Source: a virus. Taken from it: a stretch of 50,107 nucleotides of DNA. Location: positions 1-50,107 of the IMG/VR virus record IMGVR_UViG_3300025305_000029. One strand, 5' to 3'. The notes beneath the pieces were generated by a model. The model was not told the origin of the DNA, did not search any database, and saw only the letters and a list, made by a program, of their open reading frames with translations. Positions within the stretch are counted from its first letter, which is position 1, and every line of letters begins with the position of its first letter. The position numbers were made by a program, and so were the translations under genes. Below are positions 1-50,107 of the stretch, piece by piece.

Positions 1-330
1 GTCACGGGTGGGCCGGTTTCCTTTGACTGCACTATCCACCTGGGCGGCCTCTTGGGCCTCGTCCTCCCGGCGGCGCTCGTTCAGTCTGGTCAGGTAAATC
101 CCCCGGCAGATCCCCACCTGCTGAACCAGTGCGTTCAGAGTGTTCAGAACATCATCGGGCAGGGCTCCGTACTCGCCGATTTCCTTTAGTCTACCTGAAA
201 CGTTCTGGATCTCCTCGTGGGCCATCCCCAGGAGACCGGTGACCCGACCCGTGCGGTTTAGTTCGATGTCCTTATCCGCTGCGGCCTGGACCTTTAGAAC
301 AATTGGGTTGTCGTGCTGGTAGGTGCTCAT
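1..330 (-). CDS. Unknown protein, 3' end cut by window edge
   Basis: An open frame of 110 codons runs off the left edge without a stop. It starts at ATG 330 with a GGGAGAG Shine-Dalgarno sequence and lies just downstream of a TTGACT/TACTGT promoter at 357-385. The visible part is hydrophilic, mostly helical and ends in an Arg/Glu-rich stretch. No family is recognised. The promoter-SD-ATG arrangement makes a real gene likely. Confidence 0.7.
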   Translation of the reverse strand, partial: MSTYQHDNPIVLKVQAAADKDIELNRTGRVTGLLGMAHEEIQNVSGRLKEIGEYGALPDDVLNTLNALVQQVGICRGIYLTRLNERRREDEAQEAAQVDSAVKGNRPTRD

Positions 331-356
331 GGGGCTCTCCCGGTTGGTTCTTCTTC

Positions 357-385
357 ACAGTAATCGAACCTTTTGAAGAAGTCAA
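357..385 (-). promoter_or_regulatory. sigma70-type promoter
   Basis: On the minus strand, -35 TTGACT (380-385), a 17-bp spacer and -10 TACTGT (357-362), placed to drive the gene starting at 330. The same box pair recurs at 767-794. Confidence 0.65.
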
Positions 386-432
386 CGCCTTTCTTTTTTC
401 TGACTCTTTTTTGTTTTTCCGCCCTTTTTTCT

Positions 433-621
433 TTAGTTGCCTTTTTCTTTGGCAGGGCAGTTGCCGGTTAGTGCAATCATAGCAAACTCGATTCCCTGTC
501 GGCATCCGGCCTCACGGGAATAGTTCAATCGTTCTTTTGCCGTGTTCCTCTCTTCGGGAGTCAGCGCGTGCTGAATAAGGCACTTGCATCTTTTCGGCGT
601 GGTGTTCGGGCTTGGCATCAT
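433..621 (-). CDS. Small Cys-containing protein
   Basis: A 62-residue protein. A longer in-frame extension exists upstream, but AAAAGGAG five bases before ATG 621 fixes the start. That ATG overlaps the stop of the 38-residue gene upstream (ATGA), so the two are translationally coupled. Cysteines occur as CKC near residue 13, then singly (AGC, GNC) further on. Function is unknown. Confidence 0.65.
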   Translation of the reverse strand: MMPSPNTTPKRCKCLIQHALTPEERNTAKERLNYSREAGCRQGIEFAMIALTGNCPAKEKGN

Positions 622-734
622 CGGGCTCCTTTTACTTTGATTGTCTTGATTCCCGTGCATCCCTCGTAGTGCCGTCGGATGCGACCCGGCACGGCAGCGA
701 TCTGCTTCCCGCATTGTGTACACTTGTAATACAT
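618..734 (-). CDS. Zinc-finger-like micro-protein, 38 aa
   Basis: Reads MYYKCTQCGKQIAAV and onward, with a CxxC knuckle at residues 5-8 and a later His/Cys pair (HYEGC), suggesting a single C2HC-type zinc site. SD AGGGAGAG precedes ATG 734. The stop overlaps the next gene's ATG as ATGA. The promoter at 767-794 lies immediately upstream. It is too short to be found by length, but codon structure, SD and coupling support it. A nucleic-acid-binding role is only a guess. Confidence 0.7.
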   Translation of the reverse strand: MYYKCTQCGKQIAAVPGRIRRHYEGCTGIKTIKVKGAR

Positions 735-766
735 GACGCTCTCCCTTTTATCCGTTTGACTCCTTC

Positions 767-794
767 ACAGTATCAAACTGAGCGTAGAAGTCAA
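767..794 (-). promoter_or_regulatory. sigma70-type promoter
   Basis: Minus strand -35 TTGACT (789-794), 16-bp spacer, -10 TACTGT (767-772). The -35 overlaps the 3' end of the upstream gene (stop at 791). It drives the two coupled small genes at 618-734 and 433-621. Confidence 0.65.
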
Positions 795-1378
795 TCGTTT
801 TCTGTCGCGTTCTCGGGATCCTCAAGGGTGCGCTTGTACTGCCTGACTACACTAATCCACCAGTCAGGCCTAATCAGAGTAAACGCCTTGTTGCGCTCAA
901 TGTAGGTAATCTCTCTAAACAATCCCAGCGCGTTCTGCTTGTCTCGCGCTACGGTTTTATATGCATCAGAGTATTGTCCGGGGAAGCCGTCGCAGTAGTC
1001 GGCGCTTTCGTATCCCCCCTGAGCGGCGTCTTTCACCAACTGGCAGACGTTCTGCTTACAGTAATCCTTGACCTCTTCCGCCGTGGCTCCCAGGGCGATG
1101 CACTCATTTGCAATTGCCCTAAACTCGTCCCGTTTTTGTTGGGTTCTTTCTTCTTCTTTCTTCACTTGCTCAATGGTTCTAAGCAAACGATCAATTGTGG
1201 TTTCCTTCCCCATCACACCCGTGCGTGTTTTACTTGTAGTATAGCGCAGGGCTCTGTAGGCGCGATCGACTTTGAAGTGATTAGGCAATCCGTTCGGTGC
1301 GTACTTGCGGATCAGCCTGCCGTTCTCTTTGATCAGAGACTCAGCATAATCCATTTGCTTTTCAGTTAGCTTCTTCAC
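791..1378 (-). CDS. Hypothetical protein, 195 aa
   Basis: Starts at GTG 1378 with GGAGG seven bases upstream. The protein is highly charged and largely helical, with a central Lys/Glu/Gln-rich segment (residues about 68-90) that could form a coiled coil, and several scattered cysteines. It has its own promoter at 1406-1434. No family is recognised. Confidence 0.8.
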   Translation of the reverse strand: MKKLTEKQMDYAESLIKENGRLIRKYAPNGLPNHFKVDRAYRALRYTTSKTRTGVMGKETTIDRLLRTIEQVKKEEERTQQKRDEFRAIANECIALGATAEEVKDYCKQNVCQLVKDAAQGGYESADYCDGFPGQYSDAYKTVARDKQNALGLFREITYIERNKAFTLIRPDWWISVVRQYKRTLEDPENATEND

Positions 1379-1405
1379 CGGGCGACCTCCGTGCCATCTG
1401 TCACC

Positions 1406-1434
1406 ACACTAGCAAATGATTCAGTATGTGTCAA
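1406..1434 (-). promoter_or_regulatory. sigma70-type promoter with conserved spacer
   Basis: Minus strand -35 TTGACA (1429-1434), 17-bp spacer, -10 TAGTGT (1406-1411). The spacer is nearly identical to those at 1759-1787 and 3687-3715. The -35 overlaps the stop codon of the upstream gene. Confidence 0.75.
1410..1427. repeat. 18-bp promoter-spacer repeat, copy 1
   Basis: Plus-strand TAGCAAATGATTCAGTAT, identical at 1763-1780 and 3691-3708. Each copy covers the spacer of a sigma70 promoter, which is not expected to be conserved unless a regulator binds it or the promoter was copied as a block. Confidence 0.85.
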
Positions 1435-1727
1435 CTGACTCTTGTGAACTCATCCTCGGTTATCACATAGGTCTTGGATTTGATCAATCCTTTCTTTTCC
1501 TTTTCAACCACGTTCTTGACGAGGGCAACCTCGTTCAACTTGTTGATCTTCTCAGATAGTTCAAGCGCTTCATCCGTCACACTACGAAACATCCGATTGC
1601 TTCTTTCCGCGCAGTCAACCTCCAGGCTCAGAGTCCGCAAAGCGTGAAGGATTTGAGATACACTAAACCCGTAGACCTCTCGCTCGCCCTGGTACTCGGG
1701 TGCTTCGTTTAGATTGGTCACTTTCAC
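1431..1727 (-). CDS. Hypothetical protein, 98 aa
   Basis: Starts at GTG 1727 after GAGGAGG (seven-base spacing). Residues 20-75 read as long amphipathic helices, and the C-terminus is a short charged strand-like segment. Its TGA stop lies within the -35 box of the next promoter, showing very tight packing. Function unknown. Confidence 0.8.
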   Translation of the reverse strand: MKVTNLNEAPEYQGEREVYGFSVSQILHALRTLSLEVDCAERSNRMFRSVTDEALELSEKINKLNEVALVKNVVEKEKKGLIKSKTYVITEDEFTRVS

Positions 1728-1758
1728 TTAGGGCCTCCTCTGGCGTCCATCTGCTCTC

Positions 1759-1787
1759 AACCTAGCAAATGATTCAGTATATGTCAA
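1759..1787 (-). promoter_or_regulatory. sigma70-type promoter with conserved spacer
   Basis: Minus strand -35 TTGACA (1782-1787), 17-bp spacer, -10 TAGGTT (1759-1764). The upstream edge overlaps the left arm of the tRNA-like hairpin (1785-1805), so the hairpin ends where this promoter begins. Confidence 0.75.
1763..1780. repeat. 18-bp promoter-spacer repeat, copy 2
   Basis: Exact copy of the 18-bp sequence at 1410-1427 and 3691-3708, again covering a promoter spacer. Confidence 0.85.
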
Positions 1788-1966
1788 TCAAAACCTGTTC
1801 CCTGCCGGTGAGAATCGAACTCACTCCGGCTGCCCTTGTACGAACCGGTTTATATCCGGGCCGTGTCAGCCGTCTCCACGAAGCCGGGTCCAAGCGCAAG
1901 CTGTCCCGATACTGCCCCGATGCCCCCCCGTTGCGCCAGAGGGCAGCAGGGAACAGGTTTTGATTG
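1785..1966 (-). ncRNA. tRNA-like RNA closed by a 21-bp perfect inverted repeat
   Basis: Positions 1785-1805 and 1946-1966 are perfect 21-bp reverse complements. Between them, the minus strand carries a D-arm-like GCCC-loop-GGGC containing TGGCGCAACGG, an anticodon-arm-like CCGG-ATATAAA-CCGG (an ATA anticodon if read as a tRNA) and a good T-arm GTGAG-TTCGATT-CTCAC joined to the terminal stem. About 58 extra bases separate the D-like and anticodon-like arms, so it is not a normal tRNA. Possibilities are a tRNA with an insertion, a decayed tRNA captured in a hairpin, or a structured RNA using tRNA mimicry. The structure is seen; the function is unknown. Confidence 0.6.
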
Positions 1967-1982
1967 TCTTCTCCACTCTAGC

Positions 1983-2267
1983 TCAATCGTCTTCGTCGTC
2001 CCACTCGTCGTCGTCTGCCTCATCAAGGGCACACTGAAAAGCTGATTCAAACGAACTCTCGTCCGTGAGTTCCCACTTGCACTTGTCCACGCCTCTATGG
2101 AGGGCTTGAATAACCCAATCGCCTGAAATGTCGTACTCTTTATTCAGGTCTTTCGAGTTGAACCACTCGTCCACCTGTTCATCCAGCCACAGGGCAAGGT
2201 CCGCCGCCATGGTTCCAATTGTACTATCATCCGGGCGCTGCTTCTTGCTTTCAGTTGTTTCAAGCAT
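1983..2267 (-). CDS. Acidic hypothetical protein, 94 aa
   Basis: ATG 2267 follows AAAGGAGACACACA. The protein ends in a strongly acidic tail (repeated Asp/Glu/Trp). Its start lies inside the 3' end of the gene at 2260-2427, so the two are coupled. Function unknown. Confidence 0.75.
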   Translation of the reverse strand: MLETTESKKQRPDDSTIGTMAADLALWLDEQVDEWFNSKDLNKEYDISGDWVIQALHRGVDKCKWELTDESSFESAFQCALDEADDDEWDDEDD

Positions 2268-2427
2268 TGTGTGTCTCCTTTCCGGTCAAGATGTTTGAAT
2301 CTTTCAGTATTTCTAGACACTCTCTTAGAACAAGTAGAGTATCCTTTGGAATCGGTACGAACATCGGTGTCGGGCCTGCCAAAAAAGCAATCAGTTCGTG
2401 CAGATCCTTTTGTGTAACTAAATTCAC
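2260..2427 (-). CDS. Small hypothetical protein, 55 aa
   Basis: The start is GTG 2427, chosen because AAGGAG precedes it and it forms a GTGA overlap with the upstream stop; a longer ATG start at 2469 has no comparable signal. The product is a short helical protein with leucine-rich segments. Function unknown. Confidence 0.65.
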   Translation of the reverse strand: MNLVTQKDLHELIAFLAGPTPMFVPIPKDTLLVLRECLEILKDSNILTGKETHNA

Positions 2428-2678
2428 TCTTTCGCTCCTTCGCACTTGAAGGCTTCTTCCGTTTGCCACTTGAACAACCTTAGCTTGTTCTCTGCGATTA
2501 TGTCAAGTGCTGTTTTTCTTTCATTGAACAGAGAAAACTCGCAGGGCCAGCGCTCCTTCGCCTGGAGTGCCCCGTGCTCAAGGTATACGTCAATTATTTC
2601 TTCCGCTACCGCTCGGACGTAACCTAACTCGATTACTTCTTTGACCGCGTTTTCTCTAGCTCTCTTGAACCGAAACAT
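2424..2678 (-). CDS. Hypothetical protein, 84 aa
   Basis: ATG 2678 shares a base with the upstream TGA (TGATG) and is preceded by TTGGAGG. It is mostly helical and charged, with two cysteines. It is part of the coupled run 1983-3068. Function unknown. Confidence 0.75.
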   Translation of the reverse strand: MFRFKRARENAVKEVIELGYVRAVAEEIIDVYLEHGALQAKERWPCEFSLFNERKTALDIIAENKLRLFKWQTEEAFKCEGAKE

Positions 2679-2932
2679 CAGCGGGCCTCCAAGACGGGCA
2701 CGTTTATTGTGGTTACTCTCTTCGTGACCACCGGGATCTCTTCGATGGTCCCGTAGATGATTCCTTCAAACGAAACAGAGTGACCACAATTAGAACACTT
2801 ACAAACAGTCCGCAAGGCTGCCGTGATTGGGTAGGTGGTTACTCCTCGCCTAATTCGGTTTAGTCTGTTTCCCCAAACCGGGACCATCGCTTGCCCCTCA
2901 ACCATCTCGGTGTCACATTTACGGCAATTCAT
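2678..2932 (-). CDS. Zinc-ribbon protein, 84 aa
   Basis: The N-terminus has CRKC (residues 3-6) and the middle KCSNCGHS (residues about 44-51), a CxxC...CxxC pattern typical of a zinc ribbon. The C-terminal part reads as beta strands. SD AGGGAG precedes ATG 2932, and the start lies inside the 3' end of the 49-residue gene upstream. A nucleic-acid or protein adaptor role is inferred only. Confidence 0.75.
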   Translation of the reverse strand: MNCRKCDTEMVEGQAMVPVWGNRLNRIRRGVTTYPITAALRTVCKCSNCGHSVSFEGIIYGTIEEIPVVTKRVTTINVPVLEAR

Positions 2933-3068
2933 TTGTCTGCTCCCTGTCTCTAAGTGAATAAAGAAGTCCTGACTCTCGAAGAATCCTCATGGCCTCTTTC
3001 ATATAAGCCAACTCTCTCTTTCTCGCCGCTAGGGCTTCCACTTGTTCAATAGTTGGCAAAGGATTCAT
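2919..3068 (-). CDS. Small helical protein, 49 aa
   Basis: ATG 3068 follows AGGGAG at seven-base spacing, downstream of the promoter at 3099-3127. The protein is one long charged helix (MNPLPTIEQVEALAARKRE and onward). Its last codons overlap the start of the zinc-ribbon gene. Too short for length-based calling, but promoter, SD and overlap support it. Function unknown. Confidence 0.7.
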   Translation of the reverse strand: MNPLPTIEQVEALAARKRELAYMKEAMRILRESGLLYSLRDREQTNELP

Positions 3069-3085
3069 TTGGTCACTCCCTGTCT

Positions 3086-3120
3086 GAACCTGAGCATCAG
3101 TCTAGCCGATACTCAGGTTC
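3086..3120. promoter_or_regulatory. Possible operator: inverted repeat over a promoter
   Basis: GAACCTGAG (3086-3094) is the exact reverse complement of CTCAGGTTC (3112-3120), with an inner ATC/GAT extension. The arms flank the -10 box and spacer of the promoter at 3099-3127, where a repressor could block transcription. Confidence 0.45.
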
Positions 3121-3127
3121 ATGTCAA
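3099..3127 (-). promoter_or_regulatory. sigma70-type promoter
   Basis: Minus strand -35 TTGACA (3122-3127), 17-bp spacer, -10 TAGACT (3099-3104). It drives the 49-residue gene and the coupled run that follows. Confidence 0.7.
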
Positions 3128-3131
3128 CTGC

Positions 3132-3659
3132 TTAGTAGCGAGTTGTTTGGGCCGCATTGAGACTAAGTGAAGCCTTGCAGTCCGGGCAGCCGTAGCGGTA
3201 GCCCTTCAGCATCTTTGTTTGCCTTGTCTTTGTGATCTGCCATTCTTTACAATCACAGTAAGCCGGCACCCGCCTGACCTTCCGGCGCAACCCATCCCGG
3301 TTGACAGTGTGGCAGCGGTCGCCCTTGGCACCCGCCTGGGTCATGTACCGCTTCCAGATCGGCCCGTGACCTGCCGTGCGGCGGCCAAGGCGTCTAGCGT
3401 GCCTCTCAGCGACGACGTGACACGCCTCGTGGATGATCGTCTCTCGTCGCTCCTCCGGGGTTGCTCGGTTCCAAAGAACTGAACTAAACCGAACCCGGCC
3501 AGTGCCTTTAAAGTGATTGTAACGGGCGTCGCCCATGCGTCGGGTGAACCGGCTGTTCCACTGGATCTTAGTGCAATCAAAGAGATCCGACTCGCCACAC
3601 ACATCAAACGTCTCTTTGATTAGTTGAGAGATTTCTTCTTTCGTTGTGTACTCAGACAC
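3132..3659 (-). CDS. SprT-like zinc metalloprotein
   Basis: Carries the zinc-metalloprotease signature HEACH at residues 77-81 with a downstream GHGPIWKRYM (His 98), as in the SprT/Spartan family. The C-terminus has CDC (about 135-137) and CPDC (158-161), matching the family's zinc ribbon. Length, 175 residues, is typical. GTG 3659 follows AGGAGG at six bases. Eukaryotic relatives cut DNA-protein crosslinks; the phage substrate is unknown. It has its own promoter at 3687-3715. Confidence 0.85.
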   Translation of the reverse strand: MSEYTTKEEISQLIKETFDVCGESDLFDCTKIQWNSRFTRRMGDARYNHFKGTGRVRFSSVLWNRATPEERRETIIHEACHVVAERHARRLGRRTAGHGPIWKRYMTQAGAKGDRCHTVNRDGLRRKVRRVPAYCDCKEWQITKTRQTKMLKGYRYGCPDCKASLSLNAAQTTRY

Positions 3660-3686
3660 TTGGTGCCTCCTGTGAAGTTCTCAACT

Positions 3687-3715
3687 ACGTTAGCAAATGA
3701 TTCAGTATACGTCAA
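3687..3715 (-). promoter_or_regulatory. sigma70-type promoter with conserved spacer
   Basis: Minus strand -35 TTGACG (3710-3715), 17-bp spacer, -10 TAACGT (3687-3692). Third promoter sharing the same spacer; it drives the SprT-like gene. Confidence 0.75.
3691..3708. repeat. 18-bp promoter-spacer repeat, copy 3
   Basis: Exact copy of the 18-bp sequence at 1410-1427 and 1763-1780. Confidence 0.85.
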
Positions 3716-3730
3716 GTGCCAAATACTAAA

Positions 3731-4117
3731 CTATTCACACAGGCTGGTGATGGAGGGGCGATCCCTGAAGTACGAATGATGCTCAACCAACTTAAACCAA
3801 CCGGGACAGTGGAAGTCGCCTGAGTCCCCGTTTGCCACTACAGGGCGTAGGTTGATTCGCTTATTCTTTACAATGTAATAAGCAATCAACTTACGATGCG
3901 GCGTGTCGTACCCATATGCATCCGTGAATACCTTGCCTGGACAAAATGACCAATAGCCATTCTCCCGCTCATCCTCGGTTGCAAAATAAGGCAATCCAAG
4001 ACTAGCACAAAGGCTCTCCGAAAAGTACATTTCATCAATCAAGTCGGGTCCAATCAACTCAAACGAATCGGAGTTGACTGCGGGCCTGTCCATGTCTACT
4101 CGTGTTTCTTCAATCAT
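3731..4117 (-). CDS. Hypothetical protein, 128 aa
   Basis: ATG 4117 has AAGGAG upstream and forms ATGA with the previous stop. It is a globular-looking protein rich in aromatic residues. Function unknown. Last gene of the coupled trio 4529-3731. Confidence 0.8.
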   Translation of the reverse strand: MIEETRVDMDRPAVNSDSFELIGPDLIDEMYFSESLCASLGLPYFATEDERENGYWSFCPGKVFTDAYGYDTPHRKLIAYYIVKNKRINLRPVVANGDSGDFHCPGWFKLVEHHSYFRDRPSITSLCE

Positions 4118-4305
4118 TTCAACTCCTTACCGGCTTCTTCCCTGTAGTCAAATACAAGTTCTGAATCAACAAACTCATAGTGCAATTCAACCACACACTT
4201 ACCCTCAGTCGCCGCCAGGTCCTTGGCGTCTTTATACCAATCAAAGACACGCACGTCTTGACCATGCTCATCGGGGTCTGAGGTGACTACATACTTGTAG
4301 ATCAT
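4114..4305 (-). CDS. Hypothetical protein, 63 aa
   Basis: ATG 4305 overlaps the upstream stop (ATGA), after AGAGAGG. The start MIYKYVVTSD suggests a beta strand followed by acidic and helical segments. Function unknown. Confidence 0.75.
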   Translation of the reverse strand: MIYKYVVTSDPDEHGQDVRVFDWYKDAKDLAATEGKCVVELHYEFVDSELVFDYREEAGKELK

Positions 4306-4529
4306 CTTGAACCTCTCTGTTCTTTGCAGTTAGAACATCTCTGGCATGTTCCCCAGATGCATGTTCCCATTGTTTGATTAGTTTCTACCTTGCGGTACTC
4401 CTTTGCAGCGAGCACAGTATTCATTGCTTTATCTAAAAGCACCGCAGCCTCACTCTTACCAGCCCCATGGTTCACTTCGATTGAATCCCGAAGGCTCTTG
4501 ATACTTTGAACAATCTTAGTAAACTGCAT
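4302..4529 (-). CDS. Hypothetical protein with C-terminal Cys cluster, 75 aa
   Basis: ATG 4529 follows AGGAGGACCACC, so the longer upstream start is rejected. The helical N-terminus is followed by a Cys-rich end (TCIWGTCQRCSNCK), which could bind one metal ion. It is driven by the promoter at 4567-4595. Function unknown. Confidence 0.75.
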   Translation of the reverse strand: MQFTKIVQSIKSLRDSIEVNHGAGKSEAAVLLDKAMNTVLAAKEYRKVETNQTMGTCIWGTCQRCSNCKEQRGSR

Positions 4530-4539
4530 GGTGGTCCTC

Positions 4540-4695
4540 CTACGCTTCGGCCACTGGGCATACCTGAAGATACCAGAAGGTTTCAAATATGTCAACTACT
4601 GTCGGCTCCGTCCCGTATGCCAGGGTTGCCAGTTCAACTGGATCACAGTAATAGAGCCACTCGGGCATCTTTCCTGGGTTATTGGTGGATTGCAT
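4540..4695 (-). CDS. Small hypothetical protein, 51 aa
   Basis: Start reassigned to ATG 4695, which follows GAGGAGG inside the acidic end of the upstream gene and lies one base after that gene's stop. The sequence begins MQSTNNPGKMPEWLYYCD. Function unknown. Confidence 0.65.
   Translation of the reverse strand: MQSTNNPGKMPEWLYYCDPVELATLAYGTEPTVVDIFETFWYLQVCPVAEA
4567..4595 (-). promoter_or_regulatory. sigma70-type promoter
   Basis: Minus strand -35 TTGACA (4590-4595), 17-bp spacer, -10 TATCTT (4567-4572), lying inside the 3' part of the gene at 4540-4695 and driving the gene starting at 4529. Confidence 0.7.
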
Positions 4696-4696
4696 T

Positions 4697-4900
4697 TTAC
4701 TCGTCCTCCTCGTCCTGAAAGACACTCTCGCTCTTCAGATTCATCACTCCCATGATATGTCTCCCGCACAACTTGTTGTAGATTACAGGAAACTGATACA
4801 TGAACGTATGCCTCTCCTCGCTTTTCAAGTGATGCATAAAGAAATCAATTACAAGGCGAGTTTCGTATGAGTTCAGATTATATTCAGTAGAATTAATCAT
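4697..4900 (-). CDS. Hypothetical protein, 67 aa
   Basis: Start set to ATG 4900 (SD AAGGAG, six bases) rather than the longer 4936 start. The sequence begins MINSTEYNLNSYETRLVIDF and ends in an acidic DEEDE tail that doubles as the next gene's SD. Function unknown. Confidence 0.75.
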   Translation of the reverse strand: MINSTEYNLNSYETRLVIDFFMHHLKSEERHTFMYQFPVIYNKLCGRHIMGVMNLKSESVFQDEEDE

Positions 4901-4913
4901 TGTCAACTCCTTT

Positions 4914-5237
4914 TTAGTACGGTTGCTTCGTACCATTCATGATAGCAAACAGGTCTTTGAATTCGTTACGCGAAACCTGCCTGAGACCGTGGTAGCGATT
5001 CGGGTCCTGTCCAACCGGCGCAACCTGTTCAGAGTAAGCCCAGTTGCCAGAACTCAGGCCGAAGTTAACCCGATTCTTTTTTACCAGATCCCAGGTTACT
5101 TCATTCACATCTTCCCCATACTTCTCTCTAGGATAGACGGTTGTTTCCAGACTCATGACCTTCACTGTCTTTGGTTCATCATTACCAAAAGAACCGCGCC
5201 AGCTAACCTCGTCACCCACTTTGATTGTCTTGCTCAT
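4914..5237 (-). CDS. Hypothetical protein, 107 aa
   Basis: Start set to ATG 5237 (GGAGG, six bases). The opening MSKTIKVGDEVSWRG reads like a small beta-barrel (SH3-like) domain, an impression from the strand pattern only. A consensus promoter at 5267-5294 lies directly upstream. Function unknown. Confidence 0.8.
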   Translation of the reverse strand: MSKTIKVGDEVSWRGSFGNDEPKTVKVMSLETTVYPREKYGEDVNEVTWDLVKKNRVNFGLSSGNWAYSEQVAPVGQDPNRYHGLRQVSRNEFKDLFAIMNGTKQPY

Positions 5238-5266
5238 TGCAAGCCTCCATCGCTTAGTTCTCAATC

Positions 5267-5294
5267 AGTATACAGACGTGAGCCTAGATGTCAA
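5267..5294 (-). promoter_or_regulatory. Strong sigma70-type promoter
   Basis: Minus strand -35 TTGACA (5289-5294), 16-bp spacer, -10 TATACT (5267-5272). It is one of the closest matches to consensus in the window and drives the run 5237-4302. Confidence 0.8.
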
Positions 5295-5698
5295 TAGTTG
5301 TCGAAGGGAGGGGTTAGGCTCTGGACAAAAGAAACGTACAGTCGTCCCTGCGTGTCCCTGAAGTCATTGTCGCCGGGGTCCTCTCCGAGCCTACCGTAGG
5401 CTACTTCAATTGACTCCTCTTCCTCTGCCTTCTCAAAGATACAATCAATCACTCTGTCCCACGGCTGGTAGCACTTGGTTGAGTCGTATCCAAAGGCAAT
5501 CCCGATTGTGTTTTTATCGAGTTGCTCTTTCTCTTTATGTTGTACATCGAGAATCGCCGCCCAGACAGACTCCTCAGAAAAAGAATAGGGTGATTGCTTT
5601 GTGGTGACTCCTTTCTTCTCTTCCATCCATTTTGTGAATTCATTTACTTTGTCCTCGGGGCCTGCAATCAGCAGTTGCCACTCGCTTCGATAACCCAC
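5291..5698 (-). CDS. Hypothetical protein, 135 aa
   Basis: GTG 5698 follows AGGAGG at six bases. The opening MGYRSEWQLLIAGPEDKV resembles, from memory, a recurrent phage family starting MGYRS with a ferredoxin-like strand-helix pattern. Function unknown. Promoter at 5729-5757. Confidence 0.8.
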   Translation of the reverse strand: MGYRSEWQLLIAGPEDKVNEFTKWMEEKKGVTTKQSPYSFSEESVWAAILDVQHKEKEQLDKNTIGIAFGYDSTKCYQPWDRVIDCIFEKAEEEESIEVAYGRLGEDPGDNDFRDTQGRLYVSFVQSLTPPFDNY

Positions 5699-5728
5699 CG
5701 GTCGCCTCCTGTTCGTGGTGCTTGACCC

Positions 5729-5757
5729 ATGCTATACGGCAAGTGCGTCGTTGTCAA
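5729..5757 (-). promoter_or_regulatory. sigma70-type promoter
   Basis: Minus strand -35 TTGACA (5752-5757), 17-bp spacer, -10 TAGCAT (5729-5734), overlapping the last codons of the upstream gene. Confidence 0.6.
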
Positions 5758-6664
5758 GGGACTCTAGCTCGTTACCCGTAAGATTAACCAAGTAACAGCC
5801 GGGGTTCTTTCCATTCGGCCAAAGTTCAATGCCGTAACCGGGTCCGTTCAGAATCTTGTCGCGTCGGGTCCAACAATCATCATCTGAACAATCCGCAGAG
5901 GGGTTGACTGAATCGTAATAACGAGTCTCCTCCTTCAGATACTTCAGATTGCCATCAGGCACTTTATCACAGATAACAGAAAGGTGCCTATACCCGTGCA
6001 TAACAAACTGATTAAGCACAACTCCCTCAAAGCCTCCTGAGTAGACGCGCTCCCCAGGATTGGGGGGCGTGGCAAACTCATCCCGACCAGTCCAGCGAGC
6101 ATCCGTTCGCCAGTTGAAATTGGGATCCTCGTTCTCTTTAATGTAGTTACTCTCTGGGAAGAACTCCGACTGAGGAAAAGCAATCAGATAAAGATACCCA
6201 TGTGAAGCGTTGGTGTTAGCCAGCACCTTGATTGCATAATTCTCATACAAAGTAAACGTACAATTTACCGTGCCATCCATCGCACGCCTGTCTGGTTCAC
6301 TTGACTTAGAGACTGCTGTTTCATCCCCGTAGTCTTTTTCATTCAGAGTGCCCCAAAGCACCTGCTTCGCCCTCGCCTGGAGAATCGGGATAACATAATT
6401 ATCCAAATATTGACAGAACGGCTTCCGCAAAGCCTTTGATTCACAATAAATCGTCTGGCGATCCCACAATAGATCAATCGGGGTATCACGTCGCGGGTTC
6501 AGGATCGCACGGGCTCCCCATGCAACTGGAACATCCGGCAATGGAAGTCCACCAGAGTAAACGGTCTCGCCCTCACTGTTTACTTCGCGTGGACAGTGAG
6601 ACCAAAGGCCGAACGGGTGTCCAAACGAAGTATTGCTCCAGTAGTTATTCGGATCGCTTTTCAA
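5732..6664 (-). CDS. Hypothetical protein, 310 aa
   Basis: Starts at TTG 6664 preceded by AGGAG. It is the longest unknown gene in the left part, globular and rich in Trp, Tyr, Pro and Asn, with no signal peptide or membrane span. The composition hints at an extracellular or enzymatic fold, but no family is recognised. Cotranscribed with the small membrane gene upstream. Confidence 0.8.
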   Translation of the reverse strand: MKSDPNNYWSNTSFGHPFGLWSHCPREVNSEGETVYSGGLPLPDVPVAWGARAILNPRRDTPIDLLWDRQTIYCESKALRKPFCQYLDNYVIPILQARAKQVLWGTLNEKDYGDETAVSKSSEPDRRAMDGTVNCTFTLYENYAIKVLANTNASHGYLYLIAFPQSEFFPESNYIKENEDPNFNWRTDARWTGRDEFATPPNPGERVYSGGFEGVVLNQFVMHGYRHLSVICDKVPDGNLKYLKEETRYYDSVNPSADCSDDDCWTRRDKILNGPGYGIELWPNGKNPGCYLVNLTGNELESLDNDALAV

Positions 6665-6674
6665 TTTCGTTCTC

Positions 6675-6806
6675 CTACAGCAAAGTAATCAATGGAAACA
6701 TAAGGGCCACAGTGGTAACAGTCATGTACACATAAAAGCCAATCGAAGTAATGCTGCCATCCTTCTCGTGAAGCGTACACACTGTTTCAACAATATTCTT
6801 AAACAA
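6675..6806 (-). CDS. Small membrane protein, 43 aa
   Basis: The likely start is TTG 6806, six bases after AGGAG. An alternative ATG at 6839 would be leaderless, given the promoter at 6846-6874. The N-terminus is charged; residues about 22-43 are a hydrophobic helix reaching the stop. Function unknown. Too short for length-based calling. Confidence 0.6.
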   Translation of the reverse strand: MFKNIVETVCTLHEKDGSITSIGFYVYMTVTTVALMFPLITLL

Positions 6807-6845
6807 CTTCTTCTCCTGATGAACACTACTTGCGTTCATGTCGAT

Positions 6846-6874
6846 ACGTTAACAAGCCATAAGTAGTTTGTCAA
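6846..6874 (-). promoter_or_regulatory. sigma70-type promoter
   Basis: Minus strand -35 TTGACA (6869-6874), 17-bp spacer, -10 TAACGT (6846-6851), located between tRNA-Lys and the small membrane gene. Confidence 0.7.
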
Positions 6875-6886
6875 TGGGAAAACGAA

Positions 6887-6962
6887 TGGTGGGTCGGGTG
6901 GGACTTGAACCCACAACCTTCAGATTAAGAGTCTGCTATTCTGCCAATTGAATTACCAACCC
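6887..6962 (-). tRNA. tRNA-Lys(CTT)
   Basis: Minus-strand cloverleaf with acceptor GGGTTGG/CCGACCC, T-arm GTGGG-TTCAAGT-CCCAC and anticodon loop CTCTTAA (anticodon CTT, reading AAG). Discriminator A and an encoded CCA. The first base pair of the anticodon stem is mismatched (G-A). Confidence 0.93.
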
Positions 6963-6965
6963 AGA

Positions 6966-7208
6966 CTATTCATTGCAGATTACTTCAACAACATTAAAGT
7001 TCTCATCGCTCTTCTCTTTGATTATTCTCCATGCTTTCGTTTTGGTTGATTCTAACCAAATAGAATCAGTGCCCTCGGGAAACACAGAGAACTTACCCAT
7101 CTTATCTTGTCGTAGCACCTTCCACAAGGCCCCCTGCTCCCTCACGCGGTTCTTCCCGTGCAAGGTCTTGCCCTCTAGCCGCAAAACGTCTCCTAGGCTC
7201 ACTCTCAC
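6966..7208 (-). CDS. Hypothetical protein, 80 aa
   Basis: GTG 7208 overlaps the upstream stop (GTGA), with AGGAG upstream. Beta-rich charged protein ending three bases before the tRNA-Lys gene. Function unknown. Confidence 0.75.
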   Translation of the reverse strand: MRVSLGDVLRLEGKTLHGKNRVREQGALWKVLRQDKMGKFSVFPEGTDSIWLESTKTKAWRIIKEKSDENFNVVEVICNE

Positions 7209-7675
7209 CCGCCTCTCCTGTCTCGCTCGTGGAGCGTTGCTAGGCTACAACGTGAATCTTGCCATCCGTCGTCCTCGTTGTCAACTGTTTCTTCTCTCTC
7301 CCAGAATACAAGACGAACAGGCGTGTCCTTCTTAATTCTAATTGACATTGGGCTATGGTTCAATGCAAGGAACGGAACAAGTACAACGTGGTCATCGTGG
7401 ACAAACGCTTTAGTCCAAGTAACCCCTTCTATCTCCTCCCGTGCCAGCTTGCCACCAGAGTCTTCAGTCGGATAAGGATACGTTGACTGCTTTGAGCTGA
7501 TTACATTATTCCCGTCAAGAACTTGGACTCCTCTAAACCCTCTTGTCTTGTTATCGATTAATCCGTTTTCCTCACAGAAATCTCGATATGAATCAAGTGG
7601 GCTAAAACTGCATCCCATTGCAATGAGTGAATCGAAGGTAATTACGGCATTGTTATTTAGTTTGCTCTTTTCCAC
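7205..7675 (-). CDS. Hypothetical protein, 156 aa
   Basis: GTG 7675 has GGAGA six bases upstream and lies inside the 3' end of the previous gene. It contains a Cys near residue 22 and an acidic segment late in the chain. Function unknown. Confidence 0.75.
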   Translation of the reverse strand: MEKSKLNNNAVITFDSLIAMGCSFSPLDSYRDFCEENGLIDNKTRGFRGVQVLDGNNVISSKQSTYPYPTEDSGGKLAREEIEGVTWTKAFVHDDHVVLVPFLALNHSPMSIRIKKDTPVRLVFWEREETVDNEDDGWQDSRCSLATLHERDRRGG

Positions 7676-8115
7676 CAGTCGTCTCCGTGTTCTGTTTGCA
7701 TTTTCTGGACGTACTCAGCGCGTGCCTTACTCTCTGCCACGTCTCGCGTTGCAAGCGTGACCGCAATCGAGCGGAGTACCGTGGACGGCAAGAAGGGGAC
7801 CTCGGGCAGCGCAGCGGGCCACCAGGGGTCGTCGTCCTCTGACTTCCTCCAACTACACACTTGGTCAAAGGCTTTACGGTACTCCGAATGAAAGTAATCA
7901 TATGCTTCCTTCTTGCTTTCAAAGTAAATAATACCTTTGACTCCCTTAAGGTCAGCCCACCCTCCATAGGCGCTAATTAGATGACCTACAATATCCGTGT
8001 ACTCTTCTCCTTCATTCTCTTTTTCAGACACACACACCATTGAAACAATCTGATCAAACAGATCGGTGTTCTCCGGCATATCAGTATGAAAGAACCATTC
8101 AATTCCAGTTGCCAT
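7657..8115 (-). CDS. Hypothetical protein, 152 aa
   Basis: Three consecutive ATGs occur at the start; the third (8115) has correct spacing to GGGAG. The protein has paired Trp residues (DDPWWP, DDWWKR) and no recognised motif. Function unknown. Confidence 0.8.
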   Translation of the reverse strand: MATGIEWFFHTDMPENTDLFDQIVSMVCVSEKENEGEEYTDIVGHLISAYGGWADLKGVKGIIYFESKKEAYDYFHSEYRKAFDQVCSWRKSEDDDPWWPAALPEVPFLPSTVLRSIAVTLATRDVAESKARAEYVQKMQTEHGDDWWKRAN

Positions 8116-8152
8116 CATCATTCTCCCGGTGTCCTTGTTTACTTACACAACC

Positions 8153-8509
8153 CTACAGGTTTTGAGCGATGTCGTCAAGCAAGTTCGACGCCATGATGAG
8201 GTCGTTACAGTGCGGTGAATCAGTGAGTTCGCCGCCAGCCTTGAGCTTGGACAGGGCCTTATCAACAGCCTCCTTGATTCTTTCCAGATGCCTAATATTC
8301 TCTTCCATGTCGGGATCCTCCCACACTGCAATTTGAATGCTTCGTGCGCCTTCAGGGTAATTATCACCCGGACTCAAGAGCGGCTCGCTTGGCGAGTTAG
8401 ACGCAGCATCCAGGGCCAAACAGAGGGCACCGAGGTGATCCTCTGCATCTACATTAAACTGGTTCACCGCAAAGGGGCCGTTCATTACTTCTACTTTAAA
8501 ACTACTCAT
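8153..8509 (-). CDS. Hypothetical protein, 118 aa
   Basis: ATG 8509 follows GGAGGAGAAGACG. N-terminal strands are followed by a helical C-terminal half (ENIRHLERIKEAVDKALSKL), possibly a coiled coil. Function unknown. Confidence 0.8.
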   Translation of the reverse strand: MSSFKVEVMNGPFAVNQFNVDAEDHLGALCLALDAASNSPSEPLLSPGDNYPEGARSIQIAVWEDPDMEENIRHLERIKEAVDKALSKLKAGGELTDSPHCNDLIMASNLLDDIAQNL

Positions 8510-8530
8510 CGTCTTCTCCTCCCTGGCGTC

Positions 8531-8824
8531 CTAGCCGAGATCAACCAGTGACATGGTGATAGCCTCTTCTACCATGGCGCTCTGCACTTTGACAACAGAA
8601 AAATCGACTTTCTCCCCTTGTGACTCAAACAGTTCATTTAGTTTGAGTACAGCGCTCTTTGCCTCATGCCGGTCAGCGAACCTCGCAGACTCTTTAATCG
8701 GCTCTAGTGTACATCCGTGGTCCAGTATGTATTCCCAGTCCGCAAATTGACTATCACTATTCCAAGTAAACTTGCAGAGTGTCTGGGTAGTAACGTTGTC
8801 TTTAATTGCGTAGAACTCACTCAT
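8531..8824 (-). CDS. Hypothetical protein, 97 aa
   Basis: ATG 8824 chosen because AGAGGGG lies just upstream; a longer start at 8878 overlaps the neighbour and lacks an SD. Mixed alpha/beta composition. Function unknown. Confidence 0.75.
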   Translation of the reverse strand: MSEFYAIKDNVTTQTLCKFTWNSDSQFADWEYILDHGCTLEPIKESARFADRHEAKSAVLKLNELFESQGEKVDFSVVKVQSAMVEEAITMSLVDLG

Positions 8825-8846
8825 TTTGTTCCCCTCTTGCCTTGTG

Positions 8847-9446
8847 TTAATTGTAATCACTATCGTAGGGCAGGGCATGCATAAAAGATTCCCTGTATCC
8901 CTCCCTGGAACCGTACTCCGCCTCGTATCGATCGACTAGGCGTTGCGGCTCCCTCAGTGCAGCAGTAAACTCTTCTTCTCCAAGGCCGATCACATGGGCT
9001 CTCAGGTCTGACCAAGAGTCATCCCCGCAATCAAGTCGATTATTCGTTTTCTCCTCCCACACCCTAAAGGTTTCGTATAATTGATTCATTAATCGGTTTA
9101 CAAAACAGCGCAGCGCCTTGCTCTCCTCTCTTGAAAGAGAATTACAAAGTTGGTCGCTCATGCGATTATAATCATAGGAGCGCCCCCACCCCAAACTTTG
9201 AATGATTGCCCAATGTTTAGGATCATTCTTTTCCCGATCAATCCGTTCGGACTCCACCTTTTCTAGTTCGACAGTTTGAGAAGCACGCTTCAGCGCTGAG
9301 ACAAGTGATGCAACCTCATCCTTGGTCAGGCTAATCGAAACATGGTTCTCGTCTTCTGTTACATCAATTACATTAGCATCCAAACTAAGTTGAGCAACCA
9401 AGTCGGGGTGGCCGTGAAATGTACGAACTTTAAAGTGTTCAGTCAT
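8847..9446 (-). CDS. Hypothetical protein, 199 aa
   Basis: ATG 9446 follows AAGAGGATAAA, two bases after the previous stop. N-terminal strands are followed by long helices (residues about 44-150). Function unknown. Confidence 0.8.
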   Translation of the reverse strand: MTEHFKVRTFHGHPDLVAQLSLDANVIDVTEDENHVSISLTKDEVASLVSALKRASQTVELEKVESERIDREKNDPKHWAIIQSLGWGRSYDYNRMSDQLCNSLSREESKALRCFVNRLMNQLYETFRVWEEKTNNRLDCGDDSWSDLRAHVIGLGEEEFTAALREPQRLVDRYEAEYGSREGYRESFMHALPYDSDYN

Positions 9447-9447
9447 T

Positions 9448-9804
9448 TTATCCTCTTGGGTTCAGGGCGTAAACACCGCCATCAACATTCATAAACACAC
9501 TATCAGCAGCGTACACAGGATCGCCGCCCATGTCAACAAACGTTTCGTACTTGTAAGGATTATACTTAACCTTCTCCCAAAGCTCTCCCGACTCGGGTTG
9601 AACCATTGTACCCCTTACAAAAGCGTGGACATTCTTTCGTTTCTCTTCTAGGACTCGCTTGCGCCCAGCGGGCTGGACTACGAACGTAACGTCTTCTAAT
9701 TCAAGGAACTTCGAGTGACCAATCACTCGGCCCTTTGGCTCACCCTCCAAGGCAACCACAGACCAGCATTCCTTGTGAAGATTACGATATACTTGAACTC
9801 TCAT
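9448..9804 (-). CDS. Conserved phage-type protein, 118 aa
   Basis: The opening MRVQVYRNLHKECWSV and the inner motif KNVHAFVRG recall, from memory, a family of phage proteins of unknown function. ATG 9804 follows GAAGGAG. First gene of a two-gene run with the 199-residue protein. Confidence 0.8.
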   Translation of the reverse strand: MRVQVYRNLHKECWSVVALEGEPKGRVIGHSKFLELEDVTFVVQPAGRKRVLEEKRKNVHAFVRGTMVQPESGELWEKVKYNPYKYETFVDMGGDPVYAADSVFMNVDGGVYALNPRG

Positions 9805-9857
9805 TTGAACTCCTTCAGACTATCGCTTCGCTCGCATCGGACAGTGAATATCCTAAC

Positions 9858-10487
9858 TCAGGGAAGCGCAACCCATGATGAATCCGGATCAAAGTAAATT
9901 AGAACATCCGTTGCATCATCAATAGCATATCCAACAACTCTAATAAAGGCGCCCGATGTGATTGGTGCAGCGAAATTAAAGTGGCCGCTGGTCTCCGACA
10001 CATACACTGGCAGTCCGTCAACAGCACCCCCAGCAGGAACATTGTCTATCTCCGTAGAAGGCACTCGTACAAAACCCTTGATCACTAGTCCAAGGTTACG
10101 AGCGCTGCCTAATCCAACACCTAGCATTTGACTAGCCCCAGTGGCAGCGGCAGAAGCATCAGCTTGATTCCAAGTGCCATCAGTATGTAAATAATAAAGC
10201 TGTCCAGGAGTCAAGGTTTCGTCCGCTCCCGGTGAATACCTTAGTATCTCTCCTCCGCCCTGTCCATCCGATATTTGGCTTTCAAAGACTACCGTATTGT
10301 AATCATGTACTACGGCAAGCGAAGTATGAGGTGTGTCTGTTCCAATGCCCACCCTGTTGGTGTCAGCGTCAACAAACAAAGTATCATTATCCATGTTTAT
10401 ATCGTCATCGCCGGAGCCTAGGGAAATGTCCCCATCGACTGTTAGCGAGCCAGATATTGATGCATTTGCTCCATACTCTGTCGGCAT
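9858..10487 (-). CDS. Putative tail-fibre or other virion protein, 209 aa
   Basis: Opens with glycine/serine/aspartate strand repeats (SGSLTVDGDISLGSGDDD) and a segment GIGTDTPHTSLAV typical of tail-fibre-like proteins, where it often precedes chaperone or trimerisation domains. No signal peptide or enzyme motif. ATG 10487 follows AAGGAG at ten bases. It is isolated among small unknown genes and follows a near-palindrome at 10546-10563. A virion role is inferred from style only. Confidence 0.6.
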   Translation of the reverse strand: MPTEYGANASISGSLTVDGDISLGSGDDDINMDNDTLFVDADTNRVGIGTDTPHTSLAVVHDYNTVVFESQISDGQGGGEILRYSPGADETLTPGQLYYLHTDGTWNQADASAAATGASQMLGVGLGSARNLGLVIKGFVRVPSTEIDNVPAGGAVDGLPVYVSETSGHFNFAAPITSGAFIRVVGYAIDDATDVLIYFDPDSSWVALP

Positions 10488-10618
10488 CGTTCAGGTGCTC
10501 CTTGGCTAGTTGTTTTATATAGCCAACGTAAACAAAATCTTGACCACTGAAGTTAACTTAAGTGCGACCTCATTTGTCTAGTCCTTTCTTGGCTTCTTCT
10601 GGTTCTTCTTTGGTTGCC

Positions 10619-10780
10619 TTATACTTGGAGTGATTCAAGGCACCTGTCACTACAGAAGCCGTGGAACTCTGGATGATCATCCACCATTCGTTCTTCATTC
10701 AATTCATCTCCACAGTTATAACAAATTGTATCATCCGGGCAGTCCTCTTGCGGATTCCAGCGGCTTTTATCAAACCTCAT
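10619..10780 (-). CDS. Small zinc-finger protein, 53 aa
   Basis: Start set to ATG 10780 (SD GAGGA) within the end of the upstream gene; ATG 10795 is an alternative. CYNC near residue 27 and CSDRC near 47 form a four-cysteine, treble-clef-like metal site. The longer frame running antiphase through the upstream gene is rejected. Function unknown. Confidence 0.65.
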   Translation of the reverse strand: MRFDKSRWNPQEDCPDDTICYNCGDELNEERMVDDHPEFHGFCSDRCLESLQV

Positions 10781-11318
10781 ACCGATTTTCCTCATCATCA
10801 TCATAATTCTCTTCTTCAACGAAGTCAATAGAGAGATCGGTAAAATTACCATTAGAATCCAGCCTAACGCGAAGAGGATAACAACCATCACCGTACCCAG
10901 TAGAGCTACACGCACCCATACCATCCCCGGTGTCAAACATGCCCGCTCCGTGCTCGTTGTTGGTTGATTGGCAAGCTGCTTCGTATCCGGGCTTGGGAGC
11001 CTCTTCGTTGAATCCATAAAAATCTCCACTTAGAATATAACACGGGTCCGCTATTACGACCTTTCCACTGTTTGAGGCTTCAAAGCTCCCCACCCTATTA
11101 CCACTCTTGCTAAAGCGCCCTACCTTGGCGAAGAGCCTGGCAACGCGGCCCTGATCATTGTATTCTACGCTCACACAGACGCGAGCACCGGGGGCTGCTT
11201 TAATCAGTTCAAAGATTCCATCGATGTGATTGTATTTTGTTAAATCAACTGCACCCCCAAAGGGAACAATGGACATCTGACCGCTATCTACTCCCAAGTT
11301 ACAAACGCGCATCTTCAT
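10770..11318 (-). CDS. DUF4241-like protein, 182 aa
   Basis: Contains SGKVVIADPCYIL near residues 84-96 and STGYGDGCYPLRV in the last third, the two signatures I associate with DUF4241 (function unknown). The C-terminus is acidic. ATG 11318 begins MKMRVCNLGVDSG. It overlaps the zinc-finger gene downstream by 11 bases. Confidence 0.8.
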   Translation of the reverse strand: MKMRVCNLGVDSGQMSIVPFGGAVDLTKYNHIDGIFELIKAAPGARVCVSVEYNDQGRVARLFAKVGRFSKSGNRVGSFEASNSGKVVIADPCYILSGDFYGFNEEAPKPGYEAACQSTNNEHGAGMFDTGDGMGACSSTGYGDGCYPLRVRLDSNGNFTDLSIDFVEEENYDDDEENRYEV

Positions 11319-11321
11319 CTC

Positions 11322-11549
11322 CTATTTTTTGATTAATTCAAGGTAGGAAACCTTCCCGCCATCTTTAACCTCTAAGAAATCTACCTTATCTCCCAGGCTA
11401 CGACGTTCTTCGACTATAGCGTAGACTTCGCCGGGTGTCAACTCATGAAAGCCAATCGGCTCCACCCACCCATGGGCTTTGTCATCTGATTCCACTATGA
11501 ATTGGCCTAGGACTTCGCCTGATTTTCCAATTATAGCATAAATCTTCAT
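11322..11549 (-). CDS. Hypothetical protein, 75 aa
   Basis: ATG 11549 shares a base with the upstream stop (TGATG) after AAGGA. Beta-rich small protein beginning MKIYAIIGKSGEVLG. Function unknown. Confidence 0.75.
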   Translation of the reverse strand: MKIYAIIGKSGEVLGQFIVESDDKAHGWVEPIGFHELTPGEVYAIVEERRSLGDKVDFLEVKDGGKVSYLELIKK

Positions 11550-11782
11550 CAATCCTTCTTACGTTTGTTCTTGCCCTTCTTCCTTGATTTCTTTTCTTTT
11601 TCCAAGCCGCGAACCTTGACAATAAATGTATCGTCCGCCATTCGCTTTACTTTGACCTGACCAGTGGATTCCTCTAACTTATCAATCCTTGCCTGGATTG
11701 ATTTGCGGAGCTTGTCTGCTTCTTTAAAGGTTGCAAACCGTGCTTCGTTATACCAAGATTTACCATGATTTGATTCAGACAT
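11549..11782 (-). CDS. Basic hypothetical protein, 77 aa
   Basis: ATG 11782 follows GGGAG. A helix (ADKLRKSIQARIDKLEE) is followed by two strands and a Lys/Arg-rich tail (KSRKKGKNKRKKD), suggesting nucleic-acid contact. Function unknown. Confidence 0.75.
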   Translation of the reverse strand: MSESNHGKSWYNEARFATFKEADKLRKSIQARIDKLEESTGQVKVKRMADDTFIVKVRGLEKEKKSRKKGKNKRKKD

Positions 11783-11784
11783 TA

Positions 11785-12231
11785 TTACTCCCAAATGATT
11801 GTTCCATTTTGTTCCTTTACCTTTCCATCGGTGAAGAGGTAGCGCCAGTGGTGTCCATCCTCACCACGGTACTCGATATGACAACCGGTGTCAATAGCAG
11901 GGGCGAGAGCTTCCCAGAGTTGGGCGTCGTCACCCCACTTCTCTCCTCTAAAGTAACTAAAAACGAGGGCTCCCGTGCCCTTGTCCGTATAGAATTCGTA
12001 TCTCCACTCAGCCAAGGCGGCCACCAGATCGTTTTTCTCTAAGGCATTGATAACACTATCGGTTCTTATCCAAGAGTAATGGGAGCTTAGGACCTCTTCC
12101 CCATTTGAAACCTTGCCGCTGCCCTGTTCCTCTACCTTGGTCATCAAGGCACGCACGCCGTCTACCGCGACTTGGAAGTATTCTTCTTTAATTGTGATAT
12201 TCCCGCCACAATGTTCAATATAGTATCCCAC
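11785..12231 (-). CDS. Hypothetical protein, 148 aa
   Basis: GTG 12231 follows GAGGAGTTTTAA directly after the previous stop. The C-terminal part (HWRYLFTDGKVKEQNG) is beta-rich. Function unknown. Confidence 0.8.
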   Translation of the reverse strand: MGYYIEHCGGNITIKEEYFQVAVDGVRALMTKVEEQGSGKVSNGEEVLSSHYSWIRTDSVINALEKNDLVAALAEWRYEFYTDKGTGALVFSYFRGEKWGDDAQLWEALAPAIDTGCHIEYRGEDGHHWRYLFTDGKVKEQNGTIIWE

Positions 12232-12480
12232 TTAAAACTCCTCTTTGTCATAGATAAGTTCTTCTAAAGTCCTGCTCCACAGGACAGGCCAAAAGAGCGC
12301 CCAACCGGTATCCTCGCTATTGAACTCTTCCTCTGCCATCTTACGAGCATTGGACAAAATCCCCCCACTAAACCCAGCTATAAAAAAGTAACAAAGTACG
12401 AATACAACAGGCTCTAGGTGGGTCATGATTACCGCACAAATGATCGGCAGGGCGCACGCCAACGGTCTAAAAAACCCCAC
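12232..12480 (-). CDS. Small membrane protein, tandem paralogue B
   Basis: 82 residues, GTG start at 12480 directly after the neighbour's stop. Two hydrophobic segments (about 5-20 and 24-42) contain MTHLEP and the near-shared FIAGFSGGIL. It is clearly a copy of the adjacent 12481-12738 product. A membrane location is inferred; a holin or superinfection role is possible but not shown. Confidence 0.8.
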   Translation of the reverse strand: MGFFRPLACALPIICAVIMTHLEPVVFVLCYFFIAGFSGGILSNARKMAEEEFNSEDTGWALFWPVLWSRTLEELIYDKEEF

Positions 12481-12738
12481 TTACTCCGACCCCTCAATTT
12501 CTTCCGAATAGACTAGCGTTTTTATTGCGCCACACCACAAGAGAGGCCAACAAAGCGCCCATGCGGCATCATTTACCCTGAATGCATCGCCTTTCGTTTT
12601 ATGACCACCAAGTAAAATCCCCCCACTAAACCCAGCCGTTAGAAAATAACAGAGCATAAACACAGCAGGTTCTAAGTGGGTCATAAAGGCCGCGCCGATA
12701 AACGGTAAGCTACACACTATCGGTTTAAGGAGTCTCAT
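12481..12738 (-). CDS. Small membrane protein, tandem paralogue A
   Basis: 85 residues, ATG 12738 after GGAGG. It shares MTHLEP, LCYF and AGFSGGIL with its downstream neighbour in the same positions, plus a C-terminal aromatic WALCWPLLW matching WALFWPVLW. The two genes abut without spacing, so they arose by tandem duplication and then diverged. Confidence 0.8.
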   Translation of the reverse strand: MRLLKPIVCSLPFIGAAFMTHLEPAVFMLCYFLTAGFSGGILLGGHKTKGDAFRVNDAAWALCWPLLWCGAIKTLVYSEEIEGSE

Positions 12739-12739
12739 C

Positions 12740-13315
12740 TTACTCTGCCTCCGTCGTGCCCGTGCTGTCTTGTGGCTCGGGGAGAGAAGGATCCAACAGG
12801 AACCCTTCCTTGATCTTGTGGGTCTCGTTAATCAAATCAATGTTCACAACTTCACAAAACGTCAGGGAAGGGTAGTCGTGCTCCTCCTGAAGATCGCCCA
12901 TCTCCAAGAATGTATCAAGGGCGGACGCACCACTTGACGCCCTTATCCGCGTCCTATGCTTTTCAGTCCATTCAACAACAAACGTCACCTGTCCGTCACC
13001 AACCCCAAGTTCTCCCGCAATCCAATTAACAAACGAATCACAACAGGTGCGACCGCCCACATGAAACTCATATGGATCCTTGCTTGCCCACAGGTCCGCT
13101 GGTTCAGGATAGCCAGGATCGTAAAGCCTAGTTGACTTCCAGTCATATACGGTGAACACATTGTTGTGCTCATCGGTGAATACCCATTCTTTGCTTACTT
13201 TATCTACACCCTCGGCTCCTGGGCCGAACTTCTCAATCATCTGCGGAAAGGTCGCCGTAAAGGTTCCCTTGAGAGAAGTCATACTAACATTTGCTCCAAG
13301 ATCAAGCTTAAACAC
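12740..13315 (-). CDS. Hypothetical protein, 191 aa
   Basis: Start set to GTG 13315, four bases after AAGGAGG. The longer GTG at 13351 lies upstream of the expected transcription start of the promoter at 13340-13368 and is therefore rejected. It has paired Cys (RTCCDSF) mid-chain and a beta-rich N-terminus. Function unknown. Confidence 0.75.
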   Translation of the reverse strand: MFKLDLGANVSMTSLKGTFTATFPQMIEKFGPGAEGVDKVSKEWVFTDEHNNVFTVYDWKSTRLYDPGYPEPADLWASKDPYEFHVGGRTCCDSFVNWIAGELGVGDGQVTFVVEWTEKHRTRIRASSGASALDTFLEMGDLQEEHDYPSLTFCEVVNIDLINETHKIKEGFLLDPSLPEPQDSTGTTEAE

Positions 13316-13339
13316 GGTTCCTCCTTGTGTCTTGCTCGT

Positions 13340-13368
13340 ACCGTAGTACACATTCCACGCCTTGTCAA
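13340..13368 (-). promoter_or_regulatory. sigma70-type promoter
   Basis: Minus strand -35 TTGACA (13363-13368), 17-bp spacer, -10 TACGGT (13340-13345). It predicts a leader of roughly 15-20 bases before GTG 13315. Confidence 0.65.
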
Positions 13369-13374
13369 GCGCTT

Positions 13375-13647
13375 TTAACTAAAAAACAATCTTTCTAAGT
13401 GTCGCTGGATTGGGACGCCTTCTTTTTCAACCAAGTCTGCGAACGGGGTGCTAATGGTGCACCAAGAGCCGTCATCTCTAAGGCCCAGCCGAACATGCTG
13501 TCGTGTCTCTTTATTCTGAATGCAAACAAACCCAAGGTCATCCACCCAGACTGATTCAGTTGGCAGATAGTGATATGCGGTACTCTCCGCGTCAGTTTGA
13601 TTGTCAATCATTTTAAGTTGATTGCAGAATATTTCAACGGCTGTCAT
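13375..13647 (-). CDS. Hypothetical protein, 90 aa
   Basis: ATG 13647 overlaps the upstream stop as ATGA, with GAGGA upstream. Mixed alpha/beta protein. Function unknown. Confidence 0.75.
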   Translation of the reverse strand: MTAVEIFCNQLKMIDNQTDAESTAYHYLPTESVWVDDLGFVCIQNKETRQHVRLGLRDDGSWCTISTPFADLVEKEGVPIQRHLERLFFS

Positions 13648-13829
13648 TCTTTATCCCAGTCCTCTTTAATCTTCTTCTTGTGTTTCGCTTTTCTATGTGT
13701 CTTCTTGACCACATCTTGATCGCGGTTGTGGTGCGGACCTGCGCGGTTGCTTGTGCGGTTCTCCGCATCCCACCGAGCAGCAGGGCTTCGTCGCTTCGCC
13801 TTCTTCTTTTTTGCGAATGAAACCCTCAC
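13644..13829 (-). CDS. Very basic protein, 61 aa
   Basis: Start set to GTG 13829 after TTGGAGAG; a TTG at 13841 is possible. The chain is rich in Lys, Arg and His over most of its length (AKKKKAKRR near the N-terminus), suggesting RNA or DNA binding. Function unknown. Confidence 0.6.
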   Translation of the reverse strand: MRVSFAKKKKAKRRSPAARWDAENRTSNRAGPHHNRDQDVVKKTHRKAKHKKKIKEDWDKE

Positions 13830-13841
13830 CGTTCTCTCCAA

Positions 13842-14117
13842 TTAGTTCTTGATCCTCTTGGTGCTCAAGGGGTTATTCATAACCACCTGGGCTTGAAACG
13901 CTATCATGGACGCCGCCGCCTCGTCAAGCTTCTCCGCCAAATACTGGTTTTCTTCAACCAACGATACAAAGATCTTGTTCAGCTTGGTTAGTGTTCGCAT
14001 GTGTTCAATTTCACCACGATCACTTAAGAAGTTCATGACGCCAACCAGCGAATCTTGGAATTCATCCTTAAGCCTCTCGTTCTCTTCCTCTCGAAGCTTT
14101 GGATCAAATTCAACCAT
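13842..14117 (-). CDS. Coiled-coil protein, about 91 aa
   Basis: The coding part begins MVEFDPKLREEENERLKDEF and is a long charged coiled coil. The start is uncertain: ATG 14117 lies seven bases after the previous stop; 14141 and 14147 are alternatives inside the upstream gene. A possible promoter (TTGACA, 16 bp, TATGGT) near 14175-14200 fits any of these. Function unknown. Confidence 0.65.
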   Translation of the reverse strand: MVEFDPKLREEENERLKDEFQDSLVGVMNFLSDRGEIEHMRTLTKLNKIFVSLVEENQYLAEKLDEAAASMIAFQAQVVMNNPLSTKRIKN

Positions 14118-14124
14118 GTTGTAA

Positions 14125-14307
14125 TTAGTGTTCGTAATCATAACCATCTGGAATTTCCGGCCACCTCCATACCATAGTTCCCGAAGGGAGTTTGTCAACC
14201 CCAAGCCACATTCGGGCCTTGCTTCGTGCGTTTTTCTCATTGTTACAGTTAGTTACGCAAAAGGCGTAGACACCATCTTCCAAACAAACATTCCAAGTGG
14301 TACTCAT
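14125..14307 (-). CDS. Hypothetical protein, 60 aa
   Basis: ATG 14307 follows AAGGATAAAAAA. Sequence begins MSTTWNVCLEDGVYAFCV and has three cysteines early on. Function unknown. Confidence 0.75.
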   Translation of the reverse strand: MSTTWNVCLEDGVYAFCVTNCNNEKNARSKARMWLGVDKLPSGTMVWRWPEIPDGYDYEH

Positions 14308-14317
14308 TTTTTTATCC

Positions 14318-14605
14318 TTAATATTCCTCAGAGAATTCTCTGTCTAAGTAAGAATTGTTGCCATTCATATTCGGAAGCATCCGAATAAACGATTCACCAT
14401 AAATAAACTTTCTGCCGACGCTGTGTTCATATGTCCAGTTGTCACCTGTCCATATAGGGCTTAAAACAATCACCCTGTCTTCTAAATCAGTGTCCACTAA
14501 ATATGGAGTGTTTAAGGCATCAACATGTTTTCCCTCCATACGATAGCCTTTTTGCGATAACTTTTCAACAAAAATATCCAGGCTCGATGTTGCGTTATTG
14601 TTCAA
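14318..14605 (-). CDS. Hypothetical protein, 95 aa
   Basis: TTG start at 14605 after GAGGAAA. Alpha/beta protein beginning MNNNATSSLDIFVEKLSQKG. It follows tRNA-Ile in transcription order. Function unknown. Confidence 0.7.
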   Translation of the reverse strand: MNNNATSSLDIFVEKLSQKGYRMEGKHVDALNTPYLVDTDLEDRVIVLSPIWTGDNWTYEHSVGRKFIYGESFIRMLPNMNGNNSYLDREFSEEY

Positions 14606-14629
14606 AATGCTTTCCTCTTCGTATTAATG

Positions 14630-14702
14630 TCGGCCCGGTGGGAATTGAACCCACGGCTTCGACTTTATAAGAATCGCGCTCTAACCCCTGAGCTACGGGC
14701 CA
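14630..14702 (-). tRNA. tRNA-Ile(TAT)
   Basis: Minus-strand cloverleaf with acceptor TGGCCCG/CGGGCCG, D-stem GCTC, T-arm GTGGG-TTCAATT-CCCAC and anticodon loop CTTATAA (anticodon TAT, reading AUA). Discriminator A; CCA is not encoded. The first acceptor pair is T-G rather than the usual G-C. Confidence 0.9.
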
Positions 14703-14720
14703 TTAACAATTGTCCTTCGT

Positions 14721-14927
14721 TCAGTCTTGTGGCCTATATGCTGTGTCCACAGCGTTCACGATACGATAGGTCTTCGATGTGCGAGACATCAACGCCTTCT
14801 GTTCAATATAGGCGCCGCCTACCGCTTCCGGAAACGTCATGGCCTCCGATTTAACAACCTTTCTGTCACCGGACTCCGGCTCCCACAAGAGAAACTTAAA
14901 CGTTCTAATCAAATGCGAGTTACTCAT
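14721..14927 (-). CDS. Hypothetical protein, 68 aa
   Basis: ATG 14927 lies within the last codons of the upstream gene, preceded by GGAGG. Small alpha/beta protein. Function unknown. Confidence 0.75.
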   Translation of the reverse strand: MSNSHLIRTFKFLLWEPESGDRKVVKSEAMTFPEAVGGAYIEQKALMSRTSKTYRIVNAVDTAYRPQD

Positions 14928-15144
14928 TGCTCCCTCCGAGCCCTACCATCCCTGGATCCATACCTAGCCTATCATAAAAATGGGTCATGTCAAGGATGGA
15001 GACCATGTGCCACTCATCGCCAAGCGCCTCCGCGTGTCCACTGGCAATCTCGCTCACCTCATCAAGAGTGTCAGCGTGCTCCTTGAACACTCGCTTGCCT
15101 TCTCCATCCTCATTAACGAATTGAAAACTGTATACGTTACTCAT
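14920..15144 (-). CDS. Hypothetical protein, 74 aa
   Basis: ATG 15144 follows AAGGAGAATAACA and overlaps the stop of the small membrane gene upstream. N-terminal strands then a helix. Function unknown. Confidence 0.75.
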   Translation of the reverse strand: MSNVYSFQFVNEDGEGKRVFKEHADTLDEVSEIASGHAEALGDEWHMVSILDMTHFYDRLGMDPGMVGLGGSNE

Positions 15145-15247
15145 TGTTATTCTCCTTGTTTTTATTGGCTTCTTTTAAGTTGTTAAATGTTAGTCTATAG
15201 CCAACCCAAATACAGACTAATCCTACTATTGCTGCTGCCCAAGGCAT
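15137..15247 (-). CDS. Membrane micro-protein, 36 aa, paralogue 2
   Basis: A single hydrophobic helix (AAAIVGLVCIWVGYRL) followed by a Lys/Asn/Glu-rich tail. SD AAGGA before ATG 15247. It shares the CIWxGY core with the 40-residue protein encoded immediately upstream. It lies two bases after that gene's stop and overlaps the next start. Too short for length-based calling. Confidence 0.7.
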   Translation of the reverse strand: MPWAAAIVGLVCIWVGYRLTFNNLKEANKNKENNNE

Positions 15248-15248
15248 T

Positions 15249-15371
15249 TTAATCCTTCTTATCCTGCTTAGTTCCACAGATACGCTCTATATGCCAATCA
15301 AATCGATCGGCCAAGATTTTGTATCCAAGCCAGATACAAGATATTCCTACTACTGTCGTAATCCAAGACAT
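15249..15371 (-). CDS. Membrane micro-protein, 40 aa, paralogue 1
   Basis: Start at ATG 15371 after AAAGGAGGATTAGA; the longer frame runs through the tRNA-Leu gene and is rejected. Hydrophobic helix TVVGISCIWLGYKIL, then a charged tail. It aligns with the adjacent 36-residue protein (MxW, VG, CIW, GY). A tandem duplicate pair. Confidence 0.7.
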   Translation of the reverse strand: MSWITTVVGISCIWLGYKILADRFDWHIERICGTKQDKKD

Positions 15372-15391
15372 TCTAATCCTCCTTTGATATT

Positions 15392-15481
15392 TGGTAGGGA
15401 TGGCCGGGATCGAACCGGCACGAGAACAAAGTCTCAGAGGCTTTTGAGGCCACCGCGTATACCAAATTCCGCCACATCCCC
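15392..15481 (-). tRNA. tRNA-Leu(CAA)
   Basis: Minus-strand class II tRNA with a long variable arm, acceptor GGGGATG/CATCCCT (first pair G-T), anticodon loop CTCAAAA (anticodon CAA, reading UUG), a T-arm GCCGG-TTCGATC-CCGGC and encoded CCA after discriminator A. The anticodon stem has one T-T mismatch. Confidence 0.9.
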
Positions 15482-15484
15482 ACA

Positions 15485-15652
15485 TTATTCACCCACACAA
15501 AACACTCGCTCACAATAAAGATTCACAGTGTCGTCTTCAACAGAAACATCCGCCGTGTCATTATGCACCACATCGGCTTGATGAACCGTGTTGTGGTGGT
15601 ACACCGTTTCACACCCCGCCATCAGCAGGGCCGCTAGTACTAAAATCTTCAT
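15485..15652 (-). CDS. Small lipoprotein, 55 aa
   Basis: The start MKILVLAALLMAGC carries a lipoprotein signal with Cys at position 14. AAAGGAGG lies ten bases upstream of ATG 15652; ATG 15676 in an ATGA overlap is an alternative. The mature part is short and rich in His, Asp and Val. It could be an outer-membrane spanin-like protein, but it lacks the usual proline-rich segment, so function stays open. Confidence 0.7.
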   Translation of the reverse strand: MKILVLAALLMAGCETVYHHNTVHQADVVHNDTADVSVEDDTVNLYCERVFCVGE

Positions 15653-15672
15653 GCCTAGCCATCCTCCTTTGT

Positions 15673-15909
15673 TCATCTGTTCAATTCATCCTTCGACCAG
15701 CCTCGTGGCTTATAAATGTGCTCCTCCAGAGTATAGCTGCTGCTATCTCCAAAGATCGCCGGGGCATAGTCACGGACTTCCGACTTATAGGAATTCTTAT
15801 TCATTGGCCCAAATCCAGCATGTGCCAGTAATTCATTAATCTTCTTAAGTGATAACCCCAGGTGTGCACCCACCATAGTTATCGCTCGTTCCTCAGGAAC
15901 TTTCTTCAT
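15673..15909 (-). CDS. Hypothetical protein, possibly helix-turn-helix, 78 aa
   Basis: ATG 15909 follows AAAAGGAGGGGG. The segment TMVGAHLGLSLKKINELLAHAGFG resembles the recognition part of an XRE-type helix-turn-helix, an impression from the pattern only. Coupled to the lipoprotein gene downstream. Confidence 0.7.
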   Translation of the reverse strand: MKKVPEERAITMVGAHLGLSLKKINELLAHAGFGPMNKNSYKSEVRDYAPAIFGDSSSYTLEEHIYKPRGWSKDELNR

Positions 15910-15936
15910 AGCACCCCCTCCTTTTATTGGTTTCTT

Positions 15937-16308
15937 TCATCTTACCTTAAACTCTTCCCAATCGCCATTTCGATTGGTGTAACGAATCTTTTTAATCCCA
16001 GCTTCCTTAATATACCTCATACAATGCTCACAGGGCCTCGCCATTGCGCGTCCACCGCCCTTTAGGAACCTAAGCACTTCCAGGGTATCGCCAGGCTTCG
16101 CAAAGCGTATAACGTTCATTTCTGCGTGCATGTGGCTCCCGCTGGTTCCGTCGGGGTATACCCTCTCAAACCTGGGGTGTGTCTTGAAGGTGTTTTCACC
16201 TATTTTGACTACACTCTTTCCGCGTCTGAGGATGGCTGCCAAGTGATATACTCGACCATTCCCCATCGCTTTCTCTCTAGCTGTATAATACACCGGACAT
16301 AAGTCCAC
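15937..16308 (-). CDS. CMP/dCMP deaminase-like zinc enzyme
   Basis: Has the cytidine-deaminase zinc signature HAE (residues 61-63) and PCEHC (92-96), giving the His/Cys/Cys ligands and the catalytic Glu. Length, 123 residues, fits a single domain. Expected to deaminate a cytosine-containing nucleotide, base or nucleic acid; the substrate cannot be told. GTG 16308 is the only start giving the full domain, but AAGGAG sits too close to it, so the start is uncertain. A promoter at 16348-16376 fits. Confidence 0.8.
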   Translation of the reverse strand: MDLCPVYYTAREKAMGNGRVYHLAAILRRGKSVVKIGENTFKTHPRFERVYPDGTSGSHMHAEMNVIRFAKPGDTLEVLRFLKGGGRAMARPCEHCMRYIKEAGIKKIRYTNRNGDWEEFKVR

Positions 16309-16320
16309 TCCTTTGCTTGC

Positions 16321-16557
16321 CTATATCTTTTTCGGCCTTCCAAACATATCGTAGATCATAAACCCCTCATTGTCAACAGGTGTTTTCGTAAAAATTGCCG
16401 GGGGGCCAATGGGCATCCTTGGAAGTAATCTTTTGCGTTTACCCCCTCGTGTGTGGTATGTTTGCGAACTTTCACTTTCAACCCTATACGCAGGATGGAT
16501 ATACTTCCCATCCGGGCTCTTCGCATTAACCATCTCATGATAATGTTTGATGTCCAT
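16321..16557 (-). CDS. Hypothetical protein, 78 aa
   Basis: ATG 16557 overlaps the upstream stop (TAATG) after GAGGAA. Basic, Pro- and Tyr-containing protein. The deaminase promoter lies inside it. Function unknown. Confidence 0.75.
   Translation of the reverse strand: MDIKHYHEMVNAKSPDGKYIHPAYRVESESSQTYHTRGGKRKRLLPRMPIGPPAIFTKTPVDNEGFMIYDMFGRPKKI
16348..16376 (-). promoter_or_regulatory. sigma70-type promoter inside a gene
   Basis: Minus strand -35 TTGACA (16371-16376), 17-bp spacer, -10 TACGAT (16348-16353), inside the 3' part of 16321-16557 and about 35 bases upstream of the deaminase start. Confidence 0.5.
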
Positions 16558-16913
16558 TAGAGTTCCTCAAAGGAGTCGTCTTTAAAGGGATCGTCTTCAA
16601 AGGAATCCTCACCATCCTCGGCTGGCTTATCGTCATCCGCTGAATTAAGCAGTTGGACTCTTTTTATACTAATGTCTTCGGCCAGTTCGGTGTATTCAAA
16701 CCACCAACCAAGCAGTTCGTCATCAGCCATCCTAGAATACTGTAAGTCGTTTTCGGTCGGTCTGTCTTCTGGATACTCATTAAACCGATGTCGGTTTTCG
16801 TTTACAAGCATCAAAACCTTCTCTCGTGCCACCTCTCCTGTGCTACACGCGTACAGAACGTCTCCCAAAACCTGGTTGTATTTTATAACCCAGATATACT
16901 TCAAGCTATCCAT
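16557..16913 (-). CDS. Hypothetical protein with acidic tail, 118 aa
   Basis: Start set to ATG 16913 (GGAG, six bases) rather than 16958, which overlaps the preceding gene. The C-terminus is a run of Asp, Glu, Phe and Ser. Function unknown. Confidence 0.75.
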   Translation of the reverse strand: MDSLKYIWVIKYNQVLGDVLYACSTGEVAREKVLMLVNENRHRFNEYPEDRPTENDLQYSRMADDELLGWWFEYTELAEDISIKRVQLLNSADDDKPAEDGEDSFEDDPFKDDSFEEL

Positions 16914-16914
16914 T

Positions 16915-17067
16915 CTATTCTCCGTTGAAAGAGCTTTCTTCATACTCACTACACTCATCGTGCTCTAGATAATCATCATGCTCATCATTCTCACCTCTCG
17001 CTGACTCTCGGAGTCTTTCGCGCTCTTGATATTCGTCAAATAACTCTCTCAATGATATGTCCCCCAT
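16915..17067 (-). CDS. Acidic small protein, 50 aa
   Basis: MGDISLRELFDEYQERERLR and onward, highly charged with a Glu/Asp/His-rich C-terminal half. SD AAGGAG before ATG 17067, downstream of the promoter at 17090-17118. First gene of the minus run, divergent from the protease gene. Too short for length-based calling. Function unknown. Confidence 0.7.
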   Translation of the reverse strand: MGDISLRELFDEYQERERLRESARGENDEHDDYLEHDECSEYEESSFNGE

Positions 17068-17089
17068 ACAATTTCTCCTTGTCCTCGTA

Positions 17090-17118
17090 TGAATAACAGG
17101 CTAATCCCGCACTGTCAA
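17090..17118 (-). promoter_or_regulatory. sigma70-type promoter, divergent region
   Basis: Minus strand -35 TTGACA (17113-17118), 17-bp spacer, -10 TATTCA (17090-17095). It starts the minus run leading away from the plus-strand protease gene. On the plus strand, TTCACA, 17 bp, TATAGG ends right at ATG 17156 and is a weaker candidate for the protease. Confidence 0.65.
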
Positions 17119-17155
17119 CGAAAAATTTCACAAAGCCTCCCTAATTACTTATAGG

Positions 17156-17989
17156 ATGCTAGCATACGCAAAAAATCTCTTGTTTTCCGCTGTTTTCTTT
17201 CTAGTGTGTATTCTTTTAATGGTGTCTTGTTCCACACCAATCAAGCACAAAGGGGCGGCGTTTGAGTGGCCTAGACAATCTTTTGTCAAAGTGCAGCATG
17301 AAGTCTTCTCTATGACATGCTCGCCAGCAGACCCAAATGATATTTATTCTAAGTGCTACGAATCGCAAATTACTGGCGAGGGCTCCGGGGCTATAGTCGG
17401 AAGATCCAAGTCCGGTTCTTATATCATTACTGCTGGTCATGTGTGTAGCAAGGAGGGCGTTGAGCCAAGGATGAACGTCCCCGTTTATCCAATTGATGAA
17501 ACGTCGAAGCGCGCTTTCTTTGTCTATGATCTCGACTATAATAAACATCACGCAGAGGTTCTAGCCTATGAAGATCATGAAGACCTATGTGTACTTCATG
17601 TATGGGGTTATATTGGCGAACCTCTCAAACTAAGTAGAAAGTCTCCTGCGCCCGGCGATCTCGTTTATAACATTGCTGCCCCAGGCGGCCTGTTCCAAAG
17701 GGAAATGGTCCCATTGCTTGAGGGCCGCTACTGCGGTGAGTATAATCACTACGAACATGGCACGAAATCACTTTATACTGTTCCAGTTATGGCAGGCTCT
17801 TCAGGCTCGCCCATTCTAAACGAAAGAGGGGCACTTATCGGCATCGTCTCCGCTGGCAACTTGAGGTTTCACCACATTATGCTGGGCACCCGGCACTCCG
17901 AAACAATTGATTTTATTCAACACCAAATTAAAATCGATATCAAGATGCGCTCGGGCAAGCTCATGAGAAACCATATCGAGCTTGATTAA
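17156..17989 (+). CDS. Trypsin-like serine protease lipoprotein
   Basis: The only plus-strand gene recognised here. The N-terminus is a lipoprotein signal (hydrophobic residues 8-24, Cys 25 in LMVSC), so the mature protein should sit in the envelope. A chymotrypsin-fold protease follows with an intact triad: His 95 in ITAGHVC, Asp 143 in DHEDLCVL and Ser 216 in AGSSGSP. Length 277. No clear SD. It ends one base from the opposing methyltransferase gene. Likely host-derived; it may act on envelope proteins, perhaps to block superinfection. That role is inferred. Confidence 0.85.
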   Translation: MLAYAKNLLFSAVFFLVCILLMVSCSTPIKHKGAAFEWPRQSFVKVQHEVFSMTCSPADPNDIYSKCYESQITGEGSGAIVGRSKSGSYIITAGHVCSKEGVEPRMNVPVYPIDETSKRAFFVYDLDYNKHHAEVLAYEDHEDLCVLHVWGYIGEPLKLSRKSPAPGDLVYNIAAPGGLFQREMVPLLEGRYCGEYNHYEHGTKSLYTVPVMAGSSGSPILNERGALIGIVSAGNLRFHHIMLGTRHSETIDFIQHQIKIDIKMRSGKLMRNHIELD

Positions 17990-17990
17990 T

Positions 17991-18545
17991 TTAAGCATGT
18001 TGCCCGCACCAGGAATTCATTATAATCCCGCTGGTCGTTCCTACGTTAAGGCTCCTAACTGAGCCGAACTGTTTGATTTCTACTATGTCGTCTGCCAACG
18101 CCAATAGCTGGGGCGATACTCCCTGGCCTTCTTCTCCGAAAATCATCAGGGAATTTTTTGGCCACTTGTAATCGATTAGATTATATGGCCGCTTGCTATC
18201 GACTGAGTTGTTTTCAATTGCAACAATGTGGTACTTCTCTTTTAATTTCAGGAGGTTATCAATGCCCTCTGAATCATCGCCTAGATAATTAATGTTGATG
18301 TAGTGGTGTGTCCCAACGGCTCCTCTACGATCCCACTTCTTTCTTCCAAGATAGAATACTTCTTTAGCATTGAACGCGTTGGCATTCCTGACCAGAGTAG
18401 AGAAGTTAAAGTCGCCTTGCCACTGCTCCATTAAAACCGCGAACGAGTGCGCCTTGGACTGTAGGATCTCTTTAATTTGTTCCGTTGGAATGTCCTTGTA
18501 TTCATCAATTACATTCCTAGTCCACCCAGTCCACTGCTCACTCAT
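17991..18545 (-). CDS. SpoU/TrmH-type RNA 2'-O-methyltransferase
   Basis: Carries the SPOUT knot motifs: NANAFNAKEVFYLG near residues 55-68, FGEEGQGVS near 140, and a C-terminal SLNVGTTSGIIMNSW. The family methylates ribose 2'-hydroxyls in tRNA or rRNA using S-adenosylmethionine. Start set to ATG 18545; the longer frame overlaps the upstream gene. 184 residues, slightly longer than TrmL-type enzymes. Convergent with the protease gene. The target RNA is unknown; the phage tRNAs or host tRNA are candidates. Confidence 0.85.
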   Translation of the reverse strand: MSEQWTGWTRNVIDEYKDIPTEQIKEILQSKAHSFAVLMEQWQGDFNFSTLVRNANAFNAKEVFYLGRKKWDRRGAVGTHHYININYLGDDSEGIDNLLKLKEKYHIVAIENNSVDSKRPYNLIDYKWPKNSLMIFGEEGQGVSPQLLALADDIVEIKQFGSVRSLNVGTTSGIIMNSWCGQHA

Positions 18546-18831
18546 TTTCTGTTTGCTCCTCTTTAAACAATTCTCGGTGTCTCTCAAGGATCGCGTTCGC
18601 CGCCTCTTCCTTGTCCTCGAATCTACCAACCATGGTGTTGCTTGTCAAGCGTGCCGTATAGGCACGACACCAACGTTCGCTATGAGGCAGGCGCAGGGTC
18701 TTGTCGGCCCGGAGTGCTTGCCAGTCGATACCGGGCCTCTCAGTAATGCGTACTTGTATTTCTCCAATACACACGCAATTCCACCAGACCTTCTCTGCGC
18801 CTGTGTGCTTTTTCTTCGTATATTGAAACAC
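18538..18831 (-). CDS. Hypothetical protein, 97 aa
   Basis: GTG 18831 follows GGAGATGGGAA. The C-terminal helix (DKEEAANAILERHRELFKEE) is followed by the ATGAGTGA overlap into the methyltransferase. Its first 92 bases overlap the membrane gene at 18740-19009 in another frame. Function unknown. Confidence 0.65.
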   Translation of the reverse strand: MFQYTKKKHTGAEKVWWNCVCIGEIQVRITERPGIDWQALRADKTLRLPHSERWCRAYTARLTSNTMVGRFEDKEEAANAILERHRELFKEEQTENE

Positions 18832-19009
18832 TTCCCATCTCCGGCCATTTACTATCCGGCTTCCGATCTTCCGGATCTTCCACCACCATAAGACACATCA
18901 GACAAAAAAGCAAGACAAATAGCAACATCATCAAGAGCAAGAGGACCCGTTCTATAGGCCCGTCCATTATCGGGGTCATGCAAGCGGGTTCCCATTCTAC
19001 CCATTTCAC
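18740..19009 (-). CDS. Putative membrane protein, 89 aa
   Basis: GTG 19009 forms a GTGA overlap with the previous stop, which supports the start. One strong hydrophobic helix (residues about 20-42, Leu/Met/Phe/Cys) is followed by an acidic then basic tail. The 92-base overlap with the next gene is unusually long, so its 3' part may be a coincidental open frame. Function unknown. Confidence 0.5.
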   Translation of the reverse strand: MKWVEWEPACMTPIMDGPIERVLLLLMMLLFVLLFCLMCLMVVEDPEDRKPDSKWPEMGSVSIYEEKAHRRREGLVELRVYWRNTSTHY

Positions 19010-19491
19010 TTCGAGTACTTATTCGCCACGCTTGTTGCAGCATAGGCATCTGGCTTGATCTTGCAATCAAAGCCACTTCCCTTTGCGTATCCCATTAATG
19101 AATCAGAGAATCTACTCGTCTTTGTTCCCTTCCCGGCACCACTCACATCCAAGTGCAACTCAATCGACACCTGCGGGCAATGGCTCAAAAGAAGCAGCCC
19201 CATGTGAACAGAGCGCTCCACCTCCACAGTAATCCTTTGAATAACGTTTTTGAACCGGCTCGCCTTTATCTTGCTTTTGCTTACAAAGAAGCGCCCGCCC
19301 ATCTGGTCATCAGCGAAACAAAGACAAATAGAAGTTGCAAAATAACAGATCCCTTTCCTGGTGAAGCTATCCGTCCCCACTGATATGGTGCCGTTCTTCT
19401 CACTGTGTGCCGCGACCTGCTCAACAATCTGTTCGAATGTTATCTCATCCCCGCCACCAGTAACCCAACGCCGTTCTTTGAGATGCTCCAC
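19006..19491 (-). CDS. RNase H-like DUF458 (YkuK-type) protein
   Basis: Matches, from memory, the DUF458/YkuK family: ISVGTDSF near residues 36-43, a central RITVEVERS, then SIELHLDVSG and a C-terminal GSGFDCKIKPDAYAATSVA. The conserved Asp residues fit an RNase H fold, but activity is not established for the family. GTG 19491 follows AAGGAG. It is cotranscribed with the thioredoxin lipoprotein. Confidence 0.75.
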   Translation of the reverse strand: MEHLKERRWVTGGGDEITFEQIVEQVAAHSEKNGTISVGTDSFTRKGICYFATSICLCFADDQMGGRFFVSKSKIKASRFKNVIQRITVEVERSVHMGLLLLSHCPQVSIELHLDVSGAGKGTKTSRFSDSLMGYAKGSGFDCKIKPDAYAATSVANKYSK

Positions 19492-19500
19492 AGATGCTCC

Positions 19501-20289
19501 TTACTCAAATGGAATAGTTGGTACATCGTTATAAAGAACCAGCATAATCTTGTTCTCTATCAAGGCAGACCAGTAACCCTCTTGGATTAGTCTAATTCCC
19601 ATATCTTTGGTCGTTACCAGCATCGACAACGGCCACGAGTGGTTAGGGAAGTATTTAATGAATTCCCTATTGGGATCCGCATAGAGTTTATAATTCAACT
19701 TCTTGTCTGCCAAGTCAGAAGCCATCATTGCCCAAGCTTCCATGAATTCTAAATCAATATGAAATCCAGCCGAACCCGGCTCCACATTATCAAATGGTGC
19801 ATCACCAATAATGTTGGTATTGCCCATTGTATAAACAATCTCTAAGCCATCCTCATGATACTTCTCATATATCTCTATTAAAGCAGCCGTCTCCTTAAGA
19901 CAAGGACCACACCAGCCCGCGCTGCTGGCTATCAGAAGGGCTTTGTGCTCCCCGTGTGAGAAGTAGTCCGATAATTCAATCCAAGTGTCTTCCCAGGGGT
20001 CGTAGAAGCTCATATTTGGTATTACGCCGAATAGCTCTAGTGCATACGGTCCTTCCGGGTATGTCTCTTCAGGCTCAGGCTCCACTTGCTCAGGTGCAAT
20101 ATCCAGCACATCAACAACGGGAACCTCAAGGACCTCAAGAGTCTCCGGCTCCGACTCCGTGGGCACATCATTTACTACATCACTTACAGCAGATACTTTA
20201 ACACCAGGGGTGCCTAGATCATTCGTGGTGTCAGGGGGGTGTCCCATGCATCCAAATAGAAAAAATGGCACAATGGCGTAAGCTTTCAT
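19501..20289 (-). CDS. Thioredoxin-fold (TlpA-like) lipoprotein
   Basis: Begins with a lipoprotein signal (FFLFGC, Cys 14). Residues about 25-78 are an acidic, low-complexity linker of Asp, Val, Glu and Pro, followed by a redoxin domain with WCGPC at 126-130. The domain resembles membrane-anchored TlpA/ResA thiol-disulfide oxidoreductases. ATG 20289 follows GGGG and the consensus promoter at 20315-20342. The product should work in the oxidising periplasm. Such linkers remind me of myxobacterial lipoproteins, hinting at transfer from the host. Confidence 0.85.
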   Translation of the reverse strand: MKAYAIVPFFLFGCMGHPPDTTNDLGTPGVKVSAVSDVVNDVPTESEPETLEVLEVPVVDVLDIAPEQVEPEPEETYPEGPYALELFGVIPNMSFYDPWEDTWIELSDYFSHGEHKALLIASSAGWCGPCLKETAALIEIYEKYHEDGLEIVYTMGNTNIIGDAPFDNVEPGSAGFHIDLEFMEAWAMMASDLADKKLNYKLYADPNREFIKYFPNHSWPLSMLVTTKDMGIRLIQEGYWSALIENKIMLVLYNDVPTIPFE

Positions 20290-20314
20290 AGTGATTCCCC
20301 ATGTAGTTTATGCC

Positions 20315-20342
20315 ATTGTACCAAATTAGTACGCGTTGTCAA
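20315..20342 (-). promoter_or_regulatory. Strong sigma70-type promoter
   Basis: Minus strand -35 TTGACA (20337-20342), 16-bp spacer, -10 TACAAT (20315-20320). It drives the lipoprotein, DUF458 and downstream genes. Confidence 0.8.
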
Positions 20343-20346
20343 ATTA

Positions 20347-20922
20347 TTAGACGTTAGAGAACGCAATCGTACCGGCTGAGGAGCCATTACCCTGATTAAG
20401 AGTAACGGCTTCTACGGCCCAGCCATTAAGGGCTCCGGTCATATTTACAAACTTTACAGTTGTACCCGCTCCGCCGTCACCATTGGTGGCTCCAGTAATC
20501 GTAAGAGTATTATCGGAGGCGGCTGCCAAGTCGCCAACAGATGCAACCACTGCGCCGACTCGAACCGCAGTGGATCCAAGCGCAAAAGCCGTGTCCGTGG
20601 TCGTCGTATACGTATGGGCAGCCGCGTTATTAATCGCTAGGCCATAAAAAACGGTAATAAAATCACCGATATCTCCCGCAGCAGCAGATGGAATCGTCAT
20701 CGCCGTCGCGGCAGCGATTGATTTATAATGGGTGTTGACTGATAGTTCCGTAGCAGAGATGTCGGTCGGATTGACACCGGCTGTGCCTGCCGCTCGGAGG
20801 GTCTTGGCGTCACGTAGTCCTGCGGTATTCGTTACCTTTAAAAGCCCGCTTACATTTGTTGCGGCTTTAAGATTAACGGTGTTTTCAAAATCAGCTATCG
20901 CTCTTTCTCTTACTGTAGGCAT
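20347..20922 (-). CDS. Putative virion structural protein, 191 aa
   Basis: Rich in Ala, Thr, Gly and Val with repeated short strands and few charges after the first 40 residues, as in phage capsid-decoration or tail proteins. ATG 20922 follows AGGGGGACGATTCAA. The intergenic region upstream holds an ATTTATA element like those before the other structural genes. No named family. Confidence 0.65.
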   Translation of the reverse strand: MPTVRERAIADFENTVNLKAATNVSGLLKVTNTAGLRDAKTLRAAGTAGVNPTDISATELSVNTHYKSIAAATAMTIPSAAAGDIGDFITVFYGLAINNAAAHTYTTTTDTAFALGSTAVRVGAVVASVGDLAAASDNTLTITGATNGDGGAGTTVKFVNMTGALNGWAVEAVTLNQGNGSSAGTIAFSNV

Positions 20923-20957
20923 TTGAATCGTCCCCCTGTCTATAATAAACGTTCAGT

Positions 20958-20985
20958 CGTATGCTTCCCTATAAATAGCTACTTA
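20958..20985 (-). promoter_or_regulatory. Candidate late promoter (ATTTATA type)
   Basis: The minus strand reads GTAGCTATTTATAGGGAAGC, sharing ATTTATA and flanking bases with the elements at 22090-22122 and 23718-23750. All three precede virion-type genes, and none has a good -35 box. Confidence 0.4.
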
Positions 20986-21031
20986 TAAAAGTAAAAGCAC
21001 GAAAATACGAATCATTTAATTTCTATTGGGT

Positions 21032-21289
21032 TTACTCATCAACATGAATCTCCCTGGTGTTAACCCAGGCAGTGATATTACGGGTGCCAGTCCACCATAC
21101 ACCTACAGTGAAATCAGGTGGCCTCTTTCTATCTCGGTTATCGTAGCTATATGTAAAGATAACTAAATTATGCTGGCCTGTCTTCCTGTCTTTGAAGTCT
21201 GTTTTAAACTCTCCGACAGCACGCAGGGCGATTCCAGCCTCCTCGTTATCCCTGGCGTTCATGATTTTAATATTCGGTCTATCTTTCAT
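21032..21289 (-). CDS. Hypothetical protein, 85 aa
   Basis: ATG 21289 comes three bases after the previous stop and lacks a clear SD, so it probably relies on coupling. Beta-rich C-terminal half (VGVWWTGTRNITAWV). Function unknown. Confidence 0.7.
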   Translation of the reverse strand: MKDRPNIKIMNARDNEEAGIALRAVGEFKTDFKDRKTGQHNLVIFTYSYDNRDRKRPPDFTVGVWWTGTRNITAWVNTREIHVDE

Positions 21290-21292
21290 TGA

Positions 21293-21556
21293 TTATTCAG
21301 TTGTTTCCAAATTGGACATAACTGATTCAGCTATGGCATGATACCGGCTGTCCTTTGGCCATCGATGCCACGCGCCTGGGCAGTCAGGGCACTTATAATA
21401 AAGACCAACGTCATGCTCACGGGAAGATACCAGGACCTCACGTCTAAAGTGTGTATGCCCGCCGTAGAACTCTTGGCTTTCTCTTGGGATAGGTTCCCCT
21501 TGGAGATCCGCCTTGCAGCGGGGGCATTGACTTAGCTCTGGTTCAAGCTGACTCAT
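21293..21556 (-). CDS. Zinc-ribbon protein, 87 aa
   Basis: CPRC (residues 11-14) and CPDC (residues 56-59) form a four-Cys zinc ribbon. ATG 21556 lies only six bases after the -10 box of the promoter at 21563-21591 and has no SD, so the mRNA may be leaderless. Function unknown. Confidence 0.75.
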   Translation of the reverse strand: MSQLEPELSQCPRCKADLQGEPIPRESQEFYGGHTHFRREVLVSSREHDVGLYYKCPDCPGAWHRWPKDSRYHAIAESVMSNLETTE

Positions 21557-21562
21557 GCCGAA

Positions 21563-21591
21563 ATCTTAACTTACCCAGGCATCGAAGTCAA
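21563..21591 (-). promoter_or_regulatory. sigma70-type promoter giving a leaderless mRNA
   Basis: Minus strand -35 TTGACT (21586-21591), 17-bp spacer, -10 TAAGAT (21563-21568). The expected start site coincides with ATG 21556. Confidence 0.6.
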
Positions 21592-21601
21592 GGAACTTAT
21601 G

Positions 21602-22015
21602 CTATCCAACCCCTTGTGACCCAGACCAGTTAGCTTGCAAATGGCCATGGGGGATATTTGTTAATCCAGCTACTACAGAGGCAGAGCTTTCGGCTGCTGT
21701 ATTACTTAAGAGGAATACTTTTACAACCCGGAACTCCCCTTCAAAGCTCTCGCCATTGTCCAAGACAGCAAAATTATTATTTATTGTTCCCTTGACTCCT
21801 GCTTCCGAAAAGCCAAATCTTAAAGGAGAAGATGGATCTGTTGTAGATAACGTATTAGTGACCACGACAAACCTTGACACCTGGTTAAATGAAACTATCA
21901 ATGGCGTGGCCGAAGACACCGGAACCGTCAGTGAAGAGGTCAAAAATGGACGTGCAGACGCTTGGTATGAGGCGACTTTCCCCAGGCCTTGTCCATAATT
22001 AAAGCTCGACGGCAT
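21602..22015 (-). CDS. Virion structural protein, 137 aa
   Basis: The opening MPSSFNYGQGLGKVASYQ and the middle RFGFSEAGVKG resemble, from memory, a small virion protein of marine T4-like and other large aquatic phages. It is beta-rich and poor in charge. ATG 22015 follows AAGGAAATGAATA. A candidate late promoter lies at 22090-22122. The exact place in the particle is unknown. Confidence 0.7.
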   Translation of the reverse strand: MPSSFNYGQGLGKVASYQASARPFLTSSLTVPVSSATPLIVSFNQVSRFVVVTNTLSTTDPSSPLRFGFSEAGVKGTINNNFAVLDNGESFEGEFRVVKVFLLSNTAAESSASVVAGLTNIPHGHLQANWSGSQGVG

Positions 22016-22089
22016 TATTCATTTCCTTATTTTAGGTTGACAAAAGGCATCTTGTCTTGTTCCCAACCCAAACATGTCACTCTGTGTGT

Positions 22090-22122
22090 GTAATAACTAG
22101 TATAAATCATTGCAAATATCCG
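22090..22122 (-). promoter_or_regulatory. Candidate late promoter (ATTTATACTA type)
   Basis: The minus strand reads CGG-TATTTG-AAT-ATTTATACTA-TTA with seven mismatches over 33 bases against 23718-23750. The core TATACT could serve as -10, but there is no good -35, suggesting a phage-modified or phage-encoded specificity. Confidence 0.5.
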
Positions 22123-22130
22123 CAAGAAGC

Positions 22131-23180
22131 TTATTGCTCTTCGAGCCACGTAGCAGAGAAATTCCCTGCCTGGTGGCCTTTCGTGGTCTTCAGTGTGAAA
22201 ACATAGTAAGAACCAGCGTTTAGACATAGGTTCAAGCGTTCCATGTCTTGCTCTGCCGCCCCGTCCGCGCCTATGCTGAAAACATAAATGGGTTCCATAT
22301 CAGCTATGTCTATTGAGTTGGCACCATCTCCCGAGCCCGGTGTTAAAGAGGAGTATGAAACATTACTTTTGGTTTCATCAAACCATTGAAAATCGACATC
22401 ACCATTAATTTTCGGATTCTTATATACGGCGATGGTCATGACGCCACTCAATCCACTGGTGCTGACATCGTTAGACGCATGCAGCCTCAGTAGCCTCACC
22501 TGACCAAACGAAGAGACACCGTTGAAAGTCCGATTAGCTTTTAATGCCAAAAAAGGCCCGTTAGCAAAATCAGAATTGGCAGACTGAATTTCACCAAAAT
22601 TATGATATTTGGTATGAAGCGGGTCAAGGATGGGGTTTATACCTTCTAAATAAGCAGACATATGAACGCATTTTAATGTTGCGGCGGTGGCCCCGCCATT
22701 GTTTGAACACAGGGATTTAACAGAGAAAATTGGGTTGGTGGAATCGACTCTATCTAAAAAATTAGAAAACTGAAATTCGTGGATTTTAATCAGATCGCCG
22801 GTTTGGGGATCTAAAATAGAATAACGTATATCTCCGCAGCCATGCTGATATTCGACTTGATAACTATTGATTTTTTCGGGGTCTAGAACCATGCCAGAGG
22901 GACCAGTGTCGTCCAATGGGTCATGATTAAAATCAGTTTGTTTAACAAATGTAATGTCTCTGTTGACGCCTGCCTGAACCTGGGCGAATGTTCCGGCAAA
23001 GGAAGTCCCTGCGGCGGTATAGGAGCCAGTGAGCGTGGTTTTAGATCGCAAAGACGAGTAGTACACCTTATCGCCGATAGCATCGGCGTTCCAGCCTAAG
23101 CCGACACCAGTATAATCCGCTATAGATAATTGGTATGCTGTTCGAGTCACATCGTTGCCTCCCGTAACGGGCACAACCAA
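22131..23180 (-). CDS. Large virion structural protein, C-terminal part (frameshifted)
   Basis: 349 open codons from a TTG at 23180. The first residues (VVPVTGGNDVTRTAYQLSI) continue the sequence of the overlapping upstream frame in the style of one long virion protein. It is beta-rich with many Asn, Thr and Ser and no enzyme motif. The reading frames change at a run of six G around 23185-23195. Independent initiation is possible, since GGGGGGATTCC precedes the TTG like an SD. Most likely a tail or other particle component. Confidence 0.65.
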   Translation of the reverse strand: MVVPVTGGNDVTRTAYQLSIADYTGVGLGWNADAIGDKVYYSSLRSKTTLTGSYTAAGTSFAGTFAQVQAGVNRDITFVKQTDFNHDPLDDTGPSGMVLDPEKINSYQVEYQHGCGDIRYSILDPQTGDLIKIHEFQFSNFLDRVDSTNPIFSVKSLCSNNGGATAATLKCVHMSAYLEGINPILDPLHTKYHNFGEIQSANSDFANGPFLALKANRTFNGVSSFGQVRLLRLHASNDVSTSGLSGVMTIAVYKNPKINGDVDFQWFDETKSNVSYSSLTPGSGDGANSIDIADMEPIYVFSIGADGAAEQDMERLNLCLNAGSYYVFTLKTTKGHQAGNFSATWLEEQ

Positions 23181-23598
23181 GGAATCCCCCCGAGAGGGTC
23201 ACTGTGATTTCTGTAGTGGCGCAGGGATCGGTCACCTGTAGGGACCTTATCTCTGTCTTGCCTGCCACGCCGTGTAGAGCGCCGAAGTCCAGGTTTCTAT
23301 AACCAATAAGGAAAGCATTTTCGCTATTTTCCGCACCGAAAAATTGGACGGTCCCAGCGGAAGCGCTACCATAAATCATAGCGCCCCGGACGGCACCGCC
23401 TTCGCCCGGGGCATGCTTGATCTTTCTTTTTGTTTGAACAAACGCCGTGGCGTCTTTTGTTACACCACTTGTCAAAACAACAAGGGAGGCGCTGGTCGCC
23501 ACCGTCCCGTCAAGCGTAACCTGTTGTTCAAAGATATCGTTGTTGATCCCATGAACAAAGTTACCCTGGACAACCGGTTCCATAGAAGCCACAACCAA
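23068..23598 (-). CDS. Large virion structural protein, middle part (frameshifted)
   Basis: 176 codons from a TTG at 23598. Motifs MEPVVQGNFVHGIN, AFVQTKRKIKHAPGEGG and GALHGVAGKTEIRSLQV match, from memory, a large virion protein of marine phages. After residue about 142 (TVTLSGG) the frame degenerates into Arg/Cys-rich sequence, while the overlapping frame continues the protein. No SD precedes the TTG. Confidence 0.6.
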   Translation of the reverse strand: MVVASMEPVVQGNFVHGINNDIFEQQVTLDGTVATSASLVVLTSGVTKDATAFVQTKRKIKHAPGEGGAVRGAMIYGSASAGTVQFFGAENSENAFLIGYRNLDFGALHGVAGKTEIRSLQVTDPCATTEITVTLSGGFLGCARYGRQRCDSNSIPIIYSGLYWCRLRLERRCYRR

Positions 23599-23604
23599 TT
23601 CATG

Positions 23605-23685
23605 TCATGCCGTTGTGGGGCCTTTAATATAAACGCTATCAGCACCCTCTGTCGCGTTTCTGTTCTTTAGATTGGTAAACGGCAT
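23605..23685 (-). pseudogene. N-terminal piece of the same virion protein, ended by in-frame TGA
   Basis: ATG 23685 has a good SD (GGGAG, seven bases) and encodes MPFTNLKNRNATEGADSVYI plus six residues, then TGA at 23605-23607. The same frame reopens at once as HELVVASMEP, the start of the part at 23068-23598. Upstream is a candidate late promoter. Either one base change (TGG to TGA) broke the gene, or the stop is read through. Confidence 0.6.
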
Positions 23686-23717
23686 TGCGCATCTCCCGAA
23701 CCTTCAGTGGGCTCTAC

Positions 23718-23750
23718 GCAGTAATTAGTATAAATTATTACAAATAACCG
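23718..23750 (-). promoter_or_regulatory. Candidate late promoter (ATTTATACTA type)
   Basis: The partner of 22090-22122, placed about 33 bases upstream of ATG 23685. The minus strand has TATTTGTAATAATTTATAC followed by TAATTAC. Confidence 0.5.
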
Positions 23751-23753
23751 TAT

Positions 23754-24470
23754 TCAATCCTCTATTTCGCCATCAATAGAAATGACAAACTCACCCTTGT
23801 CGGCCCACTCCATTGTACACTTGTTATTTGTCAAGTGCATGTATAGTCCATTTGGACCAAGCTTGCCGTCTCGATCTCTAATATAATTGGCTATTGCCTG
23901 CTTCAGTTCTTCCTCTGTAAGATAGATTGTTTTAAGGCTTGTTGTCCTCATTGTGTTTTCCATCCAAGTAATCTGCTCATCTATTCTTTCTGGTGTGTTG
24001 CCGCCGCAGATAGGGCAGCTATCATCCTTACAAGTTGAGTCGCAGTAGCAGTCAGGACAGCCAATTCCGCCTTCTTGGTAGGCAACGCAGTTTTCTTTAA
24101 CGTGCCTGTGGTCTTTCGTTATATTGTCTAAACAGTCGTCCATAAACTCATCGCCAACAAGAGAATAAGTCAATGGTTGGACACTTTTTATCTTTACCTT
24201 TACGGCTCCAGCTTTTTCCAATTGCATAATGTGTTCTTCTCCCTCGGCATAAAGACCCGGGTTCCCCGACCGATAGTGGGTTTCAAGTATTTTTGATCTA
24301 AGAAGAAGAATATCGCGTTCTTTCTCAAGTCCCTTCGTTTTCTCTTTCAGTGTCTCGATCTCAAGCCGAAGAAGCGGGACGCAGGAGCAGTGTATCTCGT
24401 CGGGAGCACATTCTTCACCAACCGTGCGACGGTAATCCTCGTAAAACTGTTCTATTTGTTCTTTGGTCAT
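23754..24470 (-). CDS. Hypothetical Cys-rich protein, 238 aa
   Basis: Start set to ATG 24470; the frame continues upstream to 24632 but overlaps another well-formed gene there. A coiled coil (residues about 38-62) is followed by DEFMDDCLDN and then a cysteine cluster CPDCYC...CPICGG that could bind two zinc ions. The C-terminus is alpha/beta. DEFMDxCLD also ends the HAD-like protein at 25422-25955. Function unknown. Confidence 0.75.
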   Translation of the reverse strand: MTKEQIEQFYEDYRRTVGEECAPDEIHCSCVPLLRLEIETLKEKTKGLEKERDILLLRSKILETHYRSGNPGLYAEGEEHIMQLEKAGAVKVKIKSVQPLTYSLVGDEFMDDCLDNITKDHRHVKENCVAYQEGGIGCPDCYCDSTCKDDSCPICGGNTPERIDEQITWMENTMRTTSLKTIYLTEEELKQAIANYIRDRDGKLGPNGLYMHLTNNKCTMEWADKGEFVISIDGEIED

Positions 24471-24475
24471 ATCGT

Positions 24476-24649
24476 TTAGCAAATAAGATCTGTTATCCCA
24501 GGCATAATTATATCCTCTGGAGTTGTCCGTTTGTCGAACACCGTTCGTAGATGTTCCTTTATAACCCCAATTTGTTCTTTTGTCAATGTATCCTCGGTCG
24601 AAAGCTCCCAGTATCCCCGGAGCCAATAGCAAAATTCTTTCTCAGTCAT
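24476..24649 (-). CDS. Conserved small phage protein, 57 aa
   Basis: MTEKEFCYWLRGYWELS, then LTKEQIGVIKEHLRTVF, a pattern recalled from many tailed phages (EFxYWLxG...LTxEQxxxIKxHLxxVF), function unknown. ATG 24649 overlaps the previous stop (ATGA). The frame is distinct from the upstream extension of the next gene, which is therefore rejected. Too short for length-based calling. Confidence 0.8.
   Translation of the reverse strand: MTEKEFCYWLRGYWELSTEDTLTKEQIGVIKEHLRTVFDKRTTPEDIIMPGITDLIC
24558..24586 (-). promoter_or_regulatory. Possible promoter inside a gene
   Basis: Minus strand -35 TTGACA (24581-24586), 17-bp spacer, -10 TATAAA (24558-24563). It fits the consensus very well but lies within the coding sequence at 24476-24649; it could drive the 238-residue gene. 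Confidence 0.45.
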
Positions 24650-24957
24650 TTTTTATCCCCGTATAGTTCATTGCAAAGCCTATTGCATGCTCTTTGGTCT
24701 TCGCTCACATCTTCAAATCCCGCCGCCTTGAGCCGTTCCTCTGTCGTGGTGGTTTGTTGCTTACCCTTGCTTTTCTTCGATTGGGGGCATAAAACCTTGC
24801 AATCAAACTCTTCTTCAAACTCTCGCCACTTTGTTTCATTCTCAATAGTTGTGAAGTTGGCATAAATCCACTCTAACTTGTCTTCCATCTGGCTGTATTC
24901 TTCGAATATTTCTTTGAGGTCGTCTACGATACTATCATGGTACGAACTAAATGCCAT
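24646..24957 (-). CDS. Hypothetical protein, 103 aa
   Basis: ATG 24957 lies inside the last codons of the upstream gene. The N-terminal helix is acidic (DDLKEIFEEYSQMEDKLEWI), followed by a basic middle part. Function unknown. Confidence 0.75.
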   Translation of the reverse strand: MAFSSYHDSIVDDLKEIFEEYSQMEDKLEWIYANFTTIENETKWREFEEEFDCKVLCPQSKKSKGKQQTTTTEERLKAAGFEDVSEDQRACNRLCNELYGDKK

Positions 24958-25429
24958 CTTCTCTTTTCTCCTTCAGGAGCCGCTCTTTTTCCACTTCCCA
25001 CTTGGCGCTCCTGATGTCGTCCCAATCATTGAAGCAAGGGTCGCATAGTGTTTTGAACCAGCCGGTTGGTTGCTCTTTGCCGGGGTTTCCACAGTTCTCG
25101 CAGGTGTGGCCAGTTATCGCTTCGGCCATATCAACAAGGCCCCTGATGTAATCGTCACCGCCGTAATAGTAGAAGCGGCCTTTGGCGAACTTTTCCTTAA
25201 TCTGCGAAAAGAAGAAACGGTTCATCCACTTGCCTTCTTCCGGTGGTTCTTCATAATCCGAAACGATGACAACCCCGCCCTTCTCTTGCCACTTGACATA
25301 GTGTTCAATCATCCCACAAAGAGTGTCAAGCAAGGGAAGCCAGCCGTCATTTACGGAAGGCCAGGCGTGCTCAAGGAGTTCAGGGTATTTTTCAATCAAC
25401 TGTTCTTGTGGTGTCTTTCTTTCACTCAT
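24947..25429 (-). CDS. Conserved phage protein with zinc ribbon, 160 aa
   Basis: Start set to ATG 25429 (GGAG, seven bases) in an ATGAGTGA overlap. The order EQLIEKYPELL, DGWLPLLDTLC, QIKEKFAKGRFYYYGGDD, MAEAITGHTCENCGNPG, then TLCDPC matches, from memory, a widespread phage and prophage protein. The CxxC pairs fit a zinc ribbon. Function unknown. Confidence 0.8.
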   Translation of the reverse strand: MSERKTPQEQLIEKYPELLEHAWPSVNDGWLPLLDTLCGMIEHYVKWQEKGGVVIVSDYEEPPEEGKWMNRFFFSQIKEKFAKGRFYYYGGDDYIRGLVDMAEAITGHTCENCGNPGKEQPTGWFKTLCDPCFNDWDDIRSAKWEVEKERLLKEKREDGI

Positions 25430-25955
25430 CTTCATTCTCCAGCATATCATCCAAGCAAGCGTCCATGAACTCATCGTCAATATGTGACTTCTTCAGCATC
25501 TCGGTGTCTTCCAAGTCCTTTAAATAATCAAACTGATTCTTTTGCAGGTTGCATGTGAAAAAAGGATCCGCCTGCTCAAACTCTTGTAGGTATTGTTTGC
25601 TCATAATGGGCTGCAAGGCGAGGATCCCGTAGTCCTTTACGTAATTAACGTAAAAGGGATTATCATCATAATAGACGCGAATGTTGTTATCTTGCAATAG
25701 CTTTAGTTTATGTTTTGCCATTCGTTTGAAATGCTCTAAACTCATGTCCGCTTTATCATATTCGTACCCAGTCAGCACATCCTTAAAGTCAGATCGTACA
25801 AGCCCTAAGCTCTCCAGGGCCATTTCGACTTCTTGGATCTTAGACGGCGGTGTGCCCGTAACAATAAACACATCTCCAGGCCAACTTTTAATGAGCTTGA
25901 CAAAAAACTCCGGCTCATATGAAATCGTATCATGGAAATCTAGCCCTAAATTCAT
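25422..25955 (-). CDS. HAD-superfamily phosphatase-like protein
   Basis: Motif I is LGLDFHDT (Asp 6), where the usual second Asp is His, as in a phage-associated HAD group with DFHG. Motif II is FIVTGTPP (Thr near 33), and the late YYDDNPFYVNY (about 95-105) fits motif IV. The His change suggests altered or lost phosphatase chemistry. The last 20 residues carry DEFMDACLDDM, shared with the protein at 23754-24470. Function unknown. Confidence 0.75.
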   Translation of the reverse strand: MNLGLDFHDTISYEPEFFVKLIKSWPGDVFIVTGTPPSKIQEVEMALESLGLVRSDFKDVLTGYEYDKADMSLEHFKRMAKHKLKLLQDNNIRVYYDDNPFYVNYVKDYGILALQPIMSKQYLQEFEQADPFFTCNLQKNQFDYLKDLEDTEMLKKSHIDDEFMDACLDDMLENEDE

Positions 25956-25958
25956 AGC

Positions 25959-26153
25959 CTACCTGTAGGCCCTTGTGTCAACGTTTACTTCCCACTCGCC
26001 ATCCTCCCTCTTCTCCCAACGATAATTAACAATATTAATATGCTCCGGAAAATCATCCTTTCCAGGCTCATGTTTGTTAATATGGAGTTGGACCATTGAT
26101 ATTTTTGGAAAATGCTTCACAGAAAATTGGTTGTCTTTTATTTCTTCAGTCAT
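25959..26153 (-). CDS. Hypothetical protein, 64 aa
   Basis: ATG 26153 lies two bases after the previous stop with GGATTAGAG upstream. Beta-rich (YRWEKREDGEWEVNV). Function unknown. Confidence 0.75.
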   Translation of the reverse strand: MTEEIKDNQFSVKHFPKISMVQLHINKHEPGKDDFPEHINIVNYRWEKREDGEWEVNVDTRAYR

Positions 26154-26155
26154 CT

Positions 26156-26440
26156 CTAATCCGTATAGTAAGCGCCCCAGAAGCTCTTGCCGTCATCTGA
26201 TTTAGTGCAATGGCCTCCAAAGCAAAGGTTACCGTAATCCGCTATAAGAGCAATATCCTTTTCTGACAGCGCCTGACATTCCTCATCAAGAAGTTCGCCT
26301 TTAAACTGCGTCTTGGCATACATGGAGACCTTCTGAAGGTGTATCCTCGATACAAGGTGCTTAATTTCCCCGTACCTATCTATGTTCTCTTGGTGCTTCT
26401 TCTCTTCACCCTTAGTATATGCATAGCCAGCGATATTCAT
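26156..26440 (-). CDS. Hypothetical protein, 94 aa
   Basis: Start set to ATG 26440 (AGGAG, ATGA overlap). A helical N-terminal half is followed by NLCFGGHCTKSDDG. Function unknown. Confidence 0.75.
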   Translation of the reverse strand: MNIAGYAYTKGEEKKHQENIDRYGEIKHLVSRIHLQKVSMYAKTQFKGELLDEECQALSEKDIALIADYGNLCFGGHCTKSDDGKSFWGAYYTD

Positions 26441-26817
26441 GAAAATTCTCCTGTGATCAGATCCCAAGTACCCTCACCATGTTCAATACAATGTTCGCCA
26501 TCAAGTTCATGTCTTCGCAAAGCCCTCCCGGTGTGAGGCTTCCGCTGTGTAATGCGCTCTATCATTTCTTCGCAAGGCACCTGCTCTCCATATTCATTAA
26601 AGATTGCTACTTCGGGTTTCTCCAAGAACTCTTTCCAAGTAACAAGCGACCTCGGCGTTGCACATTCATAGAACTCATCATTCCAGTCATCACGCTCTAC
26701 GACGTGCAAGCTAAACATCCAGCCACTCGAACTCTTTCCAATATGGAAAGTGTTGTAATCATCCCCTCTGTGACAGTGCTCGCAGATATTATATTTAGCG
26801 TAATAATTAGTTCCCAC
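26437..26817 (-). CDS. Conserved phage protein with Cys motif, 126 aa
   Basis: GTG 26817 directly follows the previous stop. MGTNYYAKYNICEHCHRGD, then HIGKSSSGWMFSLHV, matches a recurrent phage family beginning MGTNYY (from memory). CEHC could bind zinc. Function unknown. Confidence 0.8.
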   Translation of the reverse strand: MGTNYYAKYNICEHCHRGDDYNTFHIGKSSSGWMFSLHVVERDDWNDEFYECATPRSLVTWKEFLEKPEVAIFNEYGEQVPCEEMIERITQRKPHTGRALRRHELDGEHCIEHGEGTWDLITGEFS

Positions 26818-27468
26818 TTATGACACCCCATTCGAAAAGTCAATTGCCATTTGTTTGGCGTCCTCAAGCGTCTCGGCCTTCCACTCTCCCCGACCCCAGT
26901 CTTCAGGATAATCAGAGAATACTGCGCCCTCTTGACCACGCCTTTCTTCATTAGGCTCGTCGTCAGAGTATATCCAGCGTGTCCACACACCCTTGGCACC
27001 CCCAGGTATGATCTCTCCATGCTCAGAAGTTATATTCCTTTTATGTCCATCGAGATATCCCCAAAAATTATGGCAATCTTTAAGGAACTCGTCTTCGTTC
27101 TTGGGAGTGAACCCGCAGTCTCCAACCTTAACTTCGGAACCTACACCGAATCCATACATGGCTCGATGGGACCACCCATACCATTTCTGCTCCTCCTCAT
27201 TGAACCCAATAGAGCAGACACTCGACCCGTTGTCAATAAGTTCCGGCTTGATGCCGCATTTGTTACACAGGAAGTGCGCATCTTTGCTACCGCCCATATA
27301 ATCTCCATCATGATTATAGGCAACCGTCATGTCCAGGGGCTTGTTGTCATTGCGGTAGCTGGTTACGCGTTCCTTCTGGAGGATATACCCTGTCTTGAAC
27401 TTCTTGGTCCACAAGACTTCAACTGTATCGCCGTGATTCTCGTACACACTTTTAATTGGTTCAGTCAT
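26818..27468 (-). CDS. Conserved phage-type protein, 216 aa
   Basis: ATG 27468 follows GGAGGAG in an ATGA overlap. CNKCG (near 68-72) is a metal knuckle; EEQKWYGWSHRAMYGFGVG is a phage motif I recall without a known function. The rest is Trp/Asp-rich. No enzyme motif is recognised. Confidence 0.75.
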   Translation of the reverse strand: MTEPIKSVYENHGDTVEVLWTKKFKTGYILQKERVTSYRNDNKPLDMTVAYNHDGDYMGGSKDAHFLCNKCGIKPELIDNGSSVCSIGFNEEEQKWYGWSHRAMYGFGVGSEVKVGDCGFTPKNEDEFLKDCHNFWGYLDGHKRNITSEHGEIIPGGAKGVWTRWIYSDDEPNEERRGQEGAVFSDYPEDWGRGEWKAETLEDAKQMAIDFSNGVS

Positions 27469-28163
27469 ACTTCTCCTCCCAGAGCAGTCTCAATGAGGCA
27501 TTTCATATATGCATCAAACTCATTTCCCGTTGTCTCCCAAGTGTCCAGTCTCCATTGTAAATACGCCCGGTACTTCTTTTCATCATCGGGTGAAATGTCC
27601 CCGGTGCCATTGGCGTGCATATGAAGCCTCTCCGCTATTTTGTAAACCCCTTCTTTATACAATTCATCTTTAGTGTTTTTCGATAAGTGTCCTTCCGGTT
27701 TCGATAGGTTGGCAAGAGTGAACCCTCTGTGCTCGCCCCAAGGCTCACAGATCTCTGTTTCTTCAATAAGGATCTCATCTCCCTCTTCCCAGTCTAGCTC
27801 TTCCAACAGTTCATCCGGTATGGGAACAAAGCAATCGTCAGTGCCTTCAGCCTGCTCAATCGTTACTATGTGCTGGCCGCCCACGAGCCCGTCTCTTTGT
27901 TTATTTCGTTTCCAGTCCCACCAAGACTCCTCTGCGTCATATGTAAATTCTCCGTTCTCCCAAAACCACAAGTTGGTGCCGTCGCGCTCGATATCTCTTG
28001 TGGCCATATGTAAGTCTTCTAGGCTACACATGCGGGCCCTGCAAAAGGTGTTATATTCCCCACTTGGACCAAGCGGATAAAGCTCCACGAGTTCACATAC
28101 GTCACTGCCGTCTGCCTCGCCTATTTTTACTATGGCGTATTTCCAGCCTTTATTGATCGTCAT
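27465..28163 (-). CDS. Hypothetical protein with possible AbrB-like segment, 232 aa
   Basis: ATG 28163 lies inside the end of the upstream gene. Residues about 108-132 (CFVPIPDELLEELDWEEGDEILIEE) resemble a swapped-hairpin AbrB/SpoVT domain, which normally binds DNA or pairs as an antitoxin. The flanking regions are unrecognised. A DNA-binding role is inferred weakly. Confidence 0.7.
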   Translation of the reverse strand: MTINKGWKYAIVKIGEADGSDVCELVELYPLGPSGEYNTFCRARMCSLEDLHMATRDIERDGTNLWFWENGEFTYDAEESWWDWKRNKQRDGLVGGQHIVTIEQAEGTDDCFVPIPDELLEELDWEEGDEILIEETEICEPWGEHRGFTLANLSKPEGHLSKNTKDELYKEGVYKIAERLHMHANGTGDISPDDEKKYRAYLQWRLDTWETTGNEFDAYMKCLIETALGGEV

Positions 28164-28407
28164 GTTCTCGTCCTTTTTCTTCTATTTTAAGAGTAATGCC
28201 GCCATGCCACTTGCTCCTGAAATAAGCACAGAAATGATCCCACAGTAGCTCTGCTAGAGATTCATGAATACCTAATTCATCTGTCTCTGAATCAGAGTAT
28301 ACATCGGTTAAAACATACGTTGGATCTGCCTCACTTATTGTTAAGGCCATCCATCCATTGTGCGCACGTTTAATTAAAACATCACCAAGCTCAAGATCGA
28401 CTTTCAT
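28150..28407 (-). CDS. Hypothetical protein, 85 aa
   Basis: ATG 28407 has AGGAGG at six bases; GTG 28410 is too close. Begins MKVDLELGDVLIKRAHNGWM, a strand-rich small domain, then helices. Overlaps both neighbours. Function unknown. Confidence 0.75.
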   Translation of the reverse strand: MKVDLELGDVLIKRAHNGWMALTISEADPTYVLTDVYSDSETDELGIHESLAELLWDHFCAYFRSKWHGGITLKIEEKGREHDDQ

Positions 28408-28621
28408 CACCTGCCTCCTGGGATAACCTCTGGTTATTCAGATAGCACGCACAGGGTTTATTTGCAAGCCTTTCTTCTTTTAATAGTCGATAGGCCTCAT
28501 CAAATTGTGCTCGTATTGTGTACACTTCGGAGCCCGGTGGGGCTTCCAACCAATCATCAACGTAGCACTCTAGTTCATCTAGGGCTATCTCTAGCATGTC
28601 TAGTCCAGTTGGCTCTTTCAT
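28391..28621 (-). CDS. Hypothetical protein, 76 aa
   Basis: Start set to ATG 28621 after GGGAGG (ATGA overlap with the micro-protein upstream). A helical protein ending with CACYLNNQRLSQEAG. Function unknown. Confidence 0.75.
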   Translation of the reverse strand: MKEPTGLDMLEIALDELECYVDDWLEAPPGSEVYTIRAQFDEAYRLLKEERLANKPCACYLNNQRLSQEAGDESRS

Positions 28622-28707
28622 TGGTCGCCTCCCATGGCCCATCCGGCCATCACCAGCACACAACTTATAACACATCCCGCAAAAAACGCTACCGTTGGGT
28701 CACACAT
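28618..28707 (-). CDS. Membrane micro-protein, 29 aa
   Basis: MCDPTVAFFAGCVISCVLVM, then AGWAMGGDQ: a single hydrophobic helix. GGAG precedes ATG 28707, which overlaps the previous stop, and its own stop overlaps the next ATG. Too short for length-based calling; double coupling supports it. Confidence 0.6.
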   Translation of the reverse strand: MCDPTVAFFAGCVISCVLVMAGWAMGGDQ

Positions 28708-28900
28708 TTAACAACTCCGAAAATAGTTCAACTAATTCTTCCTTGTGTTCATCGTCATCCGCTAGGATCTCTATCATCTTATAAACGAAGGTGGTCATTG
28801 TCAATCTTTGCATGCCGATCTGTCTGAACTTGCCTGTTCTAACATACGACGCAACAAGCTCATCAAGCTCATCAAGCTTCTTTTGTTTTTCAGGTATCAT
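28700..28900 (-). CDS. Hypothetical helical protein, 66 aa
   Basis: ATG 28900 has weak SD-like AAGG adjacent. Two charged helices (EKQKKLDELDELV and DDEHKEELVELFSELL). It follows tRNA-Thr in transcription order. Function unknown. Confidence 0.7.
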   Translation of the reverse strand: MIPEKQKKLDELDELVASYVRTGKFRQIGMQRLTMTTFVYKMIEILADDDEHKEELVELFSELLNV

Positions 28901-28956
28901 CCTTACCAGCCTTGTTGTCTAAAATACCCCCGTTGTCCCGTTCGGGCAACAAAAGG

Positions 28957-29028
28957 ACTCCCCTGTGGGATTCGATACCCACATCTTCCCGGTTACGATC
29001 CAGGGCTTTACTGTTAAGCTAAGGGGAG
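28957..29028 (-). tRNA. tRNA-Thr(CGT), atypical
   Basis: Minus-strand acceptor CTCCCCT/AGGGGAG, D-stem GCTT/AAGC, anticodon stem CCTGG/CCGGG with loop ATCGTAA (anticodon CGT, reading ACG). The T-stem GTGGG/CCCAC encloses an 8-base loop TATCGAAT instead of seven. Discriminator T, and no encoded CCA. It may be functional or decaying. Confidence 0.75.
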
Positions 29029-29049
29029 AGAAAACTACTTTCTTTTATA

Positions 29050-29128
29050 TGGTACTCCCGGCAGGACTCGAACCTGCAAAAAAATCACGGCTTAGAAGAC
29101 CGCTGCCCTTCCATTAGACTACGGGAGC
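29050..29128 (-). tRNA. tRNA-Arg(TCT)
   Basis: Minus-strand acceptor GCTCCCG/CGGGAGT (first pair G-T), anticodon loop CTTCTAA (anticodon TCT, reading AGA), T-arm GCAGG-TTCGAGT-CCTGC, and encoded CCA after discriminator A. The variable loop is T-rich. Confidence 0.92.
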
Positions 29129-29131
29129 ATA

Positions 29132-29398
29132 TCAATACTCTTTATATGGTTCCAGTTGTTTCCTTGTTTCTCGGTCTACTTCATATATTTTAACGTTTGC
29201 TCTATCGGCACACTTCAACATAATATAGTATCCGGTGTGCGATGGAGGCACAAAAGGAGCAATCGATATAATGACGTTAGAACACCTACATCCGTCAGCC
29301 GAATGATTCTCCCCAAAATCTACTGAGTAAAAGACATCATCGCATATAGCGCACTCGACAGCTATACTCGTCTTGGCCGGAGTCGTCTCCCAATTCAT
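29132..29398 (-). CDS. Zinc-binding-like protein, 88 aa
   Basis: CAIC (near 16-19) and CRC (near 37-39) suggest a metal site, with HS residues between them. ATG 29398 lies three bases after the previous stop with no strong SD. Beta-rich C-terminal half. Function unknown. Confidence 0.7.
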   Translation of the reverse strand: MNWETTPAKTSIAVECAICDDVFYSVDFGENHSADGCRCSNVIISIAPFVPPSHTGYYIMLKCADRANVKIYEVDRETRKQLEPYKEY

Positions 29399-29401
29399 GT
29401 A

Positions 29402-29605
29402 TCATTCAAAATCCGGAGTGGGGACTTTAGTCTCTGGATCAATAGTAACCTCCCCTCTCTGGTGAGCCTTTACGAAAGCATTCGCTGCTCTCTTGTTTTT
29501 AAAGTTAGTTAGATACTCATAGCGTCCAGATGCAGTCTTCGACTCATCGACTAGGATGACATTATAACACCCACGCTTTACGTGATCAATCCTATACTCC
29601 TTCAT
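29402..29605 (-). CDS. Hypothetical protein, 67 aa
   Basis: ATG 29605 follows GGAGG inside the end of the upstream gene. MKEYRIDHVKRGCYNVILVD suggests a small alpha/beta domain. Function unknown. Confidence 0.75.
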   Translation of the reverse strand: MKEYRIDHVKRGCYNVILVDESKTASGRYEYLTNFKNKRAANAFVKAHQRGEVTIDPETKVPTPDFE

Positions 29606-29804
29606 CCATCCACCTCCTGCAATCGTTTATTGCTCGCTCCGCCTTTTCAAACCTAAGGGTTAATCCCTTATGCGTCTCTCTTAAAAGATCGTTTTCACGC
29701 TGCAATTTGCGTATAGAATATTCAAGCTCAGCAATCTTTGCGGCATCCTTAAAATGCTCCACCGCTGCTTGTACTTTCTCTGTGACTATCCGCTTAATGC
29801 CCAT
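29592..29804 (-). CDS. Coiled-coil protein, 70 aa
   Basis: Nearly the whole chain is a charged coiled coil (KIAELEYSIRKLQREND and onward). ATG 29804 is preceded by GGAAAG at a distance and overlaps the upstream membrane gene by 19 bases. Function unknown. Confidence 0.7.
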   Translation of the reverse strand: MGIKRIVTEKVQAAVEHFKDAAKIAELEYSIRKLQRENDLLRETHKGLTLRFEKAERAINDCRRWMDEGV

Positions 29805-29953
29805 CTTCTAAGCTTTCCAAATACCCCGCCTGCCACAAGTACCACTTCAACGGCAAGCACTACGGTTAAACATATCAACGAGAGACCAAAGGCGCAAGAC
29901 ACACTCAGCGCCATTGCGGCGGTATCCCTAAGCCACTCTAGAATATTCTTCAA
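29786..29953 (-). CDS. Small membrane protein, 55 aa
   Basis: TTG start at 29953 after AGGAAG. Begins MKNILEWLRDTAAMALSVSC, then a long hydrophobic stretch (residues about 12-44) and a basic tail. One or two membrane helices are likely. A holin role is conceivable but not supported by a neighbouring endolysin. Too short for length-based calling. Confidence 0.6.
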   Translation of the reverse strand: MKNILEWLRDTAAMALSVSCAFGLSLICLTVVLAVEVVLVAGGVFGKLRRWALSG

Positions 29954-29959
29954 ATCATG

Positions 29960-30124
29960 CTACTTCCTATTAAGTTGTTCGACTACTCTCACCATGTCCT
30001 TCTGCACTCTGTCCTGGAAGGTCTTTAGCTCCGCTCTGAGAACATGAATTTCGTCGCTTAGTTGACTAACTCGTTTGGTAAGAACACTTACGTCCTTGCT
30101 TCCTGATTTAAAATCCAATGCCAT
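29960..30124 (-). CDS. Coiled-coil protein, 54 aa
   Basis: MALDFKSGSKDVSVLTKRVS, then a heptad-like helix to the stop. SD AGGAG before ATG 30124, downstream of the promoter at 30175-30203. Together with the membrane gene and the next coiled-coil gene it could form a small complex. Too short for length-based calling. Confidence 0.7.
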   Translation of the reverse strand: MALDFKSGSKDVSVLTKRVSQLSDEIHVLRAELKTFQDRVQKDMVRVVEQLNRK

Positions 30125-30174
30125 TTTTTTCTCCTGTTAAATATAGCAATGTGCCCGCAGGCTTCATGCGTAGT

Positions 30175-30203
30175 AGTAAACCTCAAAACACCCCTGGTGT
30201 CAA
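30175..30203 (-). promoter_or_regulatory. sigma70-type promoter
   Basis: Minus strand -35 TTGACA (30198-30203), 17-bp spacer, -10 TTTACT (30175-30180), giving a leader of about 45 bases before ATG 30124. Confidence 0.6.
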
Positions 30204-30427
30204 TCTTTTTTCCATTCCAGGGCCAAATCTTTAATCGAACTATACTTCAACATTTTCTTCTTAGCAAATACATCTATAAAATAGACTATATGTTTTTGTT
30301 TTTTTCTGCCTAAATAGAGTCCTAAAATTTTATCATCATCAAAATACCATCTTAACAAATCCCCACGAAAAAATCCGGCTCTTGCCCTCTTTTGTTTTGT
30401 TGTTTTTGTCCGACGTTTTTTAATCAT
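30200..30427 (-). CDS. Basic hypothetical protein, 75 aa
   Basis: N-terminus is Lys/Arg-rich (MIKKRRTKTTKQKRARAG), followed by a beta-rich domain (GDLLRWYFDDDKILGLYLGR). No SD is evident. AT-rich compared with its neighbours. A nucleic-acid-binding role is plausible only from charge. Confidence 0.7.
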   Translation of the reverse strand: MIKKRRTKTTKQKRARAGFFRGDLLRWYFDDDKILGLYLGRKKQKHIVYFIDVFAKKKMLKYSSIKDLALEWKKD

Positions 30428-30458
30428 TTTTTTAATTCGGTTACGTCATATAATTATC

Positions 30459-31586
30459 TCATAAAAAGATTATTTTCTCATCAATATCAAAAAACCTCTC
30501 CCCTTTTTGTAGCTCATTTGTCACCCAAATCCTCTTACACGGGGAATTCTTTGGTTTTTCTCCGCATAAGTCCGTTAGCATGATAACACCGTCAAATCTA
30601 TTTTTTTTTAAGTATTCTACTACGCAATTGAAATCAGTACCGCCCTCATAAGCACGCTCCCAATTGATCTTTGTGCCCTTTTTCCAGATAAAGACATCCT
30701 TTTCGTTAACCTTAGTATCGAACGGAATAACTGTAAACTCCGTCTTGCGAGCCAGCTTCTCTAGGAACGAAAAAAAGCGCTTAAGTAGCTCATTATCAAC
30801 CGACCTGCTCTGGTCTACCGCGACAGCAATGTTCGCGACTCGGGAATATTTTTTTCCCGAATGAATATATGGGTACCGTTTATTTATTTTCTTTATGCTG
30901 CTGGATCTTTCCCCGCGCACTGTATTGCGAATAAAGAATCTTAGTGCTTTTTCCGGTGCATTGGTTAAATAGATATTTTTTTCTAGTCTCTTGCAGGCCA
31001 CGTCGGAAACGCTACCCCAGGCCCTATCCTCTTCGCATTGTTCGTAAGCACTTTTTAATATGTTCCGCGCCTTTTGTTCAGCCTTAATATCTGACACCGC
31101 ATCATTATCGGCCCATCCACCATGATCGCCCGCCTGCTCTCGTATGAACTTTGCATGGCGCTCCGGGATCTCAAGATTGTTCATGTACCAGTCCGCAGAC
31201 TTGCCAGATGGAATATGTTTGAACGCTCCCTCTCCGGGGAAGTGTCCAGCCGCAGGCAGCATCCTTCTGGGTATGAGAGAATTTATTGCTAAATCAGTAC
31301 ATATATTCCACTTAGCATGCCTATCCTCGTCTGCCCTAGAAGTGACATGCAAAAGGATTATGTGATAAAACTCGTGCATTAAAATACCAATTACTTCATC
31401 GTCAGAAAGATTTTTAACAAAGTCCGGGTTATAGTACAGTTCATACCTAGCCAGTGACTTGTTGTATCTGACCCCCATTGTTGAAGTCACCGTTTTGCTC
31501 GCTATCTTCTCCACCTGAGTGGACACAGCCGCAAAGAAGGGTTCGCTTCTCAGGAGAGAGATAATATGTTTATCCAGCGAATACAT
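30459..31586 (-). CDS. vWA-domain/metallopeptidase-like protein (DUF2201-type)
   Basis: 375 residues from ATG 31586. The N-terminal domain has HEFYH (71-75), a zinc-metallopeptidase-type motif with the central Glu kept; the C-terminal domain has a MIDAS DxSxS (Asp 258, Ser 260, Ser 262) and a later GGTDF. This two-part layout matches the DUF2201 group (metallopeptidase-like plus vWA-like). It lies three bases after a MoxR-type ATPase, the usual partner of such proteins. They may form a remodelling or chaperone machine; the target is unknown. Confidence 0.85.
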   Translation of the reverse strand: MYSLDKHIISLLRSEPFFAAVSTQVEKIASKTVTSTMGVRYNKSLARYELYYNPDFVKNLSDDEVIGILMHEFYHIILLHVTSRADEDRHAKWNICTDLAINSLIPRRMLPAAGHFPGEGAFKHIPSGKSADWYMNNLEIPERHAKFIREQAGDHGGWADNDAVSDIKAEQKARNILKSAYEQCEEDRAWGSVSDVACKRLEKNIYLTNAPEKALRFFIRNTVRGERSSSIKKINKRYPYIHSGKKYSRVANIAVAVDQSRSVDNELLKRFFSFLEKLARKTEFTVIPFDTKVNEKDVFIWKKGTKINWERAYEGGTDFNCVVEYLKKNRFDGVIMLTDLCGEKPKNSPCKRIWVTNELQKGERFFDIDEKIIFL

Positions 31587-31588
31587 TT

Positions 31589-32662
31589 TTATATGCCAAG
31601 GATGGCGTCGGCCACCTTGTTGCCAAACCAACTCTTGTTGTTCTGTTTTTTATAATTGAAGATATGCTTAATGACTCGCTCGTTTGATCTTATTATAATG
31701 TGATAATATTTTATCAGCAGTTCATTACTAAGATACCCACTATACTCCGCTAGGCTCTCACACTTTTCCTTCTTCAGGCTATACTCTAAGCAGCCGTCCT
31801 TTTCTAGTCTGTCAATTACGTTGCTGTGTTGTACAGTACTATAATTTTCCACAATACTAAACGCCGTTCCATCAAGCAATTGGTCCATCGTAATATGTTC
31901 ACCCCTGTTTTGAACGAATTCTTCAAATGCAGAAGAGGCTTCGACACCAACGAAAGAGTTAGAAATAGAAAACAGGGACGAATTAATTAAATTAAAGTCG
32001 TAATCTGACAAAACATCGCTTAATCGTTTCCAGCTTCTCCGCGTTGGATGAATCTTATCAAATATATGTTCATTCTTGTACTCAAGGTGTTCTGGGTTAC
32101 TGGCGATAAAGTCCGTTATAACCGTAAGTATGTTCCCGTCCTCTCTTCCCCACATAAGCCAGTCTCGTACCGTCGGGGCAAGGTCCCAGACAGACCACCT
32201 GCTTAGTTCTGCCGGGTCCATCTGGCCTACATCATAAAAATCGCTATTCACCCCACTATTGCACGCTCCCATTATAACGGTGCCGTCATGTATCTTGCGG
32301 CCATTTAAAGAGCGGCTGTCCGCCAATTGGAACACTCCCTGGCGAAGCTCCTTAATGGCGCGATCAATTTCATCCATGAGGAGAAGGCATGGCTCATCAC
32401 AAATTCTTTTAAACCAGTCCATTGGCTTGAAGACCGTCCTGTCTCCCTCCACATAGGGTAATCCAAGTAAGTCTCCCGTATCCATCTGTGATAGGCGAAC
32501 CTCTACAATAGGCAACCCAAGTATTTTGCTGCCTATCTGCCTCGCCAACTCGGACTTCCCTATGCCATGCCTGCCTCGCATAAGAATAGGAATCTTACAT
32601 TCCATAATCTGCGGGGCGGCTCTAAGGAATTCCTGAAAATCAAATTCCGGTAGAGAAGACAT
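31589..32662 (-). CDS. MoxR-type AAA+ ATPase
   Basis: Walker A GRHGIGKS (30-37), Walker B LLLMDEID (93-100), sensor-like MGACN (about 131-135) and a pore/insert segment DTGDLLGLP. 357 residues. The family threads or remodels proteins and usually works with a vWA protein, encoded here immediately downstream. ATG 32662 follows AAGGG. It is cotranscribed with glutaredoxin and GroEL. Confidence 0.88.
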   Translation of the reverse strand: MSSLPEFDFQEFLRAAPQIMECKIPILMRGRHGIGKSELARQIGSKILGLPIVEVRLSQMDTGDLLGLPYVEGDRTVFKPMDWFKRICDEPCLLLMDEIDRAIKELRQGVFQLADSRSLNGRKIHDGTVIMGACNSGVNSDFYDVGQMDPAELSRWSVWDLAPTVRDWLMWGREDGNILTVITDFIASNPEHLEYKNEHIFDKIHPTRRSWKRLSDVLSDYDFNLINSSLFSISNSFVGVEASSAFEEFVQNRGEHITMDQLLDGTAFSIVENYSTVQHSNVIDRLEKDGCLEYSLKKEKCESLAEYSGYLSNELLIKYYHIIIRSNERVIKHIFNYKKQNNKSWFGNKVADAILGI

Positions 32663-32664
32663 CT

Positions 32665-32925
32665 TTACCCTTTAAGGACGGTTTTTCCTGAGCCAAGGTA
32701 TTCTACTAGATCCGTATATCCGCCAATGAATTTTTCACCGCCTCCGGCAACTTCTACGATCATTGGAACAGACTTCCATTTATAAGTATTGCTCATCTCT
32801 AAAAGTAATTCAGGGCTTCCATCTAGACTTATCTTCTCATAGGAGATGCCCTTTTCTTCGCATAGTTGCACAGCCGCTACGCAGTAAGGGCACGCACCCT
32901 TTGAAAAGATCTTAAACTTCTTCAT
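32665..32925 (-). CDS. Glutaredoxin
   Basis: 86 residues with CPYC at 12-15, the SVPMI cis-proline loop (about 53-57) and GGYTDLVEYL, the complete glutaredoxin fold. It reduces disulfides with glutathione; phage versions often feed ribonucleotide reductase. ATG 32925 lies within the end of the upstream gene after GGGAG. Confidence 0.92.
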   Translation of the reverse strand: MKKFKIFSKGACPYCVAAVQLCEEKGISYEKISLDGSPELLLEMSNTYKWKSVPMIVEVAGGGEKFIGGYTDLVEYLGSGKTVLKG

Positions 32926-33232
32926 TTGTATCTCCCAGATCTAACTCAAGCTGTTCGGGGGCTGCTTTCTCTTCAGTTGGCTTCGGAGTTAAAATCGAAA
33001 CAATATCGCGCACGATCTCGTATTGATTAGTCAATCTCGCCTTTGTTTGTTCCAAGCTATTATGAACCCCGGCAAGGATACTTAACTGTTGCTCATAGGT
33101 CTTGTTCTCTACCGAATCCTGCACGGCAAGGATAGCCGCATTCAATCGCTCTACCACGCTCTCCGCTGAGCACTTGATATACCGATCTACCTCTGTCTCG
33201 CTAGCCACAACCTGTATTTTAAAGTCCGCCAT
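32912..33232 (-). CDS. Hypothetical helical protein, 106 aa
   Basis: Start set to ATG 33232 after GGAAGGG. Long amphipathic helices (residues 20-85) and an acidic end (PEQLELDLGDTNEEV). Function unknown. Confidence 0.75.
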   Translation of the reverse strand: MADFKIQVVASETEVDRYIKCSAESVVERLNAAILAVQDSVENKTYEQQLSILAGVHNSLEQTKARLTNQYEIVRDIVSILTPKPTEEKAAPEQLELDLGDTNEEV

Positions 33233-33246
33233 GTTGCCCTTCCCAA

Positions 33247-33495
33247 TCAATCTAAAAGAAATGAACCAAGAACCATTAGGGCCGGAACCATTCCTGCCGT
33301 AGCGCCCCACAAGCTCGCCTTGATCTTCAAAGTCGCAAGCTCCACTCTCACCTCTTGTATCTCTTTATTGATTGCGTCATTTCTTTCTTGTAGTGCATCC
33401 GTTAGGCCTGAATAAAGATCGTTTAGCCTGTTCAGTTCTAATAGAACGTGCTTAGACCACTCATTCCAACCATTGTTTGCTGATTCATTATCCAT
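33247..33495 (-). CDS. Coiled-coil protein with C-terminal membrane anchor, 82 aa
   Basis: A charged coiled coil (residues 18-58) is followed by a hydrophobic segment SLWGATAGMVPALMVLGSFLL reaching the C-terminus. This tail-anchored layout is common in phage genomes without a firm function. ATG 33495 has no clear SD. Confidence 0.75.
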   Translation of the reverse strand: MDNESANNGWNEWSKHVLLELNRLNDLYSGLTDALQERNDAINKEIQEVRVELATLKIKASLWGATAGMVPALMVLGSFLLD

Positions 33496-33528
33496 AATAT
33501 ATATAGTTTCTAACGCCGGCTTAGCCTA

Positions 33529-35115
33529 TTATTTTTCAATAACCGCGCAACTTGTAGTGAGCAGTATGCCCGATGCGCTTACAGCGTTTGTAAGGGCACT
33601 TTTTGTGACCTTGGCAGGATCAATAATACCACATTCTATCATATCTACAAACTTTTCATTTATAACATCGAAACCAACGTTCTCATCATCCAAGTGTTCA
33701 CAGGCGAGCTTCGTTAAAATTTCTTCGGGGCCGATGCCTGCGTTCTGGAGGATCTTCGTGATAGGAGCGCAGACGGATTCTTTTAATAGTTTAAATCCCT
33801 GCCTCTCTGCCTCCGTAGAGAGCCCAGTGTGTGTCTCCGGGTCTAGGCCCTGGGCAATCCTAAAGAGTGTCGTGCCGCCACCAGGAACCACTCCGTCTGC
33901 TTGTGCTGCCTTAACGGCCTCCAGCGCATCTTCAATGCGGTGTTTCTTTTCTACCATTTCAATCTCAGTTGCTGCGCCGACATAGATGATACCGATACTA
34001 GATGCAAGCCTCGCAACCCTTTCTTGTAATCTGAGTAACTCACGGTCATTGTCTGTCTGTGCCATCTCTGAACGGAGTTGTTCAATTTTCTTATCCACCT
34101 CTTCGTAATCGCCATTGCCATCGACCATGAGAGTGTGATTTTTCCCAATCTCGATATTTTTAACGAGGCCCAGATCCGAGAGCGCCATTGCCGAAATACT
34201 CTTGTCTCCGTCTACCGTAAAGAAGTGAGCCCCGGTGGCCAGAGACACATCTTCAAGTATGTTCCTCCGTTCTTCGCCATAATTCGGCACCTTTACGGCT
34301 GCAATCTTCAAGGAACCCTTAATGGAGTTCATTATCAGCGCAGCCAGAAGCTTGCCCTCAACGCCCTCGGCAAATATAACCAAGGGTCGCCCGTCCCTTG
34401 CCACCAGTTCAAGCACGGGCATTAGTTCATTCAAGTTTTCAAGGCGCTTATTCGCAACAAGAACAAAGGAGTCTTCAAGCTTAACTAAATTCTTCCTCTC
34501 ATCGTTTACAAATTCTTGAGATATGTATCCGCCTTCCAGCCGCAACCCTTCAACAATCTCCAAGCTTGTCTCAAGAGAGCGAGCCTCTTTGATTGTCAGG
34601 GACCCATTTTTTCCAACTTGCTCTGTCGCAGTACAAATCAGATCCCCAATAACCTTATCATTATTTGCAGAGATAGTAGCGATTTGTTTAATTTGATTAA
34701 GAGATATGATCGGCGTAGACTTCCGATCCACACAGGAAATAATTTCGTCAAGACAGATTTCCATACCTCTCTTAAGCTCCACGGGAGGATACTGTTCAAC
34801 TAGTTTGCGTCCCTGTCGTAGGATCTCATTCGCTAGAACCGTCGCGGTTGTAGTTCCGTCTCCAGCAACAGCGTTCGTCCTTCTCGAAGCCTGCTTAACA
34901 ATCAGTGAGCCAACGTTCTCTAAGGGATCTGACTCACTAAAAAACTCCGCTACGGTTACACCATCCTTGGTGACCATCGGCTCGCCCTTCCTCTTCTGAA
35001 GGATTACGTTTCTTCCTCGTGGACCAAGCGTAACCGATACCGCGTCGGATAGCTTGCTCACTCCACTACATAATTTATCAAACAACTCTTGATCATATGC
35101 GATAATCTTCGCCAT
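33529..35115 (-). CDS. groEL: GroEL-family chaperonin (HSP60)
   Basis: 528 residues, close to bacterial GroEL (about 545). Conserved features include VTLGPRGRNVILQ near 28-40, the ATP-binding DGTTTATVLA (about 86-95) and PGGGTTLFRIAQG in the equatorial domain. The usual Gly-Met tail is absent; the end is TTSCAVIEK. It should fold phage and host proteins as a ring. No GroES-like gene is visible in the window. ATG 35115 follows AGAGG. Confidence 0.95.
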   Translation of the reverse strand: MAKIIAYDQELFDKLCSGVSKLSDAVSVTLGPRGRNVILQKRKGEPMVTKDGVTVAEFFSESDPLENVGSLIVKQASRRTNAVAGDGTTTATVLANEILRQGRKLVEQYPPVELKRGMEICLDEIISCVDRKSTPIISLNQIKQIATISANNDKVIGDLICTATEQVGKNGSLTIKEARSLETSLEIVEGLRLEGGYISQEFVNDERKNLVKLEDSFVLVANKRLENLNELMPVLELVARDGRPLVIFAEGVEGKLLAALIMNSIKGSLKIAAVKVPNYGEERRNILEDVSLATGAHFFTVDGDKSISAMALSDLGLVKNIEIGKNHTLMVDGNGDYEEVDKKIEQLRSEMAQTDNDRELLRLQERVARLASSIGIIYVGAATEIEMVEKKHRIEDALEAVKAAQADGVVPGGGTTLFRIAQGLDPETHTGLSTEAERQGFKLLKESVCAPITKILQNAGIGPEEILTKLACEHLDDENVGFDVINEKFVDMIECGIIDPAKVTKSALTNAVSASGILLTTSCAVIEK

Positions 35116-35123
35116 TTTAACCT

Positions 35124-35417
35124 CTAGTTTATAGTCAGCATTCCCTTGCCAAGTCGTTCTTCTATTATAACGAACAGTGGGTCGGTTTCAATCACTTTCC
35201 TTACTTCTTTATCATACTCTTCGTCCGCTGTGATCTCAGGCAGAAACTTAATCACTTCATCGATGGCTTCAACAATCTCTGTTAAATCCTGGATGCAGGT
35301 CTTTGTAAACTCCGGGTCGCAATTTGGATCCGAAATCACTAGCGCATATTCAACATGCTTTATAGCGTTTAAAATAAGCAGAGAAGAGTATATTTTTTCC
35401 ATAGGAGTGTCATTCAT
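35124..35417 (-). CDS. Hypothetical acidic helical protein, 97 aa
   Basis: ATG 35417 shares a base with the upstream stop (TAATG). Helical and acidic with two cysteines near residues 33 and 41. It sits directly before GroEL, where a co-chaperonin might be expected, but it lacks the beta-rich GroES pattern and mobile loop. Function unknown. Confidence 0.75.
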   Translation of the reverse strand: MNDTPMEKIYSSLLILNAIKHVEYALVISDPNCDPEFTKTCIQDLTEIVEAIDEVIKFLPEITADEEYDKEVRKVIETDPLFVIIEERLGKGMLTIN

Positions 35418-36097
35418 TAGTCACCCCTATGAACATATATCGGCCCCGTGTATCCATAGTTGCCGTTTGAAATATTTCCGGCCATGAATGGCCAATAGAA
35501 TGGATAAACAGTATTGATTCTTCTTGCATGCTTACACGCCACACCACGGCGATCTGGATTAGTAATCTCGGGTGGCCGAGATTCCGGTTCTATTGATGCC
35601 CCGTGTTGGTTTGCCACATACTGGTAATGGAACTTGAAGCTAGGGCAACTACAGTACAATTGTACATCCGAGTACGGCGAGTCCTTTTTGATCATAGCCA
35701 GCGCCTTTTCTCTGGGTGTCATATCCATGTCCATAACCTTGTCCCAATCAACGAACTTAACTCTTAGCGTATAAGGTGCGCCTCCGCCTGGTGTTCCGGG
35801 TGTAGTGTCCCACTTGCCAGACTCCACCTTGTTACGCCAGTTGGCGTTTAGCCCCGGGATCCTCGGTGGCCCATTTCCAAACGGCCCAATGGAGAAAATC
35901 AACTCCCCGTCTGATACACCGAGCAGTTTAATACTGCCTGCTTCGATTTCGTTCGCAGTACGGTATGCATGGTTAAGGAAATCCCCATCTCTAGCAGCGA
36001 TAGAATCAATCTCTTGTCGGGTGATCTCATCTAGCCTCTGAGCTTGGGACTTGAAGTCCCTCCAAGACTCGTTTATTATCTTGTGGTTATCATCCAT
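35417..36097 (-). CDS. SWIM-type zinc protein, 226 aa
   Basis: YCSCPSFKF (near 148-156) and GVACKHARRI (near 187-196) form a CxC...CxH SWIM-like zinc motif. Similar phage proteins are annotated as virion or maturation components, from memory. An N-terminal helical part and a Gly/Pro-rich middle precede it. ATG 36097 lies three bases after the previous stop. Confidence 0.7.
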   Translation of the reverse strand: MDDNHKIINESWRDFKSQAQRLDEITRQEIDSIAARDGDFLNHAYRTANEIEAGSIKLLGVSDGELIFSIGPFGNGPPRIPGLNANWRNKVESGKWDTTPGTPGGGAPYTLRVKFVDWDKVMDMDMTPREKALAMIKKDSPYSDVQLYCSCPSFKFHYQYVANQHGASIEPESRPPEITNPDRRGVACKHARRINTVYPFYWPFMAGNISNGNYGYTGPIYVHRGD

Positions 36098-36100
36098 GTA

Positions 36101-37165
36101 TTAATTAGTTTTCTCTTCTTCATTGTCGCCCAATATCTTCTTGCGACCATAAAGATACCTTAAGCTTTCAATTGGAACAAACTGTGGCTCGTACTGTCCA
36201 TCTTGAACGTGATGCTTGAGCACAATACCGCGCCACCATAGCAAGTTCGCAGTTGACGCGTACTCTTCCGTGTGCTCAAAGTAGCAGCCCGTGACAAGCC
36301 CTTGAATCTTCACCCCGTCTGCTCTGGTCCTCTCCGCAAAGTCTCTCAGGTGCGAGTGGCCCGCAGTGCACGACATATAATGTTTCTTTACTAGTGAAGC
36401 AGCGGCGTGCTCTCCTCCGATTGGACGATTCATGACCCCACTTGCAAAACAATGTGCGTAAGCAATACCATCTACAACGACCCGATCCATGTATGGATAG
36501 ACTTCCCATCCAAACTCTTCATATTGCAAGTCGCCAATAGAAAGGATCCCATCAAGCTCGGGAGTGTCATTTACGACTCGATTAATTCTATTCTCATGAT
36601 TACCAAGCGTCATTATAAAGCGAGGCTTGTACAAGGGTTTTCCTTGAGCCTCTAATTCTTCATTCAATTTATTGATAGGCTCGAAGAACTTCTTCTGGGC
36701 ATCGATTACAGAATCAATATCCTTCTTGTACCGCCTACCCTCGAATGTTTTCTTGCCTCGATCATAACTAGAAAGACTCTCCATGTCTGCCATGTCGCCA
36801 ATATTGATTACAACGTCTGGCCGATGCTCAACGATGAAATGACCCAGCCACTCATACCTCTCGTTCGATACTCCGGGTTTTGCGTGGCTGTCCGGAATAA
36901 CAAGGTGTTTCTTCCAGGATAGCTCTCGCTTAGTGGGCGTTGCCGCTATCCCGTGACCCCACACGGCAGTTGTCTCCAGAAAACAAGACGGAGATGGCAA
37001 ACCGCGCCTTCTAAATGCATCCCTTAGAGAGCTAGCGCTGACGCCGATCCTCTCCGCCGCTTCCATTACGGTCTCGCTAAGTTCTAGAAGCTGAATTGCT
37101 GCTTCGATCTCATCCTTAGACCACCTGCTATTCGGATTTCCAGTCCTACGTGGAAAATCATCCAT
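36101..37165 (-). CDS. Calcineurin-type metallophosphoesterase with N-terminal HTH
   Basis: 354 residues. Residues 15-55 look like a helix-turn-helix (EAAERIGVSASSLRDAFRRRG). Then the phosphoesterase motifs follow in order: PDSH (91-94), GDMAD (123-127), GNHEN (188-192) and GHSH (269-272), which bind two metals. Combining a DNA-binding-like domain with a phosphoesterase suggests a nucleic-acid substrate; this is inference. ATG 37165 follows GAGGA. Confidence 0.85.
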   Translation of the reverse strand: MDDFPRRTGNPNSRWSKDEIEAAIQLLELSETVMEAAERIGVSASSLRDAFRRRGLPSPSCFLETTAVWGHGIAATPTKRELSWKKHLVIPDSHAKPGVSNERYEWLGHFIVEHRPDVVINIGDMADMESLSSYDRGKKTFEGRRYKKDIDSVIDAQKKFFEPINKLNEELEAQGKPLYKPRFIMTLGNHENRINRVVNDTPELDGILSIGDLQYEEFGWEVYPYMDRVVVDGIAYAHCFASGVMNRPIGGEHAAASLVKKHYMSCTAGHSHLRDFAERTRADGVKIQGLVTGCYFEHTEEYASTANLLWWRGIVLKHHVQDGQYEPQFVPIESLRYLYGRKKILGDNEEEKTN

Positions 37166-37185
37166 TTTATCCTCGCTAGTGTAGG

Positions 37186-38049
37186 TTATTGATTCTTCAA
37201 CTCATTGATAATTGTATCAAGAGGCAGTCCAGCAGTGTCAATCTTCTTTCTTGTTAAATGATAATGACATACAACACCATTAAAATTCGCTTTGACCGCT
37301 GGATCATGGACCCCTGTCAGCAATGTACCATCTTCCCTCATCGGATAATTAAACTCAATATCATAATAACTACATAATGTTAGAACTAGTTTTTTGTATG
37401 CTTCAATTTGCACCGGATAATATCCAAGGTGCGGTTTTAGCTTTCTACCATGCACAACGCTGTCTGTCAAGGTTGGCCGCGTGCCAAATCCGCGCTTCTC
37501 ATACGTAGTGCCGTATCGTGTGTAATACGCATTGCTAAAATCAATACCTATCGAAGCCTTGTTTACTTTTCTATTGCCAGCATGCCACCCTATGTGATTA
37601 CAGTCAAGCAATTGAAAAATGGTCCCATCGTTATCTATAACGAAATGAGTGGATATGTTTCTTTTTTCTAGTATCTTCTTGCAAGACGCAGCCGATAACG
37701 CAGCGTCCCAATGTGTAACAATCATAGTTGGGACACGTTCGTTCTTCACTTCTTTGTGCGTTCCGGGCTTCAAGAGGTCCATCTTCATTGAACGCCAGTC
37801 AAGCGGAACATGTTTTCCGTTGCATAGTATTCCCGTCGTCCGCACCCTCTGGTGTGCCTCTCTGTTGGTCTCTAGTCGCCTATGTGTGGCTGGTCCGACT
37901 AGGCCATCAGTATCAAGTCCATGCTGTTTTTGAAAGCATGTAATGGCGCTGATCAGGTCTTCATTAAACCCAGTCATTCCTAACCAAGAAGGCGACCATC
38001 CGTATTTTTTGGACGACCTCTTGTTATATAGGATCTTAAATAAACTCAT
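37186..38049 (-). CDS. Endolysin: PG-binding plus N-acetylmuramoyl-L-alanine amidase
   Basis: 287 residues. The N-terminus has a peptidoglycan-binding-like segment (FNEDLISAITCFQKQHGLDT through DGLVGPATHRRL, about 28-59). The amidase_2 domain follows with zinc-ligand candidates His 113 (VTHWD), the IGWHAGN segment and HYHLTRKKIDTAG at the end. It cuts the bond between MurNAc and the peptide. No signal peptide, so a holin is expected. ATG 38049 overlaps the previous stop (TAATG). Confidence 0.9.
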   Translation of the reverse strand: MSLFKILYNKRSSKKYGWSPSWLGMTGFNEDLISAITCFQKQHGLDTDGLVGPATHRRLETNREAHQRVRTTGILCNGKHVPLDWRSMKMDLLKPGTHKEVKNERVPTMIVTHWDAALSAASCKKILEKRNISTHFVIDNDGTIFQLLDCNHIGWHAGNRKVNKASIGIDFSNAYYTRYGTTYEKRGFGTRPTLTDSVVHGRKLKPHLGYYPVQIEAYKKLVLTLCSYYDIEFNYPMREDGTLLTGVHDPAVKANFNGVVCHYHLTRKKIDTAGLPLDTIINELKNQ

Positions 38050-38183
38050 TACCGACCTTGGCCCCTATATGGACCCTTGTTCTTTCGCGTCCTAGTGGTG
38101 AACTTGCTGGTTTTCCGGTTGTCGCTCTGGTTAGTCTTTTTGACTCCACCAGCTTCTCTCTTTACATTAGCTTTCTTAGCCAT
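38049..38183 (-). CDS. Basic small protein, 44 aa
   Basis: MAKKANVKREAGGVKKTNQS and onward, rich in Lys, Arg, Thr and Gly with no hydrophobic segment. AGGAG precedes ATG 38183, and the stop overlaps the endolysin start (TAATG). Too short for length-based calling. Could be a nucleic-acid-binding or virion peptide. Confidence 0.7.
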   Translation of the reverse strand: MAKKANVKREAGGVKKTNQSDNRKTSKFTTRTRKNKGPYRGQGR

Positions 38184-38192
38184 GTTTTTCTC

Positions 38193-38774
38193 CTAAACAA
38201 TTAAATCAGCGAAGCCCCATTCGACGGCTTCTTCAGCAGAGAAGTATATATTCTTCCGTCTATTTATCAAGCTTTTTAATTGTTTGCGAGTGAGATTGGT
38301 CTCGGCAGCCAGGCATTCATGGTATACATCTTTAATTTTTTTTGTCTCTTTAAGAGAGTCTTCGATCTCAAACAGGTGCCCGTCTGACGAAGCCACAACA
38401 TCATGAAACATGAGGCGCGTATTCTTTCCAATCATGCGTTGCCCTTTGGTTCCCGCCGCCAATAGCAGAAGCCCCGACGACATTACCTTGCCCACCCCGA
38501 AAGTGCACAGCGGCATATGGTTCCTTACAAGGCGCATAACGTCATACACTGCAAACATCTCCACAGCAACTCCTCCGTGAGTCGAAACTATAAACTCAAC
38601 CGGTATTGGAGAAGCGTTACCGCTTTCTTCGTCGCTCTTTGAGAAATGTAAAAATGACAAAAGCTCATTTATGGCCTCTCTTGCACTCTTCTCATCAACA
38701 GTATCATAGATGCCAGTAAATCTTGGTTCCACTAGAGAATTTATTATTCCTCCCTCTCCATTTTCGCCTTCCAT
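38193..38774 (-). CDS. ClpP-type serine protease
   Basis: 193 residues. STHGG (64-68), GKVMSSGLLLLAAG (95-108, nucleophile Ser 99 or 100) and LMFHDV (His 124) give the ClpP/crotonase-fold active site; the C-terminal YFSAEEAVEWGFADLI is typical of the family. In many phages ClpP homologues act as prohead proteases. Here it lies beside a large unknown protein and a scaffold-like acidic protein, supporting that role. ATG 38774 follows AAGGA. Confidence 0.9.
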   Translation of the reverse strand: MEGENGEGGIINSLVEPRFTGIYDTVDEKSAREAINELLSFLHFSKSDEESGNASPIPVEFIVSTHGGVAVEMFAVYDVMRLVRNHMPLCTFGVGKVMSSGLLLLAAGTKGQRMIGKNTRLMFHDVVASSDGHLFEIEDSLKETKKIKDVYHECLAAETNLTRKQLKSLINRRKNIYFSAEEAVEWGFADLIV

Positions 38775-38799
38775 ATCGTTGGTCCTTATTTGTCATTGT

Positions 38800-40590
38800 T
38801 TAAAATCGCTCAATCAAGTCGTACTGCTTCTGTAGTCTTCTCAGCATTCTATGCGTATCTTCTTCCTCCATGGGCGTGAACTCATCTGTCAGAGGAATCG
38901 CTATATTAATACCCAATCTCTCCTGTACGTCAGGCGCTAGTATCTTGTATTCCTTTACGCCCCCGGGTCTACCACGAACAGCGTACCTCCGGCTAATAAA
39001 AACAGGCTCGCCGCTCATCATCCTTTTCCGAATCCAGGGGTTATTTGACTCATTTAGTTTATATAGTGCTAGCACCATCAGGCCATGTCCCATATATTTT
39101 AGCGTTTTTTTACTTCGCACCGCCTTAATTGCAGCCCCTCCTACGCCCGCCTGAGAAACAGTGCTAAATATATCTTCCACCATATGAAGCGCAGCCTTCG
39201 CTGCATTGGCAGCAACATCTTTTGATATGGCTCCCGTATTATATAATTGAGATATTACTGTGCCAGACGTCCCCTTGGGTGCCTTCCCTGCACTTAAATT
39301 CTTAAGTTCATTTAACAGGGCTTCATTATGAGGAGACTCCTTGATGTCTTTGCGTGCCCACCTTCTAAGTCCCTTATGTTGAACCTGCCTTTGTGCCGCG
39401 ACCGGGCGGGCTGCCTGGGCTGGGGGAGGGGCCTCTAACCTAAACGGCCCAGACCTCGGTACCTCTGTGGGTTTTAGACCAAGAGACATTTGCGGTTCAA
39501 GTCCTCGCCCAGGACGGACCGGTGGAACAGCGGTAGGCCCAATTTTAGGTCTGGCCGGCGTAATTGACTTTATATATTTAAAAGCAATGGCTGGATTGAT
39601 ATACATTATCGCCATACTTGCGAGCATGGGGATAATCATCTCCTTCTTTTCCCACGCCTTCGTGATACTAAGATTTCCGGGGCTTTGGGAGGCTATTTTC
39701 TCCGCTAGGTTGATCAGCGCGGTTTTTCTTTCTTTTGACCTCAGCCACGCTGCCTGGTCTCTGTCCCAATTCTCTGGAGGCGCAATTAGGTTCTCTTGTG
39801 CTAAGAATCCCGGTATCTGCGCTAGCTTTCCCGTCGGTTGTCCAGCTTCATCCGCTCCAAATTTCCACGGATTCGCCGTTTGTTGTGCCCAGGCTTTTTT
39901 TATCTCATTAAAAGAAGCCGTTCTTTTTTGCTGCGGCGTGCCTCCTATCATTCCTATTGGTCGATATTTTACCCCTTCAATTTCATACGGTGCAAGGGGA
40001 AGCACGTCCTCTCTATATGATTTAATAAACCATACAGGTGGCTTTTCGGGGACTCCCGTGACTACTCTTCTATACTCAGAATCAGTCATATCTCCGACCG
40101 TCTTCTTGAGCGTACTAGCCGGATCCAACATTTCAAGTGTATTATCCCAAAACGTGGAGAAACCCTTGCCGTGCAACTCGTCCATTAAGAAGTCGTTATC
40201 TTCACGGCCAACCGAAGACGCGAAGAATTGTTTCCATCCCTGGCTTATTGTGTCTGAATGTTTTGGCACACCCCGATATACCCAGGGCTCAGCTATTCCA
40301 AAGTAATGAGCCAGTGTGTTATCCCACCCGGGATACGGGTCTTCCACGCTCTTAAGCTCTTCAAGCTCCCGTGCAGTTATGGGATCCCCCGTCGCAACAG
40401 CACCGCTATCAATCGGTAAGACAGGAAGCTTTCCTCCAGTTGGCACTTCCACGCCATACTTGGGATCCTCAGAAGTAGCGAAGTCAATATCGTACTCCCC
40501 CGGCACTTTCTGTGGATGGGGAGCGGACTGCTCCTTGAGGACTTCAAATATTTCTTTTGAAATATTCAGTGCTCTTTTGGACTCGGACAT
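38800..40590 (-). CDS. Large protein of unknown function, probably virion-associated
   Basis: 596 residues from ATG 40590 (SD AGGGGG). Two hydrophobic segments (MIIPMLASMAIMYINPAIAF near 320-340 and KYMGHGLMVLALYKL near 505-520) and a Pro/Arg-rich linker between them. No enzyme motif. Its place between the protease and scaffold-like genes suggests an internal or portal-associated virion protein, an inference from order alone. Confidence 0.75.
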   Translation of the reverse strand: MSESKRALNISKEIFEVLKEQSAPHPQKVPGEYDIDFATSEDPKYGVEVPTGGKLPVLPIDSGAVATGDPITARELEELKSVEDPYPGWDNTLAHYFGIAEPWVYRGVPKHSDTISQGWKQFFASSVGREDNDFLMDELHGKGFSTFWDNTLEMLDPASTLKKTVGDMTDSEYRRVVTGVPEKPPVWFIKSYREDVLPLAPYEIEGVKYRPIGMIGGTPQQKRTASFNEIKKAWAQQTANPWKFGADEAGQPTGKLAQIPGFLAQENLIAPPENWDRDQAAWLRSKERKTALINLAEKIASQSPGNLSITKAWEKKEMIIPMLASMAIMYINPAIAFKYIKSITPARPKIGPTAVPPVRPGRGLEPQMSLGLKPTEVPRSGPFRLEAPPPAQAARPVAAQRQVQHKGLRRWARKDIKESPHNEALLNELKNLSAGKAPKGTSGTVISQLYNTGAISKDVAANAAKAALHMVEDIFSTVSQAGVGGAAIKAVRSKKTLKYMGHGLMVLALYKLNESNNPWIRKRMMSGEPVFISRRYAVRGRPGGVKEYKILAPDVQERLGINIAIPLTDEFTPMEEEDTHRMLRRLQKQYDLIERF

Positions 40591-40601
40591 TTGGCTACCC
40601 C

Positions 40602-41369
40602 CTATTCGGCCTGGGTGGCAGCCATCTCCTGGAGTCTTTTCGTGACTCGCTTAAGTACCTGATCTACTAGAGTATCACTTACTTCGTCCGCCTTGCCTTC
40701 CGGAAGAATCTCCTCTTCAGGTAAGGGCTCTTCGTCGATAGCCAAAGGCGCTTCCTCTTCAGGCATGGGCTCTTCGCCTAACTCCGCGCCCAGTTCTCCT
40801 TCTAGGCCAGCTTCCTCAGGAGCCTCTTCACCGGGGCCTTCCTCTAGGTCAAGCTCTAGACCGAGATCAAACATATCATTTGCAGAATTGACAGCATAGG
40901 TTACTAAGTCTGCGATGTACTGCTCTACCTTGCCTTCTTCAGCATCAGCGGCGGCACCCGGAGCCTCTTCCATGGGCTCAAGCTCTGCCTCGGGCTCACC
41001 CAGAACATCTTCAGCTTCCATCGGCATCTCTTCGCCAGGCATGGGCTCTTCTTCAGGCAAGCCCAACCCCTCCTCCTCCGGGAGGGGCTGCTCGGCTAGT
41101 ACTTTAGCCGCTTCCACGGAGACACTCTCTTCTACTTGCTCTAGTCCCTTAACTTGGGCCTCGCCGTCAAGAGCTTCTGCTTGTGGCGTGCCGGGAGCCT
41201 CCTCATCGGGCTCGCTATCTAGAGTGTGGCGCTCATCGGCGTCCTCTTCTTGAAGAGTTTCAAGTTCATCTACCTTGTCCAAGAACGTATTCGTAAATCC
41301 ATTAAGACTAGAGAGCTTCATGAATCTTTTGATCGTGTTCTCGTTTAAAAGATTGTTTGTTTTACTCAT
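40602..41369 (-). CDS. Glu/Pro-rich scaffold-like protein
   Basis: 255 residues. The N-terminus (NTIKRFMKLSSLNGFTNTFL) and the very acidic Glu/Pro/Met middle resemble, from memory, a protein in the head region of marine T4-like phages; the C-terminus is a charged helix. Adjacent to the ClpP-like protease, it could be a prohead core or scaffold that is degraded on maturation. ATG 41369 follows AGGAG. Confidence 0.65.
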   Translation of the reverse strand: MSKTNNLLNENTIKRFMKLSSLNGFTNTFLDKVDELETLQEEDADERHTLDSEPDEEAPGTPQAEALDGEAQVKGLEQVEESVSVEAAKVLAEQPLPEEEGLGLPEEEPMPGEEMPMEAEDVLGEPEAELEPMEEAPGAAADAEEGKVEQYIADLVTYAVNSANDMFDLGLELDLEEGPGEEAPEEAGLEGELGAELGEEPMPEEEAPLAIDEEPLPEEEILPEGKADEVSDTLVDQVLKRVTKRLQEMAATQAE

Positions 41370-41429
41370 GCGTGTGTCTCCTACACTTTTCTTCTTTATA
41401 ATTAGTGCTCTAAGTTGCTAAACTCTATT

Positions 41430-41750
41430 TTAATCAGGGAAATCTTTATCAAAAATATCGAAAAGTTGTTCTATCTCTTCTTTTGGCAAACCGTAAAGAT
41501 TATTAATCTCTGTCCTCTTCTTCTCTAGCTGATCTACTTTTTCCTGTCTTGCCTTGGTTTTTGACTTGTTGTTAGCCTTTTTATACTCGTTTATAAAGAC
41601 ACGAACATTCGGCTCGTCGTCCACATATGCATCGATTAGACACCTTAATAATTCTGTCTTTGTAAACCGATCATATTCTATTTTAATTAACAAGTCGACT
41701 TCTTTTTTTCTTGTTATGGTCGTTGATATTTTTTTCTTATCTTTTGTCAT
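41430..41750 (-). CDS. Conserved-looking phage protein, 106 aa
   Basis: EYDRFTKTELLRCLIDAYVD, then VRVFINEYK and a Lys-rich coiled coil, resembles small proteins near the head genes of marine T4-like phages, from memory. ATG 41750 overlaps the previous stop (ATGA). Function unknown. Confidence 0.7.
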   Translation of the reverse strand: MTKDKKKISTTITRKKEVDLLIKIEYDRFTKTELLRCLIDAYVDDEPNVRVFINEYKKANNKSKTKARQEKVDQLEKKRTEINNLYGLPKEEIEQLFDIFDKDFPD

Positions 41751-42760
41751 AGTAAAATATGCGTAAAGCTCTCCCGTTGCGACGCCCGTGACTGCCTAAT
41801 AAACTCACACTTGGCCTGCAACTCGGCAATCGTTCTAGCTCCCGTGTACGACAACCCACTCGCAATCCCGCCCCTGACATCCCCTAGGACACCCAAAACA
41901 TCTCCCTTATACGGGATGGTTGTGGATACCCCTTCCGGCGTAGACGTCTTCCCTCTCCAGTCTTGCTGTGCGTCGCTGGAAGCCATGCCCCGATACACCT
42001 TGTATTTCTTTCCGCCGTTACGAGTGAACACATCACCCGGTGCCTGCTTCGTACCAGCCAGCATTGATCCAAGTATAACAAAATCTGCTCCAGCAGCCAG
42101 GGCCTTTACAATGTCACCACTTGTTTTTAAACCACCATCAGCAATGATTTTAGTATCCCTTGGCGACTCAGCGCAATCTAGTATCGATTGCAATGTCGGA
42201 ATTCCGTGGCCTGAGACCAATCTGGTGCTGCAAATCGAGCCGCCGCCGACTCCTAGGCGCACACTGTCCGCTCCCCAATCGCTCAGTTCTTCATATCCTT
42301 CTCGGGTTGCAACGTTGCCAGCCATGATGTGAGCATCACTACCAAGACAGGCGCGCAAACTCTTTAAGGCCCGCATCATCAATATATGATGACCATGTGC
42401 AATATCAACACAGATAACCTTTGCTCCAGCAGACACAAGTTCCGTGGCTCTCTCTACATAGTCTCCCGTCACGCCTACAGCGGCCCCGATATTTTCAGCA
42501 CCGAAGCCAGCCGCTAGCTTGACAATGCCGACCTGCTCCTCAATAGTATTGTATCTATGTACGATACCCATGCCGCCAGCCGAATTCATTGCAGCTACCA
42601 TGTCTTCTTCACAGACCGTGTCCATCGGCGCAGCTATCACCGGCAACTGGAGTACCACTGACGGACTCATGCTAACTGAGATGTCCGTCGTTCCCCTGCT
42701 TTCAATCGTGCTATACTTTGGAACCAGTAAAACATCATCAAAACATACTGTCTCTCTCAC
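41747..42760 (-). CDS. IMP dehydrogenase / GMP reductase family enzyme
   Basis: 337 residues, a lone catalytic barrel without CBS domains. It begins with FDDVLLVP, has GNVATREG, the active loop GVGGGSICSTR (Cys 178), ADGG and the flap KVYRGMASSDAQQDW. Either IMP to XMP oxidation or GMP reduction is possible; absence of CBS domains leans to GMP reductase or a CBS-less IMPDH. It shifts the purine nucleotide balance for phage DNA. It lies in a coupled run with methyltransferase and dUTPase. Confidence 0.88.
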   Translation of the reverse strand: MRETVCFDDVLLVPKYSTIESRGTTDISVSMSPSVVLQLPVIAAPMDTVCEEDMVAAMNSAGGMGIVHRYNTIEEQVGIVKLAAGFGAENIGAAVGVTGDYVERATELVSAGAKVICVDIAHGHHILMMRALKSLRACLGSDAHIMAGNVATREGYEELSDWGADSVRLGVGGGSICSTRLVSGHGIPTLQSILDCAESPRDTKIIADGGLKTSGDIVKALAAGADFVILGSMLAGTKQAPGDVFTRNGGKKYKVYRGMASSDAQQDWRGKTSTPEGVSTTIPYKGDVLGVLGDVRGGIASGLSYTGARTIAELQAKCEFIRQSRASQRESFTHILL

Positions 42761-43248
42761 TTAAAGTCCCCTTGTAGGCTGCCTATTAGCGGCACGCCCA
42801 TATGCTTAAATACTACGACGGCAGATGGAAAGGGCGCGGCATTTGTTGCCTCTCCAGTTTTACTATTTGTAAAACTTAGTCTGCCTCTAACAAAATAAAT
42901 CATCTCTGCCGACATGACGTAATCGTGCCAGTATTTCGTCGAAGTTCTTGCCGGGATTAAAAGAACCACCGTTGTCCCCGGATGTCTTGCCTCCTCATAT
43001 GCCTTCTTTACCCAGTGGCCAATCTTTCTTCCATACGGAGGATTACAAAACACTCTTTCGCCTTTCCAGCTTTTAGACAGCCCATCATCTTCAACAGTAT
43101 AAAATTTCTCGCACTTAGCGTTCAAAGAACTGGCGCAGGGATCCAGCGTAAAATTAAACTGGTCGTCTAAATTTTTAAATAATTTATCCGGTGTTCCCCA
43201 TTCATGACTCTTTGAACTAAACATTAATTCCATTGTATCACTATCCAC
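42757..43248 (-). CDS. dam: Phage DNA N6-adenine methyltransferase
   Basis: 163 residues. EWGTPDKLFKNLDDQFNFTLD at the N-terminus, CNPPYG (NPPY at 69-72) as catalytic motif, and LIPARTSTKYWHDYV are typical of the phage Dam family. It methylates adenine in DNA, which may protect against host restriction. ATG 43248 overlaps nothing but lies two bases after dUTPase. Recognition site unknown. Confidence 0.9.
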   Translation of the reverse strand: MDSDTMELMFSSKSHEWGTPDKLFKNLDDQFNFTLDPCASSLNAKCEKFYTVEDDGLSKSWKGERVFCNPPYGRKIGHWVKKAYEEARHPGTTVVLLIPARTSTKYWHDYVMSAEMIYFVRGRLSFTNSKTGEATNAAPFPSAVVVFKHMGVPLIGSLQGDFK

Positions 43249-43250
43249 AA

Positions 43251-43712
43251 CTACTCTCCCGTGGAGCCTAGCGCCCCATCACCACGATTAGAAATAACAA
43301 TTGGCTCTTCATCCCAGTACAAGTCCTCAGATTCTATCTCCGCAAGGCGGAAATGAACAACCGGAACCAGCACAAGTTGCGCGATCTTATCCCCGGGCTC
43401 TACCGTACACGGCCAGCGACCTATGTTGTGTAGGTCAATAAAAACTTCCCCACTGTAGCCAGCGTCCACAATGTGTGCCCCAACAACCAACTCTTTCTTA
43501 GCAGCCATGCTAGAGCGATTACATACTTGTAGCATGTACCCATGCGGCACAGCAAAGCTGAACCCCGTTTCAAGCATCCTGTTTTCATTTGAAGGGATCT
43601 CTATTGAGTTTCCTTCGGGCGGATTGTAAAACACATCCATCCCCGCATCTGACGGATTTGCCCGATTAGGGGACACAGCACCCTCTCTAAGGCATGCACA
43701 CTCTATTATCAC
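43251..43712 (-). CDS. dut: dUTPase (dUTP diphosphatase)
   Basis: 153 residues with all five trimeric dUTPase motifs visible: DAGMDV (23-28), NRSSMA (about 65-70), GVVDAGY-like VDAGYSG, the GDKIAQLVLVPV stretch, and the C-terminal RGDGALGSTG. Hydrolyses dUTP to dUMP, lowering uracil in DNA. GTG 43712 follows GGAAGG. Confidence 0.93.
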   Translation of the reverse strand: MIIECACLREGAVSPNRANPSDAGMDVFYNPPEGNSIEIPSNENRMLETGFSFAVPHGYMLQVCNRSSMAAKKELVVGAHIVDAGYSGEVFIDLHNIGRWPCTVEPGDKIAQLVLVPVVHFRLAEIESEDLYWDEEPIVISNRGDGALGSTGE

Positions 43713-43764
43713 GCAGCACCTTCCTTGGTGAACACTATCGTTTTACTCTATTGTGGAATTCTTA

Positions 43765-45063
43765 TCAAGCATTTTCAGACAATAATGTTCGTATTCTTTC
43801 AACCGCCTTCTTTCTTTCTATCTGGAAGAGATCGCTTCTTTGTTTAATGCCTTGTAACAAGTCCTCATATTCTCGCTTTCTCTCCGGTGTCTTAAACGGG
43901 GCGTCGGAGGGCGGCAACCCATCTCCCGGAAGGCTCTTGGGGGCATGGCCACGAATCAAAGCATCAATCGAGTTACTCCTTTCCGACCACATCGTCTTAT
44001 ACTGCTTAGGAGTGAAATGCCATCCTTCGGGATCGATTTTCATCCCGGTATCCTGGACTGCTTGTCGCATATCATGATAAGGAATTCCACTATTCCTTGC
44101 CAATTCTTTATACTCGTCGTTTATTCTCTTCTTGTATTCATCATACAAGTGCTCGTTTCTTATAACGTTGGAGCCGGCAGGGGGCGAGCCTCCCCATTGT
44201 GTTACCAATCCCATCAATGGCTTCACGTAAGATTCTTTATACGTTTCCCACTTCTCGGGAGAGCCAACTGCGTGCATATAATCGTTCCCGCCCATAGAGC
44301 CCGCTATTATGTGAGTGGGATTAAACTCCGATATTTTTGCATTAAATTCTCTCTGCCTATCCGTCTTTGGTCCTTTGAGCGTTTCGTACCAAAATTGTGA
44401 GGTTGCACCAATTTTTGGCAATACTAAAACATCCCACCCTCTTCTTTCAAAGGTTTCCTTAGCTCCATCCATTTGGTTATAACCAGCAGTAACGGAGTCT
44501 CCGAAAACTAAAACCCTAGTCTGCGAGTGAAGGTCCACCTGGCTCTTTGCCAATGAGATCTCCATAATGCGCAACTCGGTCTTGTTTTTCCACTCGCGTC
44601 TTTTCATAAATCCGTGAAAGCCAGAAAAATACGCTCTCCAAATATATTTCCAATCCGATCTATTCCAAGAGTCTACAGGAACAGCCGGAGCCTCTTTATG
44701 AAGTGTCCGGACGCTGGGATCCGATAGCTTTCGTTGTAGTCGTGCAAGGTAAAAGGCAGACGCAGGGATCGCCTTTGTAACATCCGTTCTATCTCTCAGG
44801 GGAAGGGACTTGCCATATAATTTTTTGGTTACACCCTTCCAGGTACCTGGCATAAACTGCGCTATGCCAAGCGCCCCCGTCTCTGACAAAGATCTCTCAT
44901 ATCCAGAGCTTTCCCTCATTATCACAGCCCTTAAGAATTCAGGGTTAAGGCCTTCTTTGAGTGCTGATTTGCGAATAAGACTTTCCATCTCCTTCGTAAA
45001 CCCCCTCTGCGACGGGATATAATGCCTTTTACCGGCTTTTCGATTCGGTTTGACCCTGGCCAT
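43765..45063 (-). CDS. Lytic transglycosylase fused to SGNH hydrolase
   Basis: 432 residues. An SLT-type lytic transglycosylase occupies residues about 22-110: catalytic Glu 51 in RESSG, GALGIAQFMPGTWKG (63-77) and the later AFYLARL. An SGNH/GDSL hydrolase follows: GDSVTAG (Ser 190), GGND (258-261) and Asp 344/His 349 in DPEGWH. A helical tail ends the chain. The first domain cuts glycan; the second could remove acetyl groups that block it. No signal peptide, so a virion or endolysin-like role is likely. Confidence 0.88.
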   Translation of the reverse strand: MARVKPNRKAGKRHYIPSQRGFTKEMESLIRKSALKEGLNPEFLRAVIMRESSGYERSLSETGALGIAQFMPGTWKGVTKKLYGKSLPLRDRTDVTKAIPASAFYLARLQRKLSDPSVRTLHKEAPAVPVDSWNRSDWKYIWRAYFSGFHGFMKRREWKNKTELRIMEISLAKSQVDLHSQTRVLVFGDSVTAGYNQMDGAKETFERRGWDVLVLPKIGATSQFWYETLKGPKTDRQREFNAKISEFNPTHIIAGSMGGNDYMHAVGSPEKWETYKESYVKPLMGLVTQWGGSPPAGSNVIRNEHLYDEYKKRINDEYKELARNSGIPYHDMRQAVQDTGMKIDPEGWHFTPKQYKTMWSERSNSIDALIRGHAPKSLPGDGLPPSDAPFKTPERKREYEDLLQGIKQRSDLFQIERKKAVERIRTLLSENA

Positions 45064-45101
45064 GGTTTAATTAGGCAAGCCCTTCATATTAAAGCCGGTT
45101 T

Positions 45102-48100
45102 TCAGGATATGCATCTGACGTTTTTCCATAATTTGTTTATTGAATATCCCCACTTTTCATCATGGTCAACTTTTCCTATGTAAACCTTGTTTGAGACAAT
45201 ATCGCAGTCATTCGGATTGTACCCCCAGCACTTAATCTGAGTGCTCTTAAACGTCGAGTCCGTCGTTTTAATAATCAGGTACTTTTTCCCCTTCCTTGTA
45301 GCCTTTTCTTCAATGTCCCGTATAATGAACCAGCATAAAGGCTTCTCTTTATCGTACATTCCAAGTGGCCGCACTTGCATGGAGAGAAGTTTCTCGTATA
45401 CTGCATCGGATAGAACCCTTCTTATGGGGTAAATGCCGGTTAGCGTTACAATATTTTCAATGTTCTCTTCATTCGTAAACGGAGGTAGATCTCCGTACTT
45501 CTCAATGTTCTCTTCTAATTTCTTCGGGGTCTTTGGCCGGTCGTCAGCGATACACTTCCAAAAATGCTTTAAAGAGTTAAACCTTTCATCGACCAAATCA
45601 TCTAAAGCATGGCTTCTTGCCAGTACATCTAAGCATCTTTTATTGAAGATCCTATAACTTATTTCTTCATTAAAAATTAAGTCTTCAATCGTATTATACG
45701 GGCCACTGTTAAGCACCTCCCGAACAGCCTTGTCTCCGAACCCCTTAATCGAATTCAACGGAAGAAACAGTTCCGTCCCGTCCTCGCTAATTGTCCATGT
45801 CTCTTTCGAGGACGCAATATTCGGAAGCGACACCTTGAACCCTGCGGCCTTTACTCTGGAAATAGCGACTTGCTTCTTCTCATCATCATCACTGTTCTTT
45901 TCTAAGAATGCCGCAAGCCACTCTACGGGATAGTAATAAGCCAGCCACGCGCATTGATACGAGATCATGGCATAGGCCAGGCCGTGACTCTTGTTGAACC
46001 CGTATTTTGAAAATGCCTCCAGCGTCTTCCAAATCTCGACCGCATCCTCTTCCTGAATGCCTTTCGCAATCGACCCTCTTAAGAAGCGTTCTCGATATTC
46101 CTCTAGGAGCCCTTCCTTCCCGGTTCCCTTTTTAGTTAAAAGCTTTCTAATAAAATTACCGTCGTCTAGAGAGATATTATCGCCCAGCTTGTGTGCAATC
46201 GTTGCAATCTGCTCTTGATACACTACAAAACCAGAACTGTTTCTTGTTTCCTCTTCAATCAATGGATGCAATGGCCTAGCCTCAATCTCACCAGAGCGAA
46301 CCGCCAGAATCTTCTTATCAACACCCATTCCTAGAGGTCCCGGTCGGTATACACTTGTAATCATTGCCAAATCTTCCAGAGAGCGCGGCTTAGCCCTCTG
46401 ACAAAATGATTGTACCCCCGGTTCAGTAAACTGGAATATGGAAAACCACTTTTCATCAGAATGATATATCCCTTCATATATGTCTTGATTATCAAAATTA
46501 ATGGTGTCCGGGTGTAGGAACCTATCATAAAAATTCTTAACATCAGAGAAGACAGGCCTTTCATTACCAAAATGTCTTATAAGCACTTGCCTAATCGCAT
46601 CTTGAATCATTTCAATCGTGCTAAGACCCAAGATATCAAACTTGATAAAACCCAGGGGTTCAAGGTGTCGAACATTTTGCCCTTCCGTCCATGGCGTTTG
46701 AAGAACTCCTCCGCTCTTAATGAGAGGCATGTGTTGATCTAAGTTCTCCGCTATAACACATCCGCCCGCATGACGGCTTAAGCTCCGAACCTGCCCGTGG
46801 AGATTATTAATGTGTACCTCTACTTCTGGGTACTCCCTGAGAAACTGTTTTAGGCTTGCGCTATATTCTTTTGTTTCTTCAAACGTAGGAATATATACCC
46901 CCGCCGTAATCCCGTGGACTCTTTTTGCCTCCGGGGTGGCTTCCGACACCATGACGCTTGTTACGTCGTTTACTTCTTTAAAGGGGATCTCATAAAACTT
47001 TGAAATGTCTTTAATCAGGCTCCTCAACTTGAGAGTGTTAAAATTCGAAATGGGAACAATCGCATTCTTACCCCACTCATTCGCAAGATGCTCCTTAAGA
47101 TCGTGAGGGCCCGAAACGTCGAAATCTATATCAGGGTACCCGTCATCCGACGGCCTCAAAAACCTCTCGAACTGAAGACTCCACTTAATCGGATCAACTT
47201 GCGTTATCCCCAAAACATACGCCACCAGCGCACCGGCAGCAGAGCCTCTGCCCGGACCGGAGAGCCCTCTTTCAGCGCCCTTGTCTGCCAAGACTTTCAT
47301 GGTAAGGAAGTACTTTGAGAAATCCCTATCTCCAATTACATTCAATTCAAACTTAAGTCTGTCAATATATTCCTTGTTCTTATGCAACCCCTTAGTGCGA
47401 AGCCCTTCAATGCAGAACTCGGCCAAGGCCCTGTCTGGGGTTTTTCCTTCCGGTACAACGAAAGATGGCAATTTAATCGATGTATCAGGAGTAAAATCCC
47501 CAATCATATCAAACGCGATATCGTGCGTTCTTTCAATTGACTCTAGAATCAGATCATCGTCATATTCGATATTAAAAACCTTAGAGTAATCCTTATAACT
47601 ATCCCACATCTGGTCACCGTTCTTGGGATATAGTTCGTACCCCACTTCTTCGATCGTCCCGGGCAAGCTATTCTCTCCACCTCCCTTGCTCAGCCATGCC
47701 AGCTTCTTATAAAGAATTCGATCTTTCCACAGGTCTGGCCTTGGATAATGTGAGTCTGCGGTCGAAATAAGGGGGGTGTTTAGTTCTTTTGATGCTCTAA
47801 CGAGGTATTTGTTTAATACATGTTGCTGCTTAATTGCATTCCATTGAAGCTCCAGGAAAAACCTATCGCCAAAGATAGACTTGAATTCCTCCGCGCGGGA
47901 CAGGATTTGCTCAAAAACAATCGTATCGTTAAAATCCTCTCCGGCTTCCCAGACAGGCTTCATTAAATAAGAACCCAGACAGGCAGTTGAAACAATAATG
48001 CCTTCGTTGTGTTCTTTTAGGAGATCAAAATCAACTCTAGGATACCGATAAAAATTGTCATCCCCATATGACTTAGAGACAACCTGAAACAGGTTTTTGA

Positions 48101-48548
48101 GACCAACTTCATTTTGTGCCAAGAGCACAAGATGGCTTCTTTCGTTAAGGGGATTGAATTTTGTTCGGCCCTTGGTCTCTTCCTCGTTTTCAATCAATTC
48201 GGCTTTTTCATCCGACTTCTTAATCTTCGTTTTATTTTTTTTCGTTTCTTCGTATAGGTCTTTCCAATTGTCAACTGAGTTTATGAAATACGCTTCGACA
48301 CCAAAAATAGGTTTAAACTCTTTCCCTTTTTCTGCCATCTTTTTTGCATGCAGAACTTGATATGACAACGCATTCATTGTGCCGTGGTCTGTGGTAGCCA
48401 GGGCATCCATTCCGTTCTCCCATGCGAAATCCATGTGCTCATCTGGATATCCTATGGCATCCCCAGGAGAGCCAATAGTGGTGTGTCCATGCAGACCAAC
48501 GAATTTAATCTTCGATTCTTTCCTCTTCAATTCGATCCACCTTCCCAA
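45102..48548 (-). CDS. dnaE: DNA polymerase III alpha subunit (C-family, DnaE-type)
   Basis: 1148 residues. The N-terminal PHP domain has LHGH (19-22) and ATTDHG (51-56). The polymerase core shows GPGRGSAAGALVAY (431-444), catalytic PDIDFD (472-477), then YQEQI and GFNKSHGLAYAMISYQ. This is the replicative polymerase. Its opening is typical, from memory, of large aquatic phages with C-family polymerases. The start is uncertain: TTG 48548 lies inside the upstream gene, and TTG 48530 has a better SD (AAGGTGG). Confidence 0.95.
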   Translation of the reverse strand: MGRWIELKRKESKIKFVGLHGHTTIGSPGDAIGYPDEHMDFAWENGMDALATTDHGTMNALSYQVLHAKKMAEKGKEFKPIFGVEAYFINSVDNWKDLYEETKKNKTKIKKSDEKAELIENEEETKGRTKFNPLNERSHLVLLAQNEVGLKNLFQVVSKSYGDDNFYRYPRVDFDLLKEHNEGIIVSTACLGSYLMKPVWEAGEDFNDTIVFEQILSRAEEFKSIFGDRFFLELQWNAIKQQHVLNKYLVRASKELNTPLISTADSHYPRPDLWKDRILYKKLAWLSKGGGENSLPGTIEEVGYELYPKNGDQMWDSYKDYSKVFNIEYDDDLILESIERTHDIAFDMIGDFTPDTSIKLPSFVVPEGKTPDRALAEFCIEGLRTKGLHKNKEYIDRLKFELNVIGDRDFSKYFLTMKVLADKGAERGLSGPGRGSAAGALVAYVLGITQVDPIKWSLQFERFLRPSDDGYPDIDFDVSGPHDLKEHLANEWGKNAIVPISNFNTLKLRSLIKDISKFYEIPFKEVNDVTSVMVSEATPEAKRVHGITAGVYIPTFEETKEYSASLKQFLREYPEVEVHINNLHGQVRSLSRHAGGCVIAENLDQHMPLIKSGGVLQTPWTEGQNVRHLEPLGFIKFDILGLSTIEMIQDAIRQVLIRHFGNERPVFSDVKNFYDRFLHPDTINFDNQDIYEGIYHSDEKWFSIFQFTEPGVQSFCQRAKPRSLEDLAMITSVYRPGPLGMGVDKKILAVRSGEIEARPLHPLIEEETRNSSGFVVYQEQIATIAHKLGDNISLDDGNFIRKLLTKKGTGKEGLLEEYRERFLRGSIAKGIQEEDAVEIWKTLEAFSKYGFNKSHGLAYAMISYQCAWLAYYYPVEWLAAFLEKNSDDDEKKQVAISRVKAAGFKVSLPNIASSKETWTISEDGTELFLPLNSIKGFGDKAVREVLNSGPYNTIEDLIFNEEISYRIFNKRCLDVLARSHALDDLVDERFNSLKHFWKCIADDRPKTPKKLEENIEKYGDLPPFTNEENIENIVTLTGIYPIRRVLSDAVYEKLLSMQVRPLGMYDKEKPLCWFIIRDIEEKATRKGKKYLIIKTTDSTFKSTQIKCWGYNPNDCDIVSNKVYIGKVDHDEKWGYSINKLWKNVRCIS

Positions 48549-49347
48549 ATTCCAGCTTCTTTAAGTCGAGCGTATGCTCCGTGCTCGTATACCGCTGGTA
48601 TCCTTTCCACGAGTCCGCTTTATAATACCATGGGGTGACCTGCGTGCAATGTTCTTTTCCCCGGAGACACTCAAAAAACTCGTCAAACGGCAGGTCCTTC
48701 GCAAAAATATGTTCGCTCACGGGTACATACGCACACTTATCAAATCGCTTTTTGATTTTTTCCTTCGTGCTAGAGAGAACCTCTTCAAAATCTTTCGAGT
48801 CAAACGTGAATGGAAGATATGCACCCGAAAATACGCTCTCCTCGTTATGTTCAATTACAACATTCGTTTTGCTCGCAAACTGCCCCCTGTATTCTTTTAG
48901 TATCTCTGGATCATGTATTCCGTAAGGCACAGAAACAAAAAACTTTCTAGGTATAAGGTGTTCACTGAACTTCGACGTAACCTTTTTAGCCCACATCGCA
49001 GAGTTGATTACTGACCACCCCAGGCTCTCTTTCCTGTCATAGTCCAAAACTCGCAATGGAACATAATACACGGGAATCCGCTTCGTGTTGTAGTTCTCGA
49101 ATATTTCCATCCTATAGATCGGATCTGTTATAAAGTCGCCAATCATTTTTTTAATGAACGGAAGTATATCATACGGACACGTTATCCATATACTACTGCA
49201 CCCTGCGTATGCGCAGTCGTAGAGGCTGCGCTCTAGAGCCGTGATCCCGTCCCCGACTGGCAAGAAACAATCATGCCATGCAAAATTAAAAAGTTTCTTG
49301 CCTTCAACCGGTATACACCCGGCTATATTCCTAAATGTTTCAGACAT
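48505..49347 (-). CDS. Conserved marine-phage protein, nucleotidyltransferase-like
   Basis: 280 residues. GCIPVEGKKLFNFAWHDCFL, then ALERSLYDCAYAGCSSIWIT and IPVYYVPL, matches, from memory, a protein of marine T4-like phages that resembles NDP-sugar or nucleotidyl transferases. The enzymatic role is not established. It overlaps DnaE by 44 bases and is overlapped by the gene upstream. Confidence 0.7.
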   Translation of the reverse strand: MSETFRNIAGCIPVEGKKLFNFAWHDCFLPVGDGITALERSLYDCAYAGCSSIWITCPYDILPFIKKMIGDFITDPIYRMEIFENYNTKRIPVYYVPLRVLDYDRKESLGWSVINSAMWAKKVTSKFSEHLIPRKFFVSVPYGIHDPEILKEYRGQFASKTNVVIEHNEESVFSGAYLPFTFDSKDFEEVLSSTKEKIKKRFDKCAYVPVSEHIFAKDLPFDEFFECLRGKEHCTQVTPWYYKADSWKGYQRYTSTEHTLDLKKLEFGKVDRIEEERIED

Positions 49348-50078
49348 TTTATATCATCAAATATAGTAATACTTGGTTCCTCTTCATAAATGTACTTCAC
49401 CCTCTCCTCTACCTCTCTCCTGATGGGCCACAGGCGGAGTTTCTGCCCAGAAGCCTCAAACATATTTTTTATTATTTTATACTTTAGCGGAATCCAGGAA
49501 GCGTCAAAATCGCTCGTGTCAACCGCTTCCGAAATTGATATCACAATGTTCTTTTCCTTCCAAAAATATATCTGTTTCAAGATATTATCCTTGGGAAATA
49601 GAATATCGTCCTTTAAACTACGCAGCTTTTCTGATTTAAAATAATCAATTATAAGTGAACTACTTATTTCCGTCGATTTTAAATCAGCCCCAATAATTTT
49701 GACTTCTTCGGTAACAATCAGTTCTTTAAATGATACATCAAATGAGCCAATGTTGTCAAACGTGAGTAGCAATATATCGTCAAGGACATAAAGTTCCTTT
49801 AACGGTTCCGAGAATGGGGTGAGGCCCTTCAATCCCATATTGATTATAACTTGATTCTGTGCCTCTTCAATGCTGCCGAGGGTACTAACATGTTCGCCAT
49901 CGACAACTAGGTCCCTGTCCTGTAGATCTACGAAAAAGGGTGCATTAAAAGGTTCAAGCAAAAATTTATGTTTTAGGTTCTTATATTCGCCGTATAATAT
50001 GGTGGGCACTTTATTCTTTAAAGAATAGATTAGCCCCTCAAACCTTGAAGTTATAAAGAGCTTATCAAGCGTTAGCAT
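49323..50078 (-). CDS. Hypothetical protein, 251 aa
   Basis: ATG 50078 follows CCCAGG; an AAGGAGG lies too far upstream to help. The N-terminus LDKLFITSRFEGLIYSLKN looks like a nucleotide-binding-type strand-helix start, but no motif is firm. AT-rich compared with its neighbours. The last bases of the window (50072-50107) stay open in a second frame and probably encode the end of the next gene. Confidence 0.7.
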   Translation of the reverse strand: MLTLDKLFITSRFEGLIYSLKNKVPTILYGEYKNLKHKFLLEPFNAPFFVDLQDRDLVVDGEHVSTLGSIEEAQNQVIINMGLKGLTPFSEPLKELYVLDDILLLTFDNIGSFDVSFKELIVTEEVKIIGADLKSTEISSSLIIDYFKSEKLRSLKDDILFPKDNILKQIYFWKEKNIVISISEAVDTSDFDASWIPLKYKIIKNMFEASGQKLRLWPIRREVEERVKYIYEEEPSITIFDDIKCLKHLGI

Positions 50079-50107
50079 CCTGGGCCTTCGGCCGGGGCCT
50101 CCTTGCG

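Follow-up and report, generated by a model that had tools for sequence, protein, structure and literature searches.

An uncultured phage encodes, in a single protein, an SLT lytic transglycosylase domain and an SGNH/GDSL hydrolase domain, and the same SGNH subfamily is found fused to two different types of glycan-strand cutter in related records. The gene was found in an IMG/VR virus record of 50,107 bases, analysed as a whole and called here the window. The leading reading is that of a glycan-strand lysin carrying its own de-O-acetylase and accessory to an amidase lysin; it is quite possibly correct, if somewhat short of probable. It leads because the partners of the SGNH domain belong to the enzyme classes inhibited by O-acetylation and because the SGNH fold lies near carbohydrate O-acetylesterases.

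Table. Features of the fusion protein, its neighbourhood and its relatives. Coordinates are those of the window unless a record is named; (-), minus strand; (+), plus strand. Residue numbers are those of the fusion protein.
Feature	Coordinates	Strand	Basis or remark
SLT-SGNH fusion protein	43765..45063	(-)	432 aa, single ORF
SLT lytic transglycosylase domain, residues 29-137	44653..44979	(-)	Pfam PF01464; motifs reach about residue 150
E51, predicted catalytic Glu in MRESSG	44911..44913	(-)	Aligns with IES/VES of related SLT domains
SLT motif GALGIAQFMPGT, residues 63-74	44842..44877	(-)	Sequence and alignment
SLT motif AYFSG, residues 144-148	44620..44634	(-)	Alignment; AYNAG or AYYSG in relatives
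Predicted linker helix, residues 161-177	44533..44583	(-)	AlphaFold model
SGNH/GDSL hydrolase domain, residues 183-371	43951..44517	(-)	Pfam, AlphaFold, Foldseek
Block I GDS 188-190, predicted nucleophile Ser190	44494..44502	(-)	Invariant in 6/6 related domains
Block II Gly219	44407..44409	(-)	Invariant in 6/6 related domains
Block III GGND 258-261 (Asn260)	44281..44292	(-)	Invariant in 6/6 related domains
Block V E346-G-W-H349	44017..44028	(-)	Alignment; Glu at usual Asp position
C-terminal predicted helix, residues 391-430	43774..43893	(-)	AlphaFold
DnaE-type DNA polymerase III alpha	45102..48548	(-)	Syntenic anchor
280-aa conserved protein of unknown function	48505..49347	(-)	Homologue borders fusion gene in relatives
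dUTPase	43251..43712	(-)	
Amidase_2 protein with peptidoglycan-binding domain	37186..38049	(-)	
IMPDH/GMP reductase family protein, 337 aa	41747-42760	(-)	Shorter than usual IMPDH; below NCBIfam cut-offs for IMPDH and GMP reductase; syntenic in relatives
Glu-rich, very acidic protein, 255 aa	40602-41369	(-)	Near head maturation protease; no Pfam or PHROG match
GroEL-type chaperonin, phage-encoded	33529-35115	(-)	23 relatives in IMG/VR
Protein with AhpC/thioredoxin-like domain	19501-20289	(-)	
Five phage tRNA genes (Lys, Ile, Leu, Thr, Arg)	6887-29128		
Relative L093 (G033)			SLT + SGNH
Relative L094 (G035)			SLT + SGNH
Relative L014 (G006)			N-acetylmuramidase PF11860 + SGNH, weak TonB_C-like match between
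Relative L073 (G039)			N-acetylmuramidase PF11860 + SGNH
Relative L099 (G020)			Muramidase-type N-terminus by BLAST + SGNH
725-aa protein with repeated MopE-type metal-binding motifs	L037:6345-8519	(+)	

The fusion is confirmed. The ORF is unbroken on the minus strand from an ATG at 45063 to a stop codon ending at 43765, and Pfam places the lytic transglycosylase at the N-terminus and the SGNH/GDSL hydrolase at the C-terminus. A fusion of these two enzymes had been predicted originally, and both domain matches stand above their curated cut-offs: PF01464 (E 2.2e-13; 50.3 bits versus 21.3) and PF13472, Lipase_GDSL_2 (residues 186-356; E 3.1e-9; 38 bits versus 32.9). PF00657 also matches (E 2.8e-8; 34.6 bits versus 23.6). 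The AlphaFold model of the whole protein (mean pLDDT 69; models were built on six sequences) consists of a helical part, which Foldseek relates to MltE, and an alpha/beta/alpha part, related to SGNH esterases. Domain search and structure prediction, both proposed earlier as checks, agree on two domains. The fusion is not an assembly join, since the same layout, free of internal stops, recurs in related contigs. Judged by hydropathy only, the protein has no recognisable signal peptide or transmembrane stretch.

The N-terminal domain is assigned to the SLT lytic transglycosylases, and an activity forming anhydromuropeptides is predicted. Aligned with related SLT domains, its motif set is complete (E51; GALGIAQ, residues 63-69; AYFSG, 144-148). 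Its best PHROG is phrog_342, internal virion protein with endolysin domain (6.5e-13), and it is 33-34% identical to Pectobacterium phage proteins over about residues 25-143. In having phrog_342 as its closest PHROG, the domain resembles the T7 gp16-like internal virion lytic transglycosylases. Unlike that family, whose profile spans 1235 positions, the window protein has 432 aa, is fused to an SGNH domain and is encoded outside the structural block.

The SGNH domain has Ser190, Gly219, Asn260 and His349 (blocks I, II, III and V); three residues ahead of the block-V His, the usual Asp is replaced by E346. Canonical relatives carry D-G-I-H or D-N-V-H at block V. Across the six domains aligned, L099 and L073 keep the Asp, L014 has no acidic counterpart at this position, and L093 and L094 lack the His (two of six). 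Catalysis is thus probably not uniformly conserved in the subfamily. SGNH members with a Ser-His dyad exist. The window domain is kept in the SGNH/GDSL superfamily despite E346, because it matches the profile, carries the Ser, Gly, Asn and His of the four blocks and has the expected fold in the model. The original view that both active sites are intact holds for the SLT site and has to be amended for block V of the SGNH site. Modelled separately, the SGNH part reached a pLDDT of 81.6 and a pTM of 0.83, and its Foldseek matches to SGNH folds extend down to E 3.6e-7. The best are acyltransferase 8zbc, acetylxylan esterases, Est24, CJ0610C, sialate O-acetylesterases and PatB; arylesterases, TesA and GDSL lipase folds are also among the matches. 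Viral fold matches include named tailspikes and structural proteins.

Relatives were sought in IMG/VR with the window Pol III alpha (44 loci) and the phage GroEL (23 loci), and 48 of the records behind these loci were scanned with PF13472, PF01464 and an SGNH profile. In five of them, a glycan-strand cutter (SLT in two, N-acetylmuramidase-type in three) is followed by a C-terminal domain of the same SGNH subfamily; this brings the subfamily to six members, window included. The N-terminus of L099 has no Pfam match at E 0.1 and matches the L014 muramidase at about 1e-7 by BLAST. No significant similarity between SLT-type and muramidase-type N-termini was found by BLAST. In the Pol III alpha tree, L014 clusters with L073 and L099; the SGNH tree has a supported split of L073 and L099 versus the window, L014, L093 and L094. 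This SGNH tree and the dissimilar N-termini suggest that the cutter was exchanged while the SGNH domain stayed: the glycan cutter appears to have been swapped, in a comparison of six short, divergent sequences in which the events were neither dated nor counted.

Four relatives share a conserved C-terminal module that the window protein lacks; the C-module profile has no match anywhere in the window. The module was considered as a tag common to other proteins and rejected: in 33 records, only these fusions carry it. L074 (G021) was left out of the count, as its GDSL domain belongs to another subfamily; its 512-aa frame (L074:1465-3000, minus strand) bears DGIH in the GDSL domain, and Pfam gives no match for its N-terminus, in which a resemblance to SleB/CwlJ hydrolases is seen by eye. 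L002, a single locus obtained from a spacing pattern, is a chance match. With the window protein as query, no close relatives were found in IMG/VR or GTDB contigs. A loosened motif pattern returned only the known record of L014, alignment scans A1, A2 and A4 of IMG/VR and GTDB gave no members beyond those named, and pattern-based scans of GTDB contigs, which have limited reach in distance, found none. By tblastn, also of limited reach, none of 50,697 phage records truly matched the SGNH domains of three members; the lone weak cultured-phage match, to a T5-type tape measure, was judged to be chance.

The fusion gene lies among replication genes, a context that does not favour a virion-associated lysin. 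The block includes genes for a 5'-3' exonuclease, a DnaB-type helicase, ribonucleotide reductase, Pol III alpha, dUTPase and an IMPDH-type protein. In the window the fusion gene is just downstream of Pol III alpha and ahead of dUTPase; in all five relatives it is just upstream of Pol III alpha, after a homologue of the 280-aa window protein. In L093 and L094, Pol III alpha is further separated from the fusion gene by a gene for a PLP-dependent enzyme (PALP; L093:9812-10696, L094:9753-10607). At the other Pol III loci, no protein in this slot combined GDS with GGND in a simple motif scan. Apart from the fusion, the window, L093 and L094 each encode an Amidase_2 protein of about 300 aa, and that of the window is likely the ordinary endolysin of the phage. 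The possibly incomplete records of the three muramidase-type members yielded no Amidase_2 protein.

The kind of protein is already published: GDSL or SGNH domains occur in putative phage lysins. Among uncultured phages, putative endolysins bearing Lipase_GDSL_2 have been described, with no obvious role assigned to the domain (PMC5968864). The window protein resembles these in having a GDSL domain in a putative phage wall lysin; unlike it, they are described, in the part of that source consulted, with neither recurrence beside swapped cutters nor synteny. In Staphylococcus phage phi11, gp44 is described as combining an endopeptidase with an SGNH domain (PMC5380687), and staphylococcal Tal proteins have a putative endopeptidase and a hub domain joined to SGNH (PMC5380687, PMC7048315, PMC4876445). 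Phi11 gp44 and 80alpha gp59 (Tal) share with the window protein a putative wall lysin followed by a C-terminal SGNH hydrolase. The wall enzyme of Tal is a putative endopeptidase on a baseplate hub; the window protein carries a glycan-strand cutter instead. The earlier remark that this is not a standard phage lysin is therefore fair, yet has precedents in PMC5968864 and in phi11 gp44 (PMC5380687). For this SGNH subfamily, the searches gave no cultured-phage match.

MurNAc 6-O-acetylation precludes lytic transglycosylases and inhibits lysozymes (PMC6174289). Ape, the known remover of this group, is an SGNH enzyme, and Neisseria ape1 is a stand-alone gene (PMC6174289). The window domain shares the SGNH fold with the bacterial enzymes Ape1 and PatB, the structures of PatB and Campylobacter jejuni CJ0610C being among its best matches. 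It differs from Ape1 and PatB in its identity of about 15%, in the lack of a detected carbohydrate-binding domain and in having Glu for the block-V Asp. Because the Ser-His-Asp triad of Ape is altered in this way, the protein was not filed in the peptidoglycan O-acetylesterase (Ape) family.

Under the leading reading, the SLT domain would cut the MurNAc-GlcNAc bond and leave 1,6-anhydro-MurNAc ends. The SGNH domain would be a carbohydrate O-acyl esterase removing acetyl, with the MurNAc C6 hydroxyl as the likeliest site, and de-acetylation would let the adjoining glycan cutter act on the modified wall. That both domains are catalytic, that the substrate is MurNAc O-acetyl and that the two cooperate is presumed. 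The protein would be accessory to the separate amidase lysin and act at the entry or the lysis stage. The idea of an enzyme clearing its own obstacle gains from the SLT and muramidase partners and from folds similar to O-acetylesterases and PatB, and is weakened by the two relatives without the block-V His. The small membership (six), the broad substrate range of SGNH enzymes, with arylesterases and TesA among the fold matches, the block-V changes and the lack of a secretion signal or membrane segment by hydropathy all count against it.

The target of the SGNH domain may differ. It could deacylate another surface glycan (capsule, O-antigen, exopolysaccharide) at entry, the SLT domain then opening the wall, in a virion-associated penetration protein; we consider this unlikely, though not strongly so. 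In its favour, a characterised phage tailspike has an SGNH domain that deacetylates capsule (PMC11058221), and the viral fold matches include named tailspikes and structural proteins. The SLT domain has its closest relatives in T7 gp16-like internal virion proteins, and the PHROGs matched by two muramidase-type relatives belong to the head and packaging category. Against it, the gene sits with replication and nucleotide genes rather than in a tail module, the searches turned up no fibre or spike domain, and the partners of the subfamily are wall-cutting domains. Action on lipid, by a lipase- or phospholipase-like enzyme aiding membrane disruption during lysis, is distinctly improbable: carbohydrate esterases make up many of the top matches of the separately modelled SGNH part and hydropathy gives no membrane segment, against which can be set the TesA-type and GDSL lipase folds among the matches and a Pseudomonas phage GDSL lipase-like protein annotated as lysis-associated (PMC12173070). 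The block-V changes bear rather on whether the domain is an enzyme. A degenerate, non-catalytic module that only binds the glycan of the wall and directs the cutter to it would explain the missing His of L093 and L094, the Glu of the window protein and the lack of an acid in L014; it is rather improbable, as none of the six domains deviates at the Ser, the Gly or GGND, DxxH is kept in L099 and L073, and the window protein keeps its His.

The de-O-acetylase reading may extend to the clade. It is possible, and proposed tentatively, that these uncultured phages share an accessory lysin in which a conserved SGNH de-O-acetylase is combined with exchangeable SLT or muramidase cutters, as a one-polypeptide counter to host O-acetylation. 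The occurrence at one locus of two different cutters with the SGNH domain makes a functional link between them testable, not anecdotal. If true, the fusion would be a phage answer to the O-acetylation block and a bifunctional lysin open to test.
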